This document shows positions 1-45,803 of a stretch of 45,803 nucleotides of DNA, one piece after another; position 1 is the stretch's first letter, and each line of letters begins with the position of its first letter. A program made the translations under genes and the position numbers. The stretch comes from Desulfobacula sp. (GTDB lineage Bacteria; Desulfobacterota; Desulfobacteria; Desulfobacterales; Desulfobacteraceae): NCBI GenBank assembly GCA_013792075.1, contig VMSR01000019.1:1-45803 (forward strand). Reading direction: 5' to 3'. Below the pieces are notes generated by a model. It saw only the letters and a list, made by a program, of their open reading frames with translations. It was not told the origin of the DNA and ran no database searches.

Positions 1-672
1 GAAGAGACGTTTTTTGGCGAAAAAGACATTTATTATATGAATTTTATTACCCAGAAAGCAGCATCTGCCATTGAAAACATTGCTTTATATGAAAATATTT
101 ATGAAAATTTGTTTTCTACACTATTTGCCTTTGTTACCGCCCTGGAAGTCCGGGACCTGTATACCCGGAAACACTCCACACGGGTCGCCAAATATGCCCA
201 TATGATTGCTGCTGAAATGGGTTGCAGCGAAGAAGAACTGGATGTGATTAATTTTGCCGGGAGTCTCCATGACATCGGGAAAATAGGGATTCGGGATGAT
301 ATTCTGCTGAAGCCCGGCCGGCTTACCGATGAGGAATATGAGAAAATTAAGGAACATCCGGTGATCGGCGCCGATATCATCAGCAAACTGGGATTATGGG
401 ACCGGGAGATGGAAATCATCCGGCATCACCACGAACGGTATGATGGGAAAGGATATCCGGATTGTTTAAAAGGAGAGCAGATTCCAAAGCTGTCCAGGAT
501 TTTATCTGTGGCGGATTGCTATGATGCCATGGCTTCCGATCGGTCTTATCGGAAAAAAATGGAGAAAAGCATTGTGGTGGACATCATCAATAATGGTTCA
601 GGCACCCAGTTTGACCCTGTGGCGGTTGCTGCCTTTTTAAAAATTTCAGATCAATTGCGCGATGATGTTTAA
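1..672 (+). CDS. HD-GYP cyclic-di-GMP phosphodiesterase, 5' end missing
   Basis: The reading frame is open from base 1, so the gene begins upstream; the ATG at 37 is probably internal. The first codons, ending in an ITQKAASAIENIALYENI-like helix, resemble the tail of a GAF sensor domain. The rest is a full HD-GYP domain: a first metal-binding His in the RKHSTRVAKYA helix, the HD pair in LHDIGKIGI, a later RHHHERYDGKGYP carrying the GYP signature, and a closing SVADCYDAMASDRSYR helix. HD-GYP enzymes hydrolyse cyclic-di-GMP, a signal that favours surface attachment over swimming. Its position ahead of a PilZ gene, cheX and cheY suggests control of motility. Domain identity is clear; activity and the missing sensor part are inferred. 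Confidence 0.88.
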   Translation, partial: EETFFGEKDIYYMNFITQKAASAIENIALYENIYENLFSTLFAFVTALEVRDLYTRKHSTRVAKYAHMIAAEMGCSEEELDVINFAGSLHDIGKIGIRDDILLKPGRLTDEEYEKIKEHPVIGADIISKLGLWDREMEIIRHHHERYDGKGYPDCLKGEQIPKLSRILSVADCYDAMASDRSYRKKMEKSIVVDIINNGSGTQFDPVAVAAFLKISDQLRDDV

Positions 673-753
673 TGGCTTGAGCATGAATTTAAAGTGTGCT
701 AATTTGATAAAAAGATAACCGCGTGACAAGACGAAAGACGGAGTATATCTGCC

Positions 754-1107
754 ATGGCCGCTTCAAAAAATGATGAAAGGCGTAAACATTCCAGAGTTGG
801 GTTTGCTACCCAGATTAAAATTATACTCAAAACCCAGGCACATCAAATGGATCTTGAGGGCAGTTCAAAAGATCTTAGCCTGAAAGGGATTTTTGTCCGT
901 ACGGACAAACAATTTGCAATGGGAACTGCCTGTTGCGTGAACGTATATCTGACCGGCGGGATAGAAGAAATTAAATTGTCCATGGAAGGAAGCGTTGTAA
1001 GACAGACAAATACGGGGATCGGGATTGCTTTTGATTCTATGGATGTGGATACCTATTCCCATTTAAAAAATATTGTTCGTTACAATCGAGTGGATGATTC
1101 GGCTTGA
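754..1107 (+). CDS. PilZ-domain cyclic-di-GMP binding protein
   Basis: A 117-residue single-domain protein with both PilZ signature elements. R10-K-H-S-R14 matches the RxxxR motif, and D40-L-S-L-K-G45 matches the (D/N)xSxxG motif; together these bind cyclic-di-GMP in characterised PilZ proteins. A GGAG about 9 bases upstream supports the ATG at 754. There is no signal peptide or membrane segment, so it is probably cytoplasmic. It lies between an HD-GYP phosphodiesterase and cheX/cheY, which suggests a readout of cyclic-di-GMP acting on the motor or on chemotaxis, as YcgR does. That target is inferred, since this protein lacks the YcgR N-terminal domain. Confidence 0.85.
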   Translation: MAASKNDERRKHSRVGFATQIKIILKTQAHQMDLEGSSKDLSLKGIFVRTDKQFAMGTACCVNVYLTGGIEEIKLSMEGSVVRQTNTGIGIAFDSMDVDTYSHLKNIVRYNRVDDSA

Positions 1108-1135
1108 CAGAAGCTTTGTCCGGAAGGTAAACGCA

Positions 1136-1597
1136 ATGAATGTTAAGTTAATTAATCCCTTTATAAACGCAACAATAAATGTGCTGGAAACCATGGCGTT
1201 TGTCAAGGTCGATGCAGGCAGGCCTTATGTGAAAACAGACAATCTTGCTGTGGGGGACGTCACGGGTATTTTGGGTCTGACAGGGGTTGCCAACGGCACC
1301 ATAGCAGTGACCTTTGAGGAAAAGTGCATTTTGACCATTGTCTCCAATATGTTTGGTGAAGCCATGGAAAGCCTGAACGATGAAATTGCTGATGCGGTCG
1401 GGGAGCTGACCAACATGATTTCCGGGCAGGCAAGAAGAGAACTCGAACAGGTGGGGAAGGTATTCAAGGCAGCTATACCTTCTGTTGTCATTGGGCGCAA
1501 TCACAGTATCCGGCATTATTCAGATGGACCCAAGATAGCTATCCCCTTCAGTACCGAGGGTGGAAAATTTACGATTGAGGTATGTTTTGAAAGGTAG
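1136..1597 (+). CDS. cheX: CheX-family CheY-P phosphatase
   Basis: The protein is about 153 residues from the ATG at 1136, which has an AAGGT ribosome site just upstream; an earlier in-frame ATG at 1073 would overlap the PilZ gene and adds an unconserved tail. The body follows the CheX/CheC pattern. The helix VGELTNMISGQARREL contains the ExxN catalytic pair (E and N of GELTN) used by this family to remove phosphate from CheY-P. It starts with the typical INPFINATINVLETMAFV helix. CheX acts as a cytoplasmic dimer to end chemotactic signals. It lies 33 bases before cheY, so the pair looks like a small signalling module. Confidence 0.85.
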   Translation: MNVKLINPFINATINVLETMAFVKVDAGRPYVKTDNLAVGDVTGILGLTGVANGTIAVTFEEKCILTIVSNMFGEAMESLNDEIADAVGELTNMISGQARRELEQVGKVFKAAIPSVVIGRNHSIRHYSDGPKIAIPFSTEGGKFTIEVCFER

Positions 1598-1630
1598 AAA
1601 AGGAGTTTTAATCCATATAAGGAGGAAAAT

Positions 1631-2011
1631 GTGGCAATGGACACATCCATCAAGGTTCTGATTGTTGACGATTTTGCTACCATGCGCCGTATTCTTAAGA
1701 ATATTTTAAAACAACTTGGTTTTAAAAATCTTGTGGAAGCTGATGATGGGACAACTGCCTGGGAGATTCTGGAAAATCAGGCCATCGACCTTATAATATC
1801 AGACTGGAACATGCCCAAAATGACCGGCCTTGAATTGTTAAAAAAGGTGCGTGCAGATTCCCGGTATGCCAGAAAGCCTTTTCTGATGGTAACCGCGGAA
1901 GCCCAGAAGCAGAATGTTATTGAAGCGGTTCAGGCAGGGGTTTCCAATTATGTGGTCAAGCCGTTTACGGCAGAGGCCATTTCAGACAAGCTTGCAAAGA
2001 TTTTAAAATGA
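1631..2011 (+). CDS. cheY: CheY-like single-domain response regulator
   Basis: A stand-alone receiver domain of 126 residues. All catalytic positions are present: D13-D14 acidic pair, D58 phospho-acceptor in SDWNMP, the Thr of VTAEA, and the Lys of VVKPF. The sequence closely follows canonical chemotaxis CheY, which when phosphorylated binds FliM and changes motor rotation. AGGAGG at 1620-1625 fits a GTG start at 1631; the ATG at 1637 is an alternative. The stop overlaps the start of the next gene by 4 bases (ATGA), so the two are probably translationally coupled. cheX immediately upstream would provide its phosphatase. Confidence 0.9.
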
Positions 2012-3072
2012 GTCTGGTTCCCATTGCTGCAAGCGCATCTGAAACTCCTGTGGGATCGGATGAGGGTATCGGAAAAACCGAATTCGACAGAAGCGGTATT
2101 GCCGGTGCAAGCAAGGGTCTGCTTAAAGTCCTTAATAGGGCTCGCAAGGTTGCCGGATCGGATTCTTCCGTATTGATTACAGGAGAGAGCGGTACGGGAA
2201 AAGAGTTGATAGCCAGAGCCATTCATAACAATAGTTCCAGACGGAATGGTCCCATGGTGATTATCAATTGCGGTGCTATTCCCAGTGAATTGCTTGAAAG
2301 TGAGTTGTTCGGACATGAAAAAGGCGCCTTTACAGGTGCCCATCGTTCACGGGTCGGCCGGTTTGAAATCGCAGACCAGGGGACGATTTTTTTGGATGAA
2401 ATCGGGGATATGAGTCCGAATTTACAAGTCAAATTGTTGCGGGCCATACAGGAACGTAAGTTTGAAAGAGTGGGCGGAACCCAGACCATTTCAGTGGACA
2501 TCCGGGTGATTTCCGCCACCAACAAGGATCTTTCAGTCGCCATTGAAAAGGGACGGTTTCGGGAGGATTTGTATTATAGGCTCAATGTCATTCCCATTCA
2601 TATTCTGCCCTTGCGGGAGCGTAAGGAGGATGTTCTTCAATTGTCAGATCATTTTCAGAACAATTTATTGCAGCGGTCTCCCGATTACCAGTTGAAACGC
2701 TTTTCAGATGAGGCCGCCCGGGTTTTACTCAACTATGACTGGCCCGGCAATATCCGAGAACTTGAAAACCTGGTCGAACGCATTTCAGTGCTTGTGGAGG
2801 ACACGGATATTCAGGTTTGCGATTTGCCGGAATGTATGACCCATGCTTCTTCCCATAAAACTTCCCCCTCTGTTGCTTCTTTTTTTACCAATGAGATCGG
2901 CTTTAACGAGGCCGTAGATCTTTATCAGCGAGCGCTTATTTCCCATGCCCTGAATGAAAGCGGTTGGGTAAAGGCCAAGGCGGCTGAGATGCTGAAGATG
3001 AACCGGACCACCCTGGTTGAAAAAATTAAGAAAATGGATATCAGGCCTGAATCGGAAATGCCATTTTTTTGA
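2008..3072 (+). CDS. Sigma-54 activator (AAA+ plus Fis HTH) without receiver domain
   Basis: A 354-residue enhancer-binding protein. After about 30 unmatched residues comes the AAA+ domain: Walker A GESGTGKE, the sigma-54 contacting GAFTGA loop, Walker B FLDEIGDM, and the [12 protein letters not shown] region. The C-terminal end is a Fis-type helix-turn-helix ([19 protein letters not shown]). Such proteins remodel RNA polymerase holding sigma-54. There is no N-terminal receiver, and a FleQ-type LFRS element ahead of Walker A is not obvious. By position it is a FleQ/FlrA-like flagellar master activator, but its input signal is unknown. It overlaps the cheY stop by 4 bases. Likely targets are the sigma-54 promoters in this window. 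Confidence 0.85.
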
Positions 3073-3177
3073 CGGACTATTGATGTTTGCATGTATTTGA
3101 TATCTGCTGTCAGGTCTTGGGTATGGCCTTTGGCGAGGCTGGTTTCCAGATTTGAACCGGCAACAAATATTCTACCA

Positions 3178-3193
3178 TGGCATATTATTTGCT
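3178..3193 (+). promoter_or_regulatory. Sigma-54 (-24/-12) promoter for the TPR gene
   Basis: TGGCATATTATTTGCT matches the consensus TGGCAYRNNNNTTGCW, with GG at 3179-3180 and GC at 3191-3192 separated by the required 10 bases. Transcription would start near 3204, about 35 bases before the ATG at 3239. It lies in the only gap between the receiver-less activator gene and the exported TPR gene. Confidence 0.85.
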
Positions 3194-3238
3194 TTGTTAA
3201 TTCTCTAATATTATCAAACCATAGGGCAAGAAAAGATT

Positions 3239-5824
3239 ATGAGAGAATTTGGCACCAAGTATCTGAGATTGTTTCAACAGACAGGCCTGTTGATGTTGAT
3301 CCTGGTATTCATACCAGGCACTGCCATGGCAAAAATAAAAATAGAAAAAATTGTCATCCGGAGCAATCCCCTGGTCCTTCAGCTTTTTGTTGGCCAAAAG
3401 GTTCCTGTCAAGGTCATCAAAATAGAGGAAAAAGAGTTGCTGGTGGCCTTAAAGAACACGATGCTGTCAAAGAATTTCAAGATTTTTGGCGCAGACAATC
3501 CGGCAATCAAGGGCATCAGTGTTGAGGCCCTTGAGGGGGATGTGGTGGCAGTGATGGTGACCGGCAAAACACCCTTTGGAGATATCCGTTCCGGTTATAA
3601 TCCCGCTGGTTCAAGTTTTTTAATCAATTTTGGGAAAGCCGTGAAAGCTGTGCCGCCGCCTCCGCAGGTTCCGGCAAAAACCGTTTCCCAGGTGTCTGAA
3701 CCCCAATTGCCTGAAAAACCACTTGAAAAAAAGACAATAGAAAAGAAACCAGAGGTCAGTCCCAAGCCCCAAACTCCAGAACCCCAGGCGCCACCTGCCC
3801 CGGACCTTCAAAAACAGGAAATGGGTGTGCCTGTGGATAAAAAGAGCGTCAAAGAATTAACACCGCCCTTGTACGCCCCTCCAAAAAGAGAAAAAAATGA
3901 ATTCAAAGGGGATATCAGCGATCTATACCGGGTGATTGAAACGCTTGGGTGTGAATCAAAAGAGATTGAGAAGGCCATTCTCATGATGGGGAAAAAAATG
4001 GATAAGGAGGCCTTTGATGTGCTGGAGAACTATCTGTCGCAAGAAGGTTCTTCCTGCCGTGAGCAGGCGTATTACCTGCGAGCCTATACCTACTATAAAA
4101 GCATATTAGAGAAGGATTATACCCACCTGATCAAGGCGGAAAGGATGTTTCAGGATGCCCTGGTTTCTTTCCCGAAATCTGACTATGTACCCTTTGCCTA
4201 TGCCGCCATTGGCATGATTCATACGGCTTTAAAAAATACTTCGGCGGCCGAGGGGTATTTTAATATTGTAAAGCAGGGATATGCGCAATATTCAGGGATG
4301 CCGGAAGTGGCGTATTACCTGGCCGGCGTTTATGCTGAAAAAGGGTATACGGATAAGGCATTGCAGTTTTACAAACAGGTGTTTGAATCTCCTCTGGAAA
4401 ATAATTATATCCCCGATGCAGGGATCGGATATGGAAAGGCGCTTTATCAGAAGAAACAATATTTTGACGCCCTGTCTGTGTTTAATTATGTGGTCGAGTT
4501 AAATGTCAAAAAAATATATGAGACCCCTGAACTGCTGCAGCTCATGTCAAGTGCCAATTTTGAGCTGGGGTTGAACCGCCCGGCAAGACAAACCTTTATG
4601 CGCCTGTTAAATCTGTTCCCGGGGATTCCCGAAAGAGATGTCATCTTGAGCAAAGTGGGGGATACCTATGGGATGGAAAACAATCCGGAAAAAGCCACCC
4701 GGATCTATGAACTGGTCCGGGAAAAGTTTCCGGATTCACAAGGATATATCAATGCCTCCATCGGAATAGCGCGGTATTTGAAAACCGACCAGGAAAAAAT
4801 TGAGATCTATGAGATGATCAAACAAAAATTTCCGGAAAACACCTATGCCCGGATCGCCATGATGCGGCTGGCTGAGATTTATCAGAAGAACAAGGAATAT
4901 AATAAATGCATTAAGGAAATTGAGGATCTTTTGTCAACCCACCCTAGGGGATTGCAGTATGAAGCAATAAAATTGATGCAAAAAGCCTATGAAGCCTTGT
5001 TTGAAAAGCAATTAAAGGCAGATGAGTACACCTCGGTTCTGAACCGATATGAATCAGAGCATATCAAACTTGACAAGATGGGAAGCCGGGAGATTGCCTT
5101 TAGTGTTGGTACCGCCTATTCAAAGGCAGGTTTATATGAACAATCATTTAATCATTTGATCAATGCCTATAAACAGTATAAAAGGTCTACACGATCTCCT
5201 GAATTGCTTTTTGGTCTGGGGGTCGCCATGGATGAATCCGGCAGGGATGACGATGCAGTGAAATTATTGGCAGCTTTTTCCAAACAATTTCCAAAGGATG
5301 TGCATCGGGTTGAGGCATTGATCCGCATGGGGCAGATCTACATGGAAAAAGACCAGTTTGATCGGTCTGCGGAAACGCTGGAAAAAGCATATGCCGTCTC
5401 AGGCAAATATCTGGAAAAGGGAAGCATCCTCATTCTGCAGTCCGATATATATGAAAAAAAGAAGGATCTGAAAACCGCATCCAAGCTTCGCGAGCAGGCA
5501 ATAAAGGATTTTGCCGCGGCACCCGGCAAAAATTATACGGTCATGACAGAGGCATACAAGACCCTGGGCAATGCCTATTTGGGTCTGCAATCCTATGTCC
5601 AGGCGGCAGATGCATTTTCAAGGGCATTGGGTTTTTCTGAAGGGGACAGGGTAAAGGCCAACCTGGGATTTTTACTGGGAGACGCCTATCAAAAGGGCAA
5701 TATCCTCAATAAGGCCAAACAAGCCTTTGAGCAGGTTGCAGGCAATAATGATTCTGTGTGGGCACGACTTGCCAGACAACGTCTGAGTACCCTGGAACTG
5801 GCAGAAACAGCAATAAATTCTTAA
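3239..5824 (+). CDS. Exported TPR-repeat protein with AMIN-like N-terminus
   Basis: An 861-residue protein. Residues 1-31 form a Sec signal peptide ending AMA|K. About residues 32-140 are a beta-rich domain resembling AMIN-type envelope-binding domains. Residues about 142-205 are a Pro/Lys/Glu-rich linker, and the remainder is a long array of tetratricopeptide repeats. It should be periplasmic or envelope-attached. It is driven by a sigma-54 promoter and followed at once by the flrC-like gene and flgB, so it is very probably part of the flagellar system. A role as a periplasmic scaffold around the motor, as for the Campylobacter Pfl proteins, is a guess by architecture. No ortholog is recognised with certainty. 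Confidence 0.75.
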   Translation: MREFGTKYLRLFQQTGLLMLILVFIPGTAMAKIKIEKIVIRSNPLVLQLFVGQKVPVKVIKIEEKELLVALKNTMLSKNFKIFGADNPAIKGISVEALEGDVVAVMVTGKTPFGDIRSGYNPAGSSFLINFGKAVKAVPPPPQVPAKTVSQVSEPQLPEKPLEKKTIEKKPEVSPKPQTPEPQAPPAPDLQKQEMGVPVDKKSVKELTPPLYAPPKREKNEFKGDISDLYRVIETLGCESKEIEKAILMMGKKMDKEAFDVLENYLSQEGSSCREQAYYLRAYTYYKSILEKDYTHLIKAERMFQDALVSFPKSDYVPFAYAAIGMIHTALKNTSAAEGYFNIVKQGYAQYSGMPEVAYYLAGVYAEKGYTDKALQFYKQVFESPLENNYIPDAGIGYGKALYQKKQYFDALSVFNYVVELNVKKIYETPELLQLMSSANFELGLNRPARQTFMRLLNLFPGIPERDVILSKVGDTYGMENNPEKATRIYELVREKFPDSQGYINASIGIARYLKTDQEKIEIYEMIKQKFPENTYARIAMMRLAEIYQKNKEYNKCIKEIEDLLSTHPRGLQYEAIKLMQKAYEALFEKQLKADEYTSVLNRYESEHIKLDKMGSREIAFSVGTAYSKAGLYEQSFNHLINAYKQYKRSTRSPELLFGLGVAMDESGRDDDAVKLLAAFSKQFPKDVHRVEALIRMGQIYMEKDQFDRSAETLEKAYAVSGKYLEKGSILILQSDIYEKKKDLKTASKLREQAIKDFAAAPGKNYTVMTEAYKTLGNAYLGLQSYVQAADAFSRALGFSEGDRVKANLGFLLGDAYQKGNILNKAKQAFEQVAGNNDSVWARLARQRLSTLELAETAINS

Positions 5825-5847
5825 GGGGTGGAAAGCAGAACGTTTAT

Positions 5848-7215
5848 ATGCCCGGACACCGAATCTTCATTATATTGGAAAATCCCAAGGAACGGATGGC
5901 CTATGTCGGGTTATTTGAAGATCTGGGATTTTTGGTGGATGCTGTTCCAGACGGAACAACGGCATTGGAATATCTCGTCGAAAACAAACCCGATATTGTC
6001 ATTGCCGATGACACCACCCCCGGATTTCCCGCCATTGAGTTTTTAAAAACAATTGCAGATACCCAGCTGGACTGTAAGACCATTATTATCACACCCGAGC
6101 CTGTGGTGGACTATGCCGTAAATCTGATGCGACACGGGGCAATGGATTATCTGGTTAAGCCCGTTGACCTTCGCCAGCTGGAACTGAGTGCCCGAAGGGC
6201 GCTTTTATCAAAAATAGTTGACGTTCCCCAGGAAGAAAAAAGAGTCCGGAATCAAAACAAGCAGGCGACCATTATCACCCAGGATCCCGGGATGCTGAAT
6301 CTTTTAAAACTGGCATCCAGGGTGGCCGATTCCAGTGCCTCGATCCTGATCCAGGGGGAGAGCGGTACCGGCAAGGAGTTGTTTGCCAAATATCTCCATG
6401 AAAAAAGCCGGAGACATGCAGGGCCTTTCGTTGCCATCAATTGTGCAGCCCTGCCTGAAAATCTGCTGGAAAGTGAGTTGTTCGGCCATGAAAAAGGGGC
6501 ATTTACAGGCGCCATCTCCCGAAAACTGGGAAAGTTTGAGCTGGCCAGTCAGGGAACTCTTTTTCTGGATGAGATTACGGAAATGCAATTTCATCTCCAG
6601 GCAAAATTATTACGGGTGATCCAGGAACGTGTTGTGGATCGGGTGGGGGGAACAGAGCCTGTGGAAGTGGACGTCAGGGTCATTGCCACTACCAACAGGA
6701 ACGCCATGGAAGCGGTTGAAAGTGGGAGTTTTCGTAAGGATTTGTACTACAGGCTAAACACCATCCCCCTTGTTATCCCTCCCTTGCGGGATCGAATCGG
6801 CGACCTTTTGCTCTTGTGCGATTTTTTTATAAAAAAATACTGCAAAATTGACGGAAGGGATGTCAAAGGAATGACAAATCAGACAATCGCATTTCTTTCA
6901 GCCCATCCTTTTTCCGGAAATGTTAGAGAACTTGAAAATATTATTCACAGGTCCGTACTCTTGGCGGATTCTGAATTTATCACCCCCAAGGACCTCCTGT
7001 TGGACGGGGTGGATTTCCAGGCAGATCTGCCGGAGGAATCCGCCGAACAAGGTTCTTTGGACCTGTCTACAGGTTCCCTGAGGGAGATGGAACAGAAAAT
7101 GATCTTTCAAACCCTTGACCAGACCGAAGGGAACAGGACCCATGCGGCTAAAATACTGGGTATCAGCGTCAGAACTCTTAGAAACAAACTCAACGAATAT
7201 AAAGAAAGTCTCTGA
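5848..7215 (+). CDS. flrC: FlrC/FleR-type sigma-54 response regulator
   Basis: From the ATG at 5848 the protein is about 455 residues; an open frame extends back into the TPR gene but is not conserved-looking. Residues 1-120 are a receiver with D54 as phospho-acceptor (P58 four residues on), the Thr of IITPEP and the Lys of YLVKPV. The usual acidic pair is E11-N12, so one acidic ligand is missing. Then follow the AAA+ domain ([22 protein letters not shown]) and a Fis HTH (RTHAAKILGISVRTLRNKL). In Vibrio and Pseudomonas FlrC/FleR activates mid-stage sigma-54 flagellar genes. It sits directly before the flgB sigma-54 promoter. No partner kinase gene lies in this window. Confidence 0.85.
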   Translation: MPGHRIFIILENPKERMAYVGLFEDLGFLVDAVPDGTTALEYLVENKPDIVIADDTTPGFPAIEFLKTIADTQLDCKTIIITPEPVVDYAVNLMRHGAMDYLVKPVDLRQLELSARRALLSKIVDVPQEEKRVRNQNKQATIITQDPGMLNLLKLASRVADSSASILIQGESGTGKELFAKYLHEKSRRHAGPFVAINCAALPENLLESELFGHEKGAFTGAISRKLGKFELASQGTLFLDEITEMQFHLQAKLLRVIQERVVDRVGGTEPVEVDVRVIATTNRNAMEAVESGSFRKDLYYRLNTIPLVIPPLRDRIGDLLLLCDFFIKKYCKIDGRDVKGMTNQTIAFLSAHPFSGNVRELENIIHRSVLLADSEFITPKDLLLDGVDFQADLPEESAEQGSLDLSTGSLREMEQKMIFQTLDQTEGNRTHAAKILGISVRTLRNKLNEYKESL

Positions 7216-7224
7216 TTTCCATCC

Positions 7225-7240
7225 CGGCATATAATTTGCA
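7225..7240 (+). promoter_or_regulatory. Sigma-54 promoter for flgB operon
   Basis: CGGCATATAATTTGCA matches the sigma-54 consensus except for C at the first base. GG (7226-7227) and GC (7238-7239) have the correct 10-base spacing. Transcription would begin near 7251, about 55 bases before flgB. Confidence 0.8.
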
Positions 7241-7305
7241 ACCCTGAATTCGGCATGAAGTGTTGACAAGGGTGCGTTTTTATTTAATCGGGAGCAAAGA
7301 GGAAA

Positions 7306-7716
7306 ATGACAGATTCAAGAATTTTTGGCCGACCCCTTAAAATTATTGCCAACTCCCTGGACATATCTGCCAGACGTCACAATTTGATTTCCGGCAATAT
7401 CGCGAACATGGATACCATTGGATATGAACCCAGTGATTTGGATTTCCAAAAAACGCTGAAGCGGGCCATGGGAGATCGGGAACCCGATTACCTGGGGAAA
7501 ACCCATCAAAGGCATTTGTCTCCTTATGAGGAGGAAGCGTTCTCAATGAGCGGGAGCAATAGTGAAGAGGTGGATATTTATCACCTGGATTCTGTCAATA
7601 TTGATACGGAAATGATGCATCTGATGGAAAACAATGTCAAATATAAGACCACAGCTGAGTTGCTGTTGCGGAAAATGACGATGCTCAATTATTCCATTGA
7701 CGAAGGGGGGAAATAA
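7306..7716 (+). CDS. flgB: Flagellar proximal rod protein FlgB
   Basis: A 136-residue rod protein, the usual FlgB length. The N-terminal helix has the rod/hook family pattern (SARRHNLISGNIANMDTIGYEP), and the C-terminal half carries EVDIDTEMMHLMENNVKYKTT-like coiled sequence that packs in the rod core. FlgB forms the innermost axial rod with FlgC and FliE and is exported by the flagellar type III system without a signal peptide. AGAGGA just upstream supports the ATG at 7306. It is the first gene after a sigma-54 promoter and starts the long rod/rotor/export operon. Confidence 0.95.
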   Translation: MTDSRIFGRPLKIIANSLDISARRHNLISGNIANMDTIGYEPSDLDFQKTLKRAMGDREPDYLGKTHQRHLSPYEEEAFSMSGSNSEEVDIYHLDSVNIDTEMMHLMENNVKYKTTAELLLRKMTMLNYSIDEGGK

Positions 7717-7719
7717 AAT

Positions 7720-8217
7720 ATGGATCTTCTGAATGCAGCAAAAATAAGCGGTACTGCCCTGGCAGCCCATCGTACCAAACTCAATATCATCGCGGAAAAC
7801 CTTGCCAATGTAGATACCACCCGAACTGCTGAGGGCGGACCCTACAGGCGGAAAATGGTGGTGTTTAAGGGCGAGGACATCGACTCATTCAAAAGTGTGA
7901 TCGAAAAAAAACAGGCCAAAAAAGAAATAGCGGGAATTGAACTGGCTCCCATTGAACTGGGTCCACCCAAAAAGGATGATAACGGAAACGGGGTAAAGGT
8001 GGACCAGATCGTCCGGTCCCAGGAGGACTTTGCCCTGGTGTACAACCCGGCCCACCCGGATGCAGATCCTGCAACCGGGTACGTGCGAATGCCCAATGTG
8101 GATCATTTGACGGAAATCGCCGACATGCTGGTGGCCAGAAGAAGCTATGAGGCCAGTGTTACAGCCTTGTCAACCACCAAGGATATGGTGACAAAAGCCC
8201 TGGAGATCGGAAGATAA
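7720..8217 (+). CDS. flgC: Flagellar proximal rod protein FlgC
   Basis: A 165-residue protein with both conserved ends of the FlgC family. The N-terminus has SGTALAAHRTKLNIIAENLANVDT, and the C-terminus has VDHLTEIADMLVARRSYEASVTAL. The central part (EDIDSFKSVIEKKQAKKEIAG) makes it somewhat longer than many FlgC proteins. It assembles with FlgB into the proximal rod in the periplasm. It follows flgB after 3 bases and precedes fliE by 14, the standard order. Confidence 0.95.
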   Translation: MDLLNAAKISGTALAAHRTKLNIIAENLANVDTTRTAEGGPYRRKMVVFKGEDIDSFKSVIEKKQAKKEIAGIELAPIELGPPKKDDNGNGVKVDQIVRSQEDFALVYNPAHPDADPATGYVRMPNVDHLTEIADMLVARRSYEASVTALSTTKDMVTKALEIGR

Positions 8218-8231
8218 TTTAGGAGGCATCA

Positions 8232-8528
8232 ATGGCAGAGACGAATGGTATCGGAAACACAAAAATTTCCCTGAATACGGAACCCTTGTCCCGGAGAATT
8301 CAGAGACGGAGTCCTGAATTTTCCGAGCGGGTAAAGGCAGCCGTGTTGGATGTGAATTCAAAACAGAATATTGGGGATGAATCAATTGAGGCAGTGATCC
8401 AGGAAAAGATGGGAATTCATGAAGGGATGATGGCCCTGGGTTCTGCAAACACTTCTTTGAAATTATTGGCCCAGGTGAGAAATAAAGTCATGGCAGCCTA
8501 TAATGAAGTCATGCGCATGCAAGTATAA
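8232..8528 (+). CDS. fliE: Hook-basal body complex protein FliE
   Basis: A 98-residue small axial protein. The C-terminal half (QEKMGIHEGMMALGSANTSLKLLAQVRNKVMAAYNEVMRMQV region) matches the alpha-helical FliE family ending. FliE links the FliF MS ring to the rod and is an early export substrate. An AGGAGG at about 8220 supports the ATG at 8232. It lies between flgC and fliF as in most flagellar operons. Confidence 0.93.
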   Translation: MAETNGIGNTKISLNTEPLSRRIQRRSPEFSERVKAAVLDVNSKQNIGDESIEAVIQEKMGIHEGMMALGSANTSLKLLAQVRNKVMAAYNEVMRMQV

Positions 8529-8571
8529 TCGGGGAATAATTTGTTTATAAAGGACAAAATGGAGCAGCCGG

Positions 8572-10275
8572 ATGAATCCTGTCATTGAAAGAATACTAAC
8601 AACAATTAGAGAATTGTCCCTTTCCAAAAAAATCGGATTGGGGCTTTTTATCATGGTTTTGGTCGCCGGATTTACCACCATGTTTATCTGGACCAACAAG
8701 ACCGAGTTCAAGACTGCCTATGCCGGACTGACCAAAGAAGATGCCGCAGCTGTTGTGGATATTCTTAAAACCAATAATACACCCTATCGCCTGTCAGGAG
8801 ACGGCACCACCATCATGGTGCCTGAATCCATTGTCTATGATGTCCGGCTTACCATGGCAAAGGAAGGGATACCCAAGGGCGGTGGGGTTGGATATGAAAT
8901 TTTTGACAAAACGGAATTCGGGACCACTGAATTTGTACAGAAGATCAATAAAAAAAGGGCGCTCCAGGGAGAATTGTCCAGAACCATTGCCGCCTTTGAT
9001 GAGGTCGTAAGTGCCAGGGTCATGATTGTCATGCCCAAGGAGTCTGTTTTTGTTGAGGAAATAAAACAACCGTCCGCCTCCATCCTTCTGGAACTCAATT
9101 CCGATATCTCCAAGGAAAATGTAACCGCCATCGCCCATCTGGTGGCAAGTTCCGTAGAAGACTTAACCCCAAAACTTGTGACCATCGTGGATACAGCCGG
9201 CAGAATTTTGTTCGAAGGAAAATCCGAAGCAGAACAGGCCCGCATCGATGCGGAGAATCTTGCCGATGCCCAATACCAGTATAAGGTGCGGTTTGAGGAG
9301 AATTTGACCAAAAGAATTCAAACCATGCTGGAACGGATTGTGGGCAAAGACAAGGCCATTGTCCGGGTGACATCGGAAATGGATTTCTCAAAAAACGATA
9401 TGAATGAAGAAATCTATGATCCCTTTGAAAGGGGAGGCGAATTTATCCGAAGCCGTAAAAACAAGGCTGAAAAAGTGACCCAGGTGACAGAAGACATTGG
9501 GATTCCTTCCAGTGTAAATCCCATTGTGGATGAAAATCCACCCGGAGAAAAAAGCAACGAACGGGTCAACAAAAGTGATGACACCTTAAATTTTGAGATC
9601 AGCAAGCGGGTTCGGGAAACCCGGAAGCCCATGGCTGTTTTGAACAGACTTTCCGTGGCTGCGGTCATTGATGGAAAATATGAATTTAAGACAGATGAAA
9701 CCGGTAACCAGCAACGGATATATGTGCCCAGGCCTGCCACGGAAATGAAGCAGTTTGAAGATATCGTTATCAAGGCCATGGGGTATAATGAAGAGCGAAG
9801 TGACCAGGTGTCCATGGAGTGTTTTCCTTTTGCGTCCATTACGGATATGGATACGGCTCCGGCGGCCCTGACCGGGTGGCGCATGGTCCAGAATGAATAT
9901 GGCCGGCTCATTGCAAATCTGCTATTGGTTCTGGCCTTGTTCCTCTTTGTGATCCGTCCGATTATCAAAACCGTCAAGGATATCAAGGTTACCGTGGAAC
10001 AGGAAGCATTGCCGGGTCCCGATGAACTGGGCCTGCTGGAAGAAGAGGGAAAAGAACCCCAGTTCGTTGATATGAATGGAAATCAGCAGAGGGAATTCCT
10101 TGAGCTGATGACCGAAGAGCAGAAGGAAGCCTTCTTACAGAAGATGACGGCAAGTGAGCGGGCAGCCTATCTGAGCAATATGTCTGTTACTGAAAAAGCC
10201 AAATATTATGCAAGAAAAGATCTTTTCAAGACCATCAATATTATCAAAGGCTGGGTTAGCGAAACAGAGGAGTAG
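8572..10275 (+). CDS. fliF: Flagellar MS-ring protein FliF
   Basis: A 567-residue protein with the FliF layout. A membrane helix spans about residues 18-42 (KIGLGLFIMVLVAGFTTMFIW). It is followed by a large periplasmic region with ring-building motifs, including the GVGYEIFDKTEFGTTEFVQKIN stretch typical of secretin-like RBM domains. A second membrane helix lies at about 446-464 (IANLLLVLALFLFVIRPII), and a cytoplasmic tail binds FliG. FliF forms the MS ring in the inner membrane, on which the motor and export gate assemble. fliG begins 5 bases after it ends. Confidence 0.96.
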   Translation: MNPVIERILTTIRELSLSKKIGLGLFIMVLVAGFTTMFIWTNKTEFKTAYAGLTKEDAAAVVDILKTNNTPYRLSGDGTTIMVPESIVYDVRLTMAKEGIPKGGGVGYEIFDKTEFGTTEFVQKINKKRALQGELSRTIAAFDEVVSARVMIVMPKESVFVEEIKQPSASILLELNSDISKENVTAIAHLVASSVEDLTPKLVTIVDTAGRILFEGKSEAEQARIDAENLADAQYQYKVRFEENLTKRIQTMLERIVGKDKAIVRVTSEMDFSKNDMNEEIYDPFERGGEFIRSRKNKAEKVTQVTEDIGIPSSVNPIVDENPPGEKSNERVNKSDDTLNFEISKRVRETRKPMAVLNRLSVAAVIDGKYEFKTDETGNQQRIYVPRPATEMKQFEDIVIKAMGYNEERSDQVSMECFPFASITDMDTAPAALTGWRMVQNEYGRLIANLLLVLALFLFVIRPIIKTVKDIKVTVEQEALPGPDELGLLEEEGKEPQFVDMNGNQQREFLELMTEEQKEAFLQKMTASERAAYLSNMSVTEKAKYYARKDLFKTINIIKGWVSETEE

Positions 10276-10280
10276 GGAAT

Positions 10281-11294
10281 ATGGTTGATATACTTGATCC
10301 GGAAAATATGACAGGGTGCCAAAGGGCGGCCGTCTTTCTGATGGCAATGGGCGAAGACTATGCCACCAGCGTGTTCGAAAAAATGAACGAACAGGAGATC
10401 GGTGAGATTGCTTTTGAGATGTCAAAGGTGGACCATATTACCCCGGAAATGCTCAAGGCAGTTTCCGAGGACTTTGTTGTACGGTTTGAGGGCGAATCAA
10501 AAATAATTGTTGAAAAGGATGCCTTTATCAAGAACATTGTTTCCAAAACATTGAAGGAGGCCAATGCCAAGGCCATCCTGGACGATCTTGAGAAGAAAAA
10601 ACAGGACAAACCCTTTATCTGGAGCCGTAATGTCAATGTGGGGACCCTGGCAGGATATGTGGAAGGTGAACATCCCCAGACCATTGCCATGATCCTGGCC
10701 CATATGCCGTCGGAAATATCTTCTGAGATTATGATGAGCCTTCCCAATGAGCAAAAAGGGGATATTGCCCTGAGAATTGCAAAGTTGGGCCAGATTTCCG
10801 AAGACGTGGTAAGGGATGTGGACAAGGCCTTGAAAATGGAACTAAGCGGTGCGGTGGGTCCTGGTGGAAAAGCCGGCGGCCTGGAGGTTCTCGTGGATAT
10901 TATTAATGGGGTTGATAAGTCAACAGAAGATGCCATCATGGAATTTGTTGAGGAAGATGATGCCGAAATGGCCAATGATATCCGGAACCTGATGTTTGTG
11001 TTTGAAGATCTGACGAGTATCGATGATACGGCCATGCGGGAAATTCTCAAGAAGGTGGAAGGCCAGCAGTTGACCTATGCCCTCAAGACAGCCACGGAAG
11101 AGATGAAGGACAAGATATTCTCCAACCTGTCCCAGAGAGCAGGTGAAATGCTGAAAGACGACCTTGAAGCAATGGGGCCGGTCCGCCTGGCAGAGGTTGA
11201 GGATGCACAGCAGGCAGTGGTCAGGGCAGCCAAGGAACTTGAGGCTGATGGAACCATAACCCTTGGTAAAGGAAAGGATGATGTCCTTGTCTGA
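10281..11294 (+). CDS. fliG: Flagellar motor switch protein FliG
   Basis: A 337-residue protein, normal for FliG. The N-terminal domain begins TGCQRAAVFLMAMGEDYATSVF. The middle part has EHPQTIAMILAHMPSEISSEIM, the armadillo motif region. The C-terminal domain has LMFVFEDLTSIDDTAMREILKKVEGQQLTYALKTA, which holds the charged helix that contacts the stator. FliG sits on the MS ring and converts stator movement to rotation. The 3' end overlaps fliH, consistent with coupled translation. Confidence 0.96.
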   Translation: MVDILDPENMTGCQRAAVFLMAMGEDYATSVFEKMNEQEIGEIAFEMSKVDHITPEMLKAVSEDFVVRFEGESKIIVEKDAFIKNIVSKTLKEANAKAILDDLEKKKQDKPFIWSRNVNVGTLAGYVEGEHPQTIAMILAHMPSEISSEIMMSLPNEQKGDIALRIAKLGQISEDVVRDVDKALKMELSGAVGPGGKAGGLEVLVDIINGVDKSTEDAIMEFVEEDDAEMANDIRNLMFVFEDLTSIDDTAMREILKKVEGQQLTYALKTATEEMKDKIFSNLSQRAGEMLKDDLEAMGPVRLAEVEDAQQAVVRAAKELEADGTITLGKGKDDVLV

Positions 11295-12267
11295 TAATGA
11301 ACGAGATGCGTTCAAACTCATCGATTTAAAGACACTTGACGCCTTTGATGATGAGCTTTCCCATAAATCCGATGATGCCATACCGGATCTTGCGCGGTTC
11401 AAGATGTTGTTTGACCCTTCTGAGCTTGGAGAACAAGGCCCTGTCAGTTTTGAGACCTTGTTCTCCTTTGACAAGGAAGTCAAGGCAGAACCCTTTGAGC
11501 CCTTGATCAAGGAAACACGCAAGGACCGGAATAAACGCTTTGGGAAAGCAAGTCTTCCGAAAACCATTGCGTCGGAAGCGAAAGCGGCAGATGTTGATCC
11601 TGAAATTTCCATTGAAGAGCAGGCCTTTGAACAGGGATATACAAAGGGATTTGAACAGGGCCAGGTTGAGGGGCAGGAAAAAGGAATCGCCCAAGGATAT
11701 GCCCAGGGATTTAAAGAAGGGGAACCCAAAGGGTTTGAAAAGGGGGAGCCCGAAGGGTTTGCCAAGGGAGAGACCCTAGGATTTGATAAGGGGTATCAGG
11801 AAGGACGGGAAAAAGCCGAGGTGCAAATTCGGGAAGAAGTCTTGCAAATCCTTGACCCTTTAAAGGAAGCCCTGATAGTCTCGGACCGGCTGCTGGACGA
11901 TTTGATTGAGAAATACGAAGCCCAGATTGTGTCTCTGATCTTTAAAATTTCAGAAAAGGCGGTCCTGGCCATCCTGGAAAAAGATGACGAAATTGTAAAA
12001 CATACCATCCTGGATGCAGTGAAAAGCCTTGTTGCCCCGGAAGAAATAACCTTGAATGTCGCGTCGGAAGATTACGACTATATTGAGATGGTCAAGGATG
12101 AGTTTTTTGAGGCAGTCGGGTCATTAAAACATGTGGCGGTCAAGTCAGATCCCCTTATAAAGAGGGGGGGGTGCAAGATAGAAACCGCAACTGCTTCGAT
12201 TTCGACGGATCCTGAAGCAAAGCTTTCGGCCATCTACGACGCTATTAAAAAAGCAGGCCTGTCATGA
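11278..12267 (+). CDS. fliH: Flagellar export ATPase regulator FliH
   Basis: About 329 residues from the tandem ATG codons at 11278/11281; both lie a suitable distance from the AAAGG at 11268-11272. A run of GxxxG-type repeats (QGYTKGFEQGQVEGQEKGIAQ and following, about residues 115-185) is the hallmark of FliH. The C-terminal third (VLQILDPLKEALIVSDRLLDDLIEKYEAQIV) matches the FliI-binding domain. FliH holds the ATPase FliI at the C ring and export gate. It overlaps the end of fliG by 17 bases and the start of fliI by 4. The repeat run is long, and the first 100 residues are not conserved. Confidence 0.92.
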   Translation: MMSLSDNERDAFKLIDLKTLDAFDDELSHKSDDAIPDLARFKMLFDPSELGEQGPVSFETLFSFDKEVKAEPFEPLIKETRKDRNKRFGKASLPKTIASEAKAADVDPEISIEEQAFEQGYTKGFEQGQVEGQEKGIAQGYAQGFKEGEPKGFEKGEPEGFAKGETLGFDKGYQEGREKAEVQIREEVLQILDPLKEALIVSDRLLDDLIEKYEAQIVSLIFKISEKAVLAILEKDDEIVKHTILDAVKSLVAPEEITLNVASEDYDYIEMVKDEFFEAVGSLKHVAVKSDPLIKRGGCKIETATASISTDPEAKLSAIYDAIKKAGLS

Positions 12268-13601
12268 CAAAGGAGCGCTTAACAAAAATTGATTTTCAAA
12301 AATATTTCACGGCAGTGGATACGGTTCAAACCGTCCAGCCGGAAGGCCGTATCACCCAGGTTGTGGGGCTTATTGCAGAAGGGGATAGCCTGGGGCTGGG
12401 GATAGGCGGCCTTTGCCGCATCATCAACAACCAGGGCCTTGAAATCAAGGCCGAGGTTGTGGGGTTTAAACAGGAAAAAGCCCTGCTCATGCCCTATGGA
12501 GATATCCGGGGTATCAGTCTTGGCAGCCGGATCATTCCGTTGGCCGCCTCTCCAATGGTGGGGGTGTCTGATCAACTTTTAGGGAGGGTCATCGACGGAA
12601 TGGGGGATCCCATTGACGGCAAAGGCAGCATTGAAGCCAAGGCTCAGTATTATCTGTATGGAAAACCCGTCGGTCCTATGGCCCGTAAACCCATACGAGA
12701 ACCCCTGGACGTGGGGGTGGCCGCCATCAACAGCATGATTCCCCTGGGAAAGGGACAGCGGGTGGCCATCATGGCAGGATCGGGCGTGGGCAAGAGCGTT
12801 CTCATGGGCATGATGACCAAGCATACCAGTGCCGACGTGGTGGTCATCGGGCTTGTGGGAGAACGGGGACGGGAGGTAAAGGATTTTGTCAACGATACCC
12901 TGGGGGAAGAAGGATTAAAAAGGGCGGTTGTTGTGGCGGCCACCTCTGATATGCCGCCGCTGACACGAATCCGGGGGGCTTATCTGGCCACCACCATTGC
13001 AGAATATTTCAGGGACCAGGGAAAAGATGTCCTGCTCATGGTGGATTCAATTACCCGGTTTGCCATGTCCTCAAGGGACGTGGGCCTGGCTGCCGGAGAA
13101 CCGCCGACCACAAGGGGGTATACCCCTTCTTTTTTTGTTCAGATCCCCATACTGCTGGAGCGTGCCGGCAACCTGGAAAGCGGGGGGTCCATCACAGGGA
13201 TATATACGGTTCTTGTGGAGGGGGATGATATGAATGACCCTGTGGGGGATACAGTCCGTTCCATCGTGGACGGCCACATTGTCCTGTCCCGGGATCTGGC
13301 CAATCGGGGACATTATCCGGCCATTGACGTCATGGCCAGTGTGTCAAGGGTGATGCGGGACGTGAGTGATCCTGAACATATTGCCTTAAGGGAGCAAGCG
13401 GTGAATGTGATGGCATCCTATAAAAATGCAGAGGATATGATCACCATCGGCGCCTATGTGGACGGGTCTGACCCCCAGGTGGACCGGGCCAAAAAACTCA
13501 TGCCCAGAATCAATCAATTTTTGCGTCAGAACATGGATGTGAGAATCGATCATTCAGCCAGTGTGCTGGGATTGAAAAAGGCATTGGAGATAAAAAATTA
13601 A
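12264..13601 (+). CDS. fliI: Flagellar type III export ATPase FliI
   Basis: A 445-residue F1-like ATPase. It has Walker A AGSGVGKSVLMG near residue 170, the GLVGERGREVKDFV segment, Walker B as DVLLMVDSITRFA, and the AGEPPTTRGYTPSFF stretch typical of FliI/YscN. It powers unfolding and delivery of export substrates at the cytoplasmic face of the gate. Its ATG overlaps the fliH stop by 4 bases. Length and motifs are complete. Confidence 0.97.
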   Translation: MTKERLTKIDFQKYFTAVDTVQTVQPEGRITQVVGLIAEGDSLGLGIGGLCRIINNQGLEIKAEVVGFKQEKALLMPYGDIRGISLGSRIIPLAASPMVGVSDQLLGRVIDGMGDPIDGKGSIEAKAQYYLYGKPVGPMARKPIREPLDVGVAAINSMIPLGKGQRVAIMAGSGVGKSVLMGMMTKHTSADVVVIGLVGERGREVKDFVNDTLGEEGLKRAVVVAATSDMPPLTRIRGAYLATTIAEYFRDQGKDVLLMVDSITRFAMSSRDVGLAAGEPPTTRGYTPSFFVQIPILLERAGNLESGGSITGIYTVLVEGDDMNDPVGDTVRSIVDGHIVLSRDLANRGHYPAIDVMASVSRVMRDVSDPEHIALREQAVNVMASYKNAEDMITIGAYVDGSDPQVDRAKKLMPRINQFLRQNMDVRIDHSASVLGLKKALEIKN

Positions 13602-13610
13602 TAGGTTGCC

Positions 13611-14069
13611 ATGAAGCGCTTTGAATTTAAATTGAAAGCTTTGCTAAATTTTAGAAAGCACCTTGAGCGGATGGCCCAGCAGGACATGGCCAAGACGGTA
13701 ATGGAAATTGCAGCCTGTGAACAACAGATTGATTCACTGGAAACAACCCATGGCCACTCAACCCAACAACTGGAACAAATTGTTGAAAAAGGGGTGGGAG
13801 CAAAGGAATTCAAACAGCATCAGTCCTACATAGAAGCTGTGATACGCATGATTGGCGAGGAAAAAGAGCAAAAATTTCAACTGGACAAGGTCCTTGAAAA
13901 AAAACGTCTTGCGCTCAAAAAAAGAAGCATTGACAAAAAGGCTATGGAACGGTTACGAGAAAAGCAGGCAAAAGCGTATAACCAGGAACTGCTTGTGGCA
14001 GAACAAAAAGAGCTGGATGAAATTTCATCTTTAAAAAAAGCAAGGGAAATTTCCAATGACACCCATTAA
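13611..14069 (+). CDS. fliJ: Flagellar export chaperone/stalk protein FliJ
   Basis: A 152-residue, highly charged, all-helical coiled coil, as expected for FliJ. It opens with MKRFEFKLKALLNFRKHLE, the usual FliJ N-terminus, and continues with heptad-rich Lys/Glu/Gln sequence. FliJ inserts into the FliI hexamer like the gamma stalk of F1 and links the ATPase to FlhA. It follows fliI directly. The family is weakly conserved, so the call rests on composition, N-terminus and position. Confidence 0.85.
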   Translation: MKRFEFKLKALLNFRKHLERMAQQDMAKTVMEIAACEQQIDSLETTHGHSTQQLEQIVEKGVGAKEFKQHQSYIEAVIRMIGEEKEQKFQLDKVLEKKRLALKKRSIDKKAMERLREKQAKAYNQELLVAEQKELDEISSLKKAREISNDTH

Positions 14070-14670
14070 AAAAATTATTTTCTTTCTTCTCCTTTGTCTT
14101 TTATTTTCAGGCCTTACCGACATGGGGTGCAAGCAGGACCTGATTTTCAAGGTGTTTGTCCAAAAGGCCTGTGCAGCAGATGAAAAAGAAAAGGCCGGGG
14201 AAGCCCCCCAAGAGCCATGTCCGCCGTGCCCGGAGTGCCCCGACCCTGCCAAAGTGGTGTTAAGGGGGCTTGAAGATAAGAAAAATTTGATCGAGAAAAG
14301 CCAGAAAGAACTTGCCCAGGAAAAAAAAGAACTGGAAAGATATGAAGAACAGATTGATGAAAAACTGGCAGCCCTGGAAATTTTAAAGAAACAGATAAAT
14401 GATGACATGGCACAGCTTGACGAAAAGAAAACCGAAAAAGAGTTGGAAAAAGAGGCTGCATATGAAGCCAAGCTGGGAAGACTTGTAAAAATGTACGCTG
14501 GTATGAAACCCAAAGATGCGGCCTTGATTGTTGATAAAATAACCCTGGACGTGGCCCAGGAAATTTTTTTGAGAATGCGGGAAGCATCCGCCTCCCAGAT
14601 TCTGGCCTTTGTTGATTCTGAAAAAGCGGCTAAAATCAGCGAACGGCTGGCGTTTAAACGAAATAAATAA
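14056..14670 (+). CDS. MotE-family periplasmic/membrane coiled-coil protein
   Basis: A 204-residue protein. The N-terminus is a signal peptide or anchor (KKIIFFLLLCLLFSGL). A Cys-Pro cluster (CPPCPECPDP, near residue 55) follows, then a long coiled coil. The C-terminal domain matches the MgtE-N-like domain of MotE proteins (KMYAGMKPKDAALIVDKI, LRMREASASQILAFVD). In some bacteria MotE assists the stator protein MotC, and homologs regularly follow fliJ in this phylum. The start overlaps the fliJ stop by 14 bases. The Cys cluster is unusual and could hold a disulfide or a metal. Function here is inferred from family and position. Confidence 0.75.
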   Translation: MTPIKKIIFFLLLCLLFSGLTDMGCKQDLIFKVFVQKACAADEKEKAGEAPQEPCPPCPECPDPAKVVLRGLEDKKNLIEKSQKELAQEKKELERYEEQIDEKLAALEILKKQINDDMAQLDEKKTEKELEKEAAYEAKLGRLVKMYAGMKPKDAALIVDKITLDVAQEIFLRMREASASQILAFVDSEKAAKISERLAFKRNK

Positions 14671-15062
14671 AATTTAGGAATGGTTCATTCCAAAGTTCTG
14701 AGCATAGACGATCTTTCCTATGAGTCGCCTTAATTCTTATCTTCTAAAGTTCCGGCAAATCAAATAAAGGCACCTTCTTCAACGTTAGTTCCAACCTGCC
14801 TGTGCAATAATTCCCAGAACACATAATCTTATGCCCTCTGTGACAATATGAATGAGACTCTTTTTTTGAAAATGGTTAGGTAATATTTTCCCAGGGCCTG
14901 TTCTGGGTGTGGCAATATATTCCAATTTTTTTAGTAAATCCATACTGGGAAAAACAAGTTTTTTTTATAAGCATATGATTTTTAAGGTAAATTTTGGTTT
15001 CATTCCAGATGGCATGATCATTGCTCATTTATGTCGCAAATGAAATTAATAAAAGGTGCCCT
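14671..15062 (+). other. 392-base gene-free gap: regulatory region before fliK
   Basis: No convincing coding frame is present on either strand, and the sequence is more AT-rich than its surroundings. A short hairpin (GGAATGGTTCATTCC) lies just after the motE-like stop at about 14676-14690, but it lacks a T run. A spaced inverted repeat, TTTTCCCAG (14886-14894) and CTGGGAAAA (14945-14953), lies about 90 to 150 bases upstream of the predicted transcription start. A strong sigma-54 promoter is at 15010-15025. The gap probably ends the flgB operon and starts the fliK operon. Confidence 0.6.
15010..15025 (+). promoter_or_regulatory. Sigma-54 promoter for fliK-flgD-flgE
   Basis: TGGCATGATCATTGCT is a full match to the -24/-12 consensus, with GG at 15011-15012 and GC at 15023-15024. 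The predicted start of transcription is near 15036, about 27 bases before the fliK ATG at 15063. Confidence 0.88.
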
Positions 15063-16820
15063 ATGAATTTGGCTTTTTCCGACATAAACATGGCGTTTTC
15101 AAACCTGGTCCAGGCAGAAGCTCTGCCAAGCGGAATCGGGACTTTTGGGGGGTCAGAAAATCGAAACTCCTTGTTTGCCGATAATCTGAATCAGGTACTC
15201 AAAGATGCAAAAACCGCTAAAACAGCTGCTTCAGACAAATCGGCTGCTGCAGGAACGATAGTTTCAGGGAAAAAAGAAAGTCTGGAAAAAGCGAAAACCT
15301 TATTTTTAGATGAAGTGGATAAGGAACAGGGGTTGCCCTTTCTTTCAAAATTGCAGAACCTGTTTTTAACGTTGTCTGACGGAGATTTGAACAATATCAC
15401 CCTTGATGCCAAGGGCCTTGAAGCCTTAAAGAAAATGTTGTTAAAGGCCGGGTTTGAGCCGGGGGAGGTGGAAGAGTTGATTTCCGGGTTGTCCGAAAAG
15501 GCAGAGGGCAAAGCTATCAGTCTTAAGACTGTAATGGACAGCCTTTTTAAACTTTCCGTTGACAATGAAGATGAAACTGTGGATGAGGAAGCCCTCATTG
15601 AAACATCCGGCCTGCCCTTTATCGTCTCCATCCTGAATTCCCTGGGCCTTCCCAAGGAAAAGGTCGACCAGATTGTAACCCAGGCTGACAGGGGACAAAA
15701 GGGAATCAGCCTTGATGTTGTCATCGATCACCTCAAGGCCATTGAAGCCCAATCCCTCGGCACAGGCACAGGCCAATCCTTTCACACCCAGGAAGGGGAC
15801 ACCTCTTTTTCAATGCTCTTTGAACAATTAGGGCTTGCACTGCCTGAAAACACTGCTGGCCAGCTTGGCTTGGGTGATTTTTTGGTCTCCCTGGAAGCGC
15901 GCAAAGAAAAATTGATTGACACCAGAAAGCAGGCAGAGGCGATCACGGGCAAGGGGGATGCAAGTTCGCCAGTGGGCAAGATCAAGGAATCGTCTGATAC
16001 CCTCGTGGATTCATTGTTTAAACACCTTGAGATTCGATCGGCAAAGATTGGTGCAGCTGAATTTTCCCAGGAGCAGATCAAAAACCAGTTTGAAACGGAT
16101 CTGTTGATTCCGGATAAGAATAAACCCAACAAAAATATGTTGTTTGCCAAGGATCAGTCGGGCTCCACGGTGAAATCAGAGTCATTTTTCAAGGAACTTG
16201 AATCTTCGCTGTGGGGAAAATCAGAGGCATCCGTTAACTCCGGATCCCGGTTCAAGGACGGGGAGGAGATCATAAGATCTGCCAAATCGGATTCTGCCAA
16301 GACAGGAGAGTCTCTCCAGGTGAGCGCATCTGATGTTAAAACAGACTTGCTTGGGAGTGCCATGAAAGCTAAGGAAACCTTCAGAAGCATGCCCACCTAT
16401 GTGATGCACCAGGTGGAAAAAAGCATTGTCAGGGCCATAAATCAGGGTGAAAATACCGTGAGAATCCAATTGAAGCCGGCCGAACTCGGGCGGCTTGTCA
16501 TGACCATTGACAATGTGGGAAATAGCATGAAGGTGAGCATTATCACTGAAAATCAAGCAGCCAAGGAAATTTTGGCCTCCCATGTGAATGAGCTTAAAAC
16601 CGTTCTGGCCGCAGCCGGCATCAGCCTGGACAAGTTTGATGTGGAGATGAACAGCAATTTTAAGCAATCCATGGCCGATACAAACAATGCGTTTAATAAT
16701 TCCAACCGGAAAAACCGGAACAAAGGAAAGAATGGAATTGATTCCATTGACGCCCAAGGACGGAATGCTGGCAGTTCAGCTGCTGCGATCCAGGACGGAT
16801 CATATCATTTTGTTGCATAA
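15063..16820 (+). CDS. fliK: Flagellar hook-length control protein FliK
   Basis: About 585 residues from the ATG at 15063, preceded by AAAGG; a TTG at 15021 falls inside the sigma-54 promoter and cannot be the start. The long N-terminal part is low in conserved features, as usual for the ruler portion. The C-terminal domain (about residues 450-545) is the FliK switch domain: VRIQLKPAELGRLVMTIDNV, then ILASHVNELKTVLAAAGISLDKFDVEM. FliK measures the hook and triggers FlhB to change substrates. It is followed by flgD and flgE in one operon. Confidence 0.9.
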   Translation: MNLAFSDINMAFSNLVQAEALPSGIGTFGGSENRNSLFADNLNQVLKDAKTAKTAASDKSAAAGTIVSGKKESLEKAKTLFLDEVDKEQGLPFLSKLQNLFLTLSDGDLNNITLDAKGLEALKKMLLKAGFEPGEVEELISGLSEKAEGKAISLKTVMDSLFKLSVDNEDETVDEEALIETSGLPFIVSILNSLGLPKEKVDQIVTQADRGQKGISLDVVIDHLKAIEAQSLGTGTGQSFHTQEGDTSFSMLFEQLGLALPENTAGQLGLGDFLVSLEARKEKLIDTRKQAEAITGKGDASSPVGKIKESSDTLVDSLFKHLEIRSAKIGAAEFSQEQIKNQFETDLLIPDKNKPNKNMLFAKDQSGSTVKSESFFKELESSLWGKSEASVNSGSRFKDGEEIIRSAKSDSAKTGESLQVSASDVKTDLLGSAMKAKETFRSMPTYVMHQVEKSIVRAINQGENTVRIQLKPAELGRLVMTIDNVGNSMKVSIITENQAAKEILASHVNELKTVLAAAGISLDKFDVEMNSNFKQSMADTNNAFNNSNRKNRNKGKNGIDSIDAQGRNAGSSAAAIQDGSYHFVA

Positions 16821-16831
16821 GGAGAAATGCC

Positions 16832-17938
16832 ATGTCAGTTAGCTCAACGGGAAATACATCACTGGATGCGCTTAGCAGTTCATACAAGTCAACAATCACT
16901 GAAAAAAATCAAAGAGATGATGACCTTGGAAAGGACGACTTTCTGACCATGCTGGTGGCCCAGCTCCAGAATCAGGATCCGCTAAATCCCATGGACGGTA
17001 CCGATTTTTCCGCACAGCTGGCCCAGTTTTCACAATTGGAACAGCTCATGAACCTGAATGGGTCCATGGAAGATCTGGCAAAATCCTTCTCCAATGACTC
17101 GGAAAAAGATTTGATGTCATATCTGGGCAAGCAGGTCGCCGGAAATGTGGATTCCATGCAGGTGGAAAAAGGCGGTGTGTCCGGCGGTTTTTATAATTTA
17201 TCCGTAAATTCGGACGTGATCGTAAAGATTGTCGACGGTTCCGGTGAAACCATTAAAACCCTTTACCAGGGGAAAAAAGCATCGGGCGTTCAGCTTATCA
17301 AATGGGATGGTACAAATGAAGATGGTAAAGCCGTGGACGACGGAACCTATAAGTATTCGGTTCTTGCCAATTCGGGCAAAGGGTATGAGGAACTGCCAAC
17401 CAATGTTACCGGTACGGTGGACGGTATTGCCTATAGCAATGGAAACCCCTATCTGGTGGTTCAGGGGGTGCTGTTGGATCCCGATTCCTTAACCTCGGTA
17501 TACAATGCCGATGACGCCAGCAAGGATGCGGAATCAATATTGGGGTATCTGGGCAAGACCATCAGTTCGAACAAGCCGATTCTTTCGGTTAAAGAGGGAG
17601 TGCTGTCCGGAGAGGACTTGAGTTTTACCCTTGGAAAACAGGAAGCCGCCACCATAAAAATATATGACGTCTGGGACAACCTGGTCCAGACGCTTACCCT
17701 TGATGAGGCCAAGGCTGAGACGGGTAAGAATTCCATTTTTTGGAATGCCACGGGCAGCAACGGATATGCGGTGGAGGATGGATTGTATTATTATACGGTC
17801 CAGACTGCGTCTGGAACGGCAAAAACATCTGTTTCCGAAGAGGTATCTGGGATTCAGTACGCAAATGGAAGCAAGTATCTTCAACTCAAGGAGACCGGAA
17901 GACTGGTCGGCCTTTCTTCCATTACGGCAATTAACTAG
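16832..17938 (+). CDS. flgD: Hook cap protein FlgD with duplicated C-terminal module
   Basis: A 368-residue protein, clearly longer than the usual 220-240. The N-terminal FlgD domain is canonical (DDFLTMLVAQLQNQDPLNPMD, AQFSQLEQLMNLNGS). Two Ig/Tudor-like modules follow, starting near residues 114 and 253. Both carry a VKIVD/IKIYD strand, an IKWDGTNEDG/IFWNATGSNG turn, a VDDGTYKYSV/VEDGLYYYTV strand and a closing GIAYSNGNPYL/GIQYANGSKYL strand. Single-module FlgD caps the growing hook. The tandem copy is an internal duplication. GGAG upstream supports the ATG at 16832. Confidence 0.93.
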   Translation: MSVSSTGNTSLDALSSSYKSTITEKNQRDDDLGKDDFLTMLVAQLQNQDPLNPMDGTDFSAQLAQFSQLEQLMNLNGSMEDLAKSFSNDSEKDLMSYLGKQVAGNVDSMQVEKGGVSGGFYNLSVNSDVIVKIVDGSGETIKTLYQGKKASGVQLIKWDGTNEDGKAVDDGTYKYSVLANSGKGYEELPTNVTGTVDGIAYSNGNPYLVVQGVLLDPDSLTSVYNADDASKDAESILGYLGKTISSNKPILSVKEGVLSGEDLSFTLGKQEAATIKIYDVWDNLVQTLTLDEAKAETGKNSIFWNATGSNGYAVEDGLYYYTVQTASGTAKTSVSEEVSGIQYANGSKYLQLKETGRLVGLSSITAIN

Positions 17939-17992
17939 GCACACAAATCAACAGGGTTCTGTTGGGGTATACATAAGCACAGGAGAGAGATT

Positions 17993-20791
17993 ATGTCTTT
18001 ATCAAGTTCATTATTTACAGGCACCAGCGGTTTGAAAAACATGGGCAATGCCTTGCAGGTTACGGGTAACAATATTGCCAATTTAAATACGGTTGGTTTT
18101 AAAAAGGGCAGGTCGACCTTTGCAGACACCTTGTACGAGAATGTGGCAACCCAAGGTGGCACCGATCAGGTCGGTCGGGGTATGGCCGTGGGGGATGTTT
18201 CCCAGAATTTTGCCCAGGGCTCTTTTGAGTCCACCGGAAATACGACAGATCTCTCCATCGGCGGTGACGGTTTTTTTGTTGTGCGCCAGTCAAACGCTGC
18301 CAATACATTCTATACACGGGCGGGAAATTTTCATTTCAATAAATCCGGCGAGCTTGTAAACCCGGAAGGATATGTTGTCCAGGGATGGGGACTTGATGAA
18401 GAGACAGGAGATGATGTGGGCTCCATCAATGATATCATATTGAAGGCATTCACAAACCCTCCCAAAACAAGTACAAAAATTACGGCCATAACCAATCTGG
18501 ATGCGGATGCCTTAAGTAAATCAGTAGTTCTCTCCAATAACTGGGACAGCGGGGCGGATGTCTTTTTAGCCAATAACAATTATGAATACCAGACAGTGGT
18601 AAAAGTTTATGACGCCCTGGGAAGCACCCATGATGTGTCCATCTATTATGATAAAAAATCAGGCACCGAGTGGGAGTATATTGTTACCTGTAATCCTGAA
18701 GAGGATCAGAGAAATTCGGTCCAGGGAACAGACAGCAGGGGGCTGCTGGCAAGGGGAACCATTTTGTTCAGCCAGAGCAGCGGTGATATTCTTGATTTGA
18801 CAATGAGCGAGTTCACCGGCCGTCTGGGAAATTTCAAGGCCAACGGGGTCAATACAAAAAGCAATATTAATTATGAAATTGTAAATTTCGACCAGTTGGC
18901 CTCGGACGGCTATGGGTTTAATTTCAAGTTTGACGGTTCTTCATGGAATTTTGTGGATACCAATAATGACGGCGTGATTCAGGCGACCGAGAAACCGGCC
19001 AACTATGCATTTGCCACAATTGTATATTCAGACAATCAGGAAATCCGTCTTGTTATGAATCAGACATCTCCCACCCAGACGGATCCGGACCTCATCATAA
19101 AGCTTGCCCAGCCCGCCGTGGCAACCGATTCTTTCGGCTTTGACATAAACGACCCCAATGATCTCCATGTACAGGGCATTGAAGGAACCCGGTATTTTGG
19201 GGACACTGCCGATGCAAATACAACCCTGGAAATTAACGACCCCAGTGTGATGACAACTGACTCCGCAGGACTTGGTATTATCTGGAATCCTTCTGTAAAC
19301 GGTACCGGGAAATGGTTCTGGAGCAATCCGCTGGTTGCCCAGGCGGCAGGGACCCTGGTGTCAGAGACCATCGTCAATGCCTCGGGAACGGCATTTACAG
19401 CGGCCACCTCAGCCGCCACGATGATAATCCGGAATGCCAAAGAGCTGTCCATGGTTGCATCAAATATAAATCTGAGGTATGACGCCACGGGTTGGGATTG
19501 GAATGATGCTGTCAAGGCGGCGGATTTCACCAACACCTTTACTTTTGCCAGCTCGAATGATCCTTCCATGAAAGTTGTGTCAGCAGGGTCCGAGGGCGCC
19601 CTTGCAACGACAGGAACTCCGAAATTGTTCTGGAGTGGAACCGCCTGGTCTCTTACGTCGGCAGGTGCGACGGTGACCAATGCGACAATCGGCAATGCCA
19701 CCCTGGATATCCATAGTTCCAGCAGCTCGTCAACGGCCATCTTTGATATCTGGTATAACGATTCAGCAGGAGCATCCACCATTCAATATACCTTTGGGTC
19801 CAACGTGACAACCGCTGCCGGACAATCCATTGCCTTTATCATGGATCCGACGCCCAAGGCGGAGTACTCTGCCGCGGTTCTGACCACGTCCGCCTCCGGC
19901 CTCCTGGCCTTTAATATTGATTTCAACGGGGACAATATCAACGATATCACCTTTATTCCGACCGCTGCCGGCGCAGTAATTGCCGCTGGTTGGAATTTTA
20001 CCTTTAATGTGAATCCGGATATCCCGCCGGCAGAATACGCAAAAGCCACTTTAAAAGGAGATCAGAAGCAGGTTCTTATTGACCTTGACGGGTCGGGAAA
20101 TGAATCCGACAAGGATGATATCCGATTTGTATTTGATGATTCCTTGAAATTTGGGAGCAGCACCCATCCGTATACCGACCGAAGTGAAATTGACTTTGAC
20201 ATCCTCGGCTCCACCGCCTGGACCCAAATAGATAAAAACGATATAGAACAAACCGGGTATTATAGTTTTGGAGCCGATTTTCTGGGAGGCGATTACGGGA
20301 CCACCCGAACGGCGATACAGCTTGATTTTGGCACCCGGTATACCGGGACAAATTTTGAAAATGATTCCCTGTCCACCACCCAATACGCAAAGTCTTCGTC
20401 CACGGTATTTCAGGATGCAAACGGGTATTCAGCCGGAGATCTCCAGGGGGTTGACGTGGCATCGGATGGTGTTCTCACCGGGATCTATTCCAACGGGCAG
20501 CTGATTCCGCTTTTCAGGGTCGGCCTGGCCAAATTTTTAAACAACTTTGGATTGAGAAACGCGGGTGGGAACCTGTTTAGTGAAACCCGTGAAAGCGGTG
20601 GCGCCATCACCAATAAGCCCGGGGAAAACGGTTTGGGCACCATCTCTCCCAATTCCCTTGAAATGTCCAATGTTGACATCTCCGAAGAGTTTGTCGCTCT
20701 GATTACCAATCAGCGGGGATTCCAGGCCAACTCCAAAACAATCACCACGGTTGATGATATGATGTCCACGGTTATTCAGATGAAACGATAG
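17993..20791 (+). CDS. flgE: Flagellar hook protein FlgE, enlarged (932 aa)
   Basis: Both conserved ends are present. The N-terminus has the D0 helix LFTGTSGLKNMGNALQVTGN, then NIANLNTVGFKKGR. The C-terminus reads NVDISEEFVALITNQRGFQ and SKTITTVDDMMSTVIQMKR. The 932-residue length is about twice the enteric protein; the extra sequence is a central Thr/Ser/Ala-rich, beta-rich insertion. It includes a D643-F-N-G-D...D acidic loop and a D706-K-D-D-I-R-F segment resembling one in FlgK here. FlgE polymerises into the hook; the insertions would be displayed on its outer surface. A strong terminator follows the gene. Confidence 0.95.
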   Translation: MSLSSSLFTGTSGLKNMGNALQVTGNNIANLNTVGFKKGRSTFADTLYENVATQGGTDQVGRGMAVGDVSQNFAQGSFESTGNTTDLSIGGDGFFVVRQSNAANTFYTRAGNFHFNKSGELVNPEGYVVQGWGLDEETGDDVGSINDIILKAFTNPPKTSTKITAITNLDADALSKSVVLSNNWDSGADVFLANNNYEYQTVVKVYDALGSTHDVSIYYDKKSGTEWEYIVTCNPEEDQRNSVQGTDSRGLLARGTILFSQSSGDILDLTMSEFTGRLGNFKANGVNTKSNINYEIVNFDQLASDGYGFNFKFDGSSWNFVDTNNDGVIQATEKPANYAFATIVYSDNQEIRLVMNQTSPTQTDPDLIIKLAQPAVATDSFGFDINDPNDLHVQGIEGTRYFGDTADANTTLEINDPSVMTTDSAGLGIIWNPSVNGTGKWFWSNPLVAQAAGTLVSETIVNASGTAFTAATSAATMIIRNAKELSMVASNINLRYDATGWDWNDAVKAADFTNTFTFASSNDPSMKVVSAGSEGALATTGTPKLFWSGTAWSLTSAGATVTNATIGNATLDIHSSSSSSTAIFDIWYNDSAGASTIQYTFGSNVTTAAGQSIAFIMDPTPKAEYSAAVLTTSASGLLAFNIDFNGDNINDITFIPTAAGAVIAAGWNFTFNVNPDIPPAEYAKATLKGDQKQVLIDLDGSGNESDKDDIRFVFDDSLKFGSSTHPYTDRSEIDFDILGSTAWTQIDKNDIEQTGYYSFGADFLGGDYGTTRTAIQLDFGTRYTGTNFENDSLSTTQYAKSSSTVFQDANGYSAGDLQGVDVASDGVLTGIYSNGQLIPLFRVGLAKFLNNFGLRNAGGNLFSETRESGGAITNKPGENGLGTISPNSLEMSNVDISEEFVALITNQRGFQANSKTITTVDDMMSTVIQMKR

Positions 20792-20859
20792 GCCATGACG
20801 GATCTGTAAGCAGTTGTCAAAATCATGACAAAAATCAGGCTTGTCTGACGCTTTTCTTA

Positions 20860-20907
20860 AAACAATCCCAGGGGAGAGGACCTAAGTTTTCTTCCCTGGG
20901 ATTGTTT
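20860..20907 (+). terminator. Rho-independent terminator after flgE
   Basis: A perfect 14-base inverted repeat, AAACAATCCCAGGG (20860-20873) and CCCTGGGATTGTTT (20894-20907), with a 20-base loop, followed by CTTTCC. It lies 68 bases after the flgE stop and upstream of the next sigma-54 promoter, so it should end the fliK-flgD-flgE transcript. Confidence 0.82.
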
Positions 20908-21004
20908 CTTTCCATAAAATATTTTGCAAATTTTTCTTACAACCCCTATAATTGCTGTCAAGTCCTGGTCTTTCCAGTGATACCTGATAAAAAGAAATCA
21001 GGCC

Positions 21005-21020
21005 TGGCATAGGGATTGCT
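21005..21020 (+). promoter_or_regulatory. Sigma-54 promoter for fliL operon
   Basis: TGGCATAGGGATTGCT is a full consensus match with correct GG/GC spacing (21006-21007 and 21018-21019). Transcription would start near 21031, about 50 bases before the proposed fliL start at 21081. Confidence 0.88.
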
Positions 21021-21080
21021 ATCCCATATATCAGGTATGTTTCAAGTTCAAATAACCAAGTGCAATATGTGGGAGATATT

Positions 21081-21695
21081 TTGACTGAAGACCTGCTAGA
21101 AGAAATGGATGGCGACGGGGAAGAGGGTTCTTTGGGCATGATGAGAGCTCAATCCCAAGCGTCAGTGGAAAAAAAATCATTTGTACAACGGTTTTCGGGG
21201 GTTAAGAAAAAACATCTTTTCATTCTGGTGGCGGGTGTTGTCCTGGTGGGCATGCTTGCAGGGGGCGCCTTCTTTTTTTTGGGGGGAACGAAAGAAAAGG
21301 TTTCCGGGCCCGGGACACAAGTTGTGGAGAAAACCAGTCAGGCTTCCCCTGATAAATCGGTGAATCCGGATATAACAGGCGAGGTTTTTTTTGAAGATAT
21401 TATCGCCCTGGAGCCCTTTGAGCGTATCCCGTTGAAGGGGAACTCTGCCATGCAATTTGTCAGTCTTGATATTTCCCTGGAATTGATTGATCACACCCAG
21501 AGAAAACAGGTGGAATCCATGCAGGAAAAAATCCGAAAAATTATCATGGGTCAGGTCAGGGAGATGGGATGGCTTGAGTTGAGAAATCCAGAGGGCAAGC
21601 TCCAATTAAAATATGATCTGCTTGGGCGGATCAATGCCCTCTTTCCCAGGGTCATGGTCAGAGATGTTTATTTTACTAACCTAATAATGCAGTGA
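21081..21695 (+). CDS. fliL: Basal body-associated protein FliL
   Basis: About 204 residues. The best start is TTG at 21081, because GGGAG at 21071-21075 is at ideal spacing; GTG codons at 21060 and 21069 are less well placed. An acidic cytoplasmic stretch of about 40 residues precedes one membrane helix (HLFILVAGVVLVGMLAGGAFFFL). The periplasmic domain has the FliL form (AMQFVSLDISLELIDHTQ, then LFPRVMVRDVYFTNLIMQ). FliL rings surround the stator and increase torque or stability. It leads the fliL-fliM-fliN-fliO-P-Q-R operon under its own sigma-54 promoter. Confidence 0.9.
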   Translation: MTEDLLEEMDGDGEEGSLGMMRAQSQASVEKKSFVQRFSGVKKKHLFILVAGVVLVGMLAGGAFFFLGGTKEKVSGPGTQVVEKTSQASPDKSVNPDITGEVFFEDIIALEPFERIPLKGNSAMQFVSLDISLELIDHTQRKQVESMQEKIRKIIMGQVREMGWLELRNPEGKLQLKYDLLGRINALFPRVMVRDVYFTNLIMQ

Positions 21696-21702
21696 TGATG
21701 CC

Positions 21703-22695
21703 ATGAGTGAAATTTTATCCCAGGACGAAGTTGACAGTCTGTTAGACGGTCTGGATTCAGGCGAGGTTGAAACAGAGAAGGATAGTGAAGTCCCCGAGTC
21801 GGTTGAGGGGATTATTTCCTATGATTTTACCAGCCAGGATAAGGTGGTCAGGGCAAGAATGCCCACCTTTGACGTGATCAATGAGCGGCTTTCCAGGGAA
21901 GTGCGCGCCACCTTGTCCTCTTTGCTGCAAACCAATGTGGATGTCAGTGCCAATCCCTTTGATACCTTGAAGTTTTCAGAATTTGTGAGAAGCCTTCCCG
22001 TGCCCACAAGCCTCCATGTTTTCAGGATGGAGCCCTTAAGGGGGCACGGCCTCGTCGTTCTCGAAAGCCAGCTGGTATACAATCTGATTGATACGTTTTT
22101 TGGCGGAGAGGCCCTTGGAAAAGCCCGTGTGGAAGGACGGGAATTCACCAGGATCGAAGAGGTCATGATTCGAAAGGCCGTGCTTGCGGTATTGAAAAAT
22201 ATTGAGGCCTCCTGGGTCCCCATTGAACCGGTAAAGGCTTCTCTCATTCGATCGGAAATGAATCCCCAGTTTACCGCCATTGTGCTGCCCACGGATCTGG
22301 TCATCGTCACCCGTTTTGAAATTGAGTTGGAACAGGCTGCCGGCAACCTGGTGGTCTGCTATCCCTATTCAATGATTGAGCCCATGCGCAATAAATTGTC
22401 CTCGGGTGTTCAAGCAGAAATAGAGGAGATCGATACCAATTGGCGCAGGATGATCAAGGAAGTCATCCTCAACTCATCCGTGGATCTTAGGATTCAGCTG
22501 GGAAAGACCGAGGTAACCGGTGAAAAAGTGCTGTATATGCAAAAAGGGGATGTGATTCAATTGGACAATGCCGCAGCCGATCCCTTGTTCTGTTTTGTGG
22601 GCGGGTTGGAAAAAATGACCGGATACATCGGCGTTCAAAGAGGATTCCAGGCATTTAAGATAGAAGAAAAAATAATAACAGATTGTGAGAATTAA
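21703..22695 (+). CDS. fliM: Flagellar motor switch protein FliM
   Basis: A 330-residue C-ring protein. It begins MSEILSQDEVDSLLDGLDSG, the conserved N-terminal motif that binds phospho-CheY in studied bacteria. The middle domain includes NPFDTLKFSEFVRSLPVPTSLHVF and the GHGLVVLESQLVYNLIDTFFGG stretch. The C-terminal domain is SpoA/FliN-like (LRIQLGKTEVTGEKVLYMQKGDVIQL). It converts CheY binding into a switch of rotation. The N-terminal motif matters in this locus because a second protein (31297-33156) carries many copies of it. Confidence 0.96.
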   Translation: MSEILSQDEVDSLLDGLDSGEVETEKDSEVPESVEGIISYDFTSQDKVVRARMPTFDVINERLSREVRATLSSLLQTNVDVSANPFDTLKFSEFVRSLPVPTSLHVFRMEPLRGHGLVVLESQLVYNLIDTFFGGEALGKARVEGREFTRIEEVMIRKAVLAVLKNIEASWVPIEPVKASLIRSEMNPQFTAIVLPTDLVIVTRFEIELEQAAGNLVVCYPYSMIEPMRNKLSSGVQAEIEEIDTNWRRMIKEVILNSSVDLRIQLGKTEVTGEKVLYMQKGDVIQLDNAAADPLFCFVGGLEKMTGYIGVQRGFQAFKIEEKIITDCEN

Positions 22696-22697
22696 AC

Positions 22698-23036
22698 ATG
22701 GTTGATGACAATACGATTGCAGAAGAGTCCGAGGAAATTGTTGGGAAAAGTGAGGAACAGGAAGCAAGGGAATTGGATTTTATCCTGGATATTCCCCTGG
22801 AGCTTTCCGTTGAACTTGGAAAAACCAGGATGCTGGTCAACGATCTTCTTCAACTGGGTCAAGGCTCTATTATTGAGCTCAATAAGCTGGCCGGTGAGCC
22901 TTTGGAGGTTTATATCAATCGGAAGCTCATTGCCCGGGGAGAAGTGGTGGTGGTCAACGAAAAATTCGGTGTTCGCCTGACCGATGTGATTACCCCCATA
23001 GATCGGGTAAAATCCCTGGCGGCCGAAGATCATTGA
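22698..23036 (+). CDS. fliN: Flagellar motor switch protein FliN
   Basis: A 112-residue SpoA-domain protein. It has the FliN core: DIPLELSVELGKTRMLVNDLL, GQGSIIELNKLAGEPLEVYIN, LIARGEVVVVNEKFGVRLTDV. FliN forms the base of the C ring and docks FliH/FliI. It starts 2 bases after fliM ends. The short acidic N-terminus has no SQxEID motif. Confidence 0.95.
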   Translation: MVDDNTIAEESEEIVGKSEEQEARELDFILDIPLELSVELGKTRMLVNDLLQLGQGSIIELNKLAGEPLEVYINRKLIARGEVVVVNEKFGVRLTDVITPIDRVKSLAAEDH

Positions 23037-23446
23037 ATCCAGACGCTGACATATGGATCGCTTTTGCACGGACCTTTGGCGTTTTGTTTATGGCCCTGGC
23101 ACTGCTGCTCCTCGTCTTTTATCTGATCCGGCGGTTTCTGGCGGCAAGGGGGAAAGAAGGAACCAGGGATCTTATTCGGGTGCTGACGGTCCATCATCTG
23201 TCTCCAAAGGAAAAGTTGGTCCTGGTAACTGTTCTGGATGAAACTATCCTCATTGGGGTTACCCCCAATCAGATCTCAAAAATTGCCGTCCTGGAAAAGC
23301 GTGCTGATATTCCCGCCCTATCAACGGGGTCGGCACCCAAAGATACGGATGCCGGGTTTTCAGCTCTTTTGAACCGGAAACTGGGACACTCATTTTCGGG
23401 ATTCAAAAAAACCACCATTGATACGGACAAGGTGAAGGATGCGTAA
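23033..23446 (+). CDS. fliO: Flagellar biosynthesis protein FliO
   Basis: A 137-residue small membrane protein. A single membrane helix (FARTFGVLFMALALLLLVFYLIRRFL) is followed by a cytoplasmic domain with RVLTVHHLSPKEKLVLVTVLDETILIGVTPNQI, typical of FliO. The proposed TTG start at 23033 overlaps the fliN stop by 4 bases; no better in-frame start precedes the helix. FliO helps assemble the FliP/FliQ/FliR gate. The next gene, fliP, overlaps its stop. Confidence 0.85.
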   Translation: MNPDADIWIAFARTFGVLFMALALLLLVFYLIRRFLAARGKEGTRDLIRVLTVHHLSPKEKLVLVTVLDETILIGVTPNQISKIAVLEKRADIPALSTGSAPKDTDAGFSALLNRKLGHSFSGFKKTTIDTDKVKDA

Positions 23447-24215
23447 AAAATTGTCAATTGACAGACGTCTGATGCAATCCGCCCTTGTCCTTTTGCTGCT
23501 GGTATTTGCCCAGGGGATTGCCCTGGCAGTTACATTCCCCATCCCTTCTCTTGAATTGAATGTAACAACGGCCACCGAGCCCGAAGAAGTTGCTGTGGTC
23601 CTTGAGATTATTGCCCTTTTAACCGTAATTTCCCTGGCACCGGCCCTTTTGATACTCATGACCCCTTTCACAAGGCTTGTGGTGGTATTCCATTTTTTGC
23701 GCCAGGCCATCGGCACCCAGTCCAGCCCCCCCAATCAGGTGGTTATCGGACTTGCCCTTTTCATGACCTTCTTTATCATCAAACCCGTTGCCCTGGAGGT
23801 GTATGATCAATCGCTCAATCCCTATCTTGAACGCAAAATTTCCTATGAGGTGGCCTTTGAAACAGCACAAAAACCCATCCGCAAATTTTTGCTGCTGAAC
23901 ACAAGGGAAAAAGATATTGCCCTGTTTGTCAAGGAAGCGGATATGAAAAAGCCCGAGACGAGGGAAGATGTCTCTTTGCTGGTGCTCATTCCGGCCTATG
24001 TGATTTCCGAGCTGAAAACCGCTTTTATCATCGGTTTTGTATTGTATATTCCGTTTCTGGTGATCGACATGGTTGTGGCATCTGTTCTGCTGGCCATGGG
24101 TATGATGATGCTGCCGCCGGTGATGATATCTTTGCCGTTTAAACTCATGCTCTTTGTTCTTGTGGACGGATGGCATTTGATTTGCGGTTCTCTAATAAAA
24201 AGCTTTGGAGTGTAG
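23439..24215 (+). CDS. fliP: Flagellar export gate protein FliP
   Basis: A 258-residue membrane protein with a cleavable N-terminal signal (SALVLLLLVFAQGIALA), as in most FliP proteins. Conserved parts include ALLILMTPFTRLVVVFHFLRQAIG, the long periplasmic loop, and the ending LPFKLMLFVLVDGWHLICGSLI. Five FliP subunits form the core of the export gate. The start overlaps fliO by 8 bases. Confidence 0.96.
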   Translation: MRKKLSIDRRLMQSALVLLLLVFAQGIALAVTFPIPSLELNVTTATEPEEVAVVLEIIALLTVISLAPALLILMTPFTRLVVVFHFLRQAIGTQSSPPNQVVIGLALFMTFFIIKPVALEVYDQSLNPYLERKISYEVAFETAQKPIRKFLLLNTREKDIALFVKEADMKKPETREDVSLLVLIPAYVISELKTAFIIGFVLYIPFLVIDMVVASVLLAMGMMMLPPVMISLPFKLMLFVLVDGWHLICGSLIKSFGV

Positions 24216-24217
24216 CC

Positions 24218-24487
24218 ATGACCCCTGAATTTGTTGTTGAATTTGCCAAAGAAGCCATCATTTTGACCATTTACCTTTCCATGCCCATGCTGGGCCTGGG
24301 ACTTGTGGCAGGGTTGATTATCAGTGTGTTCCAGGCTGTCACACAGATCCAGGAGATGACCTTGACCTTTGTTCCCAAAATTATTGCTGTTTTTCTGGGG
24401 CTTTTGTTTGCCGCCCCCTGGATGCTGGAAGAGGTCACCAGTTTTACCACCCGGGTATTTGAAAATATTCCCATGTATATCCGATAG
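24218..24487 (+). CDS. fliQ: Flagellar export gate protein FliQ
   Basis: An 89-residue protein with two membrane helices. The ATG at 24218 follows the fliP stop by 2 bases and is preceded by GGAG; an earlier in-frame ATG lies inside fliP and would add an unrelated tail. It contains LVAGLIISVFQAVTQIQEMTL and FVPKI, the FliQ signatures. FliQ wraps the FliP/FliR core of the gate. Confidence 0.95.
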   Translation: MTPEFVVEFAKEAIILTIYLSMPMLGLGLVAGLIISVFQAVTQIQEMTLTFVPKIIAVFLGLLFAAPWMLEEVTSFTTRVFENIPMYIR

Positions 24488-24499
24488 AAAGGCTTTTCC

Positions 24500-25288
24500 A
24501 TGGAAATCCTCAACGTTATAGATCCGGTGCAGTTCAGGACCTATATGCTGGTTTTGTTGAGGGTGAGCATCTTTCTGCTCATGTTTCCCATTTTTTCATC
24601 CGCTGTCTTTCCCGCCACCCTGAAAATGGGATTTGCCATGGTCATGTCCCTTCTCTTTTATTCTGTTGTTCCCGTGGACCTGACACGGTTTCCCCTGGAT
24701 GTCATCTCCACGGGAATTTTAATCATGGCCGAAGCAATGGTCGGCCTTACCCTGGGCCTTTGCCTGAGAATCTTTTTCGGATCGGTTCAGCTGGCAGGAC
24801 AGGTGATCGGTTTTCAAATGGGGTTTTCCATGATCAATGTGGTGGATCCCCAGAGCGGTACCGATGTGTCCATAATGGATCAATTGGGGTATTGGGTTTG
24901 CGTGGTGGTCTTTCTTGTCTTAAACGGCCACCACATCATTATTTCCGCCATGATCGATAGTTTCCAGCTGGTTCCGGTGGGGGTTTTTATAATGAAAAAA
25001 GTTTTGCTGGTAAAGCTTTTGGATCTGGCCGGCGGCCTTTTCATAGTTGCCATAAAAATAGGGGCTCCGGTGATCGCCGCCCTTTTTTTTGTCAGTGTGG
25101 GGTTTGGGCTGGTTTCAAAATTTGCCCCCCAGATGAATGTCATGATTGTGGCCTTTCCTTTGAAGATCGTGGCCGGTCTTTTCCTTTTTGGCCTGACCCT
25201 TGAAATCATCGTTATCATGACCCGGGACTATGTGGATGGATTTAAAAAATTGTTAATGTACCTGTTGTTTTTTGCAGGGGGTGGGTGA
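24500..25288 (+). CDS. fliR: Flagellar export gate protein FliR
   Basis: A 262-residue polytopic membrane protein with FliR features. These include VLLRVSIFLLMFPIFSS near the start, MAEAMVGLTLGLCLRIFFGSVQLAGQVIGFQMGFSM in the middle, and FAPQMNVMIVAFPLKIVAGL near the end. FliR supplies one subunit to the gate and connects to FlhB, whose gene follows after 3 bases. Confidence 0.95.
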   Translation: MEILNVIDPVQFRTYMLVLLRVSIFLLMFPIFSSAVFPATLKMGFAMVMSLLFYSVVPVDLTRFPLDVISTGILIMAEAMVGLTLGLCLRIFFGSVQLAGQVIGFQMGFSMINVVDPQSGTDVSIMDQLGYWVCVVVFLVLNGHHIIISAMIDSFQLVPVGVFIMKKVLLVKLLDLAGGLFIVAIKIGAPVIAALFFVSVGFGLVSKFAPQMNVMIVAFPLKIVAGLFLFGLTLEIIVIMTRDYVDGFKKLLMYLLFFAGGG

Positions 25289-25291
25289 TAG

Positions 25292-26362
25292 ATGGCTGAA
25301 GATCCGGAAAGTGGCGGAGAGAAATCAGAAGATGCGTCGTCGCGTAAGCTGGGCAAGGCCCGTGAAGAAGGACAGGTTGCCAAAAGCAATGAAATCCCAT
25401 CGGTTTTTGTTCTCATGGGCGGTGTGGTTGCCCTGTGGGCGTCGGCCTTTTATATTTACAACAACATCCTTGAGGTCTTTCACTATAATTTTAATTTTAC
25501 GCGCATTCCTGATTTTACCCGGTTTGAAATGGTACATCTTTTGGCCTTCCATGGGTGGAAAATGCTGCTGATGTGCCTGCCGCTTTTTGCCGGTGTCTAT
25601 GTGGTTGCACTTCTTTCAAATGTGGCACAGGTGGGGTTTGCCATCTCCTGGAAAGCCGTTGAACCCAAATTCTCAAAATTGAATCCCATTAATGGGTTTA
25701 AACAAAAGTTTTCCTCCCGGGCCGTGGTGGAAATGGTAAAGAACCTGGTCAAGATCGGAGTGATCTCACTGGTGGCCTATTACGCCATCAAGGGAGATCT
25801 TGATAATATCACCCGATTGTATGATAATTCCATCGGCCAGATCCTGCTGTTTATGTTGAAAATTTCCTTCTGGATTTTTATTAAGGTCTGCCTGATTATG
25901 ATGGTGGTGGCCCTGTTGGATTATGCCTACCAGAAATGGAAATTTTTGGAAGACCAGAAAATGACCAAGAAAGAGGTCAAAGATGAGACAAAACAGACAG
26001 AAGGGGACCCCATCGTCAAGTCAAGAATCCGCCAGCTCCAGCATGAAGCAGCCCGTAAACGCATGATGGCGGATGTACCCAAGGCAGATGTAGTGGTGAC
26101 CAATCCGACCCGGCTTGCCGTGGCCCTGAAATATGACGGGAAAACCATGGATGCCCCCCGGGTTGTGGCAAAGGGGGCTGGGGCTGTGGCAAAAAATATC
26201 CGCAAAATTGCAAGGGAAAATAATGTTCCCCTGGTGGAAGACAAACAATTGGCCCGGAATTTGTATAGTCATGTAGACATTGGGGGGGAAGTCCCCATTG
26301 AATATTACCAGGCAGTAGCGGAATTGCTGGCCTATGTGTACAAACTGAAGAACAGCCAATGA
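25292..26362 (+). CDS. flhB: Export gate and substrate-switch protein FlhB
   Basis: A 356-residue protein. It opens with SRKLGKAREEGQVAKSNEI, has four membrane helices, then a cytoplasmic domain containing KSRIRQLQHEAARKRMM. FlhB normally self-cleaves at an NPTH motif when the hook is complete. Here the site reads N271-P272-T273-R274 (codons 26102-26113), so Asn and Pro are kept but His is replaced by Arg. The downstream half (LAVALKYDGKTMDAPRVVAKG) is normal. A second, free-standing FlhB C-terminal domain is encoded at 35123. Confidence 0.95.
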   Translation: MAEDPESGGEKSEDASSRKLGKAREEGQVAKSNEIPSVFVLMGGVVALWASAFYIYNNILEVFHYNFNFTRIPDFTRFEMVHLLAFHGWKMLLMCLPLFAGVYVVALLSNVAQVGFAISWKAVEPKFSKLNPINGFKQKFSSRAVVEMVKNLVKIGVISLVAYYAIKGDLDNITRLYDNSIGQILLFMLKISFWIFIKVCLIMMVVALLDYAYQKWKFLEDQKMTKKEVKDETKQTEGDPIVKSRIRQLQHEAARKRMMADVPKADVVVTNPTRLAVALKYDGKTMDAPRVVAKGAGAVAKNIRKIARENNVPLVEDKQLARNLYSHVDIGGEVPIEYYQAVAELLAYVYKLKNSQ

Positions 26363-26376
26363 TCGATTATTGACAT

Positions 26377-26401
26377 ATTTTTGACGCTGGATGTCAAAAA
26401 T
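26377..26401. repeat. Inverted repeat before flhA
   Basis: Perfect 9-base arms, ATTTTTGAC (26377-26385) and GTCAAAAAT (26393-26401), separate 7 bases in the 58-base flhB-flhA gap. The stem is AT-rich and would be a weak hairpin, so a protein-binding site is as likely as an RNA structure. No promoter consensus is evident beside it. Confidence 0.5.
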
Positions 26402-26420
26402 GATGCAACAAGGGGTGTGA

Positions 26421-28514
26421 ATGGCAGCAGAAGGAACCGGCATTCTTGCCGGATTAAAAAGCGAAGCCTCGGATATTTTAATGATCGTTGCCTTTATCGG
26501 CATCCTCATGGCAATGATTCTGCCCATCCATCCCATGATCCTGGATTTTTTCCTGGCATTGAATATTTCTTTTGCCATTATGGTGCTCATCACCACCATG
26601 TATACGACCAAACCATTGGAGTTTAGTATCTTCCCTTCGCTGTTGCTGGTACTGACCCTGTTCCGGCTTTCCCTGAATGTGGCCTCCACCCGGTTGATCC
26701 TTTTACACGGAAGTGAAGGTCCTTCGGCTGCCGGAGCCGTTATCATGTCATTCGGCAGTTTTGTGGTGGGCGGAAATTATGTGGTGGGGCTGGTTATTTT
26801 TATCATTCTGGTGCTCATTAATTTTATGGTCATCACCAAGGGTGCGGGCAGGATTGCAGAGGTGGCAGCCCGGTTTACCCTGGACGCCATGCCCGGAAAA
26901 CAGATGGCCATTGATGCGGATCTCAATGCCGGCATGATTGATGAGGTTGAGGCCAGGGACAGGCGGAAAGCCATTGCCCGGGAATCTGAATTCCATGGCG
27001 CCATGGACGGAGCCTCCAAATTTGTCCGGGGGGATGCGGTTGCCGGGATCGTGATCACCATGATCAATATTGTGGGCGGCTTTGTCATCGGCGTGCTCCA
27101 GCAGGGCATGGAGATGAGCGAAGCCTTGGCCAATTACACCCTTTTAACCGTCGGAGACGGCCTGGTCTCCCAGATCCCCGCCTTGCTCATATCGGCAGCG
27201 TCTGGGCTCCTGGTGTCCCGGTCCGGTGCCGAAACCAAGATGGGTGCGGAATTTGCCAAACATTTGCTCGCCAGTCCCACACCGGTATTTATAGGGGCTG
27301 TCATTGTTTTTAGCATGGGCCTTGTGCCCGGACTTCCCACCCTCCCCTTCATGACCCTGGGGCTTGTCATGGGAACCATTGCCTGGTATTTTTTGCGGGC
27401 GGATGAAAAAACGGCGGAAGATCCCCTTATTGAAGCCGGAGGCGAAGCGGCTGCCACGGGTCAGCCGGAAGACGTTGACCATTTGCTGACCTTGGACACC
27501 ATTGAACTGGAAGTGGGCTACGGCCTTATCCCTTTGGTGGACAAGCAGCAGGATGGGACGCTTTTGGGAAGGATCCGGGCCATCCGGCGGCAGTTTGCAA
27601 CGGAAATGGGCATTATTATCCCGCCCATTCATATCCGGGATAACCTGAACCTGAATCCTGCCCAGTACCGGCTGATGATCAAGGGGGTGGAAGCGGCTGC
27701 CACTGAATTGATGATCAACCATTACATGGCAATGGATCCGGGTGGTGTTGCCCAGGAAATAGAGGGGATTAAAACCGTGGAACCGGCCTTTAATCTGCCG
27801 GCCCTATGGATACCCATTGACAAGGAAGAAGAAGCAAAATTTGCAGGATATACCGTGGTGGACAATTCCACCGTGATTGCCACCCATTTGACAGAGATCA
27901 TCCGGACAAACGCCCATGACCTCCTGGGCCGCCAGGAAGTTCAGCATTTGATGGACAATCTTGCCAAAAGCAGCCCCAAGGCAGTGGAAGAGCTTATCCC
28001 CAATCTGCTGACCATCGGCGTAGTGCAGAAGGTATTGCAGAATCTTTTGAGGGAACGGATTTCCATCCGGGATTTTCTCACCATCGTGGAAACCCTGGCC
28101 GATTTTGCTCCCATGGGCAAAGATCCGGACCTATTGACCGAATATGTCCGGCAACGGATTGCAAAGGGGATGCTGGCGCCCTATCTGCAGGAAGGTAAGG
28201 TGCTCCAGGTGCTCACCCTTGATCGGAACCTTGAGGAAATCTTGTCTAAAAATATCAAACGTACCGACCACGGTTCCTACCTGGCATTGGACCCCACCCT
28301 TGTGGGCCAGGTAGTTGATGCGGTGTCAAAACAGGTAGAGCGCCTTATCGGCATCAATACCCAGCCGGTAGTCATGACCATACCGACCCTCAGGCGGCAT
28401 TTCAGAAAATTGATTGAACCTTCTCTTCCCACTGTTTTTGTGGTATCCCATGCCGAGATAGTGGACAATATAAATTTACAGGCCATTGGAAAAGTGAGTT
28501 TAAAAGATGAATAA
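26421..28514 (+). CDS. flhA: Flagellar export gate protein FlhA
   Basis: A 697-residue protein. The N-terminal half has about eight membrane helices and the FHIPEP family stretch (PLEFSIFPSLLLVLTLFRLSLNV, and VKGAGRIAEVAARFTLDAMPGKQMAID-like sequence near 150). The C-terminal half is the cytoplasmic nonamer domain that receives chaperone-bound substrates (LELEVGYGLIPLVD-like, GRQEVQHLMDNLAKSSPKAVEEL). Length and motifs are complete. flhF overlaps its 3' end by 8 bases. Confidence 0.96.
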   Translation: MAAEGTGILAGLKSEASDILMIVAFIGILMAMILPIHPMILDFFLALNISFAIMVLITTMYTTKPLEFSIFPSLLLVLTLFRLSLNVASTRLILLHGSEGPSAAGAVIMSFGSFVVGGNYVVGLVIFIILVLINFMVITKGAGRIAEVAARFTLDAMPGKQMAIDADLNAGMIDEVEARDRRKAIARESEFHGAMDGASKFVRGDAVAGIVITMINIVGGFVIGVLQQGMEMSEALANYTLLTVGDGLVSQIPALLISAASGLLVSRSGAETKMGAEFAKHLLASPTPVFIGAVIVFSMGLVPGLPTLPFMTLGLVMGTIAWYFLRADEKTAEDPLIEAGGEAAATGQPEDVDHLLTLDTIELEVGYGLIPLVDKQQDGTLLGRIRAIRRQFATEMGIIIPPIHIRDNLNLNPAQYRLMIKGVEAAATELMINHYMAMDPGGVAQEIEGIKTVEPAFNLPALWIPIDKEEEAKFAGYTVVDNSTVIATHLTEIIRTNAHDLLGRQEVQHLMDNLAKSSPKAVEELIPNLLTIGVVQKVLQNLLRERISIRDFLTIVETLADFAPMGKDPDLLTEYVRQRIAKGMLAPYLQEGKVLQVLTLDRNLEEILSKNIKRTDHGSYLALDPTLVGQVVDAVSKQVERLIGINTQPVVMTIPTLRRHFRKLIEPSLPTVFVVSHAEIVDNINLQAIGKVSLKDE

Positions 28515-29625
28515 AAAAATCTTTCGGGCAGCCAATATCCAGGAGGCCCTTGCAAACATCAAGGAAGAGATGGGGGCAGAGGCCATGATTCTGTCCACCC
28601 GGAAAATCCCAAGAAGACCCCTGGATCCCTATGCAAAGGACATGTTTGAAGTGGAGGCCGGCGTAAAGGAAGATCCTTTCGCCAAAGAAAAGGGTGCCAC
28701 CCAGGTAGAAAAAGAAAACCTGATCGCGTCCCTGAAGGGCGATATCTCTGAAATTCGTGATATGATTTCCATTGCAGGGTTTGGCAGCGGCATCCAGACG
28801 ATTTTGTGCCGCCATTTTGAGTCGGTGGGGGTATTGGCCTCTTTTCTGCGGGCCGGGGTTAGTGAACGGCTGGCCATCGCCTTGATCGAAAAAGCGGGGG
28901 ATTGTCTGGATCCAAATCTTGAGCAGACCGAGCGGATCACGTTGTTGAAAAAAAATGTCATGACCCATTGTCTGGACCGGTTGTCGGTTAAGGATTTTTT
29001 CAATCGGAACAATCGTTCGGGAGTTCCCCATGTGGCAGCCTTTGTGGGGCCCACAGGGGTGGGGAAAACCACCACCATTGCAAAGCTTGCCGCCCTGTTA
29101 AGTCTTAAACGGAAAATGAAGGTGGGCCTTATTTCCATAGACAATTATCGTATCGGGGCTTTTGAGCAGCTCAAGGCCTATGCTTCTATCATGGGGCTTT
29201 TGTGTGTGCCGGCCTTCAGTGCCCAGGACCTTTCCTGTGCCTTGGAACGAATGAAATCAATGGATGTGGTTTTGATTGATACGGCCGGACACAGTCATTT
29301 TGACAAACAGAAAATAGATGAGATCCTCCAATTAATTAAGAGTGATTTTGGGATTTCCGTTCATTTAACCTTGAGTGTTACGTCTGAATCGATTAATATG
29401 AAGGAAGCAGCATCTGCGTTCTCTGTATTTAACCCTGATACCTATGTATTTACCAAAATAGACGAGACCAAAAGATGCGGTAAGATTCTGGATCAGGTAA
29501 ACAATCTTAACCTGCCTGTTTCTTTGATTACAAACGGTCAGAAGGTTCCTGAAGATTTAATTGTCCCGGATAAACAGACATTATTGAGAATCATTCTGGG
29601 AAAGGGACCCAAAGGAGAGGTATAA
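28507..29625 (+). CDS. flhF: SRP-type GTPase FlhF
   Basis: A 372-residue GTPase. The N-terminal B domain begins NKKIFRAANIQEALANIKEE. The G domain has the P-loop FVGPTGVGKTTTIAKLAALL (about residues 179-198), the SIDNYRIGAFEQLKAYA segment, the DTAGHSHFD motif and FTKIDETKRCGKILD. FlhF marks the pole for the first flagellar ring proteins. Together with FlhG next to it, it points to a polar, number-controlled flagellum. Its start overlaps flhA. Confidence 0.95.
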   Translation: MNKKIFRAANIQEALANIKEEMGAEAMILSTRKIPRRPLDPYAKDMFEVEAGVKEDPFAKEKGATQVEKENLIASLKGDISEIRDMISIAGFGSGIQTILCRHFESVGVLASFLRAGVSERLAIALIEKAGDCLDPNLEQTERITLLKKNVMTHCLDRLSVKDFFNRNNRSGVPHVAAFVGPTGVGKTTTIAKLAALLSLKRKMKVGLISIDNYRIGAFEQLKAYASIMGLLCVPAFSAQDLSCALERMKSMDVVLIDTAGHSHFDKQKIDEILQLIKSDFGISVHLTLSVTSESINMKEAASAFSVFNPDTYVFTKIDETKRCGKILDQVNNLNLPVSLITNGQKVPEDLIVPDKQTLLRIILGKGPKGEV

Positions 29626-29628
29626 AGG

Positions 29629-30522
29629 GTGGATCAGGCAAAAGGACTTCGACAAATCGCACGAACGGATGCCCTGGCCAAAAGTCAGGCACGTATGGCA
29701 TCCCATACAAAAAAATTTCCAAAGGTCATTGCCGTCACCAGCGGCAAGGGCGGGGTCGGGAAAACCAATATCGTGGGGAATCTGGCGGTTGCCATGACAG
29801 GTGCGGGGAAAAGGGTGATTATCATTGATGCGGACGTGGGACTTGCCAATATTGATATTGTCTTTAACCTGAGGCCCGAATACAGTATCCGCCATGTGGT
29901 CTCTGCTGAAAAAAGAATAGATCAGGTCATGGTGAAGACCCACCATGGGATCGGTATTATTCCGGGCGGTTCAGGGTTTGCAGATTTGACCCAGTTAAGT
30001 GAAGGGGAAAAGCTCACCCTGTTAAGCGAATTTGAGACCCTTTCGGATCAGGCAGATATTATTTTAGTGGATACCGGCGCCGGGATCTCTTCCAATGTTT
30101 TGTATTTTAATGCGGCATCGGACGAATGTATTGTTGTCGCGACCACAGAACCCACCTCCATTACAGATGCCTATGCCTTGATGAAGGTGATGTCCCAAAA
30201 ACATGGAACCCGGTATTTTAAATTAATTGTCAATATGGCGGATTCCGAAAAGGATGCCAAACGGGTGTATGCCTCTTTAAGCAATGCCCTGGATAAATTT
30301 TTAAAAACGGTTGTTCTCGAATATACAGGCTATATCCCCTTTGACCGGCAACTTCAACGGGCTGTCCAAAAACGGGCACTTGTGCTGGATGAATTTCCGG
30401 GTTCAACGGCGGGTGCTGCCCTGGAAAAGATTGCCAATACCCTTCTAAATGGAAAGGATCGAATGCATACCCAGGGGAATTTAACATTTTTTATGAACCG
30501 GGTGTTCCAAGCTGCAACGTGA
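29629..30522 (+). CDS. flhG: MinD-like ATPase FlhG (FleN)
   Basis: A 297-residue MinD/ParA-type ATPase. The deviant Walker A is TSGKGGVGKTN (residues 37-47), followed by IIIDADVGLANIDI. The GTG start at 29629 is supported by AAAGGAGAGG upstream and by the N-terminal DQAKGLRQI, the DQAxxLR element that stimulates FlhF GTPase in other bacteria. FlhG limits flagellar number by restraining FlhF and, in some species, the FleQ/FlrA activator. It overlaps fliA by 4 bases. Confidence 0.94.
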   Translation: MDQAKGLRQIARTDALAKSQARMASHTKKFPKVIAVTSGKGGVGKTNIVGNLAVAMTGAGKRVIIIDADVGLANIDIVFNLRPEYSIRHVVSAEKRIDQVMVKTHHGIGIIPGGSGFADLTQLSEGEKLTLLSEFETLSDQADIILVDTGAGISSNVLYFNAASDECIVVATTEPTSITDAYALMKVMSQKHGTRYFKLIVNMADSEKDAKRVYASLSNALDKFLKTVVLEYTGYIPFDRQLQRAVQKRALVLDEFPGSTAGAALEKIANTLLNGKDRMHTQGNLTFFMNRVFQAAT

Positions 30523-31280
30523 AACAGTATACACAAAACGATATGGAAAAAAAGCAGACAAAAAAAGGCTTTGAGTGGCGCCAGGCCAGCATTGTTGAAT
30601 ATGCGTATCTGGTCAAGCATATCGCTTACCGGTTTGCCATACGATTGCCTTCCAGCGTGCTGTTCGATGAATTGATTTCAGCCGGATCTCTGGGGCTTAT
30701 TGATGCGGTGGATAAATTTGATCCTTCAAAACATGTCAGTCTGAAAACCTATGCCCAGTACAGAATTAAAGGCGCCATTCTGGATGAATTGCGAAGCATG
30801 GATACCTATTCCAGGTCCATGCGCAAAAAAATCCAGGACATCACCAAGGCAACCAAAGAGGTTGAGGATACAAAGGGTTCTCCTGCAACGGATTTGGAAA
30901 TAGCGCAATTTCTGGGTGTGGAGATAGAAACCTTCCAGGATATGCTCACAGGGATTCATGGAGCAGCTGTGCTTAGTCTGGATGAATTCATTAAAACAAA
31001 AAAAAATGATACCTTTTCCCAAACCCGATTTGAGATGGGGGTCAAGGGGGATGAGAACCCTGCCGATCAGTTTGAAAGGGAGGAACTCAAACATGTTCTG
31101 GCCAAGACCATTCAGACGCTCACCAAAAAAGAGCAGATAGTGGTTTCTCTCTACTATTATGATGAATTAACCTTAAAGGAAATCGGGGAGGTCCTTTCTT
31201 TGACAGAATCCCGTATCTGTCAGATTCATACGTCGATTTTGATCAAGTTGAAAGCCAGACTCCAGGATGTTGATATTTAA
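30519..31280 (+). CDS. fliA: Flagellar sigma factor sigma-28 (FliA)
   Basis: A 253-residue sigma factor of the FliA group. Region 2 includes LPSSVLFDELISAGSLGLIDAVDKFDPSK and SLKTYAQYRIKGAILDELRSMD. Region 4 includes LTKKEQIVVSLYYYDELTLKEIGEVLSLTESRICQIHT. It directs late genes such as flagellin. GTG at 30519 overlaps the flhG stop; ATG at 30543 is an alternative start and neither has a strong ribosome site. No flgM anti-sigma gene is seen in this window. Confidence 0.95.
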   Translation: MKQYTQNDMEKKQTKKGFEWRQASIVEYAYLVKHIAYRFAIRLPSSVLFDELISAGSLGLIDAVDKFDPSKHVSLKTYAQYRIKGAILDELRSMDTYSRSMRKKIQDITKATKEVEDTKGSPATDLEIAQFLGVEIETFQDMLTGIHGAAVLSLDEFIKTKKNDTFSQTRFEMGVKGDENPADQFEREELKHVLAKTIQTLTKKEQIVVSLYYYDELTLKEIGEVLSLTESRICQIHTSILIKLKARLQDVDI

Positions 31281-31296
31281 AGAATAGAGGTCATAT

Positions 31297-33156
31297 ATGT
31301 CTGATCCAAATTTAGAAGAGGAAAGTTTAATATCCCAGGATGATATTGATAAGCTCTTGGATTCATCTTCCATTGAAGAAGCGGAAGGAGAGCTTGAAAG
31401 TCGGAAGAACAACACTCCAGACCTGGAGGACCTGGGAGAATTATCCCAGGACGACATCGACAGCCTCATGGGTGGCGCTGATGATGCGGCTGATGAGGAT
31501 ATAATGGGCGAGCTTTCCCAGGATGATATCGACAGTCTCATGGGCGGAAACGATGATACGGCGGATGCAGATGAGATGGGAGAACTTTCCCAGGACGACA
31601 TAGACAGCCTTATGGGTGGAGCTGATGAGGTGGCGGATGAAGATGCGGCGGATGAGGATGAGATCGGGGAACTTTCCCAGGAGGATATTGACAGTCTCAT
31701 GGGTGGCACCGATGATGCGGCGGATGAGGATGAGATGGGAGAAATTTCCCAGGACGCTATCGACAGCCTCATGAGCAGGGATACTGGGGAGGAGGATATT
31801 GATTCTTCTGATCTTGCCGGTGAAGAAGAGATCGATGAATTGATTTCCATGGACGATATCCAAAGCCTGATAGGTGAAACCGAAGGGGAAATACCGGATT
31901 CAGACGGGAAAACAGAAGATTCTTTAGCGATATCGGAAGTGCCGGACGGGGCGGCGGTCGTTTCCGATGATTTTGTCATTGATGCCGCCGAAGCGCTGGA
32001 CGTATCCCAGTGTCTGATTACCCAGGCCACCCTTGATGAATTGATCCGAAATGCCCCCGGGCCTGGGGATGTGCCAGATACCATTATATTGGATTCTGAT
32101 CCCGAGCCCGACATCCCAGTTTCAGCCGGGGATGCGGATTCAGAGGAGCCCTCATTGGAACCAGTGGTTCTGGACATGGATGTTCAATCAGATCCCGGTT
32201 CCATGGATGTACCGGGGTTGGATGATCTGGACATGGATGTCTCTGACGATGAATTCGAAGGGTTGCTGGATGCTGATGATATCCAACTTGATTTGGGAAG
32301 CCCGGCCGGTGATGATGTTACCCAGGAGGATATTGATGCTTTGCTCCAGGAGTCTGATGAAGAGGAGGATCTCATGGGGGATGAGGAGGATATCCTTATT
32401 TCCCAGGATGATATAGACACCCTGTTGATGGCGGCTGACCAGGAAGATGAAGATGTTCTTGGCGATATGATGGGGGATGACATGGACGCCGGCATGGATG
32501 ATGATTATGAGGACGAAGATATCCTGGACATGGAGGGAGAAGCGGATACCGGGTCCAGGGGAGATCAGGTTGTGCTGGAAGGCGGTGACGATGCAAAGCC
32601 GGATGAAGGCGGTTCCAAACCCTCCGAAAAGCGCTGGAAAAATTTGTTTAAATCCAAGCTTGTGATTGCCGCAGCATCCGCCATCCTTGTGCTGGGAATT
32701 TCGGTTCCATCTGTTTATTTCTTGTTTTTTTCCCATGATCCTGCCCAAATACCTGAAAAAATGCCTGTTCCCATGACGATGGAAGCGCCGGGGAGAGATA
32801 TTGAAGTGGCCAGTGTGAATATTGATACCCAAGCCATGCCGGAGGTTAAAAAATCCGGCAATATCATCCTCACTGATTTTGTCGTACTGGCCTCTGATCA
32901 ATCAAAGGACATGGCCTATGTTACCGTTGATATCTCTATTGATTATTCCGATCAAAGGGCATATCATGAAATAAATAACAATCTTTCTTTTTACCGGGAT
33001 CTGATCTATGAATCCATTCAAAAGAACCTTGTATGGGAAAAAAGAAACGAGGTAACAGAAGCGGATCTGATATGGGGGGTTGAAACCACATTGAAAAAGG
33101 TGTTGCCATCCAATTATATTGAGAGGATCAGTTTTAAATCCTTTCGGGCAAGTTAG
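31297..33156 (+). CDS. Membrane protein with ten FliM-N-terminus-like (SQDDIDSLM) motifs and FliL-like domain
   Basis: A 619-residue protein with no close relative recognised. Residues 1-450 are very acidic and hold about ten copies of a motif like SQDDIDSLMGG, beginning at S13, S50, S74, S98, S127, S151, S184, T242, T342 and S369. Five central copies are 24 to 29 residues apart. The motif equals the CheY-binding N-terminus of FliM (ILSQDEVDSLL in this window). One membrane helix spans about 455-478. The last 140 residues resemble the FliL periplasmic domain (NIILTDFVVLASD, MAYVTVDISIDY, then a terminal beta strand). It follows fliA by 16 bases. Docking of CheY-type proteins beside the stator is inferred, not shown. 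Confidence 0.8.
   Translation: MSDPNLEEESLISQDDIDKLLDSSSIEEAEGELESRKNNTPDLEDLGELSQDDIDSLMGGADDAADEDIMGELSQDDIDSLMGGNDDTADADEMGELSQDDIDSLMGGADEVADEDAADEDEIGELSQEDIDSLMGGTDDAADEDEMGEISQDAIDSLMSRDTGEEDIDSSDLAGEEEIDELISMDDIQSLIGETEGEIPDSDGKTEDSLAISEVPDGAAVVSDDFVIDAAEALDVSQCLITQATLDELIRNAPGPGDVPDTIILDSDPEPDIPVSAGDADSEEPSLEPVVLDMDVQSDPGSMDVPGLDDLDMDVSDDEFEGLLDADDIQLDLGSPAGDDVTQEDIDALLQESDEEEDLMGDEEDILISQDDIDTLLMAADQEDEDVLGDMMGDDMDAGMDDDYEDEDILDMEGEADTGSRGDQVVLEGGDDAKPDEGGSKPSEKRWKNLFKSKLVIAAASAILVLGISVPSVYFLFFSHDPAQIPEKMPVPMTMEAPGRDIEVASVNIDTQAMPEVKKSGNIILTDFVVLASDQSKDMAYVTVDISIDYSDQRAYHEINNNLSFYRDLIYESIQKNLVWEKRNEVTEADLIWGVETTLKKVLPSNYIERISFKSFRAS
31435..31785 (+). repeat. 72-base tandem coding repeats
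   Basis: Five imperfect DNA repeats encode the central SQDDIDSLM motifs. The conserved tcccagga-type cores begin at 31444, 31516, 31588, 31675 and 31747, so the period is 72 bases with one 87-base step. The units have diverged mainly at third codon positions and in the spacer. Confidence 0.85.
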
Positions 33157-33171
33157 ACATAGGGGGTTTTT

Positions 33172-33474
33172 ATGACAACCATTCCCGGACATAGCCAGAT
33201 GCTGCAGCAGTCAGGTATCGCCCAGGAAGTGAGCAACCAGGGGCATACCCTTAAACCGTCTCCGGATCAGGCGATTGCAGCCCAGCAGGCCCTGAAGATT
33301 ATTCAGGGATCCACTGTTCAAGGCGCTGAAGAATCCGAGCGACTCAAGAAGCAGAAAGACAAAAAAGCATCAAAGCAAGCTGCAGACAAAAGAAAAAGAA
33401 AGGCAATCAACCAGGAAGAAGAATTGGCACTGGAGCCGGATGCACCGGGCCGGTTGCTGGATACAAGGGTATGA
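33172..33474 (+). CDS. Small unknown protein in flagellar operon
   Basis: A 100-residue protein with no recognised domain. The first half is Gln/Ala/Ser-rich (HSQMLQQSGIAQEVSNQG) and the second half strongly basic (LKKQKDKKASKQAADKRKRK), ending in an acidic tail. There is no signal peptide or membrane helix. It is 15 bases after the repeat protein and overlaps the next gene by 4 bases, so it is very likely co-expressed with the flagellar genes. Function unknown. Confidence 0.7.
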   Translation: MTTIPGHSQMLQQSGIAQEVSNQGHTLKPSPDQAIAAQQALKIIQGSTVQGAEESERLKKQKDKKASKQAADKRKRKAINQEEELALEPDAPGRLLDTRV

Positions 33475-34058
33475 CACAATTGGTCTCCCTTGAGTTTTTA
33501 ATCGCGGTCTTGTTTATCATTGATGTGTTTCTTGTGATTCTATTGATGTTATTTGTTAAACGGGTCGGTCACTTGAAAGCAAATTCCACGGTGGACGGCC
33601 AAATCCAAGCCCGACAAAATATCCGGGAAGGACAAGCGGTCTCAGAGTCTGCCCGGGAGATTATGGATATGCTGGAACCATTGGTTATGGAATCCAGAAA
33701 GGCTGCCTTAAGTTTTGATGAACAGATCCGGGAAAAAAGAAAACTCTCCAAAGATTTGAACGATGCCCTTGATACAAGAATTATCAGTATCAATCTGCTC
33801 TTGTCCAGGGCCAAAGCACTACAAAAAAAAATGGAAGACCGCCAGCAGACTATCCAGCAGACTGTCCCGGTTTTTAAGACCGTTCATGCCCCTTTCCGGG
33901 AAAGCAATGTCGTGGACCAGCAGAATCAGATTATTGATCTTTATTATCAAAATACAGATATTGACACCATTGCAGAAAAACTTTCAATCCCCAAAGGGGA
34001 GGTTCAATTGGTTATTGATCTTAAAGAAAAGTTTGTTGCAATGGAACAGGGTCGATGA
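33471..34058 (+). CDS. Membrane-anchored coiled-coil protein, DUF2802/DUF6115-like
   Basis: A 195-residue protein. A membrane helix lies at about residues 6-29 (EFLIAVLFIIDVFLVILLMLFV). A coiled coil follows, rich in Lys, Glu and Gln (EKRKLSKDLNDALD, ALQKKMEDRQQ). The C-terminal helix-turn-helix-like segment (IIDLYYQNTDIDTIAEKLSIPKGEVQLVIDL) resembles small DUF2802/DUF6115 proteins found near chemotaxis and flagellar genes. The start and stop overlap the neighbours by 4 bases each. Function is unknown; the family assignment is from memory of the C-terminal pattern. Confidence 0.65.
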   Translation: MTQLVSLEFLIAVLFIIDVFLVILLMLFVKRVGHLKANSTVDGQIQARQNIREGQAVSESAREIMDMLEPLVMESRKAALSFDEQIREKRKLSKDLNDALDTRIISINLLLSRAKALQKKMEDRQQTIQQTVPVFKTVHAPFRESNVVDQQNQIIDLYYQNTDIDTIAEKLSIPKGEVQLVIDLKEKFVAMEQGR

Positions 34059-35113
34059 TTTCTAAAATCCATATTTCCCCCCCTGAAATATTTGTTCAGA
34101 AAGAGACGGGTCCCTCGGTTGCAGCCCCTGTTTTTAAAAACAATCAGGTTGTCACGGCCAAGGTGTTGGGCCTGTTGGCCCAGGGAAAGGCACGGCTATT
34201 GATTGACGGACAGCCGGTGATCGCAAAGACCGGCATGCTTCTCAAACCCGGAGAAGAGCTTCGGTTAAAGGTGGTTGAGCAAAAGGATACGGTTTTGCTC
34301 AAGCTGCTGGAGCCCAAGCAGGAAGCGAAAACAAAGCAATTGGTTTCCCTGATTCGTTCTCTTTCAAAAAACAATGCATGGCCGGATATTGCCCGTTCAA
34401 AGATTCCGGAGCTGACAAATATTCTTAAAAAAACAGCCTTGCAATCGGGCAAAAGAGACGATGCCTTTTTACCCAGGCTCCTGGAAAACAATGGTCTTTT
34501 ACTGGAAAAAAAAATGGCTTCTCTCCTGAATGTTCAGGAGCAGGGACAGGTCAGGGCAGGACTGGATCAATTATTAAAACAGGACCTGAAAGGGGTGCTT
34601 TTAAACCAGTTGACTTTAGAAATGACCCGGGACGGGGGTGCTCAAAAAACGATTACCCGATTTTTGGATACCCTGGAAAACTTTCAACTGCTCAATACCC
34701 AGACCTCGGAGTCCGGCCGGTATCTGATTCCCTTTCCGGTTTTTGTCGGATCAGCCTTGAATTTTGGACAATTGCTCATTGATACCGGGGAAAAAAAACA
34801 GGACCAAAATCAGGAAAACCAAAAAATAATACGGATTTCCTTTCTTCTGGACATGACACAGATGGGGCCTGTGCGGGCGGATTTTTCCATATTGAAAAAG
34901 GCCATTACCGGCCGGTTCCTTTTAAACAATGACGATATATGCGACTATGTGAAAAATTTGATTCCCGAGTTGAAGACACGGCTTGCAAAGAGTGATTATA
35001 GCGTGGGGAATATTGATTGCCTCACGGCTGAAAGAACACAAATACAGCCCAATACCTTAATGGAATCCCTGTTCCAAAATCAAGATGATTCTGTAGTGAA
35101 CATTGTGATCTGA
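34055..35113 (+). CDS. Second FliK-like protein (YlqG-like)
   Basis: A 352-residue protein with no signal peptide. The N-terminal part includes VTAKVLGLLAQGKARLLIDG followed by a GMLLKPGEELRLKV segment. The C-terminal part (RISFLLDMTQMGPVRADFSIL, then a VKNLIPELKTRLAKSDYSVGNIDC helix-strand pair) follows the FliK switch-domain pattern of a 'leverage' beta sheet and final helix. In Firmicutes the pair ylqG-ylqH encodes a FliK-like and an FlhB-C-like protein, and the next gene here is such an FlhB-C protein. It differs from the main FliK at 15063. Role unknown; secretion-switch related by inference. Confidence 0.65.
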   Translation: MISKIHISPPEIFVQKETGPSVAAPVFKNNQVVTAKVLGLLAQGKARLLIDGQPVIAKTGMLLKPGEELRLKVVEQKDTVLLKLLEPKQEAKTKQLVSLIRSLSKNNAWPDIARSKIPELTNILKKTALQSGKRDDAFLPRLLENNGLLLEKKMASLLNVQEQGQVRAGLDQLLKQDLKGVLLNQLTLEMTRDGGAQKTITRFLDTLENFQLLNTQTSESGRYLIPFPVFVGSALNFGQLLIDTGEKKQDQNQENQKIIRISFLLDMTQMGPVRADFSILKKAITGRFLLNNDDICDYVKNLIPELKTRLAKSDYSVGNIDCLTAERTQIQPNTLMESLFQNQDDSVVNIVI

Positions 35114-35122
35114 TGGACTTTT

Positions 35123-35398
35123 ATGGCAAAAAAAACAATTAAAAAGGCGGTTGCGCTAAAATATGACAAACAAAAGGACGGTGCCCCCAAGGTTGCCGCC
35201 AAGGGCCAGGGCCTGGTTGCAGAAAAAATCATTGAACTGGCAAAGAAACACAATATCCCCATAAAAGATGATCCTGACCTCATCGAGGTATTGTCATCCC
35301 TTGAACTAAATGAAGAAATTCCTTCGGAAATTTATGTGGCGGTGGCGGAGCTTTTGGCCTTTGTCTATTCAGCAAATGCCGGGAAAAGCGCCTCCTAG
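35123..35398 (+). CDS. Free-standing FlhB C-terminal domain (FlhX/YlqH-like)
   Basis: A 91-residue protein that aligns with the C-terminal cleavage product of FlhB. Here it reads [41 protein letters not shown]; the main FlhB has LAVALKYDGKTMDAPRVVAKGAGAVAKNI and then NNVPL. The ending [18 protein letters not shown] matches FlhB EVPIEYYQAVAELLAYVY. It begins just after where the NPTH site would be, so it cannot self-cleave. FlhX proteins can replace the FlhB C-terminal piece in some bacteria. It follows the second FliK-like gene by 9 bases. Confidence 0.88.
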
Positions 35399-35461
35399 CG
35401 GGGGACTTCTTTTTGGTTAAAAACACCCCTGGATAAGAAGGGCATTCCCGGCATAGATTCC

Positions 35462-35668
35462 TTAGCTTTCCGGATATAGAGTATCATGGGAAAGTTTGTT
35501 GTGCTTTACCAGTTTGTTGCACTGGGAGCAGACGATGTTAAAGTCTGATACATCCCCCTTAAACAATTTAAAATTGCAGAAAGGGCAGAAGTAATCTATA
35601 AGTTCAACCGCTATCTTATCTGCAATAAAGGGGGCAACACCCCCACTATTTTCTAAATCTATTGTCAT
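35462..35668 (-). CDS. Small Com-like zinc-ribbon protein
   Basis: A 68-residue protein with two Cys pairs in the pattern CPFCNFKLFKGD - 6 residues - CSQCNKLVK. This closely follows the Com family of small zinc-binding regulators (CPxC..L.KGD...I.C..C), named after the Mu phage translation activator and common in bacterial genomes. It is the only likely gene on the - strand and converges with the flhX-like gene, 63 bases away. The ribosome site is weak, so the exact start is uncertain. A regulatory or nucleic-acid binding role is inferred only from the family. Confidence 0.55.
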   Translation of the reverse strand: MTIDLENSGGVAPFIADKIAVELIDYFCPFCNFKLFKGDVSDFNIVCSQCNKLVKHNKLSHDTLYPES

Positions 35669-35955
35669 TAAATTTCACTTTGTCTTTTAGGATTAAAAAC
35701 CGTTTCTCTCCCTGTTTTCTGAATGGAAAGAAAGAAGCTTGTGTTTAGCCTTAAATCCAAGATTATGCAAGCTTATTTTTCTGGGTGCGCTGGCAAGTGG
35801 CTTTTTCTTGAAAAGGTCGCACCCCGGAAAAATTTTCTTGTTGGCGTCAAGTTTCAAAGTCTTTTCCTGTCGGTTTTTTGGCGAAGACGATTTTCCAACA
35901 AACCAGGGGAAAATTATGTTTGTGATTTTTTCATGGTCGGCAATCATAAAAAATA

Positions 35956-35969
35956 ATTGTAATTACAAT
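35956..35969. promoter_or_regulatory. 14-base palindrome ATTGTAATTACAAT, possible operator
   Basis: A perfect palindrome in the AT-rich gap about 90 bases upstream of the flgF sigma-54 promoter. Its size fits a dimeric regulator site. The binding protein is unknown. Confidence 0.35.
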
Positions 35970-36057
35970 ATATTACAAGATTTTGCTATGCGATTGGCAC
36001 CCGATTGTGCTGTGACGGATCTGCCTGAAAGTCCCTTTTGTACGAAAATAGGAGGCA

Positions 36058-36073
36058 TGGCACTTATATTGCA
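36058..36073 (+). promoter_or_regulatory. Sigma-54 promoter for flgF-flgG-flgA-flgH-flgI-flgJ
   Basis: TGGCACTTATATTGCA has the invariant GG (36059-36060) and GC (36071-36072) at correct spacing and all main consensus bases. Transcription would start near 36084, about 45 bases before flgF. Confidence 0.85.
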
Positions 36074-36128
36074 AATATTTTTCGTGACCCGGTCTTTTGT
36101 GACCCGGAATATTTTAATAGGAGATACC

Positions 36129-36824
36129 ATGATTCTTGAAATGACCCGTCCGGTTCAGGGGGGATTGCGGCAGGAACGGAAACTGGACGCGGTATCCAAT
36201 AACATTGCCAATGTGGATACAACTGCTTTCAAAAAGGATGTCACAAGTTTTGACAAAAAATTTAAAGCCCAATTGAACAGGGATTTTTCCCAGGGAGATA
36301 TTAAAACGACGGATAACCCCTTTGATGTGGCACTGGCCAGTCCTGGTTTTTTTAAGATTGAAACAGGGGAGGGAATCCAATACACCCGTAGCGGAAGTTT
36401 TACCCTGGACAGTCAGGGCATATTGGTGGACATGAATGGCAATTCTGTTTTGGGACAGGGAGGTGCAATTTTTATAGACCCGGCCAATATTCAGGGCGAT
36501 GGCATTGAAGTCAGCGGCACAGGCGAAATTCGCGTGGGCAATGAAATCGTGGATATCTTGGATGTTGTGACCTTTGCAGATTTAAGCAAACTGGAGAAAA
36601 AAGGACAAAATATTTATGCCTATACAGGGAACACCGGCGATGAAATCCTTCCTGACACGGTCGTGATCAAACACATGGCCCTGGAAGGTTCCAATGTACA
36701 GGTGGTGGATGAAATGGTGAAAATGATAGATTACCATAGAATGTTTGAAACCTTCACAAAATCAATGATGACCTTTGACGAAATTGACAGTAAGGCAATA
36801 TCCGAGGTTGGAAGACCGCAGTAA
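36129..36824 (+). CDS. flgF: Flagellar rod protein FlgF
   Basis: About 231 residues from the ATG at 36129, which has AGGAG 8 bases upstream; the open frame runs further upstream, but only into the promoter region. The N-terminus has LRQERKLDAVSNNIANVDTTAFKKD. The centre has PFDVALASPGFFKIETGEGIQYTRSGSFTLD. The C-terminus has NVQVVDEMVKMIDYHRMFETFTKSM. FlgF forms part of the rod below FlgG. It is the first gene of the rod and ring operon. Confidence 0.94.
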   Translation: MILEMTRPVQGGLRQERKLDAVSNNIANVDTTAFKKDVTSFDKKFKAQLNRDFSQGDIKTTDNPFDVALASPGFFKIETGEGIQYTRSGSFTLDSQGILVDMNGNSVLGQGGAIFIDPANIQGDGIEVSGTGEIRVGNEIVDILDVVTFADLSKLEKKGQNIYAYTGNTGDEILPDTVVIKHMALEGSNVQVVDEMVKMIDYHRMFETFTKSMMTFDEIDSKAISEVGRPQ

Positions 36825-36841
36825 TAATCAGGAGGTAAGAT

Positions 36842-37624
36842 ATGATCCGATCACTCTACTCAGGTGCCACCGGCATGGGGGCGCAGCAATTGAATACAGA
36901 TGTCGTGGCAAATAACCTGGCCAACTCCAGTACTGCCGGGTTTAAAAAGTCCAGGGCCCATTTTGAAGATCTCATGTACAGAACCCTTTTGATTGCCGGC
37001 CAGACAACCCCTGGTGGCGGACAGGTTCCCACGGGTATCCAGATAGGGATGGGGGTCAAGCCGTCGGGTGTCCAGAAAATATTTACCCAGGGAGATTACA
37101 CGGAAACCGGGAATCGACTGGATTTTGCCATCCAGGGCCAGGGATTTTTCAGGGTGACCCACGGGGATGAAGACATGTATACCCGGGCGGGGGATTTTAC
37201 CCTGGACAGTGACGGATTCATCACCACCCCCGGCGGCGACCGGCTGCAGCCCGAGATATCCATTCCCATAGAAGCCACCACCATTACCCTTCAGGCAGAT
37301 GGTACCCTGACTATTTTTGCGGATAACGAAGACATCCTCGCCACTGAAAATGTTCTGGTTTCTACTTTTGTCAATCCCGGCGGACTGTTTGCCGTGGGCC
37401 AGAATCTGTTTAGACCCACGGAAGGCTCTGGGGCTGCGGTGGAAGGAACCCCCGGAGAAAATGGTTCCGGCACCACAATTAACAATTATCTTGAACTCTC
37501 CAATGTCAGTGTGGTTGAGGAAATGGTTAATATGATCGTGGGCCAGCGGGCCTATGAAGCCAATTCCAAATCGGTTCAGACGGCCGATTCCCTGTTGAGC
37601 ACTGCCAATGGACTAAAACGATAG
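36842..37624 (+). CDS. flgG: Distal rod protein FlgG
   Basis: A 260-residue protein, the normal FlgG length. It starts MIRSLYSGATGMGAQQLN, continues DVVANNLANSSTAGFKKSRAHFEDLMY, and ends VSVVEEMVNMIVGQRAYEANSKSVQTAD. The start has a strong AGGAGGT site. FlgG forms the distal rod that passes through the P and L rings, whose genes follow. Confidence 0.97.
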   Translation: MIRSLYSGATGMGAQQLNTDVVANNLANSSTAGFKKSRAHFEDLMYRTLLIAGQTTPGGGQVPTGIQIGMGVKPSGVQKIFTQGDYTETGNRLDFAIQGQGFFRVTHGDEDMYTRAGDFTLDSDGFITTPGGDRLQPEISIPIEATTITLQADGTLTIFADNEDILATENVLVSTFVNPGGLFAVGQNLFRPTEGSGAAVEGTPGENGSGTTINNYLELSNVSVVEEMVNMIVGQRAYEANSKSVQTADSLLSTANGLKR

Positions 37625-37630
37625 GATGAA

Positions 37631-38635
37631 ATGAGACACTTTATATCAATGGGGATATTTTTTTTGGGACCCTTTGCCGGACTGGCAATAGGTGCATGGC
37701 TCTTTGTTTGTCCGCCGGGGTTGGATGCAGATACCGCCGGCCCCCGGGAAGTTAAGATCAGGGTAAAAGAAACAAGCCTGGTACAGGGGCCTCAAATTTT
37801 GCTTGGCGAGGTTGCCCAGATCCAGGCAGGCTCTTTCTTAAAAGAGATATTACAAACAATGGAACTTGGAAACGCGCCCAAACCCGGGAAAATCAAACAA
37901 TTGAACAAAAATCAGGTTGTGTCTTTGATCCAGTCACAACCGGGTATGCCTGAAGCGGTATCCATTGAAATTCCTGAAAATATTTATGTGAAACGGGACA
38001 GCCAGCAGATTGAGCAGCAGAAGGTCCGGGAGCAGGTGGAACTTTTTCTGTCCGATTCCTTCAGGGATAAGGAATATGAACTGGAGCAGCTTTCGATAAA
38101 GGATCTGGACCTTTATCCCCAGGGAAATGTTGATTTGTCCGGGATATCCAACAGCAGGATTGACAAGAATGGAAATTTCACCCTTTTTATGGATATTCTG
38201 ATAGACGGAAACCGGGAAGACAGAATCAGAATCTCAGGAAAGGTGGCTGTCTACGAGAATATCCTTTGCGCCAAAAGGAATCTGGCAAAGGGGGAGCAAC
38301 TCCTTGGGACAGATGTTTATTGGGTCCGGAAAAACATATTAAGTTTACGGGGGGATGGTATCCGGACAAGTCGGGAAATAGAAAATAAACTCTTAAAAAC
38401 CGGTATTAAAAAGGACGACCCTATCAGTGCTTCGGATCTTCAGGAAATCCCCTTGATCCGGAAAGGGGATGTCATCACACTGGTTGCCAGAAGCAATCGC
38501 CTTTTGATTGCGACCTCCGGTATCTCACAAGAGGATGGGTATGCAGATCAATTGATCCGGGTTGAAAATATAAGATCCGGGAAAATAGTTCGGGGTTTGG
38601 TGAAAGAAAAATTTACAGTGGAAGTGATCCATTGA
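37631..38635 (+). CDS. flgA: P-ring assembly chaperone FlgA
   Basis: A 334-residue exported protein with an N-terminal hydrophobic signal (IFFLGPFAGLAIGAWLFV). The C-terminal SAF-type region is typical: AKRNLAKGEQLLGTDVYWVRKNI, then IRKGDVITLVARSNRLLIATSG and IRVENIRSGKIVRGLV. FlgA guides FlgI assembly into the P ring in the periplasm. It is longer than enteric FlgA through an N-terminal portion. It lies between flgG and flgH. Confidence 0.9.
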   Translation: MRHFISMGIFFLGPFAGLAIGAWLFVCPPGLDADTAGPREVKIRVKETSLVQGPQILLGEVAQIQAGSFLKEILQTMELGNAPKPGKIKQLNKNQVVSLIQSQPGMPEAVSIEIPENIYVKRDSQQIEQQKVREQVELFLSDSFRDKEYELEQLSIKDLDLYPQGNVDLSGISNSRIDKNGNFTLFMDILIDGNREDRIRISGKVAVYENILCAKRNLAKGEQLLGTDVYWVRKNILSLRGDGIRTSREIENKLLKTGIKKDDPISASDLQEIPLIRKGDVITLVARSNRLLIATSGISQEDGYADQLIRVENIRSGKIVRGLVKEKFTVEVIH

Positions 38636-38687
38636 TGGGAAATGATGAGAAATATTGATAAGACATAATGTTACAAAGGAAGGACCC

Positions 38688-39407
38688 ATGATACCCTGTT
38701 TCAAGTATATTAGGCCAATAATCGGTTTGCTTTTTCTGGGGCTTTTGGCAGCAGGATGCGCCACAGGTGGCAACCAGGACGCCTCTGGTCTTGCACTTCC
38801 GCCCGGGGGGAGCGTTGAGCCGGCACTGCCGACAGATTATGCCACAGGCCAGGTGACGGAAGGCTCTTTGTGGACCACTAGCCGGGGGTCCTTGTTTGAG
38901 GACACAAAGGCCAATTATGTGGGGGACACGGTTATTATTGATATCGTGGAAAACTCCACCTCAAAAATGGATGCCAACACCGAGACCGCCAGAAAGACGG
39001 GCATGGACATAGGGGTTCCGTCTATAAATATTCTGGGGTATGAAACCAATTTTGGCGGAGCCGGTGCGACAAAACTCATTGGAACCGATTTTAGCAGCAC
39101 CTTTAGCGGTGAAGGGTCGAGTGACAGAAGCGGACAGGTGACGGCTTCCATTGCTGCCAGGGTGACAGAAGTGCTTCCCAACGGAAATCTGAGCCTTTTC
39201 GGCAGGCGGGCAATGAAAGTAGACAACGAGGTCCAGTACATTGTTGTTTCTGGTGTCATCCGACCCAAGGATATTTCGGCCACCAACAGGGTCCAGTCCA
39301 CCTTTCTTGCAGATTCCCGCATTGAGTACTATGGTAAAGGGGCCCTGGCGGACAAACAGACCCCCGGATGGGGAACCCGGCTGATTGAAAATTTCTGGCC
39401 ATGGTAA
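38688..39407 (+). CDS. flgH: L-ring lipoprotein FlgH
   Basis: About 239 residues from the ATG at 38688, preceded by AAGGAAGG; an earlier ATG at 38655 would spoil the signal peptide. A lipobox LLAAGC marks the lipid-modified Cys. The body has SLWTTSRGSLFEDTKANYVGD, VIIDIVENSTSKMDANTET, LSLFGRRAMKVDNEVQYIVVSGVIRPKDIS and the end YYGKGALADKQTPGWGTR, all typical of FlgH. It forms the outer membrane L ring. Confidence 0.95.
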   Translation: MIPCFKYIRPIIGLLFLGLLAAGCATGGNQDASGLALPPGGSVEPALPTDYATGQVTEGSLWTTSRGSLFEDTKANYVGDTVIIDIVENSTSKMDANTETARKTGMDIGVPSINILGYETNFGGAGATKLIGTDFSSTFSGEGSSDRSGQVTASIAARVTEVLPNGNLSLFGRRAMKVDNEVQYIVVSGVIRPKDISATNRVQSTFLADSRIEYYGKGALADKQTPGWGTRLIENFWPW

Positions 39408-39421
39408 AAAGGAGAGCATCA

Positions 39422-40468
39422 ATGCACAAGAATCCTCATATGTTGAAAACAAGTGTTCTATCCCTTATCCTGCTGGTCTGTTTTCTTTTTCCCGGCCTGT
39501 CCCAGGCTGCCAGAATAAAGGATCTTGCGGCCATTGAAGGTATCCGTTCAAACCAGTTGACCGGATACGGGCTTGTGGTGGGGCTCAATGGAACCGGGGA
39601 TAAGGACAATGTCAGTTTTACCCGTCAGTCTATGGTCAATTTGATGGACAAGATGCATATTGGTATTGCCCAAATAAATGATATTAAGGTTAAAAATGTG
39701 GCATCGGTCATGATAACCGCGGATATTCCGCCTTTTGCCAGAATCGGTGATAAAATGGATATTACCGTTTCTTCCATGGGGGATGCCAAGAGCCTCAAGG
39801 GCGGCACCCTGTTGATGACGCCCTTGAAAGGGGTTGACGGCAAGGTGTATGGCCTGGCACAGGGGTCTTTAAGCCTTGCCATACCCGATGGGGTGGGAGA
39901 CAGGGACAGTCATCTTCAGGTTGCCCGGGTGATCAACGGGGCCTCTGTGGAGCAGGAGATTGCTTTTAAATTGAATGGGAAGAAAGACCTGGTGCTTTCC
40001 TTGTTCAGGCCGGATTTTACCACTGCCAAACGGATGGCAGACACCATTAATGCGGCCATTGGTGAGGGCAGCGCCAAAATAATTGATTCCAGTGCCCTTG
40101 GACTTACGGTTCCGGAAAAAATGTGGGAAAAAAACGTCGCTGAATTTATTGCTGATATTGAGACCCTGTCTGTTATCCCGGATACCACTGCCAAGGTTGT
40201 GATCAATGAGAAAACAGGCACCATTGTCATTGGCAGTGATGTGACAATTTCCAGCGTTGCCGTTGCCCATGGGGATTTGTCTGTTACCATTGATACGGCC
40301 CCTGGCGCTCAAACCCAGGAGAGCGTGATGTCCCTTCCGGGGAATTCCACCATAGGGGAACTTGTCCGGGGGTTGAATGCTTTGGGGGTGCGCCCCCGGG
40401 ATCTGATCAGCATCCTCCAGGGAATAAAGGCGGCCGGTGCACTCCAGGCAGAACTGGAAATTTTATAA
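39422..40468 (+). CDS. flgI: P-ring protein FlgI
   Basis: About 348 residues from the ATG at 39422, which follows AAAAGGAGAG; an ATG at 39401 lies inside flgH. A Sec signal ends near PGLSQA. Then comes the strongly conserved ARIKDLAAIEGIRSNQLTGYG, LVVGLNGTGDKDN and NVASVMITADIPPFARIGDKMDITVSSMGDAKSLKGGTLLMTPLKG. FlgI forms the periplasmic P ring. Family length and ends are complete. Confidence 0.96.
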   Translation: MHKNPHMLKTSVLSLILLVCFLFPGLSQAARIKDLAAIEGIRSNQLTGYGLVVGLNGTGDKDNVSFTRQSMVNLMDKMHIGIAQINDIKVKNVASVMITADIPPFARIGDKMDITVSSMGDAKSLKGGTLLMTPLKGVDGKVYGLAQGSLSLAIPDGVGDRDSHLQVARVINGASVEQEIAFKLNGKKDLVLSLFRPDFTTAKRMADTINAAIGEGSAKIIDSSALGLTVPEKMWEKNVAEFIADIETLSVIPDTTAKVVINEKTGTIVIGSDVTISSVAVAHGDLSVTIDTAPGAQTQESVMSLPGNSTIGELVRGLNALGVRPRDLISILQGIKAAGALQAELEIL

Positions 40469-40501
40469 CCAGATCATTGTATCATCAGGCAAGGAGATCC
40501 C

Positions 40502-40816
40502 ATGACAGACAGAATAGATTTAATTCGTCAAAACCCCTCATTTGCAGGACTTGATAAAATCAAAGGCAAGGTGGCTGATCCTGAAAAGGACAAAGCACTT
40601 AAAGATGCCTGTGCCGGATTTGAAGCCATTTTTATAAAGGAAATGATCCAATCCATGCGCAGGACACTGCCCGGCGACGCCCTGTTCAAAGAATCCAATG
40701 CCACCAACATATATAAATCCATGCAGGACCAGAACCTTGCTGAAAATTTGTCAAAAACTCAGAAATCCCTTGGTATCAAGGATTTTTTATATCAGCAGCT
40801 AAAAGATTCCCTTTAA
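40502..40816 (+). CDS. flgJ: Rod-binding protein FlgJ (no muramidase domain)
   Basis: A 104-residue protein with only the rod-binding domain: LKDACAGFEAIFIKEMIQSMRRTLPGD and IYKSMQDQNLAENLSKTQKSLGIKDFLYQQL. Enteric FlgJ has an extra peptidoglycan hydrolase domain, which is absent here, as in many non-enteric bacteria. Another hydrolase, not in this window, would be needed to open the wall for the rod. AAGGAGAT upstream supports the ATG. Confidence 0.92.
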   Translation: MTDRIDLIRQNPSFAGLDKIKGKVADPEKDKALKDACAGFEAIFIKEMIQSMRRTLPGDALFKESNATNIYKSMQDQNLAENLSKTQKSLGIKDFLYQQLKDSL

Positions 40817-40879
40817 CCCCATCCCCTGACAGCTTCATTTTCGCTTCCGTTTTTTATTGATTTCCAAAGCTTAGGTTTA

Positions 40880-40895
40880 TGGCATGCATGTTGCT
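40880..40895 (+). promoter_or_regulatory. Sigma-54 promoter for flgN-flgK-flgL
   Basis: TGGCATGCATGTTGCT is a full consensus match (GG 40881-40882, GC 40893-40894). The predicted start is near 40907, leaving a leader of about 125 bases before flgN. Confidence 0.85.
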
Positions 40896-40936
40896 TTTGT
40901 ATGAAGAGAGCGCAATAAAAGTGCATAAAATCGGGG

Positions 40937-40962
40937 ATAGGGGAAAAAAATTCCCCTATTTT
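40937..40962 (+). terminator. Terminator-like hairpin in the flgN leader
   Basis: ATAGGGGAA (40937-40945), an A5 loop and TTCCCCTAT (40951-40959), followed by TTT. It lies downstream of the sigma-54 promoter and upstream of flgN, so it could stop read-through from flgJ or attenuate the sigma-54 transcript. Confidence 0.6.
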
Positions 40963-40975
40963 AAGCGGGTGCTCC

Positions 40976-40991
40976 TTTTTGAGCTCAAAAA
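40976..40991. repeat. 16-base perfect palindrome in flgN leader
   Basis: TTTTTGAGCTCAAAAA lies between the terminator-like hairpin and the candidate sigma-28 site. It could be an operator. A further inverted repeat, TCGGTA-GA-TACCGA (about 40996-41009), overlaps the sigma-28 -10 element. Confidence 0.45.
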
Positions 40992-41012
40992 AATGTCGGT
41001 AGATACCGATAA
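40986..41012 (+). promoter_or_regulatory. Candidate sigma-28 promoter before flgN
   Basis: CAAA (40986-40989), 15 bases, then ACCGATAA (41005-41012). This compares with the sigma-28 consensus TAAA-N15-GCCGATAA: three of four and seven of eight bases match. Transcription would start about 10 bases upstream of the ribosome site, giving a very short leader for flgN-flgK. Confidence 0.55.
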
Positions 41013-41031
41013 ATTTTAAAGGAGAGTCAAC

Positions 41032-41535
41032 ATGGAAAAATTTGCCTGTGAAATAGAAAATATGCTTCAGGAAAAGCTTTTATTATATAAAGAGCTGAAA
41101 AAAATTGTTGAACAGGAAAAAAAAGATATTGTGGAGATGAATGTTGATTCCCTGTGGAAAAGGGTGGATAGAAAAAAACAGCTGACCTTGGAAATAGTGC
41201 AGATAAGAGGCAGGATTGTTTCTCTTTTTGAAGAAAAACAAATCCCCCTGAATATGGAAAAAGAAGCCTTCAGTCTGTCTCAAATAATAAATTGCCTGCC
41301 GGTTTGTGCAAAAATAAAATCAGATTTTAAAAAAATTAAGATACAATTGGAAATCGCTAAAGAAGAGTTGACAGCTCTCTCATTAGAGAACAAACGATAT
41401 ACCAATGAATATCTGTCGGTCATCAATGGTATTTTCGCAACGATTACAGGCGCTGAAAAAAAAGAAGAATACAACAAGGTCGGCAAGGTCTTAACACAAA
41501 ATCCCCGGAAAACACTCATAAGAGTGGAGGTCTAA
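41032..41535 (+). CDS. flgN: FlgN-like export chaperone
   Basis: A 167-residue, all-helical, highly charged protein. The N-terminal helices (ENMLQEKLLLYKELKKIVEQEKKDI, DSLWKRVDRKKQLTLEI) follow the FlgN pattern. FlgN binds the C-terminal helices of FlgK and FlgL and delivers them to the export gate. flgK starts 2 bases after it ends, which supports the assignment. AAAGGAG precedes the ATG. Sequence similarity in the family is low. Confidence 0.82.
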   Translation: MEKFACEIENMLQEKLLLYKELKKIVEQEKKDIVEMNVDSLWKRVDRKKQLTLEIVQIRGRIVSLFEEKQIPLNMEKEAFSLSQIINCLPVCAKIKSDFKKIKIQLEIAKEELTALSLENKRYTNEYLSVINGIFATITGAEKKEEYNKVGKVLTQNPRKTLIRVEV

Positions 41536-41537
41536 AC

Positions 41538-44500
41538 ATGTCTGGTTTGGGTTCGGTTCTCAGCATATCCAAGACGGCAATAATGGCACAGCAATACGGA
41601 CTGGCTGTAACCGGGAATAATATTGCGAATGTAAACAATCCAAATTATAGTTTACAGAAGGCCGATCAGGCCAACATGAATTCCATCCTTTATGGGGGTT
41701 ACCTTTTTGGAACCGGTGTCAATACCTCCCAGATTGAGCAGAATGTTAACAGCCTTCTTGAAAACAGAATTACCGATGAAATTTCCACCCAGTCAGCCTA
41801 TCAAGAGGCTGAAGCCTATATGAATATTCTTGAAGGATACTTTGATGTTGATTCCAGTTCAAGTGTTGGCAGTATTCTGACAGATTTCTGGAATTCCTGG
41901 TATGATCTTTCCAATAACCCTTTGGGGTCGTCTGAAAGGGTTACAGTGTATGAGCAGGGTGTCAGTCTGGCAAACCGTTTTAATAAAGCCAGTTTGGACA
42001 TTGCCAACATGAAAACAGATCTAAACCAGGAGATGGGTGCTGCCCTGAAACTGATCAATTCCTATGCCAGCCAGATAGCCGATTTGAATGTCCAGATAAC
42101 CGGCCTTGAAGCCAATAAGACCGCAAATGATTTAAGGGACCAGAGAAATGCGCTTTTGGATAATCTTGGCAAGCTGATTGATATTGATACCTTTGAGCAG
42201 ACCAACGGCGCCGTGATTGTGAATGTGGCCAATGGTTCTCCCCTTGTAAACGGGGTCGATTTTTATACGCTTTTCGAGAAAAACAAACAGATCATGTGGG
42301 AGGGTTCCTATGGGTCTGCTATTGATATCACCAAAAACATTTCAGGGGGAAAGCTTGCCGGTTGGCTTGAGGTAAGGGATGAAATTCTTCCCAAGGTGTT
42401 AAGTGAGATAGATGTCCTGGCAAAAGAGATGATCTGGGCCATGAACTACCAGCACACCCAGGGGAGCGGACTGGAATATTTTACGGGGTCTATTACCGGT
42501 GATTATGCCACAGATCAAAGCGGCCGCTTTTCCAGCTATGCCTTTGGGGATAAAATTGATTATACCCAGGCATTTATGATGTGGATGGAAGATCATACCA
42601 CAGCAGACACCCAATATACGAAGACCCAGGTGGATATGAATATATCCGAAGCCAAAATTTCCAACTGGAAGGGCTCTGCCCCGGGATCTGACCAGTACCG
42701 CTATCAACTTACGGTTGTTGATGATGCCAGCCTCGGCGACAAAGCCGTTATCCAGACAGACGGGATCGCCCTGGCCCAGGTGGCATCTTCCACCACGGAT
42801 GTGGCGGCGGCCCTGAATTTAACCCTGGCGGAACAGAACATCACAATAGACAAAGGCCCTTCGGGGACCGAAGTGATTAAAATCAAAGACACAGGCGGGG
42901 ATGCCAAAAGATCGGCCGCCTCCATCGCAGCGGAACTCTCGGCCGTTGAAGGGGTACAGGCCTATGCGTCAGCAGTTTCTGCCGGGTTTGATGTGGCAGG
43001 TATTGCCGACGCCGAAAACGGGGATGAGGTGCAATTTTCCCTTTATGTGGATGGGGTTGTTCATCAGCAGCGTTTTACCGTGGACCCAAGCCAGGGAACC
43101 CTGGCAGAACAATTTGAAGATGCCATAAGGGGCGCTGCGGAAAGCATTAACACCATTTATGGGGACCAGGATCTATACACAAACGGGTTAAGCATGACAA
43201 GCAGTTCCGGCCGTACCCTGGGAATCCAGGACTTTGAAGTTCTTGACAATTCCGGGGTGAGGATCGGCACGTTTTCAAATTTTAATGCCAGTGATACGGT
43301 TACTTTTACCGTTGCGTCCAGTGGTTTCGGGACATCGGGTGCAACCACAACCGATATTTCGGTTGCATTGCCCGCCGGGATCAACACCGGTGATCAGGCC
43401 CAGATGGCAACGGTTTTTTACGATGCATTGCGGTTGGCCCTTAAAGACGAACCCTTCACAGTGGAAAAGGACCCTTCAACCAACGCCATATTATTGAGAA
43501 CCACGGACGGGTCGGATCTTACCGTCCGGGACGGGGGCAATGACACAGGACTGGATGCCAGTTTTAATATCACCTCCCTTGACGGGACACTTCCGTTTCC
43601 GGCGACAAATGCTTTTCCCTTTGATGGGGTAGCTAATATAGATACCTATAGTGCGAATACCCTAAATACCGATATCATTGGATTTACAGGGAATGGTACA
43701 CTGGCAACCATAGGGGAAGCAAGTGCCGGCGGCGTGTCTGCCGGGGTCATCACCGGTACGATCACGATCCTTACGAATCCGGGCATGACGGTCTATTCAA
43801 ATATAGCCGGTGCCGGGGGATTGTTTAACGGAAACTGGGCAAAGCCCGGCAGTTCCATCATGACCCTGGGAGGGGAAAACGGGTTTAGAAATTTTAGCCC
43901 GGGTGAAACCATCTCTTTTACGGTGGATGATATTGTGCCGGCCATCTCTTTTGGGGTTGTGCCAGGCTTCACCTCTGACCTTGATTTTGCCAACAGCCTT
44001 TTTGGTGCCCTGGGCGCCTTGGGACCGGATTATGAGATTATTCAAAACGGTACTTTGGTTTCCATCCTGAAGAATGCTTCCCTTGATGATCCCATTAAGA
44101 TTACTAATTTTACGGAGACAGGTGTTGGTGCAGATGCTGCCCTGGTAGTAAAAACCGGAACCGGCAGCGGTACAAGTGCTCCTGAAAATGACCTTTTGGA
44201 GTCTGGAAATACCCATCGAAATTTTGCAACCGCCTCCCTTTATTCGGACGAGGGCATCATAAAATGGGAAAAATATGATGCCAACGGGCTTTTTACCGGT
44301 CAGGACGGATTTATAACCATTGAAGAGGAGGGCCGGATCTCCATTGTTGAATCAGGTGTCACCACCCTTTCCTTTGAAATTGCAAAAGGAAGCCTTGTGG
44401 CAGGAAATACCCTGATTATCAATACAGATGAAAACGGGGCACCGGATCCATTGGATTTTACGATATACGGTTCGGCCAACAATCAAAATGAAACCTATCA

Positions 44501-45749
44501 GTTCACGGTTAAGTCCGGAGGCAAAGTGGGGGGATTGACCAAAGAGGAAGACCCCATTGTCATTGAATGGAAGACAGATACAGCTTCGGGCATCATAAAA
44601 CTTGAAGGATCGACCCCCCCCCTTGCCCTTGGTGCTGCCTTTGAAGTGAAAGTGGACGGCATGACCTTAAATTTTTATGACGGAACACTTTTTAAAAATG
44701 ATGTCTTCACCATCACCACCGATGGGTCTGGAATCCCTGTCTCCACAAATGGGAAGGGAAATGCAACCGGTGAACTTTCTTCGGACTGGCATTGGACCAT
44801 TGATTCTTTTGCAGACCAGTTTAATCGACAGGCAGAGGGAATGAGTGCATCCACCACCAGTGATAACCGGCTCAAATTTGAAGCCTCGGACGCCTATCAT
44901 GCACTTACCAATATTGAATATTCCGGCAGCAACGGGTTTAATGAGCAGAACGTGGCCATTACGGTAACCGACTGGGGCGCCCTTGATTTCAGAGCCAATG
45001 ATCTTCAGTTTGTCCGTTCTTCCACCGGCAGATGGGGGCTTGTGAATGACCCCACGGGCGGCCTGGCCGCTTTTATGCCCCAAGGGGGAGATGATGACGG
45101 ATTCGGCATTGACTTTAACGGGGATGGCCTGGCGGATATGAAACTTAAGTTTACCCAGAAAATATCCGGTCAGGGGTTTGTCCAGCTTGATCTTGAGAAG
45201 CGGGATCAAGATGACATCCGTTTTGCTTTTTCAGACGACTCGGGCGCTTCCTCCGGCCTTCTTGCAGCCGCAGGTATGAATAATTTTTTCCAGGGTCTTG
45301 ATGCGTCGACCATTCAGATCAATGACCTGCTCGCTGACACCAAGTATATTGCAGCGGCAAAAATTGACAATAAAACCGGAAAGATAAGCCAGGGGGATAA
45401 TACCAATGCTCTGGCCCTGGGGGATGTGCAGTATCAGGATATTACAATGAAACGATGGACCTATGACCGGAATGCTGATGCAAAATCCAGTTTGACCAAA
45501 ACGACTCTGAACGGGTATTTCAATACCATGACAGGTTCCATCGGAATTATTTCCAAAGGCATCAAGACTTCAAGGGAGTTTGCCGATATTATGGTCAATA
45601 ACCTTACAGAACAGCGCAATGCCATATCAGCAGTTTCCCTTGATGAGGAAATGATCAAACTCATGGAGTATCAGAATGCATATTCGGCAGCGTCCAAGCT
45701 TCTTTCGGTTGCCGATGAAATGATGCAAACCCTGATCAATACCATATAA
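41538..45749 (+). CDS. flgK: Hook-filament junction protein FlgK, giant (1403 aa)
   Basis: Both ends are standard. The N-terminus has LSISKTAIMAQQYGLAVTGN, then NIANVNNPNYSLQ. The C-terminus has MVNNLTEQRNAISAVSLDEE, then LMEYQNAYSAASKLLSVADEM. Typical FlgK is 450-650 residues; here about 800 extra residues sit between roughly 330 and 1240, in beta-rich, Gly/Thr/Asp-rich sequence. A D1192-F-N-G-D...D loop and a D1223-Q-D-D-I-R-F segment repeat a similar pair in FlgE. FlgK joins hook and filament; the insert would be surface-exposed. No stop or frameshift breaks the frame. Confidence 0.95.
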   Translation: MSGLGSVLSISKTAIMAQQYGLAVTGNNIANVNNPNYSLQKADQANMNSILYGGYLFGTGVNTSQIEQNVNSLLENRITDEISTQSAYQEAEAYMNILEGYFDVDSSSSVGSILTDFWNSWYDLSNNPLGSSERVTVYEQGVSLANRFNKASLDIANMKTDLNQEMGAALKLINSYASQIADLNVQITGLEANKTANDLRDQRNALLDNLGKLIDIDTFEQTNGAVIVNVANGSPLVNGVDFYTLFEKNKQIMWEGSYGSAIDITKNISGGKLAGWLEVRDEILPKVLSEIDVLAKEMIWAMNYQHTQGSGLEYFTGSITGDYATDQSGRFSSYAFGDKIDYTQAFMMWMEDHTTADTQYTKTQVDMNISEAKISNWKGSAPGSDQYRYQLTVVDDASLGDKAVIQTDGIALAQVASSTTDVAAALNLTLAEQNITIDKGPSGTEVIKIKDTGGDAKRSAASIAAELSAVEGVQAYASAVSAGFDVAGIADAENGDEVQFSLYVDGVVHQQRFTVDPSQGTLAEQFEDAIRGAAESINTIYGDQDLYTNGLSMTSSSGRTLGIQDFEVLDNSGVRIGTFSNFNASDTVTFTVASSGFGTSGATTTDISVALPAGINTGDQAQMATVFYDALRLALKDEPFTVEKDPSTNAILLRTTDGSDLTVRDGGNDTGLDASFNITSLDGTLPFPATNAFPFDGVANIDTYSANTLNTDIIGFTGNGTLATIGEASAGGVSAGVITGTITILTNPGMTVYSNIAGAGGLFNGNWAKPGSSIMTLGGENGFRNFSPGETISFTVDDIVPAISFGVVPGFTSDLDFANSLFGALGALGPDYEIIQNGTLVSILKNASLDDPIKITNFTETGVGADAALVVKTGTGSGTSAPENDLLESGNTHRNFATASLYSDEGIIKWEKYDANGLFTGQDGFITIEEEGRISIVESGVTTLSFEIAKGSLVAGNTLIINTDENGAPDPLDFTIYGSANNQNETYQFTVKSGGKVGGLTKEEDPIVIEWKTDTASGIIKLEGSTPPLALGAAFEVKVDGMTLNFYDGTLFKNDVFTITTDGSGIPVSTNGKGNATGELSSDWHWTIDSFADQFNRQAEGMSASTTSDNRLKFEASDAYHALTNIEYSGSNGFNEQNVAITVTDWGALDFRANDLQFVRSSTGRWGLVNDPTGGLAAFMPQGGDDDGFGIDFNGDGLADMKLKFTQKISGQGFVQLDLEKRDQDDIRFAFSDDSGASSGLLAAAGMNNFFQGLDASTIQINDLLADTKYIAAAKIDNKTGKISQGDNTNALALGDVQYQDITMKRWTYDRNADAKSSLTKTTLNGYFNTMTGSIGIISKGIKTSREFADIMVNNLTEQRNAISAVSLDEEMIKLMEYQNAYSAASKLLSVADEMMQTLINTI

Positions 45750-45761
45750 CAGGAGAAAACA

Positions 45762-45803
45762 ATGCGGGTCCCCAATCTTTCGCTATATAATGATGCCAGA
45801 TAC
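45762..45803 (+). CDS. flgL: Start of hook-filament junction protein FlgL (cut by window end)
   Basis: Only 14 codons are inside the window (MRVPNLSLYNDARY). They match the usual FlgL opening of the MRxxN...Y type. AGGAG at 45751-45755 supports the ATG at 45762. Its place directly after flgK is the standard position of flgL. Confidence 0.8.
   Translation, partial: MRVPNLSLYNDARY

Follow-up and report, generated by a model that had tools for sequence, protein, structure and literature searches.

The window analysed here, i.e., the whole stretch of 45,803 nucleotides (Desulfobacula sp., assembly GCA_013792075.1, contig VMSR01000019.1, positions 1–45,803 of the forward strand), carries a flagellar gene cluster in which one gene raises a question of both partner and purpose: why should a second FliL-type protein of 619 amino acids (31297..33156, +) bear an array of short motifs resembling the peptide with which FliM docks CheY, and what might such an array bind? 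Phosphorylated CheY (CheY-P) is thought to act via one docking peptide per FliM molecule, with a further one on FliN/FliY in some bacteria and another on CheZ; FliL (PF03748) is a stator-associated, single-span, SPFH-like protein. No published description of a FliL with FliM-type repeats was found by a literature search, outside which most subscription journals lie.

Architecture of the array protein

The original prediction placed motifs of this kind at ten residues, and all ten are present, seven of them in strict form. Motif 1, SQDDIDKLL (residue 13; 31333..31359), is followed by three copies of SQDDIDSLM, i.e., motifs 2 (residue 50; 31444..31470), 3 (residue 74; 31516..31542) and 4 (residue 98; 31588..31614), and by motif 5, SQEDIDSLM (residue 127; 31675..31701). 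Motif 6, SQDAIDSLM (residue 151; 31747..31773), has lost the second acid, while motif 7, SMDDIQSLI (residue 184; 31846..31872), and motif 8, TQATLDELI (residue 242; 32020..32046), are degenerate; a site similar to the latter, TQE[TA][ML][DE].L[IM], is present in many relatives. The array, which lies entirely on the + strand, ends with motif 9, TQEDIDALL (residue 342; 32320..32346), and motif 10, SQDDIDTLL (residue 369; 32401..32427), and the 24-residue stretch around motif 10 is identical in another Desulfobacula locus (L064), the one relative returned by a single-protein scan of genome contigs. The strict pattern [ST]Q[DE][DE]I[DE].[LMI][LMI] matches seven of the ten sites, compared to a mean of 0.0004 and a maximum of 1 in 20,000 shuffles, and a loose pattern, composed with the ten sites already known, matches all ten (shuffled mean 0.0036). 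A chance origin of the motifs is excluded by these shuffles together with the genome pattern scan and its reversed-pattern control described below.

Residues 1–450 carry a net charge of −149. As had been predicted, the array is followed by one membrane helix (residues ~455–477; 32659..32727, +), with a hydropathy peak at residues 455–473 and 454 residues ahead of the helix. Basic residues (K/R), KPSEKRWKNLFKSK, stand before this peak and the array should therefore be cytoplasmic, the protein being probably N-in as judged from its sequence. In a full-length AlphaFold model of low confidence (mean pLDDT 43), ten helices of at least four residues precede the membrane helix, one on each motif, and a single three-residue turn lies outside the motifs, a pattern that could mirror sequence preference only. 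An antisense ORF of 334 amino acids (31173–32177, −), rich in Ser, lies opposite the array and seems to owe its existence to the Asp/Glu-rich coding strand.

Relationship of the C-terminal domain to FliL

The C-terminal domain, presumably periplasmic (residues ~521–619; 32857..33153, +), had been described as FliL-like. Against Pfam the array protein returned no family at E ≤ 1, FliL included, and against NCBIfam it returned the FliL model at E 0.036 only, so that the resemblance is firm at the level of the family and not in the Pfam scan of the single protein. A 31-member family profile of the C-terminal region (A1) matched a profile of 20 canonical FliL proteins from the same group of genomes with a probability of 98.1% (E 6.8e-14, 15% identity), and also matched FliL chains of solved structure, 9hmf (E 1e-6) and 7sgn (E 4.8e-6), and the window's own canonical FliL (E 7.6e-5). 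Furthermore, Pfam FliL scored above its cut-off in three orthologues (G047, G016 and G021) among the 39 genomes searched. A model of the C-terminal domain, built on a two-sequence alignment, was poor (pLDDT 55). The canonical FliL, encoded just before fliM and fliN (21060..21695, +; Pfam FliL E 3e-14), confirms that the array protein is an additional component, as had been claimed, and by profile comparison the latter is a second, diverged FliL paralogue. The cytoplasmic N-terminus of FliL is normally short, i.e., 2–28 residues in the eight species compared in one report (PMC10127578). The array protein has 454 residues before its helix, not 2–28, and is therefore classed as a FliL-like paralogue, not as FliL.

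Two points count against the CheY-P reading put forward below: a location at the stator would follow from this homology with a diverged FliL at 15% identity, and in the published fliL alleles described in the same report the N-terminal region affects motility and apparently not switching (PMC10127578). A third FliL-domain gene was observed on another contig of the same genome (G000:C124:33223-33516, locus L296; 305-codon frame, Pfam E 4e-8), and akin frames of 280–330 codons occur in many of the relatives searched.

Gene neighbourhood

Upstream of the array gene lie genes for the SRP-type GTPase FlhF (28507..29625, +), the MinD-like ATPase FlhG (29629..30522, +), which is two genes upstream and is a candidate alternative partner, and, directly adjacent, a FliA-type sigma factor (30519..31280, +). 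Downstream are syntenic genes for a small protein, a DUF6115 protein and a FliK-like protein (33172..35113, +), and the small gene, the DUF6115 gene and fliK are kept in most wider loci. The second FliL paralogue follows flhF-flhG-fliA in all 36 wider loci with readable upstream genes, and the FliA and FlhG genes are directly upstream in 17 of 17 loci of one set (G043 completed) and in 19 of 20 of a second, whose twentieth locus (G071) begins where its contig does. Among the array-bearing loci read, flhG and not cheY is the gene nearby, a point against CheY as the partner. As evidence for a partner the neighbourhood proved indecisive, because flhG lies near array-bearing and array-free members alike, the latter having the same neighbours.

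In three outgroup loci only (L135, L141 and L142), cheY stands between fliA and an array-free FliL paralogue, and its products are 63–66% identical to the window CheY. In another locus (L063, genome G030), fragmentation affects flhB and flhA as well as the array gene, with an unrelated ORF within flhB, and the array gene is seen to decay along with the flagellar operon.

Comparison of the motif with known docking peptides

The N-terminus of FliM and the C-terminus of CheZ are the two classic CheY-docking peptides; in E. coli, FliM begins MGDSILSQAEIDALLNG and CheZ ends ASQDQVDDLLDSLGF. The window FliM (21703..22695, +) begins MSEILSQDEVDSLL and, in agreement with the original prediction, has an N-terminal motif of the same type, SQDEVDSLL, at 21718–21744. 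The array meets the core SQ..[IV]D.LL, with L or M as its last residue, and on sequence grounds belongs to the same class as the FliM and CheZ peptides. The window CheY (1631..2011, +; 72 identities to E. coli CheY) is the proposed ligand and keeps A90, K92, Y106, V108, F111, T112, K119 and K122 (E. coli numbering), with T115 replaced by A, and I95, A99 and A103 by V, substitutions that count against CheY as the ligand; the residues listed presumably form the docking face, most of which is kept. The helical segment of FliM that engages the alpha4-alpha5 groove of CheY is reported to include its motif (PMC9126983).

The claim of a FliM-type peptide stands for the docking-class core, whereas the letters within it differ. 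FliM was compared in 59 of 60 loci, with 41 array-bearing genomes included (L218 has no motif, and the split FliM of G191 counts as two loci): position 3 is E in 59 of 59 and position 4 is V in 57 of 59. EVD is absent from the 457 array motifs and DID from the 59 FliM motifs. Position 3 is E in E. coli FliM and Q in CheZ, and therefore seems tolerant. The array would not be an exact mimic of FliM, its regular D-I as opposed to E-V being counted against CheY as the partner; the difference appears too regular for drift and may reflect another affinity or another partner.

The pattern SQDDID..L was scanned in 30 genomes, the window's own included, and returned 92 matches in 16 genomes, all of them inside the array gene, and a reversed-pattern control gave no match in the same 30 genomes. 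Matches were assigned by coordinates against gene frames, with two contig-end cases read individually, and the pattern is narrow, missing array-bearing genomes with other motif letters, such as G035 (SQ.DLD), G036 and G010. That the motif is common to many proteins of the window's own genome was ruled out, since a broader pattern found 12 sites, of which seven are in the array gene, one in FliM and four elsewhere. By eye, the ORFs at three of these four are phage-portal-like, cupin-like and a Prc-type protease, and for the fourth (L033) no forward-strand match was returned by script.

Across a phylum sample, SQDDID..L matched in 27 of 394 genomes, the control matches amounting to one, and these matches were interpreted apart from the window's own genome and G054. 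Among them, six genomes outside the order (L279–L282, L288 and L289) have a FliN with an N-terminal SQDDID/RQDDID[AGKR]L[LM], and looser versions occur in three further FliN (L144, L145 and L174); no such motif was found at the FliN N-termini examined from array-bearing genomes, that of G190 bearing a weak resemblance. The docking peptide may have passed from one motor protein to another.

Several further ORFs with the motif were encountered. Six of them (L268–L273), taken from stop codon to stop codon, have VSQDDID[ASN]LFG and a single further residue as their C-terminus, with zinc ribbons in the four that were scanned, a CheZ-like placement of a docking-type peptide on an unrelated protein. 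A 309-codon ORF with no clear Pfam domain (L267:741-1667, −) has two N-terminal motifs, SQEDIDAYL and SQDDIDALI, while a 59-codon ORF (L266) resembles only the first 28 residues of FliM (SQDDIDALL) and was not counted as a FliM with the exact SQDDID form because its 3-kb locus contains no further FliM. A 209-amino-acid motif ORF (L287) matched no Pfam family, another (L284) is of the Nif11 type, and the remaining phylum matches look unrelated by eye.

Conservation and selection

The array consensus is [ILV][ST]Q[DE]DID.L[LM]. Over 490 instances, taken from a first extraction that still contained fragments of the window's own gene, D stands at position 3 in 86%, I at position 4 in 87% and L at position 7 in 93%; the pattern used imposes Q at position 1 and leaves position −1 open, where I, L or V is found in 98%. 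The linkers between motifs are merely acidic, and the core is kept across families with unlike linkers; the spacing of motifs has a median of 35 residues (quartiles 29–57; 63 homologues, 457 motifs). Within the window, the nine motif codons of repeats 2–6 show a pS of 0.58 and a pN of 0.036 (pN/pS 0.06), compared to 0.52 and 0.27 (pN/pS 0.52) for the flanking codons of the same copies, over ten pairwise repeat comparisons that are non-independent. The motif thus differs almost only synonymously among repeats 2–6 and is under selection, and the anatomy of the architecture, both conserved and selected, is firm.

Distribution and origin of the array

The C-terminal region was found in 36 of 58 genomes, the window's own included, and by profile search 104 of the 289 class genomes and 75 of the 394 phylum genomes have homologues, many of the weaker matches in both being canonical FliL. 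Of 111 non-redundant homologues (E < 1e-8, loci available), 67 carry at least two motifs. The proposed check for the same architecture in other genomes thus gave, after removal of four fragments of the window's own gene, 63 array proteins with 457 motifs. Copies per protein range from 2 to about 25, and these counts are lower bounds, because some proteins are cut by locus or contig ends; the array gene of G043, for example, is broken at the end of a contig, and its two pieces carry 16 and nine motifs.

Homologues that keep the C-terminus and never the motif had been named as evidence against the original prediction, and 14 syntenic members without a motif do exist (L126, L127, L128, L130, L131, L135, L137, L141, L142, L162, L163, L170, L172 and L173), in four families of the order and outside it; yet, of the 19 families of the order from which a syntenic member was read, 14 have arrays (f1, f2, f3, f10, f14, f18, f21, f31, f33, f34, f39, f42, f44 and f55). 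A single motif occurs in family f16 and none in f4, f25, f49 and f59. A tree computed from 88 C-terminal domains sets canonical FliL apart as a group (98/92) and places the array-bearing proteins on one side of a supported branch (98/96), along with the two rows that have one motif and two zero-motif rows on very long branches. Because 14 syntenic relatives have no motif, the array is probably a later addition to an existing protein, and the simplest reading of the sequences is that this was an older, array-free FliL paralogue, in which copy number then changed freely. The tree is midpoint-rooted and the array label needs four changes, of which at least one is forced by well-supported branches, and for this reason a single gain of the array is uncertain, and the four array-free families of the order may instead have lost their arrays.

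Another short repeat, F[STA]G[NS]ELDE-like, was observed at the array's place in three array-free orthologues, with six near-copies in L173 (G181), two in L172 (G191) and one in L137 (G560). A scan of ten genomes finds the GNELDE form in one unrelated ORF as well (L251), and most other matches to a looser pattern of this type are FtsH-like by eye.

Candidate functions of the array

For the proposal that the protein, anchored in the membrane at the motor and built on a second, syntenic FliL paralogue, acts as a multivalent docking brush for CheY-P, belief and doubt are evenly matched. Its N-terminal tail of ~450 residues, acidic and probably disordered, would present a brush of short CheY-docking peptides that form helices, and the membrane helix and the FliL domain would hold this brush at the basal body, probably near the stator. 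Such a brush would bind CheY-P weakly at many sites, and would collect and buffer it beside the C-ring, where about nine usable peptides on a flexible tail would create a dense zone of weak CheY-P sites; in our judgement the motif spacing is wide enough for one small receiver per peptide. According to affinity and exchange, it could feed the switch, buffer noise or withhold CheY-P, and the number of copies, from 2 to about 25, could serve as an easily evolved gain setting. More doubtful, and put forward tentatively, is the specific form of a stator-anchored multivalent CheY-P antenna, which would concentrate CheY-P around each motor, couple stator occupancy to switching and constitute a third control place of chemotaxis, between kinase and switch. 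CheY binding by the array, its position at the stator and the sign of its effect, i.e., antenna, buffer or brake, are what we infer here.

Published precedents cover single steps, not the whole device. The FliM N-terminus may serve as a flexible tether that delivers CheY (PMC7355467), CheY-P bound to non-motor FliM is reported to leave less free CheY-P (PMC7064772), and the recruitment of stators is described as favouring the binding of CheY-P by the motor (PMC8440544). Surplus FliM in E. coli leaves motor bias nearly unchanged, since the motor remodels (PMC7064772), and additional docking sites therefore need not act strongly.

The alternative that survives best, and one absent from the original prediction, is that the tail mimics the FliM N-terminus to bind FlhG at the basal body, where FlhG would sense or limit flagellar assembly and number; this is rather unlikely, with a real chance of being correct. 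In Shewanella, FlhG binds FliM/FliN via the FliM N-terminus, and FliM and FlrA share one site on FlhG (PMC11236974, PMC12826062). The flhG gene lies two genes upstream not only in the window but in the array-bearing loci with readable upstream genes, and a motif unlike that of FliM could permit separate tuning. However, zero-motif relatives have the same neighbourhood, so that synteny is no argument for binding of FlhG to the array, and 10–25 sites per chain seem, in our judgement, odd for a counting ATPase. Binding of FlhG to FliM is, moreover, reported for monotrichous species, and the FlhG of B. subtilis binds FliY, not FliM (PMC12826062). The array motif also fits CheZ, a ligand of CheY, which is counted against FlhG, and CheY appears the more likely partner.

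Distinctly improbable is a HubP-like hub, in which the acidic tail, as a general organiser, would recruit several clients (FlhF, FlhG, CheY or chemoreceptor arrays) to the flagellated site and the FliL domain would replace LysM. HubP, too, combines a periplasmic domain with a single membrane region and a variable, acidic cytoplasmic part containing repeats, and FimV is described with an acidic part that has none (PMC12918733). The array protein, however, has no LysM or TPR family in Pfam and the reverse topology, and its nine-residue core is precisely conserved and of the CheY-docking type. The FimV C-terminal model matched in seven of 39 genomes, once above its cut-off, which is a weak test as none of 14 controls exceeded the cut-off either; in the window's own genome it gave one match below the cut-off (E 6.6e-4, 336-codon frame).

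That the protein is a motility regulator whose array amounts to no more than a long acidic spacer or a stator brake, its repeats being neutral products of slippage, is highly unlikely: tandem DNA repeats of 72 and 87 bases spanning motifs 2–5 (31433..31732, +) do point to duplication, and the FliL N-terminal region can inhibit motility (PMC10127578), but the motif codons are kept while linkers of the same copies diverge, and the same core is kept in families with unlike linkers.

The original prediction as a whole is partly supported. If a docking role is true, many bacteria of the order would control the local pool of CheY-P (or FlhG) at the motor itself, by means of a conserved membrane protein in which up to about 25 docking-type peptides per chain are tied to a FliL domain. 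The second FliL-type protein of sulfate-reducing bacteria would then point to an undescribed form of signal gathering at the flagellar base.

Comparison with known systems

The array protein shares with FliL a probable N-in topology, one helix, a homologous domain and a place in the flagellar cluster; it differs in its motif array and its cytoplasmic tail of ~450 residues, compared to 2–28 in the FliL proteins described (PMC10127578), and its gene sits after fliA, additional to the canonical fliL. HubP and FimV likewise combine a periplasmic domain and one membrane region with an acidic part in the cytoplasm, which in HubP is repetitive, although with the reverse topology, imperfect repeats of another kind, and LysM and TPR domains. 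The CheZ C-terminal peptide offers the similar core SQDQVDDLL, in one copy on a phosphatase, whereas the array protein has no CheZ domain. An N-terminal EIDAL-type motif makes FliY/FliN an example of a docking-class peptide on another motor protein (PMC6946799, PMC12826062), in a single copy and within the C-ring, unlike in the array protein. With the N-terminal peptide of FliM, finally, the array shares the SQ..[IV]D.LL core, a predicted helix and acidic surroundings, while it has many copies, mostly with D-I rather than E-V, in a protein that has no FliM middle or SPOA domain.
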